Shown piece by piece: positions 1-35,720 of a stretch of 35,720 bases of DNA. The notes below the pieces were generated by a model, which saw nothing but the letters and a program-made list of their open reading frames with translations, was not told the origin of the DNA and made no database searches. A program made the position numbers and the translations under genes. Origin of the DNA: a bacterium. Lineage in GTDB: Bacteria > Pseudomonadota > Alphaproteobacteria > Rickettsiales > RI-342. Position 1 is the first letter of the stretch. Every line of letters starts with the position of its first letter. The stretch is taken from contig WGMV01000034.1 in the NCBI GenBank assembly GCA_016124905.1, positions 1 to 35,720 of the forward strand. Reading direction: 5' to 3'.

Positions 1-1259
1 GGCGTGTTATTTTCTGGCGCCGGTTTTGCCTCCACCAGGATCACATCACCCGGCGACACCACCTGCCCCATCCGGCTGATGGCTTCGCCGGTCGGCGCGT
101 TATTCACCCGCGGGCGCGCCCAGGTCACATCCTCTACCTGCATGCTGCCGCGCGTGCCGTCATCCAGGCCGATCTGCGCACGGGCTGGCTCCACCTTCAG
201 CACCACCGCCAGCTTCCAGCGCCCTGCCCCCGCCGGTTTTTGTATCAGCGAAAGCTCGCGCTGCCAGTCACTGGTATTCTCCATGATTTTATACGGCCCC
301 TTATAGCCGTGCCGCTGTTCATAGCTCATGATCGCATCCAGCAGTGCAATCTCCGCATAGCGCTGGAATTTCGGCTCCAGCGTGGTGTGGATGGCCAGCC
401 CTCCCTTATAGAGCATGTCCTCGCCATAGCGCTTGGCGATCTCGCGGCGCACTTCCTCAGCGAAATTCGGCGCCACCACATATTCCGTCTCATCCCGCTG
501 GCGCAGAAGGATCGGTGCCTGACGCGCGGCGATGGATTCCTCCGCGGTGATGTACCCATCCTCGCGCATGCGGCTGATCACCCAGTCACGCCGGTCCTTC
601 ACACGCTGATAATTGCGCCTCGGGTCATAATGCGCGGGCGCTTTGGGCAGTGATGCCAGAAAGGCCGCTTCCTCAATCGTCAGGTCATCAATGGATTTAT
701 TGAAATAATTGAGCGAGGCCGCCGCTACGCCGTAGGTGCCGAAGCCCAGATAGATCTCGTTCAGGTAAAGCTCCAGGATCTTATCCTTGGAATAGGCCTT
801 GGTGATACGGAAGGCGAGAATCGCCTCGCGTATCTTGCGCTCGAGCGATTGCTCCCGCGTCAGCAGGAAGTTTTTCACCACCTGCTGCGTGATGGTCGAT
901 CCCCCCACCAGCGACCCGCCGCCGCTCGAGAAATTGGTGGCCGCTGCACGGAAAATAGCCGTCACGTCAATGCCGGGATGGTGATAGAAGTTCTGGTCTT
1001 CCGCCGCGATGAACGCCTGCTGCAGCCGCTTGGGAATATGCGAGATGGGCACGAACACACGCTTTTCCTTCGCATATTCCTCCAGCACCCTTCCATCCGC
1101 CGTGTAAAGCCGCGTCACGTGGGGCGGCTCATATTTGTCGAGCTGGCTGTAATCCGGCAATCCCTTGCTGTAATAACTCAGGATGAAGAACAGCACGATG
1201 AGGCCGAAAATCAGCCCCGTCATCGCCAGCACCGCCAACCCGAGCATCACGCGCATCAT
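1..1259 (-). CDS. mrcA: Penicillin-binding protein 1A, N-terminal part (runs off left edge)
   Basis: Bifunctional peptidoglycan synthase: polymerises lipid II and cross-links stem peptides at the inner membrane. I translated the minus strand from the ATG at 1259; the frame stays open to base 1 (about 419 residues). Visible: a membrane anchor at residues 5-29, then a GT51 glycosyltransferase domain with the catalytic glutamate motif AAEDQNFYHHPG (E87), STITQQ (121-126), RKIREAILA (141-149) and LYLNEIYLGFGTYGVAA (164-180). The transpeptidase SxxK motif is not reached, so that half lies outside the window. A second ATG follows immediately at 1256 and could be used. The start lies 4 nt after the amiC stop, so the two are almost certainly cotranscribed, matching the usual alphaproteobacterial rne / amiC-mrcA layout. 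Confidence 0.95.
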   Translation of the reverse strand, partial: MMRVMLGLAVLAMTGLIFGLIVLFFILSYYSKGLPDYSQLDKYEPPHVTRLYTADGRVLEEYAKEKRVFVPISHIPKRLQQAFIAAEDQNFYHHPGIDVTAIFRAAATNFSSGGGSLVGGSTITQQVVKNFLLTREQSLERKIREAILAFRITKAYSKDKILELYLNEIYLGFGTYGVAAASLNYFNKSIDDLTIEEAAFLASLPKAPAHYDPRRNYQRVKDRRDWVISRMREDGYITAEESIAARQAPILLRQRDETEYVVAPNFAEEVRREIAKRYGEDMLYKGGLAIHTTLEPKFQRYAEIALLDAIMSYEQRHGYKGPYKIMENTSDWQRELSLIQKPAGAGRWKLAVVLKVEPARAQIGLDDGTRGSMQVEDVTWARPRVNNAPTGEAISRMGQVVSPGDVILVEAKPAPENNT

Positions 1260-1263
1260 ACCG

Positions 1264-2568
1264 TCAGCCCCCATTCACCGGAGGATATTGCTTGAAATAT
1301 TCCAGCACCGCCTTCACCATCGCCTCCACCAGCTTGGTGCGGTAACCGGGCGCGCGCAGCATGCGCTCATCCTCGTCATTGCTGAGAAAGCCCAGTTCCA
1401 CCAGCACGGACGGCACATCCGGCGCCTTCAGCACGGCAAACCCGGCATAGCGGTGGGCGTTTTTCACCAGCAGCGTGCTGTCCAGCAGGCTGTCGATCAT
1501 CGCATCCGCGAAAACGGATGACTTGGCGCGCGTATCCCGCTGGGCAAGGTCGATCAGGATGCCCGTCACATCGTCGCTCTGTTTGCTCAGGTCCAGCCCG
1601 CCGATGATATCCACCTTGTTCTCGCGCGCGGCCAGCAGTTCGGCTTCCTTGTCCGACGCCGCGTCGGACAGCGTATAAACCGAAAGCCCCCGCGTCAGAC
1701 GATTGGGCGCGGAATCCGCATGCACCGACATGAACAGATGCGCCTTGTGCTTGCGGGCGATGGCAATCCGCTCGCGCAGGGGGATGAACACATCTTTCTG
1801 TCGCGTCAGCACGGCCTTCACCTTGCCGGTTTTGTTCAACGCCTCCTGAAGCTGTTTGGCAAAAGCGAAGGTCAGCTCTTTTTCCCGCACGCCATGACGG
1901 CTGGCCGCGCCGGGGTCGGCCCCGCCATGCCCGGCATCGATGGCGATGATCGGGATAGCGGCGAAGGCGGGCATTCCCGGTTTGGGCGTGGGCGTCGGCG
2001 TTTGTGCCCACGGCCCGACTTTAGTGGCCGCGCCACCGTGGGAAACCATCTTGTTTTCGCCATCTTCAAAATCCAGCCGCCCTAACGTATCGGGTGAAGG
2101 CGGAAGCCGGGTCACCGGTTTTTCCTCCTCTTCGGCATGCCGGTTATCTTTGGGAAAAGGCTGCCCCACATCCACCAGCACCTGATACGGCTGGCCCTTC
2201 TGCTCAGGCTCAAGCAGCGTGACATCGGAAATAGTGGGCACGTTCACCATGTCCATCACCACCCTGAGGTCGGTGCCGTTCTGAATTCCCTTGCGCAGCT
2301 GGCTGAAGAGAAGCGGATGCTTGTATGTCGCAATATCCCCTGCCTGCCAGCTTGTTTTGACCAGATCGATCACCAGCCGGTCGGGATTATCCAGCGTGAA
2401 AACGCGGTAGGAATCCGGCTCGCTATCCAGCTCCATTACAATACGGTGCCCGCCCTCATTGGTGATAAAACGCAGGTTTCTGAGCGCAGAAGCATGCCCT
2501 GCCGCAGGCCATAAAAGTCCTGCAACAAGCATCAGCACCCCAATGATCAACAGCCGTGTTCGCGGCAT
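1264..2568 (-). CDS. amiC: N-acetylmuramoyl-L-alanine amidase, AMIN + Amidase_3
   Basis: Periplasmic zinc amidase that cuts the amide bond between MurNAc and L-Ala, needed for daughter-cell separation. I chose the ATG at 2568 (434 residues) because it opens a proper signal peptide (MPRTRLLIIGVLMLVAG, cleavage near GHA-SA). The frame extends upstream to 2709, but that extension is rich in Trp, Tyr and Arg and overlaps a likely rne promoter. An AMIN domain covers roughly residues 27-136, then an acidic and Pro/Thr-rich linker, then Amidase_3 from about 206. Zinc and catalytic residues are in place: H213 (DAGHGG), E231 (REKELTF), H283 (SVHADS), E391 (LVELGFLSN). It is the first gene of an amiC-mrcA operon divergent from rne. 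Confidence 0.94.
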   Translation of the reverse strand: MPRTRLLIIGVLMLVAGLLWPAAGHASALRNLRFITNEGGHRIVMELDSEPDSYRVFTLDNPDRLVIDLVKTSWQAGDIATYKHPLLFSQLRKGIQNGTDLRVVMDMVNVPTISDVTLLEPEQKGQPYQVLVDVGQPFPKDNRHAEEEEKPVTRLPPSPDTLGRLDFEDGENKMVSHGGAATKVGPWAQTPTPTPKPGMPAFAAIPIIAIDAGHGGADPGAASRHGVREKELTFAFAKQLQEALNKTGKVKAVLTRQKDVFIPLRERIAIARKHKAHLFMSVHADSAPNRLTRGLSVYTLSDAASDKEAELLAARENKVDIIGGLDLSKQSDDVTGILIDLAQRDTRAKSSVFADAMIDSLLDSTLLVKNAHRYAGFAVLKAPDVPSVLVELGFLSNDEDERMLRAPGYRTKLVEAMVKAVLEYFKQYPPVNGG

Positions 2569-2718
2569 TCGCCTACTGCATTTAGCGGCTTGAAGCCGAT
2601 ATTGATACCATGCTTTGTAATACAGCCACCCGCCATTGGACAGTAAAAACATCATCCGGGAAAACAGGCATCCTCTTAGGAAAAACCCGGGCCATTTCAC
2701 TGCAACCATAAATTTCAG

Positions 2719-2747
2719 TTGTCCCCCGCCCCCCGGCTGGCTATAGT
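2719..2747 (+). promoter_or_regulatory. Candidate sigma-70 promoter for rne
   Basis: TTGTCC at 2719-2724, a 17-nt spacer and TATAGT at 2742-2747. The -10 box matches the consensus at five of six positions and the -35 at four. Transcription would start near 2754, giving rne a leader of about 380 nt. This is read by eye; no transcript data are available. Confidence 0.5.
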
Positions 2748-2837
2748 GTCCATGGAGGCAGAATTGGCTCTCTGCGTGGCCCCAGCCTAAGGATAGGCAA
2801 CAAGGGGCCGTTCATGGGGTTTATTCGTGCTTCTGTG

Positions 2838-2851
2838 CCTGCGAAAGCGGG
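2838..2851 (+). other. GAAA-tetraloop hairpin in the rne leader
   Basis: CCTGC (2838-2842), loop GAAA, GCGGG (2847-2851): a 5-bp stem with one G-U pair closed by a GNRA-type tetraloop. The core resembles short dispersed palindromes of the type CCTGCGAAAGCAGG seen in many proteobacterial intergenic regions. Only one copy was noticed here. Confidence 0.4.
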
Positions 2852-3107
2852 AATCTTCACTGTCGGCAGCACGTCGGCGCATCCTAATTCAACCATTCAA
2901 CCACATTCACAACCCCTACATTCAACGTTTAAACATTCATCAAAGCCCCAAACGGGCGTCACGCAATTATGTCCCTGACCACACAAACCATTATGGATAA
3001 GGCATGATAACACCCTTCACCGGCCATAGCAGCGGCATGCGCCTTATGCTGGCACGGCAGGAGGTGCGGTACGCCGCGTGCCGCTAGGCATGCGCGTGAA
3101 CGTTTGG

Positions 3108-3135
3108 GGTTTTGCATCCATGCAGGAGCAAAACC
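3108..3135 (+). promoter_or_regulatory. Hairpin presenting the rne Shine-Dalgarno sequence
   Basis: GGTTTTGC (3108-3115) and GCAAAACC (3128-3135) are perfect inverted repeats separated by 12 nt. The Shine-Dalgarno core AGGAG lies at 3124-3128, so it sits in the loop with its last G at the base of the loop, and the start codon begins directly after the stem at 3136. The structure would control ribosome access to rne mRNA. Confidence 0.55.
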
Positions 3136-5601
3136 ATGACCAACCAGGAAAAAAACGAATCCTCCAACAAACACGAAGGGGGGCATGAAACATCGGCAAA
3201 CAAGCTGATGCTGATCGAAGCCACCCACCCCGAGGAAATTCGCGTCGTCATCACCGAAAACGACATCGTTCAGGAATATGACTACGTCACCCACACCAAA
3301 GACCAGAACAAAGGCAACATTTATCTTGCCAAGGTCACGCGTGTAGAGCCTTCCCTCCAGGCCGCCTTTGTGGATTACGGCCAGGAGCGCCAGGGTTTCC
3401 TCCCCTTCGCCGAAATCCATCCCGATTATTACCAGATTCCCCTTCAGGACCGTCAGGCCCTGCTGGCCGAGGCCGAGGCCGCCTATAAGGAAAGCGAACA
3501 ACCCAAAGGCCGCCGCAAAAAACGCCGCCACTCCGATGAAGAGCATGTGGAAGGCGAAGAGACTAACGACGAGAACGAAGCCATTGGCGAAGACGCCGAT
3601 AACGGCGGCGAGCAGGAAGGCGACGACAACGAGCGCGCCGACCAGGAGGAAGAGGAAATCGAGACCCTCTCCCAGGATTCCGACGACGAGCTGCGCAGCA
3701 AGCGCCGCAACCTCGCCAAACGTTATAACATCAACGAGGTGATCAAGAAGGGTCAGATCATGCTGATCCAGGTCACCAAGGAAGAGCGCGGCAATAAAGG
3801 CGCGGCGCTCACCACCTACCTCTCGCTGGCTGGCCGCTACTGCGTGCTGATGCCGAACACCGCCAACGCGGGCGGCGTGTCCCGCAAGGTCACCAACCAT
3901 GACGACCGCTACCGCCTGAAGGAAATCGTCGAATCCCTTAACGAAGACACCCCCCAGGGCATGAGCGTCATCATGCGCACCGCCGGGGCCGACCGCAGCA
4001 AGCCTGAGATCAAGCGCGATTATGACTACCTCCAGCGCCTCTGGAACGACATCCGCGAGCTGACGCTGAAATCCACCGCGCCTGCGCTGGTCTATGAGGA
4101 AAACGACATCATCAAACGCTCCATCCGCGACCTCTATCGCACCGAGATCGAGCACGTGCTGGTGGCCGGTGAGGAAGCCTACAAATCCGCCCGCACCTTC
4201 ATGAAAATGCTGATGCCGAGCCATGCGGCAAAGGTGAAGGAATACAAGGGCAACATCCCGCTCTTCTATGAATTCCAGGTGGAAGACCAGCTCAATTCCA
4301 TGCACGAGCCGGTCGTGTCCCTCCCCTCGGGCGGCTACCTCGTCATCAACCCGACGGAAGCGCTGGTTTCAGTCGACGTCAACTCCGGCCGCGCCACGCG
4401 TGAGCGCAACGTGGAAAGCACGGCGCTCCGCACCAACATCGAGGCCGCGCAGGAACTTGCCCGCCAGCTTCGCCTGCGTGACTTGGCCGGCCTTCTCGTG
4501 ATCGATTTCATCGATATGTACGAGTTCCGCCATCGTCGCCAGGTGGAAAAAGCCCTGCGCGAGGCCCTGAAGCACGACCGCGCCAAGATACAGCTCGGAC
4601 GCATCAGCGCCTTCGGCTTGCTGGAAATGTCCCGCCAGCGCCTGCGCCCCAGCCTGACGGAAGCCAACAGCAAAACCTGCGAACATTGCAACGGCACCGG
4701 CACGGTGCGTTCCGTTTCCTCCTTTGCACTGCAGGTATTCCGCGCCATCGAGAAATGCACCGATGGCATTGAGCCCGGCACGCGCCTGCAGGAAAAAATG
4801 GGCGAGGAAGCCGCCTTCTACATGCTGAACCAGAAACGCGAGCCTCTCACCGCGCTGGAGAAAAAATTCAGCATCACCATCGAGATTCTGGGCGAGCACA
4901 GCCTGCACCAGAGCTACACCATCCACCGCTTCGACATACGCCGCGGCTGGGTGCTCATCGCCCCCCTGCCGGAAGACCAGCGCCGTCGCCGCGACCGTGG
5001 CGGCAACCAGGGCCAGCGCCGCATCCCCGAAGGCGAGGTTGATAACGATCCCATCGTGGATGAGTTTGAGGAGGAGGAAGCCACCCCGGCCAAATCCAAC
5101 ATCCGCAAACGCGAAGCCAAGCAAGGCAAACACCCGCGCCGAGAACAGATCATCGAGCAGTTAAAGGCCACGCAGACGGTGGAATTCGAAAAAGCCGCCG
5201 CCAAAAACTGGAAGCCCGTGCCGATGGAAACCCCTGCCCCGCTTGCCGCGCGTGAATGGAAGGTGGAGGACGAAGCGCCCGCTCCCAGCAATGGCGATGC
5301 CGAAAGCGCCGATATCAGCACCGAAGTGAACGACAACGCGCCGGTGGAAGCCGCGCCCGAGCCCAAAGCCGAAAAAGCGCCGAAAGCCGCCAGAGCGCCC
5401 AGGTCCGCTCCGGCCCCCAAACCTGTGGTAGAGGACGATATCCCCACCAGCTATTCCTACGCCCCCGAAGCGCCGCCCAAGCCGGTCGTCCCGCCGATCG
5501 CTGCCCAGGCCATCATTAAGGACATGGTGGACGACCTCGCCAACCGCGACGCCATCGAAGCCGCCAAAGCCAAGCGCCGCGGCTGGTGGGGCAAAAAATA
5601 G
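3136..5601 (+). CDS. rne: Ribonuclease E/G
   Basis: Endoribonuclease that initiates mRNA decay and matures rRNA and tRNA. I chose the ATG at 3136 (821 residues), 7 nt after AGGAG; an in-frame TTG at 3112 has no support. The S1 RNA-binding domain (about 33-235) is split by a very acidic low-complexity insert (about 133-187), usual for alphaproteobacterial RNase E. The catalytic core carries the two metal-binding aspartates D414 (VSVDVNSG) and D457 (LLVIDFIDM) and the zinc-link cysteines C515 and C518 (CEHC). The tail after about residue 620 is Pro/Ala/Lys/Glu-rich, likely disordered, and should scaffold degradosome partners; it ends in a basic-aromatic RRGWWGKK. Promoter, leader and terminator suggest a single-gene unit. 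Confidence 0.96.
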   Translation: MTNQEKNESSNKHEGGHETSANKLMLIEATHPEEIRVVITENDIVQEYDYVTHTKDQNKGNIYLAKVTRVEPSLQAAFVDYGQERQGFLPFAEIHPDYYQIPLQDRQALLAEAEAAYKESEQPKGRRKKRRHSDEEHVEGEETNDENEAIGEDADNGGEQEGDDNERADQEEEEIETLSQDSDDELRSKRRNLAKRYNINEVIKKGQIMLIQVTKEERGNKGAALTTYLSLAGRYCVLMPNTANAGGVSRKVTNHDDRYRLKEIVESLNEDTPQGMSVIMRTAGADRSKPEIKRDYDYLQRLWNDIRELTLKSTAPALVYEENDIIKRSIRDLYRTEIEHVLVAGEEAYKSARTFMKMLMPSHAAKVKEYKGNIPLFYEFQVEDQLNSMHEPVVSLPSGGYLVINPTEALVSVDVNSGRATRERNVESTALRTNIEAAQELARQLRLRDLAGLLVIDFIDMYEFRHRRQVEKALREALKHDRAKIQLGRISAFGLLEMSRQRLRPSLTEANSKTCEHCNGTGTVRSVSSFALQVFRAIEKCTDGIEPGTRLQEKMGEEAAFYMLNQKREPLTALEKKFSITIEILGEHSLHQSYTIHRFDIRRGWVLIAPLPEDQRRRRDRGGNQGQRRIPEGEVDNDPIVDEFEEEEATPAKSNIRKREAKQGKHPRREQIIEQLKATQTVEFEKAAAKNWKPVPMETPAPLAAREWKVEDEAPAPSNGDAESADISTEVNDNAPVEAAPEPKAEKAPKAARAPRSAPAPKPVVEDDIPTSYSYAPEAPPKPVVPPIAAQAIIKDMVDDLANRDAIEAAKAKRRGWWGKK

Positions 5602-5620
5602 TCCCTATGCGGGCTAAACG

Positions 5621-5648
5621 AAAAGGGCGCCGCAAGGCGCCCTTTTTT
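5621..5648 (+). terminator. Rho-independent terminator of rne
   Basis: GGGCGCC (5625-5631), loop GCAA, GGCGCCC (5636-5642) and six T residues, starting about 20 nt after the rne stop. On the minus strand the same stem is followed by only four T residues, so it may also serve the convergent aminotransferase gene, less efficiently. Confidence 0.9.
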
Positions 5649-5664
5649 ATTTCTCGCGCAGCGA

Positions 5665-6840
5665 CTATTTCCCCAGCCAGCGCTTCATCCGCGCCACACC
5701 TTCCACGATGCTCTCTGTCGTGCCGCAATAGGAAAGGCGCATCCATTCATGCCCGTGCGTCAGGTCGAAATCATGCCCCGGCACGGCGGCCACATGCGCC
5801 TGCTCCAGCATGGTGCGGCAGAATTCCTTGCTGTTGCCCGCCAGCGGCGAGATATTGGCATAAATATAGAACGCCCCCTGCGGCGGGCACATCTGCGTGA
5901 TGCCGATTTCCTTCAACCCGTCGGCCAGAATCTGCCGGTTGGCGGCATAGGTAGCCACCACCTTGTCCAGCTCATCGGTGCATTCGAACACCTCAAGCCC
6001 CGCCAGTTGCGACAGCGTCGGCGGGGAGATGAAATAGCTCTGCGCCAGGCATTCCACTGCACGCGTCAGTGATTCCGGCACCACGGCCCAGCCCAGTCGC
6101 CAGCCCGGCATCAGGTAATATTTGGAGAAGCTGTTGATGACAATCGCCTCATGGCTGGTCGCCAGCGCGGTGGATTCCTTCACCTCGCCAAACACCATAC
6201 GGTGATAGATCTCATCGCTGATGATGCGCGTGCCCATGCCCTCCGCCGTGCGGATCACCGCCTCCAGCGCATCGGGCTTCAGCATGGTGCCGGTGGGGTT
6301 CGCCGGGCTGGTAATCATCAGCCCGTCCAGCGGGCGGCTGAGTTTTTCCAGCATCTCCGGGTAAGGTTGGTAATCATGTTCCTCATCGCCTGGCAGCAGC
6401 ACCGGCTCCATGCCCAGCGCCAATATCAGGTTGCGGTAGGCCGGGTAGCTCGGCTCCACCATGCCGATGCGCGCGCCCGCGTCAAAGGCCGCAGATAACA
6501 CCAGCATCAACGCGCCAGATGCGCCGAAGGTCACCGCCACGCGCTCCACGGGAATGGTCACGCCATATTGTTCCTGATACAGCCGCGCAATACGCTCGCG
6601 CAGCGGGCGAATGCCGAAGGATTCCGTATAGCCCAGCTTGCTGTGCTGGTTCATCTGCGCGGCAACCTTGTCCATCACGCGCTGCGGCACGTTCATGCCC
6701 GGCTGGCCGAGCGACATATGCACCACCGGCACGCCGCTTTTGCGCTCCACCTCATGCGCCAGCGTCAGCATTTCCATCGCCTCAAACGGTGGAACCTGCG
6801 CGCGTTTGGCGACGGTGAGAAGGCTGGGCGTTGCGAGCAT
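5665..6840 (-). CDS. Class I/II PLP-dependent aminotransferase
   Basis: Cytosolic fold-type I aminotransferase, 391 residues, the usual length. Visible: the N-terminal substrate lid (RAQVPPFEAMEML), the glycine-rich PLP-phosphate region (FGASGALMLVL), the cofactor-contacting Asn in SPANPTG, Asp/Tyr in SDEIYH, the Schiff-base lysine in NSFSKYYLMPGWRLGW and the carboxylate-binding Arg near the C-terminus (EWMRLSYC). These place it in the aspartate/tyrosine/alanine aminotransferase superfamily; the substrate cannot be read from the sequence. It is convergent with rne and divergent from the M48 protease gene, with 55 bp between the two starts. The ribosome-binding site is weak. Confidence 0.88.
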   Translation of the reverse strand: MLATPSLLTVAKRAQVPPFEAMEMLTLAHEVERKSGVPVVHMSLGQPGMNVPQRVMDKVAAQMNQHSKLGYTESFGIRPLRERIARLYQEQYGVTIPVERVAVTFGASGALMLVLSAAFDAGARIGMVEPSYPAYRNLILALGMEPVLLPGDEEHDYQPYPEMLEKLSRPLDGLMITSPANPTGTMLKPDALEAVIRTAEGMGTRIISDEIYHRMVFGEVKESTALATSHEAIVINSFSKYYLMPGWRLGWAVVPESLTRAVECLAQSYFISPPTLSQLAGLEVFECTDELDKVVATYAANRQILADGLKEIGITQMCPPQGAFYIYANISPLAGNSKEFCRTMLEQAHVAAVPGHDFDLTHGHEWMRLSYCGTTESIVEGVARMKRWLGK

Positions 6841-6895
6841 GGGGTGAACCTAGTATGTAAAGCGTATCGAATCTGCCTATCGTATTGGGTTCCCC

Positions 6896-8245
6896 TTGGC
6901 AAGCCGCATAAAACACAGTTTTTTAGCCCTTCTCATGAGCATCTGCGCCCTGTTCGCCGCCTGGCCTGCGCAGGCCGAAGGCATGCGCGTCATCCGCGAT
7001 GCCGAGACCGAGGCCGTCATGAAATCCTATTTCCGCCCCATTCTGAGCGCCGCGGGCATGTCGCCGGACAGCGTGCGCATCATCCTGGTGAACGACAACA
7101 CGCTGAACGCCTTTGTTGCGGGCGGCGCCAACCTGTTCTTCAACACCGGCCTGCTGGTGGAATGCGAAAGCCCCGCCATGGTGCGCGGCGTGATGGCGCA
7201 CGAACTGGGCCACATCACCGGCGGCCACCTGCTGCGCATGCAGGATGAACTGGAAAGCGCCACCGTCAAGCAGATCGTCACCACCCTGCTGGCCGTGATG
7301 GCCGGGGCCTCCGGCTCCGCAGAGGCGGCGCAGGGCATTTTCATGGGCGGCACGCAACTCACCATGTATGGCCTCTACGCCCACTCGCGCGAGCAGGAGC
7401 AGGCGGCCGATCAGGCGGGCGTGACCTTCCTCAAACAATCCAACGAACCCATTCAGGGCATGCTGGACGTGCTGCAGCTGCTGCGCAGCCGCGAACGGCT
7501 GAGCCCCCAGGGCGGCATCCCCTACCTGCGCAGCCACCCGCTGACCAACGACCGCATCTCCTTCGTCCGCAACGAGGCCATGCAGGCGGGCACCCCGCCG
7601 GAACCCGACAAGGCCGAGCTTGCCGAGCACGAGCTGATGCTCGGCAAGCTGCGCGGTTTTCTACAGCCCTATAACCAGGTGGCCATGCGCTATGCCAACA
7701 AGGACACCGCCCCCGCGCATTACGCCATGGCCATTGCCGAATACCGCCGCTCCAAACTGGAAGAGGCCCTCAAGCACATCGCCCGGCTGAAGGAACTGGT
7801 GCCCAACAATGCGTATATTTATGAAACCGAAGGACAAATCCTTTTTGAAAACGGCCGCCTGCCCGAGGCGCAGAAAGCCTATGCGAAAGCCTATAAGCTT
7901 AAGCCCAATGAGAGCCTCATCGCCATTGCCTATGCCCACACGATGGTGGACGACACCAGCCGTACGGACGAAACGCTCACCATCCTGAACCGCGCGCTGG
8001 AGCAGGATTCCGACAATCTTCAGGGCTGGCGCCTGATGACCGCGCTGTACCAGCGCAAGAACCAGCCCGCCATGGCCGCCTGGACGCAGGCCGAAAGCGC
8101 TAGCCTGCTCGGCAATCAGGAACAGGCCAAGCGATTCGCCACCACCGCGTTGAAATCCCTGCCCAAGGGCAGCCCCGCCGCCCTTCAGGCGCAGGATGTG
8201 CTGGACAATGCCGAAGAGGCCATCGCCGCCAAACGTAAAAAATAA
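6896..8245 (+). CDS. M48 family zinc metalloprotease with C-terminal TPR repeats (BepA/YfgC-like)
   Basis: Predicted periplasmic protease acting in outer-membrane protein quality control by analogy with BepA. The chosen TTG start at 6896 gives a full signal peptide (n-region SRIKH, hydrophobic core, cleavage near AQA-EG); an internal ATG at codon 14 would cut it short. There is no strong ribosome-binding site, so the start is uncertain. Zinc site: HELGH at residues 102-106, third ligand E168 in SREQEQAAD. From about residue 255 TPR-like helices run to the end (YAMAIAEYRRSKLEEALKHI; EGQILFENGRLPEAQKAYAK). 449 residues, normal for the family. A DsbA-like gene follows after 61 bp in the same direction, so the two may form an envelope-protein folding unit. 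Confidence 0.9.
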   Translation: MASRIKHSFLALLMSICALFAAWPAQAEGMRVIRDAETEAVMKSYFRPILSAAGMSPDSVRIILVNDNTLNAFVAGGANLFFNTGLLVECESPAMVRGVMAHELGHITGGHLLRMQDELESATVKQIVTTLLAVMAGASGSAEAAQGIFMGGTQLTMYGLYAHSREQEQAADQAGVTFLKQSNEPIQGMLDVLQLLRSRERLSPQGGIPYLRSHPLTNDRISFVRNEAMQAGTPPEPDKAELAEHELMLGKLRGFLQPYNQVAMRYANKDTAPAHYAMAIAEYRRSKLEEALKHIARLKELVPNNAYIYETEGQILFENGRLPEAQKAYAKAYKLKPNESLIAIAYAHTMVDDTSRTDETLTILNRALEQDSDNLQGWRLMTALYQRKNQPAMAAWTQAESASLLGNQEQAKRFATTALKSLPKGSPAALQAQDVLDNAEEAIAAKRKK

Positions 8246-8306
8246 ACTATATTTTGTGGTCGGTCTTGGCTATAACCCTCACATACTGTCATATATGGAG
8301 AGCGCT

Positions 8307-9065
8307 ATGACCAAAAAATTGCTCGCTGGTGCCGCCGTCGTTGCGCTGGTGACTGCCGGTATCTTTCTGATCCCGAAGAATGAATCCGCCACGGCCGCCG
8401 GTGTTGACCGCGCCGAAGTGGAAAGCATCGTGAAGGAATACATCCTGAACAACCCGGATGTGCTGGTGGAATCCCTGAACAAATATCAGGAAAAACAGCA
8501 GCAGGACCAGATGGCCAACGCCAAGAAGTCCGTTGAAGCCGCTCAGGAAGATATCAAAAAGAACAAAACCTCTCCCTTCGCGGGCAATGAGGATGGCGAC
8601 GTGACCGTGGTCGAATTTTTCGATTACAACTGCCATTTCTGCCAGCAGGCTTTCCCGTCCGTTTCCAAACTGCTGGAAGCCGACAAGAAAGTGAAAGTGG
8701 TCTTCAAGGAACTGCCGATCCTCGGCCCGACCTCTGAAACCGCCGCCCGCGCCGCCCTGGCCGTTCACTTCATTGACAACAGCAAATACATGGATTTCCA
8801 TAGCAAAATGATGGATTTCAAAGGTCCCAAAACCGATGAGGTCATCTTCAACGCCGTGAAGGAAATCGGTCTGGATCCTGAGAAGGTGAAGGAAGAGATG
8901 AAATCCGACCGCGTGACGAAAGAAATCAACGATGTGCGCGGCTTCGCCAAGAGCATCAACGTCAACGGCACGCCGGCCTTCATCGTCGGCAAGCAGTTCA
9001 TCCCCGGCGCCATCGATCCGGAAGGCATGAAGAAAGCCGTGGAACAGGCCCGCAAGGACAAGTAA
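8307..9065 (+). CDS. DsbA-like thiol:disulfide oxidoreductase (Com1-type)
   Basis: Envelope thioredoxin-fold protein, predicted to introduce or shuffle disulfides in exported proteins. Start at the ATG at 8307 (252 residues), 6 nt after GGAG; the open frame extends upstream into the preceding gene but without support. An N-terminal signal or anchor segment (MTKKLLAGAAVVALVTAGIF) is followed by a helical stretch rich in Glu/Gln/Lys (residues 34-85, INNPDVLVESLNKYQEKQQ-like), as in Com1-type proteins. The active site is C109-H-F-C112 in a thioredoxin fold, with the cis-proline loop GTPAF at 221-225. A strong terminator follows. Confidence 0.92.
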   Translation: MTKKLLAGAAVVALVTAGIFLIPKNESATAAGVDRAEVESIVKEYILNNPDVLVESLNKYQEKQQQDQMANAKKSVEAAQEDIKKNKTSPFAGNEDGDVTVVEFFDYNCHFCQQAFPSVSKLLEADKKVKVVFKELPILGPTSETAARAALAVHFIDNSKYMDFHSKMMDFKGPKTDEVIFNAVKEIGLDPEKVKEEMKSDRVTKEINDVRGFAKSINVNGTPAFIVGKQFIPGAIDPEGMKKAVEQARKDK

Positions 9066-9083
9066 GCGTATCTGTTTCATACG

Positions 9084-9115
9084 AAAAGGCCGCGGCACCC
9101 GCCGCGGCCTTTTTT
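9084..9115 (+). terminator. Rho-independent terminator after dsbA-like gene
   Basis: GGCCGCGGC (9088-9096), loop ACCC, GCCGCGGCC (9101-9109), then six T residues; preceded by AAAA. The convergent ispE gene ends at 9114 inside this structure, so it may terminate both directions. Confidence 0.92.
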
Positions 9116-10004
9116 ATTTCACCCGGGTCGGGCAAACCCACGCATCGGGAAATGCCGCTTGAAGCGTGCGAAAGGCGCTTTCCGCCAGCTCTTCCGTCTC
9201 AAACAGGGCAAAACAGCAGGAGCCGCTCCCCGTCATGCGGGCAAGGCGGCAACCGTCCGTTCCCTTCATGGCCTGCAGGAGATCGCACATCACGGGCGCC
9301 AGTTCGGCGGCCGGTTGCTCCAGATCATTGCGCGCCTGTGCCAGCCACGCAAACCATTCATCCCACGATGGCGCTTCAAACGGTGCCGCCCCGATGGAAG
9401 GCGGCAGCTGTTGCGGCAGGCGCATGCGCGCAAACACGGCAGGCGTGGAAAGCATCACACCGGGATGCGCCAGCACCACCCACAACGGCGTGGAAGGCAT
9501 GGTTACCGGCAGCACCATCTCGCCGATTCCCTGCATCAGGCTGGGCCGCGCTTCCATGCACACGGGAACATCCGCTCCCAGACGCAACGACAGCATGCGC
9601 GCATCATCCGGCACCAGATGACAGCCGAAATGCGCCATCAATCCCCTCAGCATGGCCGCGGCATCGCTGGAACCGCCGCCCAGCCCGGCCTGTGACGGAA
9701 TCTCCTTGGTCAGCACCACATGCAGCGGCGGAATATCGGCGCCGATGTCACGCAACAGGCGGATGGCGCGCATAACAAGGTTATCTTCCATGCGGGTTTC
9801 GGAAAGCGCGTTGGCAAACCGCCCTTGCAGCGTGAGCCCGTCCTTATCGGACGCATGCACATCCATCCGGTCATGAAGCTCAAGAAACGTCACCACGCTA
9901 TCCAGCAGATGATACCCGTCATCGCGACGGCCGATGACATGCAGCGAAAGGTTGAGCTTGGCAGGCGCGGCCAGGCTGAAAAGCAGTGCCTGCGAGTGAT
10001 TCAT
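9114..10004 (-). CDS. ispE: 4-diphosphocytidyl-2-C-methyl-D-erythritol kinase
   Basis: GHMP-family kinase that phosphorylates CDP-methylerythritol in the MEP isoprenoid pathway. I took the ATG at 10004 (296 residues); the frame extends to 10040 but that start would overlap the preceding gene. Visible: the N-terminal motif APAKLNLSLHV (13-23) with its substrate lysine, DDGYHLLDS (28-36), and the ATP-binding glycine loop PSQAGLGGGSSDAAA (103-117) with the catalytic aspartate. Near the C-terminus is the third GHMP motif RMTGSGSCCFALF. The start is 4 nt after the TPR gene stop, with no clear Shine-Dalgarno sequence, which suggests translational coupling. Confidence 0.94.
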   Translation of the reverse strand: MNHSQALLFSLAAPAKLNLSLHVIGRRDDGYHLLDSVVTFLELHDRMDVHASDKDGLTLQGRFANALSETRMEDNLVMRAIRLLRDIGADIPPLHVVLTKEIPSQAGLGGGSSDAAAMLRGLMAHFGCHLVPDDARMLSLRLGADVPVCMEARPSLMQGIGEMVLPVTMPSTPLWVVLAHPGVMLSTPAVFARMRLPQQLPPSIGAAPFEAPSWDEWFAWLAQARNDLEQPAAELAPVMCDLLQAMKGTDGCRLARMTGSGSCCFALFETEELAESAFRTLQAAFPDAWVCPTRVK

Positions 10005-10008
10005 GAGA

Positions 10009-11922
10009 CTAATCGGTGCGCTTGGAAGGCTTATAGCCATGTTCGATTTTATCTTCGATCAGCGCCTTGTCCTCTGGCGTGGGGTTGAACAGCAGCGCGC
10101 GCTGCCATTCAAAATACGCCTCGCGTTTGCGGTCAAGCTTCCACAGCACATCGGCATAATGATGCGTGACAATGGCATCGGTCGGCATCAGTTCGATAGC
10201 CTGCAGGATGTAATCCAGCGCTTCGGGATATTGGCCCAGGCGGAAATAAGCCCAGCCCATGCTGTCGAGAATATGCGCATCCAGCGGGCGCTGGTCCACG
10301 GCCTTCTCGATCATGGCCTTGGCCTCGTCCGTATGCATGCCCATATCCAGCCAGCTATAGCCGAGATAGTTCAGCACATCAGGCTGGTCGGGTGAAAGCT
10401 CGAGCGTCTTTTTCAAATCCGCTTCCGCCTTGGGCCACTGCTTGGACCGCTCGTAGCAGATGCCGCGCATGTAAAGCACCGGCCAGCGCTCGTCATCGCT
10501 GACATCCTTCATCAGCTCCAACGCCTGACTGTAGGCATCGGCCGCTTCCTTGAACTCCTCGTGACGACGGAGCGTATCGCCCAGCTGCAGCCAGACGGAT
10601 GCGTGGTCGGGATATTTCTTCGTCAGGCTTTTGAGCAGCGCCGTCGCGCCGTTATAATCATCCAGGCTGGCCTTGGCGCTGGCCATGTTCAACTGGGCAT
10701 GCAGCCAGTAAGGGGACGATTTGGACACTTTCTCATATTCATTGATCGCCCATGGATACATCTTCTGCTCGGTCCATATGGCGGCGAGGAACACGCGCGC
10801 CGCGTCATAATCCGGCTCCAGATAAAGCGCCAGCTGCAGAAATTGGATGGCGGCCTCGCTGCTGCCCTGCTGCCGCGCCAGGCTGGCGATGCCATACAAT
10901 AAATCGGCAATGCCGTAGGCGGGGTCGGTAAGGTAACCCGGGTTTTTCACCAGCGCCACATCCTGAAGGTTGGCGATCTCCTGCCAGAGCATGGAGGATT
11001 TATCCTGGTATTTATCGACGATCTGCCCGGCTTTTTCGCCCTGGCCGCGCGCATGCAGGCTGGCGGCATACACTTCCACCACACGGCGCGGCATCACCAG
11101 CTGCTGGTTGGCCAGCATTTGCTCAAACAGTTTGTCCGCCTCGTCATAGCGTTTGGCCTGAATAAGAATCAGCGCCTTCTGATAGGCAATCAGCATGCTG
11201 CGCTTGTCCAGCCCCGTCAGGGTGTCGATACGGGCCAGCGCCTCGTTGGGCTTTCCCTGCGCCTGCAGTACCCATGCGTCGGTAATGTCGAACATGAGCT
11301 TCTGGAACGGGCTGAAATTCACCGCCGACAAGGCCAGTTCCTGCGCAGCCTTATCCCAGGCCTTGTCATGCACATTGCCCAGCACCGATACATAGCGCGC
11401 CATGATGACATCCTGCTGGTTGCTAGCAGCGCTTGGCGCGGCAACATCCGGCGCATCGCTCTCATCCTCATCTTCCGGGGATACCGCGGCCTCTTCCTTG
11501 GGGGCTTCGGGTTCTTTCACGGCCGCCGTGTCGGGTTTTGACTCCGGCTTGATACTGGCATTATCGCGGGCCATTTCCACGGCTTCCTGTACACGCCCGG
11601 CCAGCACGGCGCTGTGCATGGCGGTGAAATGCAGGCTGCTCTGGGTCTCATCGGCCTGTTCCGCCGCTTTGGCAAACGCATCCGCCGCGATATCCAGGTC
11701 TTTGGAACGCTGGGCGTAATAACCGACCAGATATTCCCCCGTCAGGCTGCCGCTGCCAAATCCTTGCAAATCGGCATCCGCATTGGCGTTCACTTCCATT
11801 CTGCCGCCATCCGCGCCGATACGCGCCTGCGACACATAAACGGCCACCCCAACGAGCGTGGCCAGCAAAAGCACCAGCCAGAGCCAGTTTGAGCGTGAAG
11901 AGGATGGATGATGAGGGGCCAT
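10009..11922 (-). CDS. Membrane-anchored tetratricopeptide-repeat protein
   Basis: 637 residues. One N-terminal transmembrane helix (about 13-30, NWLWLVLLLATLVGVAVYV) places the rest in the periplasm. An Ala/Glu/Asp-rich low-complexity linker (about 125-165) is followed by many TPR units, clearest in the second half (NYLGYSWLDMGMHTDEAKAM; DSMGWAYFRLGQYPEALDYI; DVLWKLDRKREAYFEWQRAL). There is no enzymatic motif. TPR proteins of this architecture commonly sit upstream of ispE in alphaproteobacteria. The role is unknown, most likely a scaffold for an envelope or outer-membrane process. Confidence 0.85.
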   Translation of the reverse strand: MAPHHPSSSRSNWLWLVLLLATLVGVAVYVSQARIGADGGRMEVNANADADLQGFGSGSLTGEYLVGYYAQRSKDLDIAADAFAKAAEQADETQSSLHFTAMHSAVLAGRVQEAVEMARDNASIKPESKPDTAAVKEPEAPKEEAAVSPEDEDESDAPDVAAPSAASNQQDVIMARYVSVLGNVHDKAWDKAAQELALSAVNFSPFQKLMFDITDAWVLQAQGKPNEALARIDTLTGLDKRSMLIAYQKALILIQAKRYDEADKLFEQMLANQQLVMPRRVVEVYAASLHARGQGEKAGQIVDKYQDKSSMLWQEIANLQDVALVKNPGYLTDPAYGIADLLYGIASLARQQGSSEAAIQFLQLALYLEPDYDAARVFLAAIWTEQKMYPWAINEYEKVSKSSPYWLHAQLNMASAKASLDDYNGATALLKSLTKKYPDHASVWLQLGDTLRRHEEFKEAADAYSQALELMKDVSDDERWPVLYMRGICYERSKQWPKAEADLKKTLELSPDQPDVLNYLGYSWLDMGMHTDEAKAMIEKAVDQRPLDAHILDSMGWAYFRLGQYPEALDYILQAIELMPTDAIVTHHYADVLWKLDRKREAYFEWQRALLFNPTPEDKALIEDKIEHGYKPSKRTD

Positions 11923-12101
11923 GAGGAATCAGAATCCGCTAGATATGGTATGCAAAGCCTGCCCTTATGGCAGCAATATGTAGATATACCTTTTAGCGGT
12001 AATGCGAGGATTGGATAATCTTTTTTTCTTCCCGGACCGTATTTTTTTCACCCCCCGCGCTGAGGCCGCACAGCCCGTTCCGCAGGGCAAGCCGAAAACA
12101 C

Positions 12102-12130
12102 TTGACGACGGGCGTTTTTTGATTCATTTA
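12102..12130 (+). promoter_or_regulatory. Candidate promoter for the 64-residue protein gene
   Basis: TTGACG at 12102-12107, a 17-nt spacer containing a T6 run, and CATTTA at 12125-12130. The -35 box is good, the -10 box poor. This is the clearest promoter-like pair in the 236-bp intergenic region 11923-12158, which otherwise holds no gene. Confidence 0.3.
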
Positions 12131-12158
12131 GTCCGCCTCTCATTTCAAGGGCAGTACC

Positions 12159-12353
12159 ATGAGCAGTAAAAACAACCCGAAAAACCGTCAGGCGTTTGAC
12201 ACCTACCGCAAATACAACGGCAAAACCGTGAAACCGGTTTTCTATTTCGGTAAATACAAAGGCCACGGCAATTATATTGCCGCCATGGACGAAGGTGGAA
12301 ACATGGTAATGGATCAGGCAACCAAAAAGCCGATCCCCTACCAGAACATCTGA
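12159..12353 (+). CDS. Small basic protein of unknown function (64 aa)
   Basis: I do not recognise a named family. The 64 residues are rich in Lys, Asn, Tyr and Gly, start with MSSKNNPKNRQAFDTYRKY and end with TKKPIPYQNI. The middle (KPVFYFGKYKGHGNYIAAMD) looks like several short beta strands, compatible with a small barrel. There are no cysteines, signal peptide or membrane segment, so it should be cytosolic. Support for being real: an ATG with AAGGG about 8 nt upstream, a candidate promoter, balanced amino-acid use, and a strong terminator directly behind it. It appears to be a monocistronic unit. Confidence 0.75.
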   Translation: MSSKNNPKNRQAFDTYRKYNGKTVKPVFYFGKYKGHGNYIAAMDEGGNMVMDQATKKPIPYQNI

Positions 12354-12370
12354 TGCCATCCGGCATGTAA

Positions 12371-12399
12371 GAAAAACCCCGCTCCGGCGGGGTTTTTTA
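12371..12399 (+). terminator. Rho-independent terminator after the 64-aa gene
   Basis: AACCCCGC (12375-12382), loop TCCG, GCGGGGTT (12387-12394) continuing into a run of T residues to 12398; 18 nt after the stop codon. Confidence 0.92.
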
Positions 12400-12431
12400 T
12401 AACGAGTTTCAGCCGTTGAACAGGAAAGCCC

Positions 12432-13001
12432 ATGGCACGCAAAATCAAAAAACGCTGGGTTATCTTATGCGCAATGGCCGCCTTCATAGCCACGGGCTTT
12501 CTCTATTATGGCCTGCACCTTAACTGGCTGCCTTTTGAAAATACATTCCACACCCGTCTGGAACAGGCCAGGGCGGAAGGCAAAAAAGAATTGCCACTGA
12601 CCGAATTGACGGATTTTGAGTGGGATTACGCCTGCCCGGGATTATATTTTTTCAGTGAAATGCCCGAAAGCTATGAAGCAAAACCATCCCTTAGCCTGAA
12701 CGGCGAACCATCCGTCGATAATCCGTTCCGACAGGACCTTTCCGCTTATCAGCATCTTTCCTCCTCAACCGCGCTGATCAAACAGAGCGAGGAACTGCTG
12801 AAACAAGCCGAAAAACAGGGCATGCGGGATTGGCCGCTTTATAATTCTTCCGCCCGGCTCCCGTCTCTGTTTAGAAGCTTCGCCTTCATCAATTTTATTT
12901 CCATGAAGGAAAAGACCATCCGCACGGTGGATCTGGGGCGGTTTAAAATGGGCGGCGAGGACAATCGCTGCTTCAATAACACCGCGCGCGTATCCTTCTA
13001 A
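12432..13001 (+). CDS. Hypothetical membrane-anchored protein (189 aa)
   Basis: Not recognised. The N-terminus is basic (MARKIKKRW) and followed by one transmembrane helix (about 9-27, VILCAMAAFIATGFLYYGL), so the remaining 160 residues should be periplasmic. The domain has two cysteines (C68 in DYACPGLYF and one near the C-terminus in EDNRCFNN) that could pair. A helical Gln/Glu/Lys stretch lies around 115-135. The gene has a usable Shine-Dalgarno sequence (CAGGAAAG) and stops 12 bp before the convergent ETF-QO stop. It follows the terminator of the 64-aa gene, so it probably has its own weak promoter. Confidence 0.7.
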   Translation: MARKIKKRWVILCAMAAFIATGFLYYGLHLNWLPFENTFHTRLEQARAEGKKELPLTELTDFEWDYACPGLYFFSEMPESYEAKPSLSLNGEPSVDNPFRQDLSAYQHLSSSTALIKQSEELLKQAEKQGMRDWPLYNSSARLPSLFRSFAFINFISMKEKTIRTVDLGRFKMGGEDNRCFNNTARVSF

Positions 13002-13013
13002 ACACGGCCCGCT

Positions 13014-14639
13014 CTACATATTCGGATAATTCGGCCCGCCACCGCCTTCCGGCGTTACCCACTGGATGTTCTGCGTGGGGTCCTTGATGTCGCAGGTTTT
13101 GCAGTGCACGCAGTTCTGCGCATTAATCTGCAGGCGCGGCCCCGCTTCCTCCTTCACGATTTCATAGACTCCCGCCGGGCAATAGCGCGTCTCCGGCGCA
13201 TCGTAATAGGCCAGGTTAAGATCGACCGGAATATGCGAGTCCTTCAGGCGCAAATGCACCGGCTGGTCTTCCTCATGGTTGGTGTTGGACAGGTAGACCG
13301 ATGAGGTAAGATCGAAACTCACCTGCCCGTCCGGCACGGGATAATCGATGGGCTTGCACTCCACCGCTTTCTTCAGCGCCGTATGGTCCGCATGGTTCTT
13401 GAAAGTCCACGGCATGCGCCCACGGAAAATATATTGCTCCAGCGCCGCGTAACCAAGCCCCAGCCATAACCCGAAGCGGAAAGCCGGGCGGATATTGCGC
13501 ACCGCCTTCAATTCCTCCGCCACCCATGATTTCTGCACCGCCTCGCCATAGGCGCTCAGCACTACCGGCGGCGTGGTCTCGCCCAGGGCCTGATAAGCGG
13601 CCTCAGCCGCCAGCATGCCCGTTTTCATGGCCGTATGCGTGCCCTTGATCTTGGGTACATTCACAAACCCGGCCGAACAGCCAATCAGCGCCCCACCGGC
13701 GAAGGCCAGCCCCGGCACGGATTGCCAGCCCCCCTCGTTCAGCGCCCGCGCGCCGTAGGAAACCCGCCGCCCGCCCTGCAGCATCGCCTGGATGGACGGG
13801 TGCGTTTTGAAGCGCTGCAATTCGCGGAACGGGTTGAGATACGGGTTTTGATAATCCAGCCCGATCGCCAGTCCCAGTGCTACCTGCCGGTTCTCCAGAT
13901 GATAAATGAACGACCCGCCATAGGTCTGGCTGTCCAGCGGCCAGCCAATGGTGTGGATGACCGAACCGGGTTTATGTTGCGTCTCGGGAACTTCCCATAA
14001 TTCTTTGATACCAATGGCATAAGTCTGCGGCGACGTGCCATCACGCAAATGAAACTGCTGTTGCAGTTGCTGGCTCAGTGAGCCCCGGCACCCTTCCGCA
14101 AACAGCGTGTAAGTGCCGTATATCGCCATGCCCGGCTGGTAACTGGCCTTCTCCTCGCCATTGCGCCCCACGCCGAAATCCCCGGTGATCACCCCGCGCA
14201 CGCGCCCATCCTCGATGATGGCCTCCGCCGCTGGAAAGCCGGGATAGATCTCCACCCCCAGCGCTTCCGCCTGGCTTGCCAGCCAGCGGCACAAACTGCC
14301 AAGGCTGATAATGTAATTGCCCTTGTTATGCATGGGCTTTGGGGTTGGCAGCTTCCAATGCTTCTTTCCGGTCAAAAACCAGAACTGATCGTACGAAGCC
14401 GCTGTATGGAGCGGCGCTCCCTTTTCTTTCCAGTCGGGGATAAGCTCGTTCAGCGCCCGTGGCTCCAGCACCGCGCCGGAAAGAATATGCGCCCCCACCT
14501 CCGAGCCTTTTTCCAGCACGCACACGCGCACATCGCGTCCTTTTTCCAGGGAGAGCTGGCGTAGGCGAATAGCGGCGGAAAGCCCGGCGGGCCCTGCCCC
14601 CACAATCACCACGTCGTAATCCATCCGCTCGCGCTGCAT
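13014..14639 (-). CDS. Electron transfer flavoprotein-ubiquinone oxidoreductase
   Basis: Membrane-associated FAD and 4Fe-4S enzyme that passes electrons from reduced electron transfer flavoprotein to ubiquinone, linking fatty-acid and amino-acid oxidation to respiration. 541 residues, normal length. The FAD-binding loop is VVIVGAGPAGLSAA (10-23), followed by LEKGSEVGAHILSGAV. The C-terminal 4Fe-4S domain has C487 (RYCPAG), C510, C513 and C516 (CVHCKTC), ending in the family-typical VTPEGGGGPNYPNM. The ATG at 14639 is preceded by AGGAG with 6 nt spacing. It is divergent from the uracil-DNA glycosylase gene; no etfAB genes are in the window. Confidence 0.95.
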   Translation of the reverse strand: MQRERMDYDVVIVGAGPAGLSAAIRLRQLSLEKGRDVRVCVLEKGSEVGAHILSGAVLEPRALNELIPDWKEKGAPLHTAASYDQFWFLTGKKHWKLPTPKPMHNKGNYIISLGSLCRWLASQAEALGVEIYPGFPAAEAIIEDGRVRGVITGDFGVGRNGEEKASYQPGMAIYGTYTLFAEGCRGSLSQQLQQQFHLRDGTSPQTYAIGIKELWEVPETQHKPGSVIHTIGWPLDSQTYGGSFIYHLENRQVALGLAIGLDYQNPYLNPFRELQRFKTHPSIQAMLQGGRRVSYGARALNEGGWQSVPGLAFAGGALIGCSAGFVNVPKIKGTHTAMKTGMLAAEAAYQALGETTPPVVLSAYGEAVQKSWVAEELKAVRNIRPAFRFGLWLGLGYAALEQYIFRGRMPWTFKNHADHTALKKAVECKPIDYPVPDGQVSFDLTSSVYLSNTNHEEDQPVHLRLKDSHIPVDLNLAYYDAPETRYCPAGVYEIVKEEAGPRLQINAQNCVHCKTCDIKDPTQNIQWVTPEGGGGPNYPNM

Positions 14640-14749
14640 CCCATTCTCCTGTTTTTCTGGGTCTTAGCCGCCATGCTGGACAGCGCAGCCCTTCGCTTAT
14701 AGTCTGTGTCGCTTATAATACCTCTTCCATTCCCTCCGCCATACTAAAG

Positions 14750-15634
14750 ATGCCCAAAGCTGAAACCGCTATTTCCATTTCCGCGCCGGATGCGGAGATT
14801 ACCGCCGACGGCGTAACCGCCTGGCTGGAATGGTACCGCATGGCCGGGGTGGAAGAAGGCATTGCCGACACCCCCATGCCCGCTGCATGGCTGCCTGCGG
14901 AACCTCCGGTGAAAGCCACCGCCAAACCCACTGCCGAACGTTCCGCCGCTCCGTTACCCAGGCTGGAACCTCTGCCCGTTCAACCCTACATCGCTCCTCA
15001 GGGCGGCAATGCGGCCATCCCCATGCAAAACCCGCGCGCCAGCGCCAAGCAAGCCGGAGAAATGGCCCAGAAGGCGCTAACGCTGGCTGAACTCCACGAT
15101 GCCATCCGTGCCTTCGACGGCTGCGCCCTCAAACGCACCGCCACCAACACCGTCATCGCCGACGGCGTGCCCGACAACGGCATCCTGCTGATCGGCGAGG
15201 CCCCCGGCAGCGAGGAGGACGCCCGCGGCATCCCCTTCTGCGGCCCAAGCGGCAAATTGCTGGACAAAATGCTGAAATCCATCGGCCTCAACCGGCAGAA
15301 CAGCTACATCACCAACAGCCTCTACTGGCGCCCGCCCGGCAACCGCAAGCCCAGCACCGAGGAACTGCAAAGCTGCCAGCCGTTCGTCTGGCGGCATATC
15401 GAGCTGATCAAGCCCAAAATCGTCATCATGGTAGGCGGCACCTCGGCATCCAGCCTGCTGGACACCCCGCTTGGCATCACCCGCCTGCGCGGCAAGCAGC
15501 ATCAGCTCACCACGCCGGGCGGCGCCAGCGTCCCGGCTTTTGCCCTGTATCACCCTTCCTACCTGCTCCGCCAGCCTTCGCATAAGCGCTATGCGTGGCA
15601 CGATCTCCTTCAAATCAAAGGATTTTTATCCTGA
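14750..15634 (+). CDS. Uracil-DNA glycosylase, family 4-like
   Basis: Base-excision repair enzyme removing uracil from DNA. The catalytic domain occupies about residues 110-294: LLIGEAPGSEEDARGIPFCG (motif A), SGKLLDKML, WRPPGNRKPS and the C-terminal motif YHPSYLLRQP. An N-terminal extension of about 105 residues (WLEWYRMAGVEEG, then a Pro/Ala-rich linker) is typical of alphaproteobacterial members. Of the four iron-sulfur cysteine positions of classical family 4 enzymes I see only two (DGCALK and LQSCQPF); the others are occupied by other residues, including Trp in YWRPPGNR. Whether it carries a cluster is therefore open. The ATG has only a weak ribosome-binding site; the 110-bp divergent region with ETF-QO must contain both promoters. 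Confidence 0.88.
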   Translation: MPKAETAISISAPDAEITADGVTAWLEWYRMAGVEEGIADTPMPAAWLPAEPPVKATAKPTAERSAAPLPRLEPLPVQPYIAPQGGNAAIPMQNPRASAKQAGEMAQKALTLAELHDAIRAFDGCALKRTATNTVIADGVPDNGILLIGEAPGSEEDARGIPFCGPSGKLLDKMLKSIGLNRQNSYITNSLYWRPPGNRKPSTEELQSCQPFVWRHIELIKPKIVIMVGGTSASSLLDTPLGITRLRGKQHQLTTPGGASVPAFALYHPSYLLRQPSHKRYAWHDLLQIKGFLS

Positions 15635-15742
15635 ATTTATGCCCGCGGCCGCTAAATCTGGCATGGCTTTTGCAAAACTGTCACTATTAGGTCACGAAAG
15701 CGGCCGCAAAACAGTGCTAAACTTGACAATTAAGTGACAAGG

Positions 15743-15771
15743 TTGACTTCCCGGCCCCCGTCACATACCTT
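15743..15771 (+). promoter_or_regulatory. Candidate promoter for the slt-rnhB-DUF721 group
   Basis: TTGACT (15743-15748), a 17-nt spacer, TACCTT (15766-15771). The -10 box is weak. A perfect TTGACA at 15723 upstream lacks a matching -10. The surrounding intergenic region also holds two GCGGCCGC palindromes (15645-15652 and 15700-15707) and a 7-bp inverted repeat TGTCACT (15680-15686) / AGTGACA (15733-15739), possible regulator sites. Confidence 0.3.
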
Positions 15772-15797
15772 AACAAACGATTAATTGTGGAGTGTAC

Positions 15798-17699
15798 ATG
15801 TCCCGTACACAAGACATCAAACACGCGGTAGCACGCAAGCTGAACGGCTTTTTCCAGGCCGGTCTCTTCCGTAAAATTCCCTGGCTTGCCACTGCCTGCG
15901 TGATGATTGCAACCAGCAGCCTTACCTATGTCGCCGCCAACAGTTATTGGGGACGCGGGGATTTGTCTGGCCTGCTGTCGCATGTCAGCGGCGGCATCGG
16001 CAACATGTTCGGCAAGCGCAGCTACGCCGTTCTCAGCCATGAGGACCGTGAATATTACCGCGCCGCCTTCAAGGCTGCTTCCAGGGGCGATTTCGCCAGC
16101 GCCAAAGCCAGCGCTGCCCTGGCGGTCAACAACATCCTCAGCGCCGATGTGGAAGCCGTGGCCCTGCTGCATACGGAAAAACCGGACGATGCCGCCATGC
16201 AGGACTGGCTCGCCCGCAACCCCGACCACCCGATGAGCGAGCGCCTCGCCGCCCGCATGGGCATTGACATCAAGGCTCCCCGTCAGGCAGCCCGCAACCA
16301 TTACCTGACCGACGAGGTCGCCACCGCCAACCCCGCCAAATACAGCGATGCAGGCCGCCGCCTGGAGTACCGCTACGCCAGCCTTACCAGCTGGGACAAG
16401 CGCAGCGGCGCGGAAGCCCTCTGGCAGCGCATCCATAAAAAAGTCCGCGCCGGTGATATGGACGATGCTGAAACCATGCTGAAAATGGAAGAAGCCTCCC
16501 CGAGCCTCAGCAATGCCGAGCGCGACGTGGTGCGTGCCAGCCTGGCAAGCGGCTATTTCGCCGATGGCGACGATGCCAAGGCGCTTGACCTGGCGGTGAA
16601 ATCCATCGGCTCTTCCGGCCAGAAAATTCCTTATGCCTACTGGGTTGCCGGCATCGCCTCCTGGCGCATGGGTCATATCGATCAGGCCGCGATTTATTTC
16701 AGCGAACTCGCCAACATCAAAAAACTGTCCGACTGGGAACGCGCCAGCGCCAGCTTCTGGGCCTCCCGCGCTTACACCACGCTCGGCAATGACGACAAGG
16801 CCGACCAGTATCTTCGCAAGGCGGCATCCCTGCCGCAAACCTTCTACGGCCTGCTTGCCAGCCACCAGCTTCACCTGGCCCAGCAGCGCGAATTCGCCGA
16901 CCGCTTCGGCATGGATATCTCCGGCCTGATGCACTATACCGGCGTCAAGCGCGCCATCGCGCTGACGGAAGTGGACGAAACCGAACTCGCCGCCCGTGAG
17001 CTGGAAGTACTGGCCGAGCAGATCCCCTCCACCCAGCATGCCATGCTGCTGGAACTGGCCGGCGACCTGAGCCTGCCCCCGGTTAAGCTGGAATCCCGCA
17101 TTGCTGAGCTTCGCCGCGCCAAAGCCGTTTCGCCATTGGCCCGTTTCGGCTGGAGCAACAAACCCACCCAGGTTGATCCTTTCCTGCTCGTCGCCCTCGC
17201 CCACCAGGAATCCGGCCTGAATCCCAAGGCCGTCAGCCCTTCCGGCGCGGTTGGCCTGATGCAGCTTATGCCGTCGACGGCGCAATATGTTGCCCGGCGC
17301 GAATCCATCCCCTTTGGCGGCCCGGCTGATCTGATGAACCCCATCACGAACCTCCGCCTCGGCCAGGCCTATATCAGCTACCTGATGGAACAGAACGATA
17401 TCGGCAATAACCTGGTGTTCGTCACGGCCGCTTACAATGCGGGCCCGGGCAATTTCGTGCGCTGGCAGCAACGCCTCAGCACCATCAAGGATCCGCTGCT
17501 TTACATCGAAAGCCTCCCCTCGCGTGAGACCCGTTACTACGTCAAGCAGGTGATGACCAATTACTGGATCGCCAGCCTGAAACAGGAAAAGAACCCCGAA
17601 ACGCTGGATGCCCTGGCCGATGGCTACTGGCCGTCCTACCAGGCGCACAAGCCCGTATCGGCGGTTCCCCTTCCCAAACCCGAAACCAAAAGCCTCTAA
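15798..17699 (+). CDS. slt: Soluble lytic murein transglycosylase (Slt70-like, GH23)
   Basis: Cleaves peptidoglycan glycan strands with formation of 1,6-anhydro-MurNAc. Start at the ATG at 15798 (634 residues incl. Met), 5 nt after GTGGAG; the in-frame GTG at 15792 is part of that ribosome-binding site. An N-terminal hydrophobic segment (about 27-45, IPWLATACVMIATSSLTYVA) is an anchor or uncleaved signal. A long helical superhelix (about 75-440) with TPR-like repeats is the doughnut part of Slt70. The lysozyme-like domain starts near 455: catalytic E471 in AHQESGLNPKAVSPSG, then GLMQLMPSTA and the AYNAGPGN motif. rnhB follows after 9 bp, so they are likely cotranscribed. Confidence 0.92.
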   Translation: MSRTQDIKHAVARKLNGFFQAGLFRKIPWLATACVMIATSSLTYVAANSYWGRGDLSGLLSHVSGGIGNMFGKRSYAVLSHEDREYYRAAFKAASRGDFASAKASAALAVNNILSADVEAVALLHTEKPDDAAMQDWLARNPDHPMSERLAARMGIDIKAPRQAARNHYLTDEVATANPAKYSDAGRRLEYRYASLTSWDKRSGAEALWQRIHKKVRAGDMDDAETMLKMEEASPSLSNAERDVVRASLASGYFADGDDAKALDLAVKSIGSSGQKIPYAYWVAGIASWRMGHIDQAAIYFSELANIKKLSDWERASASFWASRAYTTLGNDDKADQYLRKAASLPQTFYGLLASHQLHLAQQREFADRFGMDISGLMHYTGVKRAIALTEVDETELAARELEVLAEQIPSTQHAMLLELAGDLSLPPVKLESRIAELRRAKAVSPLARFGWSNKPTQVDPFLLVALAHQESGLNPKAVSPSGAVGLMQLMPSTAQYVARRESIPFGGPADLMNPITNLRLGQAYISYLMEQNDIGNNLVFVTAAYNAGPGNFVRWQQRLSTIKDPLLYIESLPSRETRYYVKQVMTNYWIASLKQEKNPETLDALADGYWPSYQAHKPVSAVPLPKPETKSL

Positions 17700-17708
17700 T
17701 CGCGCACG

Positions 17709-18338
17709 ATGGCTCTGATCCCCGCTTCACCCGGCGTCATTGGCATGGATGAAGTGGGGCGTGGCCCGCTCGCCGGCCCGGTGGTCGCCTGCGCCTTCAT
17801 TTGCCTTTCGGATAAATTCGCCGTCACCGTGGCCGATTCCAAGCAGCTGAACCTTCCCGCTCGCCAGCGCTGTTATGACCAACTCGAACAGGCGCGTCAA
17901 AAAGGTTTTTGCGACTGGGTAATTGCCGAAGTGGATGCAGGGGAGATCGATCGCATCAACATCCTCACCGCCAGCCTCCTTGCCATGCAGCAGGCGTGGC
18001 ATGGGCTGATGGAACGCGGCCACGAGTGCCGTGAAAGCTGGGTGGATGGCAATTGCGCGCCCACCATCGCCGCCCGCGCTCATACGCTGGTAAAGGGTGA
18101 CGCCCTTCGTCAGGATATCGCCGCGGCCTCCATCATCGCAAAACTCTGGCGCGATACGCTGATGGCCAGGCTGGATGCTGAACATCCCGGCTACGGCTGG
18201 GCCCGCAATGCGGGATATGGCACCGCGCTGCATATGGAAGGCCTTGCCCGCCTGGGCCCAAGCCCCTATCATCGCCATAGCTTCGCCCCTGTGCGCGAGG
18301 CACTGCTGAAACGGGAACCCCAGTTGCAACCGGCCTGA
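17709..18338 (+). CDS. rnhB: Ribonuclease HII
   Basis: Removes RNA primers and single ribonucleotides from DNA. 209 residues, normal length. The signature GMDEVGRGPLAGPV (12-25) supplies the first two catalytic acidic residues (D14, E15); VADSKQL follows, VDGN and KGDALRQDIAAASIIAK carry the remaining conserved acidic residues. The stop overlaps the next start by one base (TGATG at 18336-18340), and the gene lies 9 bp behind slt, so slt, rnhB and the DUF721 gene form one transcription unit. Confidence 0.96.
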   Translation: MALIPASPGVIGMDEVGRGPLAGPVVACAFICLSDKFAVTVADSKQLNLPARQRCYDQLEQARQKGFCDWVIAEVDAGEIDRINILTASLLAMQQAWHGLMERGHECRESWVDGNCAPTIAARAHTLVKGDALRQDIAAASIIAKLWRDTLMARLDAEHPGYGWARNAGYGTALHMEGLARLGPSPYHRHSFAPVREALLKREPQLQPA

Positions 18339-18880
18339 TGGAACAGGACAACAAACCCGATGCCGTAACCGCCGTTCGACGGCGCTTCAAGCCAACATCC
18401 GTGGAACGTTGCGCCGCCCCACTCATTTCCAAGGCAATGGGCAAGCGCCCGGCGCTGGGATGGCAGCTCAAGCGCGACTGGCACCAGATCGTGGGCGAAT
18501 CCCTCAGCCGTTGCTGCTACCCTTCCCGCCTGCGCGGAACGCAGGCCAATCCTTCGGAAACCCTGGTTCTGCTCGTACTCCCCGCCTGGGCGGCGGAAAT
18601 CCAGCACCATAGCGAGGTCATCCTGGAGAAAATCGCCGTCTATGCGGGCTATCGCGCCATCCAGCGCCTGCATCTTCAGCATACCCACACCATTCCCAAT
18701 CCGCTGAAAAAACATGCCGAGCTCATTCCCCCTCCGGCGGCTGAATTGCCTGCACCTATCGCCGCCCAGGTTGGGGATATCGAGCATGAGGCGCTTAAAT
18801 CGCGGCTGCTTTCACTCGCGCGGTACGTCTATGCCCCGCCCCCTCAGCCGAACAAGCCGAATAACAAAAACCGCCCTTGA
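18338..18880 (+). CDS. DUF721 protein, possible DciA-type helicase loader
   Basis: 180 residues. The central part (about 35-110) matches the pattern of DUF721 proteins: a basic helical start (AMGKRPALGWQLKRDWHQIVG), a hydrophobic strand core (ETLVLLVLPAWAAEIQHHS) and IQRLHL-type strand. DUF721 includes DciA, which assists DnaB loading in bacteria lacking DnaC; that role is plausible here but rests on family knowledge. The C-terminus is Pro/Asn-rich and probably disordered. The start overlaps the rnhB stop by one base, indicating translational coupling. Confidence 0.7.
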   Translation: MEQDNKPDAVTAVRRRFKPTSVERCAAPLISKAMGKRPALGWQLKRDWHQIVGESLSRCCYPSRLRGTQANPSETLVLLVLPAWAAEIQHHSEVILEKIAVYAGYRAIQRLHLQHTHTIPNPLKKHAELIPPPAAELPAPIAAQVGDIEHEALKSRLLSLARYVYAPPPQPNKPNNKNRP

Positions 18881-18936
18881 GGCAGCAAAGATTTTGGCTA
18901 TGTTCTAACCACATTATGCACAGCCGGAGCCTGGCC

Positions 18937-19674
18937 ATGAACATCCTGCCTCGTTTTGCCCTTATTTTCGCCACTTTCTTCGCCGCACCGGCTTTCGCGG
19001 CCGACCAGCCCGCCCCTGCGGCCCCGGCCAAACCCATCACGGCAGAGCAGCAGGCCGCCGCCCTGGCCAAAACCGCGTGGGACCGCCAGCTCGGCAATGC
19101 CGACGCCAAGGTGAAACTCGTGGAATATGCCTCGCTTTCCTGCCCGCACTGCGCGCATTTCCACACCACCATCATGCCCGAGATCAAAAAGAACTACATC
19201 GACACCGGCAAGGCCGTCCTGGTTTACCGCGATTTCCCCCTGAACGAACCAGCCCTGCGCGGCGCCATGATCGCCCGCTGCGCGCCGGAAAACCGTTATT
19301 TCACCTTCGTGGCCGCGCTTTACAAGCAACAGCCGGATTGGGCATACGACACGAAATTCCTCGAAAAACTCCAGCGCATCGCCCGCCTTGGCGGCATGTC
19401 GGATGACGCCTTCAAAAAATGCCTGGCCGACACCGCCCTGGAAAAGCAGATTCTCGAGCAAAAACAAAAGGCCATGCAGGTGCTGGGCGTCATGTCCACG
19501 CCGACGCTCTTCATCAACGGCCAGCAGCTGAAAGGCGCGCGTGATTATGCGGACACCGCCGCCGCCATCGATGCGGCGCTGGGCATCAAGCCTGCGCCCA
19601 AAGCAGGGGAAAAGGCACCTGAGGCGGCCGCCGCTCCGGCTCCCGCAGCCGCTCCTGCCCCTGCTGCAAAATAG
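18937..19674 (+). CDS. DsbA family thiol:disulfide oxidoreductase (second copy)
   Basis: Exported thioredoxin-fold protein. I chose the ATG at 18937 (245 residues): GGAG lies 7 nt upstream and it opens a clean signal peptide (MNILPRFALIFATFFAAPAFA-AD). Upstream in-frame starts at 18877 and 18916 overlap or crowd the preceding gene and lack support. The active site is C69-P-H-C72 as in E. coli DsbA, with the cis-proline loop MSTPTLFING. A mature N-terminal Pro/Ala linker and an Ala/Pro-rich tail (last 30 residues) flank the fold and may span to the membrane or cell wall. It differs from the CHFC protein at 8307, so the organism has at least two such enzymes. Confidence 0.92.
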   Translation: MNILPRFALIFATFFAAPAFAADQPAPAAPAKPITAEQQAAALAKTAWDRQLGNADAKVKLVEYASLSCPHCAHFHTTIMPEIKKNYIDTGKAVLVYRDFPLNEPALRGAMIARCAPENRYFTFVAALYKQQPDWAYDTKFLEKLQRIARLGGMSDDAFKKCLADTALEKQILEQKQKAMQVLGVMSTPTLFINGQQLKGARDYADTAAAIDAALGIKPAPKAGEKAPEAAAAPAPAAAPAPAAK

Positions 19675-19704
19675 CGCCACGCAGGTTTTGCGATGTTCCT
19701 CCGC

Positions 19705-19733
19705 TTGACAGCCGCCGGTCAGTTACCTAAAAG
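19705..19733 (+). promoter_or_regulatory. Candidate promoter of the F0 ATP synthase operon
   Basis: Perfect TTGACA (19705-19710), a 17-nt spacer, TAAAAG (19728-19733, four of six consensus matches). It lies in the 68-bp gap before atpI. If used, transcription would start only a few bases before the atpI start codon at 19743, giving a near-leaderless message. Confidence 0.45.
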
Positions 19734-19742
19734 CGTCGCTGC

Positions 19743-20054
19743 ATGACGGCGGAACATCCTGACCCATCGCAAGCACCACAGCCCGATCTTCAGAGTGAGG
19801 AGCGCAAGCTGGCCGACCTCAAACACTGGCTGGATGCGAAAACGGAAGGTCAAACCGAGCAGGGCCCCAATCCTGCCACACAGCCAGGCCAGGCCTGGCG
19901 TGTTGCCACCGAACTCTTCGGCGGCGTGGTGGTTGGAACGGTGCTCGGCATTGCGCTGGACCGATGGCTGGGTACCACTCCCTGGTTCCTGCTGACATGC
20001 TTCATGTTTGGGGTTGCGGGCAGTGGCTTGACCATTTATCGCAGCAGCAAATAG
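19743..20054 (+). CDS. atpI: ATP synthase accessory protein AtpI/AtpZ-type
   Basis: Small inner-membrane protein that assists assembly of the c-ring; first gene of F0 operons. 103 residues. The N-terminal half is hydrophilic (ERKLADLKHWLDAKTEG), the second half holds two transmembrane helices (ATELFGGVVVGTVLGIALD and WFLLTCFMFGVAGSGLTIY) joined by the short loop RWLGTTP, as usual for the family. No strong Shine-Dalgarno sequence precedes the ATG, which fits a short or absent leader from the candidate promoter just upstream. atpB follows after 28 bp. Confidence 0.88.
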   Translation: MTAEHPDPSQAPQPDLQSEERKLADLKHWLDAKTEGQTEQGPNPATQPGQAWRVATELFGGVVVGTVLGIALDRWLGTTPWFLLTCFMFGVAGSGLTIYRSSK

Positions 20055-20082
20055 AGACGTAACATTCAACATACGGTGACCC

Positions 20083-20820
20083 ATGAGCGCAGGCCATAGC
20101 CCACTCGCCCAGTTTGAGATCAAACCGCTTTACGAGCTTCCGCTTCTGTTCGGCTACGACATCAGCTTCACCAACGCTTCGCTCTTCATGGTGCTGGCCG
20201 CTGCTTCGGTCATGCTTTTCGTCGCGCTCGGCATGCGCACGCTTGAACTGTTGCCCGGCCGCCTGCAATCCACCGTGGAAATGTCCTACGAATTCATCGC
20301 CAACATGATCCGCGACAATGTCGGCGCCAAGGGCGTGAAATATTTCCCCTTCATCTTCACCATCTTCATGTTCGTGCTGGCCTGCAACCTGCTGGGCATG
20401 ATTCCCTACAGCTTCACCGTCACCAGCCACATCGCCGTAACGTTTGCCATGGCCGGTTTCATCTTCATCATGGTCACGCTCATCGCCTTCATCAAGCACG
20501 GCACACACTTCCTGGCCTTCTTCCTGCCCAAAGGCACCCCCTGGTGGATGGCCCCGATGATGTACCTCATCGAGCTTTTCGCCTACCTTGCCCGCCCCAT
20601 CAGCCTTTCTGTCCGTCTTGCCGCCAACATGCTGGCCGGTCACACCATGCTGAAAGTGATTGCCGGGTTCGTGATAATGCTGGGCGTAATAGGCGGCTGG
20701 GCCCCGCTGGCGCTGCTGGTGGTCCTGAGCGGTTTTGAGATCTTCATTGCCGTGCTGCAGGCTTACATTTTCACGGTTTTGACTTGTGTTTACCTGAATG
20801 ATGCTCTAAACCTCCACTAG
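20083..20820 (+). CDS. atpB: F0F1 ATP synthase subunit a
   Basis: Stator half-channel subunit that moves protons past the c-ring. 245 residues with at least five transmembrane helices. The essential arginine is R178 in SLSVRLAANMLAGHTML; IPYSFTVTSH and EIFIAVLQAYIFTVL (last helix with its conserved Gln) are also in place. The ribosome-binding site is a modest GGTGA. Followed 65 bp later by atpE; the gap is AT-rich. Confidence 0.97.
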   Translation: MSAGHSPLAQFEIKPLYELPLLFGYDISFTNASLFMVLAAASVMLFVALGMRTLELLPGRLQSTVEMSYEFIANMIRDNVGAKGVKYFPFIFTIFMFVLACNLLGMIPYSFTVTSHIAVTFAMAGFIFIMVTLIAFIKHGTHFLAFFLPKGTPWWMAPMMYLIELFAYLARPISLSVRLAANMLAGHTMLKVIAGFVIMLGVIGGWAPLALLVVLSGFEIFIAVLQAYIFTVLTCVYLNDALNLH

Positions 20821-20885
20821 ATTTTTAGACATCAGAATTTGCCTATATAAATCAATCACTTAACCATAACTATCAAGAGGTTATC

Positions 20886-21113
20886 ATGGAATCGGAAGCT
20901 TTGAAATTCATCGGCGTTGGCTTGATGGCATTCGGCATGCTCGGCGCGGCACTCGGCGTGGGCAATATTTTTGCCGCCATGCTCAACGGCATTGCCCGCA
21001 ATCCGGCTTCTGAAGCCAAACTCTCCAAATACGTATACGTAGGCGCCGGTTTGGCGGAAGCCATGGGCCTGTTTGCGCTCGTGATCGCCCTGCTGCTGAT
21101 CTACGCTGTATAA
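20886..21113 (+). CDS. atpE: F0F1 ATP synthase subunit c
   Basis: Proteolipid of the rotary c-ring, 75 residues, two transmembrane helices joined by the polar loop ARNP (37-40). The ion-carrying glutamate is E58 in AGLAEAMGL. The following residue is Ala rather than Ser or Thr and I see no sodium-site glutamine pattern, so it should be a proton c subunit. AGAGG lies 5 nt before the ATG, the strongest ribosome-binding site in the operon, fitting the need for many copies. A GC-rich hairpin without a T run follows. Confidence 0.97.
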
Positions 21114-21129
21114 GCATTGGATTACGCGT

Positions 21130-21152
21130 GCCCGGGTGGTTTCCACCCGGGC
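21130..21152 (+). other. Intercistronic hairpin between atpE and the b' gene
   Basis: GCCCGGGTGG (21130-21139), loop TTT, CCACCCGGGC (21143-21152): a perfect 10-bp stem with no T run behind it, 16 nt after the atpE stop. It is therefore more likely an mRNA-stabilising or processing element than a terminator. Confidence 0.75.
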
Positions 21153-21195
21153 CTGACGATTTCGTATTCTACAACTCCATGCATAGGTGCCATTC

Positions 21196-21672
21196 ATGAG
21201 TGCAGGCATGCCGCAGCTGGATTTCGCGACCTACCCGTCGCAGATTTTCTGGCTCTTCACCACGCTGATCGTGCTGTATTACATGCTCGCGCGCCATCTG
21301 CTGCCGCCGGTGGTGGAAATGGTCGAGCAGCGCAAGCAGCGCATCGCCAGCGACATTGATCGCGCCAAGAAAATGCAGCAGGAAGCCGAGCAGGTGAAAT
21401 ACGAATACGAGCTCGCCCTGCAGAAAGCCCGCGCCGAAGCCAACAAGATTCTCCAGAACACCGCCACCCGCATCAAAGCCATGCAGGATGAGCGCATCGC
21501 CAAGCTGGAAGAATCCCTCTCCCACCAGATGCAGGAAGCCGAATCGCGCATCCGCCAAAGCAAGGAAAGCCTGTCGAAGGATATTTCCGCCATCGCCGAC
21601 AGCCTTGCGCAGGATGTGGTGAACAAGCTGGTCGGCGCGGATAACGTGAAACCTCTCGGAAAAAGGGCGTAA
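21196..21672 (+). CDS. atpF2: F0F1 ATP synthase subunit b'
   Basis: One of two different b-type stator subunits, typical of alphaproteobacteria and photosynthetic lineages. Start at the ATG at 21196 (158 residues), 6 nt after AGGTG; the in-frame GTG at 21187 lies inside that ribosome-binding site. A single N-terminal membrane helix (about 13-33, QIFWLFTTLIVLYYMLARHLL) is followed by PPVVEMVEQRKQRIASD and a long charged coiled coil (to about 125). It heterodimerises with the b subunit encoded 2 bp downstream. Confidence 0.94.
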   Translation: MSAGMPQLDFATYPSQIFWLFTTLIVLYYMLARHLLPPVVEMVEQRKQRIASDIDRAKKMQQEAEQVKYEYELALQKARAEANKILQNTATRIKAMQDERIAKLEESLSHQMQEAESRIRQSKESLSKDISAIADSLAQDVVNKLVGADNVKPLGKRA

Positions 21673-21674
21673 CC

Positions 21675-22154
21675 ATGGAAGATCCTAAATTCTGGGTAGC
21701 CGTCTCCTTTGTTGTTTTCGCCTTTCTCGCCTGGCGCCCCCTTAGCAGGTTCATCGCGTCCGCTCTGGATAAACGCGCCGACATCATCAAGCACGACCTG
21801 ACTGAGGCCCTCCGCCTGCGTGAGGAAGCCCAGAACCTTCTCGCCACCTTTCAGCGCCGCCAGCGCGATGCGATGATCGAGGCGGAAGATATCGTTACCC
21901 GTGCCAAATCCGAGGCCGACCTCATGCTGCACGAGGCGGAAAAAAATCTCGAGGAAATGTTGAACAAGCGCATCGAGATCGCCATGGCCAAAATTAACCA
22001 GGCAGAAACCCAGGCCGTTCAGGAAATCAAGAGCCAGGCCGTGGATGCCGCCATGAACAGCGCGCAGAACCTCATCGCCAGCCAGCTCGGCAAATCCACT
22101 TCGCAGGAGTTGTTTCAACGCTCCCTGAAAGACATTCAGAAAAAGCTCCATTAA
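21675..22154 (+). CDS. atpF: F0F1 ATP synthase subunit b
   Basis: Second peripheral-stalk subunit, 159 residues. Short N-terminal membrane helix (about 4-19, PKFWVAVSFVVFAFLAW), then RPLSRFIASALDKRADII and a coiled coil with heptad-like Ala/Glu/Lys spacing to about residue 135. It starts 2 bp after the b' stop. This is the last F0 gene; F1 genes (atpHAGDC) are not in the window, the usual split arrangement in alphaproteobacteria. No strong terminator follows before the next gene. Confidence 0.95.
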   Translation: MEDPKFWVAVSFVVFAFLAWRPLSRFIASALDKRADIIKHDLTEALRLREEAQNLLATFQRRQRDAMIEAEDIVTRAKSEADLMLHEAEKNLEEMLNKRIEIAMAKINQAETQAVQEIKSQAVDAAMNSAQNLIASQLGKSTSQELFQRSLKDIQKKLH

Positions 22155-22183
22155 GCCTTTTTTGGCAATAGATACCTATGATT

Positions 22184-22206
22184 TGCCTCCACTTGGAGGT
22201 ACCTAG
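22184..22206 (+). promoter_or_regulatory. Hairpin sequestering the Shine-Dalgarno sequence of the gene at 22207
   Basis: CCTCC (22186-22190), loop ACTT, GGAGG (22195-22199): the full Shine-Dalgarno sequence is paired with a perfect anti-Shine-Dalgarno sequence. The stem can extend to seven pairs with G22185-T22200 and T22184-A22201. The GTG start is 7 nt behind the GGAGG. Translation would need melting of this stem. Confidence 0.6.
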
Positions 22207-24093
22207 GTGCAGCTATACGCCCCCGACATTGCGCCCGACATCGTTCAGCAAATCACCAACTGGCTGACCGGGCATGATATTCAGGCGGCCAACACGCCTG
22301 TTCTCGGCTTAAGCGCCAATATCCCCGCAGGCGACATTGGCACCTACACCCGCAGGCAACCTCAAAAGCCCGACTGGTGGCTGAACATTCAGCATCATTG
22401 CCCTGCGCTGATGCCCTATATCCCGCGCAACCAATCCCCCCAGGCGACACTGGACTGCCATATCGGCATCCGCCGTGGATATGAGCCAGCCCTGGCTGGC
22501 GCCATTGCCAGACTGGCTGTTAAATCCATGCTGATAAACGAATCCCAGCTGGTTGCGTTTCAGACGGTGTTACACGAAGCCCTGCTGAATGCCCTTCTGC
22601 ACAGCCATCTGGATATGCAAAGCGCCTATGACGATCTGGATTCCTTCAACGAATTCCATCAGGCCATTCAGGAGAAACTGCAAAAACTCCCCGGTTATTT
22701 ATGGATCGGCATGCGAATGCAGCTTCAGACAAACGGGGTGACCCTTTCGGTCACCAACCAGCTGCGCCTGGCGGAGGAATTCCCCCTGCGCGGGCCGCTG
22801 GCCATGCACGGGCGTGGCTTGAATGTCATGCGCCATTTCTGCAAACAGGCAGTGTTTTACCCCCTTCAGGGCGAACTGATCGCCAGTTTTAACCCACCCC
22901 GCACCTCGCCCGCACCGGCAGACAAAGCGGCCCTCAGCCCTTCCATTCTGATTGTGGATGATACGGCGTTCAACCTGCGCCTGCTTGATCAGATGCTGCG
23001 CATCAATGGCTACAGCAACATCCATACGGCCATGGATGGCCGCGCCGCACTGGACATGCTCCCCCATATCGCGCCGGATCTTGTTATTCTGGACCTGATG
23101 ATGCCGGTGATGAACGGCTATGAATTCTGCCAGGCGCTTCGTGCCATGCCGGCTTATGCCAACCTGCCCGTGCTGGTGCAGACGGCGCTCACTTCGCCGG
23201 ATGAAAAAACCCGGGCGTTCGATGCAGGCGCAACCGACCTCATCACCAAGCCCATCGGCCTTTCGGAACTCCTCGCCCGCACGCGCGTGCATCTGGAAAA
23301 CCGCGCCATGCTCAAGCACCTGCATAATTACCGTGACAAAACCGAGCAGGAACTGGCCGAGGCAGGCCGACTGCAACAAACCCTGCTGCCCACGCCGCGG
23401 CTGCTGAAGCAGCTGGAGAAAACCCATCATCTTCAGGTTTCCCATTATACGGAGAGCTCCTACCAGGTAGGCGGTGATTTCTGGCAGCTGGTGCCATTGG
23501 ATGCCGAGCATGTCGCCATCAGCAACATCGATATTTCCGGCCATGGTATTTCCGCCGCCTTCAACAGCTTCCGCCTGCACACACTGCTGGAAACCTTGCC
23601 CGACAAACACCGCCCCGACATGGCACTGGCCAGCCTGAATGTCAGCTTGCAGCAATGCCTCCCGCGGGGTCATTTTGCCACCATGTTTTACGGCGTGCTC
23701 AACATTTCCACTCATGAGCTGGCCTACGCCACCGCGGCCTGCCCTCCCCCGTTGCTTTACCGTGCCGGGCAGAACGCATGCGAACGGCTGACCCAGCCCA
23801 ATTACCCGCTGGGTGTCATGGCCAACGCAACGTTCAAAACCCATGTGACTCCCTTTATGCCGGGCGACAGCCTGCTTCTTTACAGCGATGCCCTGCTGGA
23901 AGCCTACCCCGCCGGGCAGGCGCACACCCCAACCCATGTGTCGGATATCGAACATTGGATGAAGGAAAAACAGGCCGACGGGCCCGATGCGCTGGTGAAA
24001 CACATCCTGCGGGGTTTTCACGCACATGGCGGCGGCGCCCCCGTATTGCATGATGACCTGACCATCGCCGCGCTGAAGCGCCTTCCGGCGTGA
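22207..24093 (+). CDS. HATPase-REC-PP2C fusion (RsbU/SpoIIE-type phosphatase response regulator)
   Basis: 628 residues combining three signalling modules. Residues about 90-235 form a GHKL ATPase-like domain of the anti-sigma kinase type, with an N-box HEALLNALLHSH (123-134, E124 and N128) and a G-box GRGLNVM (202-208). Residues about 245-365 are a receiver domain with ILIVDDT, phospho-acceptor D296 in ILDLMMPVMNG and the conserved lysine in ITKPIG. After a coiled-coil linker (about 365-395) comes a PP2C/SpoIIE phosphatase domain with metal aspartates in GGDFW (D424), DISGHG (D442) and DDLTI (D616, D617). By family knowledge such proteins act in partner-switching control of sigma factors or anti-anti-sigma proteins. 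GTG start, 7 nt after GGAGG. No partner gene is in the window. Confidence 0.88.
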   Translation: MQLYAPDIAPDIVQQITNWLTGHDIQAANTPVLGLSANIPAGDIGTYTRRQPQKPDWWLNIQHHCPALMPYIPRNQSPQATLDCHIGIRRGYEPALAGAIARLAVKSMLINESQLVAFQTVLHEALLNALLHSHLDMQSAYDDLDSFNEFHQAIQEKLQKLPGYLWIGMRMQLQTNGVTLSVTNQLRLAEEFPLRGPLAMHGRGLNVMRHFCKQAVFYPLQGELIASFNPPRTSPAPADKAALSPSILIVDDTAFNLRLLDQMLRINGYSNIHTAMDGRAALDMLPHIAPDLVILDLMMPVMNGYEFCQALRAMPAYANLPVLVQTALTSPDEKTRAFDAGATDLITKPIGLSELLARTRVHLENRAMLKHLHNYRDKTEQELAEAGRLQQTLLPTPRLLKQLEKTHHLQVSHYTESSYQVGGDFWQLVPLDAEHVAISNIDISGHGISAAFNSFRLHTLLETLPDKHRPDMALASLNVSLQQCLPRGHFATMFYGVLNISTHELAYATAACPPPLLYRAGQNACERLTQPNYPLGVMANATFKTHVTPFMPGDSLLLYSDALLEAYPAGQAHTPTHVSDIEHWMKEKQADGPDALVKHILRGFHAHGGGAPVLHDDLTIAALKRLPA

Positions 24094-24102
24094 TTTTTCT
24101 TG

Positions 24103-24130
24103 TTGCACCCTGCGCGGAATGGACTATGTT
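24103..24130 (+). promoter_or_regulatory. Candidate promoter for tRNA-Ala
   Basis: TTGCAC (24103-24108), a 16-nt spacer, TATGTT (24125-24130), starting about 33 bp before the mature tRNA. Both boxes match the consensus at four of six positions. Confidence 0.4.
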
Positions 24131-24163
24131 GCGGCCCTCGCCAGCCAAAAGGCTTTTACGCGT

Positions 24164-24239
<76 letters not shown>

Positions 24240-24241
24240 AA

Positions 24242-24271
24242 CAAAAAGGCACCCTTCGGGGTGCCTTTTTG
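24242..24271 (+). terminator. Bidirectional terminator between tRNA-Ala and the adhesin gene
   Basis: CAAAAAGGCACCC (24242-24254), loop TTCG, GGGTGCCTTTTTG (24259-24271): a 13-bp perfect stem including A5/T5 on both sides, closed by a UUCG tetraloop. It can terminate the tRNA on the plus strand and the giant adhesin gene, whose stop is at 24302, on the minus strand. Confidence 0.93.
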
Positions 24272-24301
24272 TTTATGCGCCAGTTTTATTAGTCGGCTTT
24301 A

Positions 24302-27300
24302 TTATTGGTCGATCACGATATCGGCCTCGGGCTTCACCGTAACCAGGTTCGCGTTATAACTGAACGGATCGAACTGATAGGGCAGATCCATCGGGCTATT
24401 ATAGAAAGCCCCCTGCTGCGGCGATACCAGATCCCCTTGCTCCAGCCGACGGGCGAATGCCGAATTAAGCGTGGCATCGGGCGCCTGAATGCTCGGCACT
24501 GCCATAGGCAGATCAAGGTTGGAGATGCCTGGCATGCGCACCGGATCACCCCCCATGCCGCCACCGCCGGAACCGCCGCCACCCGTCGGCGGCACCGGAA
24601 TGGTCCCTGTAATGGTCAAGGTACCTGGCGTGAAACTGACGAGGTTATAGTTATTGTCGTTGAAGCCGGTGATGGTGATGGCATGCGTCGTGCCCGGCGC
24701 GGCCGTGGCATTGGCCGTCGGCGCGATGGTGACGTTATAGGCGTTGATGGCCGTGGCCGTGTCGCCCCCTGCCGCCAGGTTGCCCCAGCTGACGATACTG
24801 CCGTTCAGGCTAGGGTTCGCCTGGCCGTAATTGCGGCTCGTGCTGCCCAGGCTCGCCGTGATGTCCCGCTTGGCCACGTTGATGTCGCCCGCCACGTAGC
24901 TGATCGTGTAGCCCGCCGTGTTCGTCAGCCCGCCCGTGATCGTGGCCGCGCCCACATAGCTGCCCGCGTTGGCGAACTGACCCGCGCCCGCCGCGTAGGT
25001 CGCCGTGCCGCCAAACCCGATGCTCAGCAGCGTGTCGCCGCTTTCCAGGCTGCTCATATCCACCGTGTAGCCCGCCAGGTTCGCCGCGTTCGCATCCCCA
25101 TAGGCGCGGCCGTAATCATTCACCCGCACCACCAGCGTCGGCGCGCTTTCATACAGCAGCTCGTTGCCGTTGGCCGACAAAGCCCCGCACGCGCCGCCAT
25201 AGGTGCAGTTGTAACGGCGGAAGTCCGACGCCAGGTCGATCAGGCTCACTTCCGTCGGGCTGTCCGCATACACCAGCCAGCGGCCCGTCCCGGCATCCAG
25301 GTCGCCGCCCACCGCCTCCGTAAAGCCGCCGTCGGTCACAAAGGTCATCACCGTGCCCGGGCCAGCCGCCGTCGAGCTCACCGTGCCCGAAAGCGTCATC
25401 ACCGCATTCCCGTTCATAAACGTCACCGGCGATGCCCAGCTCGACGTGCCGAGATTCATCGCACCGGTGTTCACATTCCCCACATACACCTGGCTGAACC
25501 CGGCCTGAATCCGGGCGATCTCCGCCGCGCTCAACCCATAAGCGCCCGCCGCGCCGGCAATGTTCATGCTGCGCCCGTTCGTGCTCTGGCGAAGCGCCAA
25601 CTCGCCCGTGCCGCTCACGTTGCCGTTCAGCGCAATATCGTCCGATACCAGCGTCAGGTTCTTGTTCCCCGCCGCAATGGAGCCCGTCGCACCCACCGTA
25701 ATCGTCCCCGTCCCCGCATTCACCGCCCGCGTAACACCCGCAGCACCCGAAAGCGTCACCGCACCGTTGATCGTGATATTGCTGTCATCCGCAACCAGAT
25801 CCGCACCAAGCGTATGCGCATAATTACCCAGCACAATCGTGCCAGCGCCAGCACTCGAATTGCTCGTGTCTACATTCGCGTTAAAAGTCGTCGGCCCCTG
25901 GAAGCTGAACGATCCATCACTCCCAACCGCCGTACCAAGCGCAGAAGATACCGTGATGCCCGTGTTGCTTACAAAACTGGTCGGACCATCAAAGGCATAC
26001 GCGGTGTCGATATCCATCGCGCCCGCATTCGCCTGGCCGATCGTCAGGCTGCCATAGGTCAAATCACCCAGCAACCCGTTGCTGATAGCCAGTGTGCCCG
26101 CTCCGGCGCCAACCCCAATGGTCGCGCCCGCGCTGTAATTACGAATGGTAAGACTGCCGGAAGTACGAATCATGCTCGCCGCATTGCGTTCAATCCGGTC
26201 GGCATCGATCACCACAGCGCCCGTGGCGGATGCACCGCCGATGGTTGCGCCCGCCTGGTTCAGCACAATGTCCGCGCCACTGGCGCTGCTGCCTGCATTG
26301 GCATGCACGTTCACGCTGCCGCTGCCAAGCGAAACAATGCCACCGCTGCCGCCATCCAAATAAAGCCCGGCATTATAGTTACCGGTCGCATTGGTCAACG
26401 CCGTCACATCCAGCGCGCCGCTGGTTGCATAAACCCGGCTTGTATCACCTGCCGCGCCACTTCCGATGTAAAGACCGTGATTATTATCGCCCCCCGGAGC
26501 TGTGGTTACCTGGGCATCCACGGTGACCGCGCCGGTGCCGGTGGAGCCGATCTGCGCATTGCTCTGAAGAATGCCCCCCGTCAGGTAGGATGCCCCTGCC
26601 TGGTCGCGCCCCGTAACGTCGATAGCGCCGTTAACCGTGGTGATGGTGGAATTCACCAGCCAGAACCCGGCTGTTGCAACACCTGCCGTGCCGCCTGTGG
26701 CGGTAATATCGATATCACCCGCCAGCAGGGTGCTGATGGAAGAACCGCCGTTCATCATTAACCCGGCGGAATTACCGCTCACACCCGTGCCACCCGTGGC
26801 ATCAAGGGTAATATTACCGCCCGCCGTGCTGATAGAAGCATTGCTAAGGTCGATACCGTTGGCGCCGCTATCCGTACCATTGCTATGAGCAGTGATATCA
26901 ATATCGCCGCTGCCCGTGCTGATGCTGGAGGCATTCGCCCAAAGCCCCGCTGTACCGGTTACATCCGCCGTAATATCGCCCGAAGCCGCGCTGATGGTCC
27001 CTGTATCAAGGTAAAGGCCGTTATTATCTCCCAACCCGACCGCGCTGCTGGTGGTGATGTCGATATCCGCCGCATTGGTGGCCGTGATCGCCCCGCCTGC
27101 GCTAACCATAATACCCTGGCTGCTATAGCCTGTACTGTTTGCTGTTCCGCTCAGTGTGATGTCGCCTCCGCTGGATGAAATCGCACTGCCCGCGCCCGCG
27201 ACATAGATACCATGGTTGCCCGTTCCCCCCGCCGCCGTAGCTCCCGTACCCGTCACCGTCACCGTGGACGCCCCTTGCGAGCGGATCTTGCCACCTCCGT

Positions 27301-30300
27301 TCACCAGCACGCCATAGGCATCCGCCGCACTGATATTATCACCGCCATGACCCTGCACATTAATGGCGCCAGTGCCCGCCACCGTGGATTGCACGAAGGA
27401 ATTGGCCACCACCGTGCCAATGGCTCCGGCCGCACCATGCCCCGTGAGCGTCACGGAACCGCTGCCCTGGGTTTCCACCGTCGACCCGTTCCATAGGTAG
27501 ATACCCACGCTGGAGGCCTCAAGTGTGCCGGTGCCGTTCAGCACCAGGTTGCCGCTGTTGGTGCGAACCGTCGCGCCATTGACCAGGTTAATTCCATGGT
27601 TGGCCGCGCCGATGCTCGTCCCGCCGTTACCGGTAATGGTCACGCTGCCCGCGCCAACCGCACCCGTGGAAGCAAGCAGGGCGCCGTTGCCAATCACAAC
27701 CCCCTGGGAATCCGACAGGCCATCCCCGCCCGTACCGGTAATATTCACTACCCCGGTGGAGGTAAGCACCTGTGTGCCAATGTCATTGATATCCACGCCG
27801 TAATAGCTGCCGCCACTGGCGATAGCACCCGTGCCGTTCATCGTAATGGCGCCGCTGGTGGATTGGATAATGCTGCCATTATGGATGCTGACGCCATAAA
27901 CATAGTCGGAGATCGTGGCGTTCACGACACCATGCCCATTCAGTGTAATGGCCCCCGCGCCGGAAAGCAGCTGCGCGTTATTGAGTTCGATACCGGCTTC
28001 ATTGCTGGCGGTGCCATATGCCGCGGCATTGGCCGCACTGCCGCCAACCAGAGAAATATAACCGCCGTTGGTGCTGATCACGGTGCCCGAACCAACCGAG
28101 ATGGCGCCCAGCTGGTTATCGTCGTAATCGCTGTTCAGCCTGGTGCGGATGGAACCCGTGGTGGAAGTGATATCGGCTGAACCGCTGAACAGAACGGAAT
28201 TATCCGCATTGAAATTCCAGTTCTTCGCGCCCGCCGTATTGGAAGAGAGCGTGCCGCCGGTCACCAGCAAATCAGCCCCGCTCATGAAGTTCACATTGCC
28301 GTTAAGCGCGCCTGTGTAATTGACGGTGGTATTGCCGGAATTGTTCCACCCGCCGGTCGCCCCCAGCCACAAGGCGCCCGTATTCCAACTCAGCAGGGAA
28401 AGTTCCGCATCACTCAGGGAGAAATTGGTCAACCCGGCCGCCGTGCCGATATTGACCAGGCGCCCCGCCGTGGTGGGCCGCAGCATGATATTACCCGAGG
28501 TCGTCATACTGATGGCGGCGCCCAGCGCTACTGAATCCGCCATGATGCGCAGCGTTTGGTCCGTGCCGGTGATGGTGCCGGTCGCCCCGGTGATGACCGT
28601 GGCCGTGCCCGCATTGATGTCCCGCGTGGCCGATGCACCGGACAACGTAACGGGACCGTTGATGGTAATGTCGCTGTCATCCGTGGTCAGATTCGCGCCC
28701 AGCGTATGCGCGAAATTTCCGAGCGTAATAGTGCCCACACCCGCCGAGGAGGGAGCCGCACTGACATTGGCATTAAAGGTCGTTGCGCCGTTAAAGGTGA
28801 AGTTGGCGTTGCTGGCTGCAGCCGTCATCTGGCCGCCCGCCACCGTAATCGTCTGGCCAGCCTGAGCGCGGAAAGTAACCGGATCGCGCCAGTTGCTGTA
28901 AGCATCCATACTCAGGCTACCGCCCGCTGCCGTGTTGCCGATATTGATGCCTGTCCAACCATTGGCGATATTATCCAGATCCGCGGTGGAAAGCGTCATG
29001 TTACCGGCCTGCCCCGCCAGCCCCATGGTGTAAGTGCCGTAGGTCTGCAAGGTAAGGGTGCCGCTGCCCGCCAGTGTGTTATTGATGTTCACGTCACCGG
29101 CTGTCGTCACCTGCACAGTGGCGACGGAACCGAAATTCTGCGCGCCGCTGAACTGGATCGTACTGCCCGGTCCGCTTTGCAGGTGGATCTGCGAACTGGC
29201 CGTGGTCGCCCAGTTGCTGTATGCGCCAATATCCATCGTACCGGTCTGGCCGGAGAGGCCTATCAGCAGAGTGGCAAAGCCAGTCATATGACTCAGCTCG
29301 GTAGCATCAAGCTGATATGCTCCCGCCCCGCCCGCAATGCCCATGTTACGATTGATCGTGCTTACGTCGAACCGAAGACCGATATTGGTACCGACCCCAT
29401 TCATCGTACCGGCGATGTCGATATCGTTCGAATCAACACGAAGGCTTTCGTTGGTGGTGAAATTCAGCACCCCGGTCGCAGGCAGGATGAACGTGCCGGT
29501 GCCCGGATTGAAAAAGCGGGTTCCCTGCATGTTCACCGTGCCGTCCACCGTGATGTTGCTGTCATGCGCTGTCAGGTCCGCAGCAATCGTATGGCTGAAA
29601 TTATTGAACGTGATCGTACCCACACCCGCGCTGGAATTGGTGGTGTTCACATCTGCATTCAACGTGGTCGGGCCGTTGAACGTGAAGCTGCCATTGCTTG
29701 CCGCTCCAGTGGACTGCACCTGATTGACGGTAATCAGACCGCTGCTGTTGGCGTTAAGTGTAAGGGGGTCTCTCCAGTTGGTGTAGTTATCCATATTGAT
29801 AATGGTGGCGCGGCTGCTATCCCCTATCGAAATACTTGCCCAGCCATCGGTAATATTGTCCAGTTCGGCATCGCTCAGCGTGATGGTGCCTGCCGCGCCA
29901 CCAAGACCGATGGTTGTACCATTATTGATGTTGGAGATGGTCAGATTGCCGCCCGCAGATGCGATGGCGGCATTAAGCTGCACCTCGCCCCCCATCCAGA
30001 AACTCATGTTATGGCCGAGCATATCGATGGCATTGGCAACGGTAGCGCCGCCGCTTCCACCCAATACGGCCAGGCTGGAATTGAAATTGAACCCATCCAG
30101 CGTAATCAGGCCGCTGCTGTAGCTACCAAATCTTACCCCACCCGTGCTTGCCCATCCATTATCCAGATAGCCAAGCTCTATATCACTTAAATCCAGCCCA
30201 CCTGTGGGGCCGCCAAGGTTGATGGCACGGCTACCTGTTGCGGCGCTAACCATAAGAGTGTTGGCCGCGCCACCGGTGATATTCGCGCCAATGCTCATGT

Positions 30301-33300
30301 TATCGGCGGTCAGAACAAGGTTGTTGGCGAGGCTGCTGATGGTGCCGGTGGCGGCGGTTGTGAAGGTACCCGTACCGGCATTGATGATGCGGTCCCCCGC
30401 GCCGCCGGTTGTAACCGCGCCGTTGATGGTGATGTTGCTGTCATCCGTGGTCAGGTCGGCATTTAGCGCATGCACAAAATTATTCAGCGTAATCGTGCCC
30501 GCGCCCGCGCTGGAATTGGTCGTATTTACATTGCCGTTAAACGTTGTCGGTCCATTGAAGGTAAATCGCCCGTCAGAAGCAACCCCCGTCGTCAGCGCGC
30601 CGTTCACCACGATGCTGCCTGCATTGCTGCTGGTCAGCGTCAGCGGGTCGGACCACTGGCTGGCACGAATCTCCACATTGGTTACGGTTGTATCGCCCAC
30701 CGTGATGCTGGACCAGCCCGGGATGATGCGCGTGAGCTCGGTGTCATCATACAGCGTCGTGCAGGTGCTGCCGCAGGTTGCGCCCGTGCCAATGCCGATG
30801 CGGCCCGCAAAGTAGGAATAAAGGGACAACGTGCCCGTGCCGCTGATGGTGTCATTCAGCGTAACTTCGCCATTGGTATAAATAGTCATGTTATTGGAGC
30901 CGGTATTCTGCGCGGCATTGATCTCAATGGGAGCAATCGACCCGAGAAACTGCACACTGTCGTTCCAGGCAATCGCGCTATTGACCTTGATATTTCCCGA
31001 CTCGCCATAAAAATCAATATAGGCAAAACCATCCTGCAACAGCGCCAGCTCGGCCAGGCTTATATTCATGTTGGCGCCGCTGCTCGTGCCGATATCCATC
31101 GTCGCGCCGCCCTTGGCCCAGATCATGATATCGCTGGTGCCGCTGAGCGTGCCAGTAGTATTGAAATCACGCCCGACGATGTTGATGTCGTACATACCGC
31201 CGATAATACGTCCGTCCGTGGTCGTGCCATTGTCATTGATGCTGACTAACCCAGTTTCAGACCAGATATAGACAGCATAGGCTGCCAGGCTGGTGGGGCC
31301 GTTGACATTAATGGTACCGGCATCCGTGCGCAGATTGGCCGTCAGGCTATGCGAAAAATTTTCAAGCGTGATGGTACCGGTCGCACCGGCGGAATTGCGG
31401 GCATCCACCACGGCATTGATGATGGAAGGCCCGTTGAAATCGAAACTGGCATTGCTGCCCACCGCCGTGGTTTGTGATCCGCTAACGGTGATGTTGCCGC
31501 TGCTGCCGTTACGGAACGTGATCGGGTCGCGCCAGTTGCTATACGTATCCACCGTCATGGTGGATGTGCCGGTGGAACTGCCGATGGTGATTTGCGACCA
31601 GCCATTAGCCAGGTGATCCAGTTCAGCATCATCAAGATTCAGCGCGCCCGCGCCACCGCCCAGGCCAACGCTGGTGGAATCCGTGCTCGGCACAACATAC
31701 AGATAGCCCGTGCCGCTGATATCGGCATTGATGGCCATGTCCGAATCGGTAAAGAATACCAGCGTGCCGCCATTATAAGTCTGCGCGCCGCTGATGGTCA
31801 TCTGACCGGAGCCCGTCGCAAGCTGCGTGGCATCGCTATTGTTCCAGGTATACTGCCCCACATCCATCGCGCCGCTGCCCCAGGCAAGGCCGATATTCAA
31901 CGTGCCCCAGCCGGAGATGAAATCCAGCTCGCTGTCATCCAGGTTCAACCCGCCCGCGCCGCCGCCAAGGCCGATGCTGCGGTTAGTGCTGAACTGGCGG
32001 ATATCAAGCTGCCTCGTGTTGGTGCCGGTGATGGCACCCTGAACGTCCATATTATCGCCAATCAGCACCAAATTGCGTGTACCGGCGGTAATGCTGCCGG
32101 TATTAGAAATACTAATACCGCTTGTGCCAGCATTGATAGTGCGGGTGGTGCCCGCCGCGCCGGAAAGAGACACAGCACCGCGAATCCCGATATTGCTGTC
32201 ATCCGTAGTTAAATTCGCGCCTAGTGTGTGGGATCCGACATTGCGCAATATGATCGTACCGAGACCCGCCGCTGAATTGCTGGTATTAATGTTGGCATTG
32301 ATAGTTGTACCGCCAAAAAAGTCGAAAGCACCGTCGCTGCCTACCGCAGTTGACATGGCGGAACTGACAGTAATTCCTGTATTACTGTAAAAGGTCATCG
32401 GGTTATCAAATGCGAATGCGCTGTCGATGGTCATGGCGCCGGCATTGGCCTGGCCGATGTCGATACTGCCCGCTGTGATGTTGCCCAGCAGAGTGTTGGT
32501 GATCTTCAACGCGCCGGCACCGCTGCCTACCCCGATCGTGGTGCCTGCCGTACGGTTCCGCATGGTGACCTTGCCGGCGGATTGATAGGTTGTATTGGCA
32601 TCGACAATGCCGTTAGCTGTAACGGTGATATTCCCTGTAGTCGCACTGCCGACCGTTGCCGAACTCCCCCCACCCAGATAGCCATATTCAAAAGCCGATG
32701 CACCGGAACCAACCGCTGTAATGGCGATACTTCCCCCACCGGTCGAATTAATGGACGGGTTGGCCCAATAGAAAATCCCCATGCCATCATTCGAACTTCC
32801 GTAAGCTGTTCCAGTAAGCGAAATACTCCCGGTATTAGTCTGAATTAACGTATCATATTCGATTGCGATACCAGCATCGCCACCCGCTCCATTGCCGCCA
32901 TATCCGGTCATGGTAATGTTGCCTGCTCCGGTAGAGCGAATCGTGCCACCACCCGTGGCGCCCGCATCGGAATCATTACCGGTATAAATACCATAAGATT
33001 CGGTGCCATTGCCGTCATTACCATGACCTTCCAAGGTAATACTGCCGTCAACGGTAGTGATGGTGCCGGGAATCCATAGTCCCGGCGTGATGCTGTTGCC
33101 CGTAACGGAGCCAGGGCCATAGCCGGTTAGATTGATTGCGCCGGTACCACTGGTAGAGACCGTGGTTCCTTTACGCAGATAAATACCGCCGCTTGCCTGA
33201 TGTGTACCATAATTGGTACCCGTCATGTTAATGGCGCCGTTGACGGAAGAGATCGTACCGTTATTCAGCCATACCCCGCCGCCCTGGTTATCAGCCCCGG

Positions 33301-35720
33301 TCGCACCGACACCGATCATGGTGATATCACCATTGCCCGAGGAAATACTGTTTGCTCCGGTAATAATCTGAATACCGGCAAGCGTCCCACTTCCCGGGCC
33401 GCCAGTCCCATTCATATATATCGTACCACCGTTACCGGTAGTCTGAATGGAGCTTCCATTCGTCAGCACAATACCGCTATGGTCGGCGGAATCACCGGCA
33501 TTGGCATACCCGTCGCCACGCAGGGAAATAGCCCCACCTGCCGCATTCAGCGTCGCGCCATTAAGGATAATGCCGTTTTTATAACTTGCCGTGCCCACCG
33601 CGCTATTGGTGGCGGGGGTGGTGGTGCCGCCCAGCGTGATGGAACCGCCGTTGGTGGCATAAACGCTGCCGCTGCCAAGGCTGATCGCCCCGCCGGAGGC
33701 ATTATCGTAATCACTGGCGATCGTCAGGTTGATGGAGCCGGTACTGGCGGTGATATCGGCCGATCCCGACGCGACAAATGAGCCATCAGCCAGGAACTGC
33801 CACGTTTTTGCACCAGCGGTGCTGACGGAAAGCACCCCGCCCGTATGCAGCAGGTCCGCGCCGCTCATGAAATTCACATTGCCGTTAAAGGCACTGGTAA
33901 TGTTAACGGTGGTGTTTCCCGAATCATTCCAGGTACTGCTACCACCCAGCCACAATGTGCCGCCATACGTAATGCGCCCAAGCATGGCCGAGGTAATATC
34001 CAGCGTCTCGGTCGTCACGCCCACACCAACGGTGGTGGCGCTATTACGCGGCCGAATCGCCACATCTCCGGAAGTACGAATATTATCGTTATTGCTGAAC
34101 GACATGCGGTCAGCGATCAGCTCAATAGTGCCGGTCGTTCCCGCATTGCCGATATCCTGAGCATTGCTGTCGGTAGAGATTCCGTCCGTCGTTCCCGCGC
34201 CCTGCCCGGTCAGTGTCAAAGTGCCAGCACCGGTGATATAGATGTCGGAACTATCCTGCATCCAAATGCCATAGCTGTTGCTGGTGGAGTTGGTGTTGAT
34301 GCCCGTAACGCTCAACGCCCCGCCCGCCGTATAGACCTGCGCATTATCCATGAACTGCACGGCGCTGTTGTCGGTACCCGTGCCGCTGTTGCCGATGATG
34401 GTGAATGCTCCGGTACCCGTATAGGCGTTAAAATTGACACCGCCGAACTTGATACCGTGCGTATCCGCCCCGCCTGTACCGCCTGTACCGGTCAGGTTGA
34501 TACTGCCGGTTCCCACGGCGCGGATATAGGTTGCGCTGCTGCCCCAGATATCGATACCGGCTGCCCAGCCGCCACCATTATTTACACCGCCGGTGCCGGT
34601 CATGCTCAACACACCGTCCGTCACTTCCACGGTGGAATCGGACAGCTCGATACCTGCATGGTCCGCACCATTGGTAACACCGCCACCCCAGCCGTTCAGC
34701 GTTACATTTCCGCCAGCGCTGGTCGTAATCAGCGTACCGTTATCGATGCTGATGCCGTCCCAGTCGTTACCACCGCTTGCCACATACCCACGGCCGCGGA
34801 CGGAAATACTGCCCCCTCCGGCATTCAGGGTTGCGCCATTCAGCAGCACCCCGTCCTGATGCGCAGAGCCGCCAATCGCTTCATCCGTTGTCGGGTCAAG
34901 CCCGCCACCAAGAACGATCGCCCCGCCCCTGCTCAGCAATTGCGAGCCTGAGCCAACGGCAATCGCGCCGGTGGAAACATTGTCGCTGTCGGAATTCAGA
35001 GTGATATCGAATACACCGCTGCTGGAAGTGATATCCGCACCGCCTGTCAAGCTGATGTCGTTTTTCGCGCGCAGCGTAATGCTGGAACTGCCGGCCCCCG
35101 TGTAGCTGATATTGGCATTCACGGTAATGTCGTTATCGGCAATCAGCGTCAGCGTGCGCGCCGCCGACCATGTAAAACCGTTGGAAACCGTAATGTTACC
35201 GGGGCTGCCGCCTGCGGATGCCGTGGTGACGATGACGTTGGAAAGGGCCAGCTGGTTTTGCAGTGTGGTGGTGTTCAGAATCGTGCTCGCACCTGCGCCG
35301 GTAAACTGCGTACCGTCCCAGGCTGCGGCGTTTGCGCCGGTGGAAATAGTAATGTTGGTCGGGTCGAGCAGCAATGTCCCGATGGTTCCTCTATAGGAGC
35401 GCACATCCGCCGTTCCCACGAAATCCAGCCAATGTTTGCCGGAAACTTCGACGAAGCCGCCATTGCCGGATTCGGCGCCGCCTTTGGCTTCGATATGGCC
35501 GTAAAAGCCCGTATTCTCATCCGACCAGGTGATGACCTTGCCGCCCTTGCCGTTGGCGATGGCGCTGGCTTTGATGGTTGCATCCGCGCCGATATAGGTC
35601 GTTTTGGCCGCAGACGTGTCGCCCTGGCCCTGATAATCCCCGCCGATTTTCACCTCGCCGCCGCCCGTGCGGCCGCTCGCGTTGATCAGCGCATGGCCCG
35701 TCACCGCAACCGTGTCGCCC
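24302..35720 (-). CDS. Giant filamentous-haemagglutinin-type repeat adhesin, C-terminal 3.8k residues (runs off right edge)
   Basis: One uninterrupted minus-strand frame, open at the right edge (visible start GDTVAVTGHALINASG, no start codon). The first visible 110 residues (GGKVITWSDENTGFYGHI, GGFVEVSGKHWLDFVGTADV, GTLLLDPTNITIST) are the stretch that follows the two-partner-secretion domain in FHA-like exoproteins, so the signal peptide and TPS domain should lie within about 1-2 kb outside. The rest is Gly/Thr/Asn/Ser-rich beta-helix-like repeat sequence. A motif of the type IGLGGGAGxLxLxDAELDxI followed by GWxxIxIG recurs about 13 times. Two MBG/YDG-like domains (about 25140-24620) precede a Gly-rich linker and a non-repetitive Pro-containing tail of about 95 residues. 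The only cysteines I noticed form CGSTC and CTYGGAC. Secretion by a TpsB partner is inferred; no partner gene is visible. Confidence 0.85.
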   Translation of the reverse strand, partial: GDTVAVTGHALINASGRTGGGEVKIGGDYQGQGDTSAAKTTYIGADATIKASAIANGKGGKVITWSDENTGFYGHIEAKGGAESGNGGFVEVSGKHWLDFVGTADVRSYRGTIGTLLLDPTNITISTGANAAAWDGTQFTGAGASTILNTTTLQNQLALSNVIVTTASAGGSPGNITVSNGFTWSAARTLTLIADNDITVNANISYTGAGSSSITLRAKNDISLTGGADITSSSGVFDITLNSDSDNVSTGAIAVGSGSQLLSRGGAIVLGGGLDPTTDEAIGGSAHQDGVLLNGATLNAGGGSISVRGRGYVASGGNDWDGISIDNGTLITTSAGGNVTLNGWGGGVTNGADHAGIELSDSTVEVTDGVLSMTGTGGVNNGGGWAAGIDIWGSSATYIRAVGTGSINLTGTGGTGGADTHGIKFGGVNFNAYTGTGAFTIIGNSGTGTDNSAVQFMDNAQVYTAGGALSVTGINTNSTSNSYGIWMQDSSDIYITGAGTLTLTGQGAGTTDGISTDSNAQDIGNAGTTGTIELIADRMSFSNNDNIRTSGDVAIRPRNSATTVGVGVTTETLDITSAMLGRITYGGTLWLGGSSTWNDSGNTTVNITSAFNGNVNFMSGADLLHTGGVLSVSTAGAKTWQFLADGSFVASGSADITASTGSINLTIASDYDNASGGAISLGSGSVYATNGGSITLGGTTTPATNSAVGTASYKNGIILNGATLNAAGGAISLRGDGYANAGDSADHSGIVLTNGSSIQTTGNGGTIYMNGTGGPGSGTLAGIQIITGANSISSGNGDITMIGVGATGADNQGGGVWLNNGTISSVNGAINMTGTNYGTHQASGGIYLRKGTTVSTSGTGAINLTGYGPGSVTGNSITPGLWIPGTITTVDGSITLEGHGNDGNGTESYGIYTGNDSDAGATGGGTIRSTGAGNITMTGYGGNGAGGDAGIAIEYDTLIQTNTGSISLTGTAYGSSNDGMGIFYWANPSINSTGGGSIAITAVGSGASAFEYGYLGGGSSATVGSATTGNITVTANGIVDANTTYQSAGKVTMRNRTAGTTIGVGSGAGALKITNTLLGNITAGSIDIGQANAGAMTIDSAFAFDNPMTFYSNTGITVSSAMSTAVGSDGAFDFFGGTTINANINTSNSAAGLGTIILRNVGSHTLGANLTTDDSNIGIRGAVSLSGAAGTTRTINAGTSGISISNTGSITAGTRNLVLIGDNMDVQGAITGTNTRQLDIRQFSTNRSIGLGGGAGGLNLDDSELDFISGWGTLNIGLAWGSGAMDVGQYTWNNSDATQLATGSGQMTISGAQTYNGGTLVFFTDSDMAINADISGTGYLYVVPSTDSTSVGLGGGAGALNLDDAELDHLANGWSQITIGSSTGTSTMTVDTYSNWRDPITFRNGSSGNITVSGSQTTAVGSNASFDFNGPSIINAVVDARNSAGATGTITLENFSHSLTANLRTDAGTINVNGPTSLAAYAVYIWSETGLVSINDNGTTTDGRIIGGMYDINIVGRDFNTTGTLSGTSDIMIWAKGGATMDIGTSSGANMNISLAELALLQDGFAYIDFYGESGNIKVNSAIAWNDSVQFLGSIAPIEINAAQNTGSNNMTIYTNGEVTLNDTISGTGTLSLYSYFAGRIGIGTGATCGSTCTTLYDDTELTRIIPGWSSITVGDTTVTNVEIRASQWSDPLTLTSSNAGSIVVNGALTTGVASDGRFTFNGPTTFNGNVNTTNSSAGAGTITLNNFVHALNADLTTDDSNITINGAVTTGGAGDRIINAGTGTFTTAATGTISSLANNLVLTADNMSIGANITGGAANTLMVSAATGSRAINLGGPTGGLDLSDIELGYLDNGWASTGGVRFGSYSSGLITLDGFNFNSSLAVLGGSGGATVANAIDMLGHNMSFWMGGEVQLNAAIASAGGNLTISNINNGTTIGLGGAAGTITLSDAELDNITDGWASISIGDSSRATIINMDNYTNWRDPLTLNANSSGLITVNQVQSTGAASNGSFTFNGPTTLNADVNTTNSSAGVGTITFNNFSHTIAADLTAHDSNITVDGTVNMQGTRFFNPGTGTFILPATGVLNFTTNESLRVDSNDIDIAGTMNGVGTNIGLRFDVSTINRNMGIAGGAGAYQLDATELSHMTGFATLLIGLSGQTGTMDIGAYSNWATTASSQIHLQSGPGSTIQFSGAQNFGSVATVQVTTAGDVNINNTLAGSGTLTLQTYGTYTMGLAGQAGNMTLSTADLDNIANGWTGINIGNTAAGGSLSMDAYSNWRDPVTFRAQAGQTITVAGGQMTAAASNANFTFNGATTFNANVSAAPSSAGVGTITLGNFAHTLGANLTTDDSDITINGPVTLSGASATRDINAGTATVITGATGTITGTDQTLRIMADSVALGAAISMTTSGNIMLRPTTAGRLVNIGTAAGLTNFSLSDAELSLLSWNTGALWLGATGGWNNSGNTTVNYTGALNGNVNFMSGADLLVTGGTLSSNTAGAKNWNFNADNSVLFSGSADITSTTGSIRTRLNSDYDDNQLGAISVGSGTVISTNGGYISLVGGSAANAAAYGTASNEAGIELNNAQLLSGAGAITLNGHGVVNATISDYVYGVSIHNGSIIQSTSGAITMNGTGAIASGGSYYGVDINDIGTQVLTSTGVVNITGTGGDGLSDSQGVVIGNGALLASTGAVGAGSVTITGNGGTSIGAANHGINLVNGATVRTNSGNLVLNGTGTLEASSVGIYLWNGSTVETQGSGSVTLTGHGAAGAIGTVVANSFVQSTVAGTGAINVQGHGGDNISAADAYGVLVNGGGKIRSQGASTVTVTGTGATAAGGTGNHGIYVAGAGSAISSSGGDITLSGTANSTGYSSQGIMVSAGGAITATNAADIDITTSSAVGLGDNNGLYLDTGTISAASGDITADVTGTAGLWANASSISTGSGDIDITAHSNGTDSGANGIDLSNASISTAGGNITLDATGGTGVSGNSAGLMMNGGSSISTLLAGDIDITATGGTAGVATAGFWLVNSTITTVNGAIDVTGRDQAGASYLTGGILQSNAQIGSTGTGAVTVDAQVTTAPGGDNNHGLYIGSGAAGDTSRVYATSGALDVTALTNATGNYNAGLYLDGGSGGIVSLGSGSVNVHANAGSSASGADIVLNQAGATIGGASATGAVVIDADRIERNAASMIRTSGSLTIRNYSAGATIGVGAGAGTLAISNGLLGDLTYGSLTIGQANAGAMDIDTAYAFDGPTSFVSNTGITVSSALGTAVGSDGSFSFQGPTTFNANVDTSNSSAGAGTIVLGNYAHTLGADLVADDSNITINGAVTLSGAAGVTRAVNAGTGTITVGATGSIAAGNKNLTLVSDDIALNGNVSGTGELALRQSTNGRSMNIAGAAGAYGLSAAEIARIQAGFSQVYVGNVNTGAMNLGTSSWASPVTFMNGNAVMTLSGTVSSTAAGPGTVMTFVTDGGFTEAVGGDLDAGTGRWLVYADSPTEVSLIDLASDFRRYNCTYGGACGALSANGNELLYESAPTLVVRVNDYGRAYGDANAANLAGYTVDMSSLESGDTLLSIGFGGTATYAAGAGQFANAGSYVGAATITGGLTNTAGYTISYVAGDINVAKRDITASLGSTSRNYGQANPSLNGSIVSWGNLAAGGDTATAINAYNVTIAPTANATAAPGTTHAITITGFNDNNYNLVSFTPGTLTITGTIPVPPTGGGGSGGGGMGGDPVRMPGISNLDLPMAVPSIQAPDATLNSAFARRLEQGDLVSPQQGAFYNSPMDLPYQFDPFSYNANLVTVKPEADIVIDQ
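24550..24590 (-). other. Gly-rich linker in the adhesin
   Basis: Encodes PTGGGGSGGGGMGGDP, separating the MBG/YDG-like part from the unique C-terminal tail (residues RMPGISNLDLPMAVPSIQAP and onward to PEADIVIDQ). A flexible hinge is the likely role. Confidence 0.7.
24620..25140 (-). repeat. Two tandem MBG/YDG-like domains of the adhesin
   Basis: First copy begins VRVNDYGRAYGDANAANLAG and ends INVAKRDI; second begins TASLGSTSRNYGQANPSLNG and ends FTPGTLTITG. The paired pattern YG-x-A-N-P/A and the closing ITGFNDNNYNL / GTLTI strands are characteristic of MBG-type beta-sandwich repeats found near the ends of large surface proteins. Boundaries are approximate. Confidence 0.7.
25190..25911 (-). 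repeat. Adhesin array unit, isolated sixth copy
   Basis: Begins FSFQGPTTFNANVDTSNSS and contains DDSNITINGAVTLSGAAG, the same order of motifs as units 1-5 at 28190-32329, but separated from them by a large type-1 block. It is followed by the CTYGGAC region and the MBG-like domains. Confidence 0.75.
25912..28180 (-). repeat. Adhesin type-1 block, copy 3 (about 2.3 kb)
   Basis: Starts GSADITSTTGSIRTRLNSDY and is made of short strands alternating GSGxVxSTNGG, GIxLNNAxL, GxGAITLNGHG and NITGTGG. It shares start and end motifs with copies 1 and 2 but is much longer. Its end (LTIGQANAGAMDIDTAYAFD) matches the end of copy 2 nearly residue by residue. Boundaries approximate. Confidence 0.7.
28190..32329 (-). 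repeat. Adhesin tandem array: five units, period about 880 bp
   Basis: Five copies in tandem, each opening with F-x-F-x-G-x-T/S-x-x-x-N-x-x-V/I (for example FTFNGPTTFNGNVNTTNSS). Unit starts read by eye: about 32329, 31446, 30572, 29690 and 28806, so spacing is 883, 874, 882 and 884 bp (about 293 residues). The fifth unit is shortened to about 620 bp by the following type-1 block. Each unit also carries SNITINGAV-like, NWRDPVTF-like and GWxxIxIG motifs. Copies differ substantially in sequence, so they are old. Confidence 0.75.
32330..33790 (-). repeat. Adhesin type-1 block, copy 2 (about 1.45 kb)
   Basis: Starts GSADITASTGSINLTIASDY, runs through LNGATLNAAGGAISLRGDGY and ends SIDIGQANAGAMTIDSAFAF directly before the first array unit. 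Codons in this block are noticeably more AT-rich than in the C-terminal part of the gene. Boundaries approximate. Confidence 0.65.
33830..35050 (-). repeat. Adhesin type-1 block, copy 1 (about 1.2 kb)
   Basis: Starts GGADITSSSGVFDITLNSDS, runs through LNGATLNAGGGSISVRGRGY and ends at LGRITYGGTLWLGGSSTW. The segment after it (NSGNTTVNITSAFNGNVNFM, SGADLLHTGGVLSVSTAGAK) recurs before copy 3, as NSGNTTVNYTGALNGNVNFM and SGADLLVTGGTLSSNTAGAK. Confidence 0.65.

Follow-up and report, generated by a model that had tools for sequence, protein, structure and literature searches.

A giant exoprotein gene with a tandem array of a composite 293-residue repeat in a Rickettsiales genome: a probable beta-helix fibre of the two-partner-secretion kind

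The closest described counterpart of the locus considered here is EtpA of enterotoxigenic Escherichia coli, a TpsA exoprotein with a parallel beta-helix, which carries three 228-residue repeats and a partial one of 219 residues, with nine coils each (PMC11100705, PMC10284417); these repeats are free of extra-helical domains (PMC10284417). In other TpsA proteins, namely FhaB, HxuA and HMW1, long imperfect repeats form a beta-helix fibre after the TPS domain (PMC5422565). The Periscope Proteins (SasG, Rib and Sgo_0707) use the number of tandem units to set the length of a rod, the units being highly similar folded domains that recombine easily and vary within species (PMC8201768). Finally, Giant1-5 of Apilactobacillus kunkeei are described as several giant (3000-8000 aa) beta-solenoid surface proteins, which, in a small genome, account for several percent of the total (PMC12863079). 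The giant ORF that we analyze here carries a repeat array that probably belongs to this already known kind: a two-partner-secretion-like protein, probably forming a beta-helix fibre. More specifically, we consider it very likely that it codes for a TpsA-type giant exoprotein with a beta-helix stalk made of a composite 293-residue repeat, and that paralogues have acquired and lost units of this repeat and probably traded them in register. The likeness to EtpA would lie in the TpsA-type exoprotein, the parallel beta-helix and the large tandem repeats of near-fixed length. However, sequence similarity between the two is not detectable (a profile of the unit has no match among PDB sequences), and the repeat here is a 293-residue composite for which two helices per unit are predicted, as against the plain repeats of EtpA.

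The window, i.e., the whole stretch of DNA analyzed, is the complete contig C34 (35,720 bases; 59% G+C) of a genome of 2.36 Mb in 47 contigs. Its giant ORF (Table 1) looks like a TpsA-type (FHA/EtpA-like) two-partner-secretion exoprotein whose own N-terminus, with the presumed secretion domain, falls outside the window, cut off by the contig end. In the paralogue on contig C19, the counterpart of residues 1-420 of the giant ORF directly follows the TPS domain. This domain (PF05860) is recognized in the paralogues on C11 (E 1.6e-29) and C19 (E 1.1e-31), and the FHA N-terminal domain TIGR01901 is present in the former as well; in this respect they resemble FhaB, HxuA and HMW1. In contrast to those proteins, the unit here lies outside the Pfam and NCBIfam repeat families, a search of which returned no family above threshold for the array repeat, and MBG_2 domains are present near the C-terminus. 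At least eight TpsA-like genes are found in the genome (on C34, C33, C19, C11, C15, C3, C9 and C8), several of them longer than 8 kb, and together they amount to about 70 kb or about 3% of the assembled genome, with only two ShlB-type transporters found. These TpsB genes (PF03865 over the cut-off) are at C3:19-948 and C1:12523-13404, with none within the window; the C1 copy is just upstream of a TpsA start, and the end of that contig has an overlap of 64 nt with C19. Secretion of the giant protein would proceed via a TpsB partner, and we ascribe to it a putative role in surface adhesion. By description, Giant1-5 offer a parallel for several giant solenoid proteins claiming a few percent of a genome, the difference being that they belong to lactic acid bacteria and hence are without two-partner secretion. 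Past the 3' end of the giant gene, at a distance of 62 bases, the opposite strand carries a tRNA-Ala (GGC) gene (24164-24239), and a gene for a response regulator with a SpoIIE phosphatase domain (22207-24093) adjoins the giant gene in convergent orientation.

Table 1. Layout of the giant exoprotein gene within the window, in order from its 5' end.
Feature	Position	Strand	Evidence or remark
Giant exoprotein ORF, 3805 aa	24302..35719	minus	5' end cut by contig end
Post-TPS segment, residues 1-420	34460..35719	minus	64% identity to C33, 63% to C19
B block 1, shorter GTGG/NGS-type repeats, outside the 293 array	32600..34459	minus	sequence and paralogue alignment
Tail (last third) of the unit before the array	32327..32599 (partial-unit match 33166-32330)	minus	72% identical to C33 tail
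Complete unit 1, 294 aa, residues 1132-1425	31445..32326	minus	75% identical to C33 unit
Complete unit 2, 293 aa, residues 1426-1718, most diverged of the four	30566..31444	minus	
Complete unit 3, 293 aa, residues 1719-2011	29687..30565	minus	unit profile
Complete unit 4, 295 aa, residues 2012-2306	28802..29686	minus	unit profile
Truncated unit 5, residues 2307-2522, model positions 1-207	~28154..28801	minus	end runs into B block 2
B block 2	26270..28309	minus	68% identical to C33 B block 2
Second, short array: unit tail (model 102-293) and first two thirds of another (1-193, from 25909)	25331..26482	minus	
C-terminal region, MBG_2 domains	24305..25102	minus	PF18676, E 2.1e-10, two stretches

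Unit boundaries were defined by means of a profile made from the units and iterated over related proteins of the same genome. The array thus delimited comprises four complete units of 294, 293, 293 and 295 residues arranged head to tail (32326-28802), after which a fifth ends at about two thirds of its length. In a protein-level self-comparison, the best 40-residue self-match scores at offsets of 293-295 residues are 101-166, whereas composition-shuffled sequence scores 52 at most; at a stricter threshold, 3268 residue-offsets are covered in the real protein and none (0) in its shuffle. Hence, the regular tandem array of about 880 bp that had been noted in the initial annotation is borne out, and so is the strong divergence claimed for its units: the four complete ones are 28-43% identical in pairwise comparisons, and the longest exact DNA repeat within the array is 18 bp. 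Its finer description needs some correction. Of the five units counted there, only four are complete and one is truncated, and partial units also occur at 33166-32330 and 26482-25331, with the latter partial array falling outside the range of 28190-32329 that had been given for the whole. The unit starts proposed (32329, 31446, 30572, 29690 and 28806) are near the profile boundaries but each off by 1-7 bp, and the profile-defined spacing is 879-885 bp rather than 874-884 bp.

The 293-residue unit is itself a composite of one GPTT module of about 90 residues, starting with F.F.GPTTFNANV...GTITL.NF.H.L, and two ELD modules of about 100 residues, typified by the motif L..AELD.I..GW..I.IG...W.DP and separated by about 102-104 residues in the self-comparison. 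The ELD module alone, with a period of about 100 residues, is found in the paralogue on C3 and in the genomes G024 and G104, while a 272-273-residue composite is seen in G026 and G403, and two units about 291 residues apart in G137. Given these ELD-only and ~272-residue arrays in relatives, 293 is a higher-order period, and as such it is present in one part of the order. With the source genome included in each case, matches at E 1e-15 or better were obtained in 9 of 263 genomes of the order and in 4 of 398 drawn from the phylum. Scans of genome contigs with two units and with an alignment of the ELD module recovered no named relative.

Structure prediction suggests that the central part of the protein is probably a parallel beta-helix. 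The AlphaFold2 models were built from window sequence only (2-3 sequences): that of units 3-4, made from three window-derived rows, has a mean pLDDT of 80.5 and a pTM of 0.80, is almost entirely beta-strand and beta-helix-like, and shows helices at 128-133, 232-235, 421-425 and 527-531, so that each unit has two, located at its ELD motifs. The model of units 1-2 is weaker (pLDDT 63.9), with helices at nearly matching positions (131-137, 233-237, 424-428 and 528-531). On comparing the two-unit model with known structures using VIA-align 2, EtpA came first, with a Z of 12.4 and an rmsd of 6.5 over 422 residues; next were PL6 alginate lyases and HxuA (Z 11.9 and 11.6 for the latter). Being near 12 for a repetitive solenoid, such scores may reflect a common arrangement alone. 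Foldseek with the same model gave only weak matches, none below E 0.3. Taken as model comparisons, these matches would fit a parallel beta-helix, without showing common descent. As the 228-residue repeats of EtpA have nine coils each, there are about 25 residues per coil, which by analogy would give roughly 11-12 coils for each 293-residue unit. The GTGG/NGS-type blocks interrupt the 293-residue arrays of C34, C33 and C19 at comparable positions within the unit, past the first ELD helix (26270-28309 and 32600-34459 in the window).

The near-constant spacing had initially been taken as a structural ruler, with length conserved far better than sequence and each unit contributing a fixed length of beta-helix to a surface fibre. 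Under such a scenario, selection would hold unit length near 293 residues, such that every unit adds an equal length whatever its sequence. The array in the window favors it to a degree: its units measure 293-295 residues despite their 28-43% identity, and their mean net length difference is 1.2 residues versus 5.6 for random-sign indels (six non-independent pairs); C19 also leans this way, with 3.7 versus 7.1. However, the 16 complete units from four paralogues span 288-318 residues (median 294.5), the net length difference across all 120 (again non-independent) unit pairs is 6.7 versus 8.1, and in C11 it is even larger than for random-sign indels, at 15.3 versus 13.5; indels are not generally compensated across the paralogue units. 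The periods of about 100 or 272 residues in other lineages likewise speak against a fixed length, and, since the within-array pairs are few and non-independent, a low net value in one array counts for little. Hence, a length maintained by selection appears improbable to us. The continuity of a solenoid and in-register recombination suffice to account for the observations, making selection for an exact length of 293 residues unneeded, and, most simply, the length of the unit would be kept as in any solenoid that needs continuous coils. Thus, the ruler is not supported as such, and it is left standing only in a weak form, in that the fibres differ by whole units. The addition of a beta-helix block by each unit agrees with the beta-helix-like model, the best alignment to EtpA and the whole-unit differences between paralogues, whereas an exact length of that block, held by selection, is not supported.

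The comparison of paralogues gives a view of how the number of units has changed. The alignment of C34 with C33 extends over 2658 residues at 62% identity, and their arrays correspond both at the start (tail 72%, first unit 75%) and at the end (truncated unit 68%, next block 68%); over its first 164 residues, truncated unit 5 shares 68% identity with the unit at the array end of C33 and 64% with its C19 equivalent. The start of the first unit lies 1175 residues from that of the truncated unit in C34, as against 293 residues in C33; the excess of 882 equals 3 x 294. Apart from about three additional units in the C34 array and one additional unit in the second array of C33, the two proteins are collinear. 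Between matching array ends, the complete units number one in C33, four in C34 and six in C19. Such numbers could recall a periscope-like array, in which the unit count would shift quickly between strains and change the projection of a tip domain; as in the Periscope Proteins, the number of tandem units would set the length of a rod. Yet, the repeats of the latter are highly similar and recombine easily (PMC8201768), whereas those of C34 are 28-43% identical with exact DNA repeats of at most 18 bp. Moreover, the units here would be strongly diverged parts of one solenoid rather than separately folded domains, and the variation is seen between paralogues only. Accordingly, we give this alternative little credence.

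A tree of the 16 units shows no grouping by gene: a topology uniting the C34 units is rejected (p-AU 8e-43), and so are those uniting the units of C19 or of C11, although the detail of the tree is limited by long branches (unit 2 of C34 and one C33 unit), with the placement of unit 2 being uncertain. For unit 3 of C34, identity is 61% with two units of C11 but 31-43% with the rest of its own array. Given that the units of an array are not monophyletic, the array is either old or its units were shuffled between genes; in other words, it would predate the gene duplications, or units would have moved from one gene to another.

A mundane source of such patterns would be the assembly, if reads of different paralogues had been joined into an artefactual array. 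Indeed, the contig ends inside the giant gene in 141 nt (35580-35720) that are common to positions 1-141 of C33, and the end of the C19 contig has 129 nt identical to 26011-25883 of the window, making the 3' part of the giant gene less sure. Against this, the exact matches in the array itself (32 nt at the longest to C19, C33 or C11; 18 bp internally) are short for misleading an assembler, and a tandem 293-type unit recurs in the complete gene on C11. With no internal repeat longer than 18 bp, short-read collapse is unlikely, and, together with the 32-nt limit on paralogue matches, this makes the unit count of C34 probably right. We therefore consider an artefactual origin of the array very improbable. 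Contig breaks in sequence common to the giant paralogues are a recurrent feature here (141 nt in C34/C33, 64 nt in C1/C19 and 129 nt in C19/C34), leaving the gene ends uncertain in the assembly.

Briefly, we advance the following picture of the TpsA-type exoprotein with its composite stalk. The stalk would be a parallel beta-helix forming the central part of the giant protein, its 880-bp period arising from one ~90-residue 'GPTTFNANV..GTITL' module and two ~100-residue 'ELD' modules, each of the latter predicted to place a short helix on the solenoid. Each unit would add about 11-12 coils and, going by that coil count and an inferred rise, about 5-6 nm of fibre. Paralogous genes would acquire and lose whole units, and probably swap them in register, so that a single genome would encode stalks of differing length. 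A bolder version, which we regard as rather unlikely, is that this one genome maintains graded beta-helix fibres (1, 4 and 6 units), with lengths quantised by the composite repeat and units exchanged among them, such that several fixed stalk lengths are displayed.

The array repeat, being without a Pfam or NCBIfam model, could become a new family entry. As the ELD module occurs alone or regrouped in related lineages, the growth of very long secreted fibres may be traceable step by step. The locus would thereby illustrate the hierarchical build of a large TPS-type fibre, from modules of about 100 residues to a 293-residue unit, which is then multiplied to a number that varies between paralogues.
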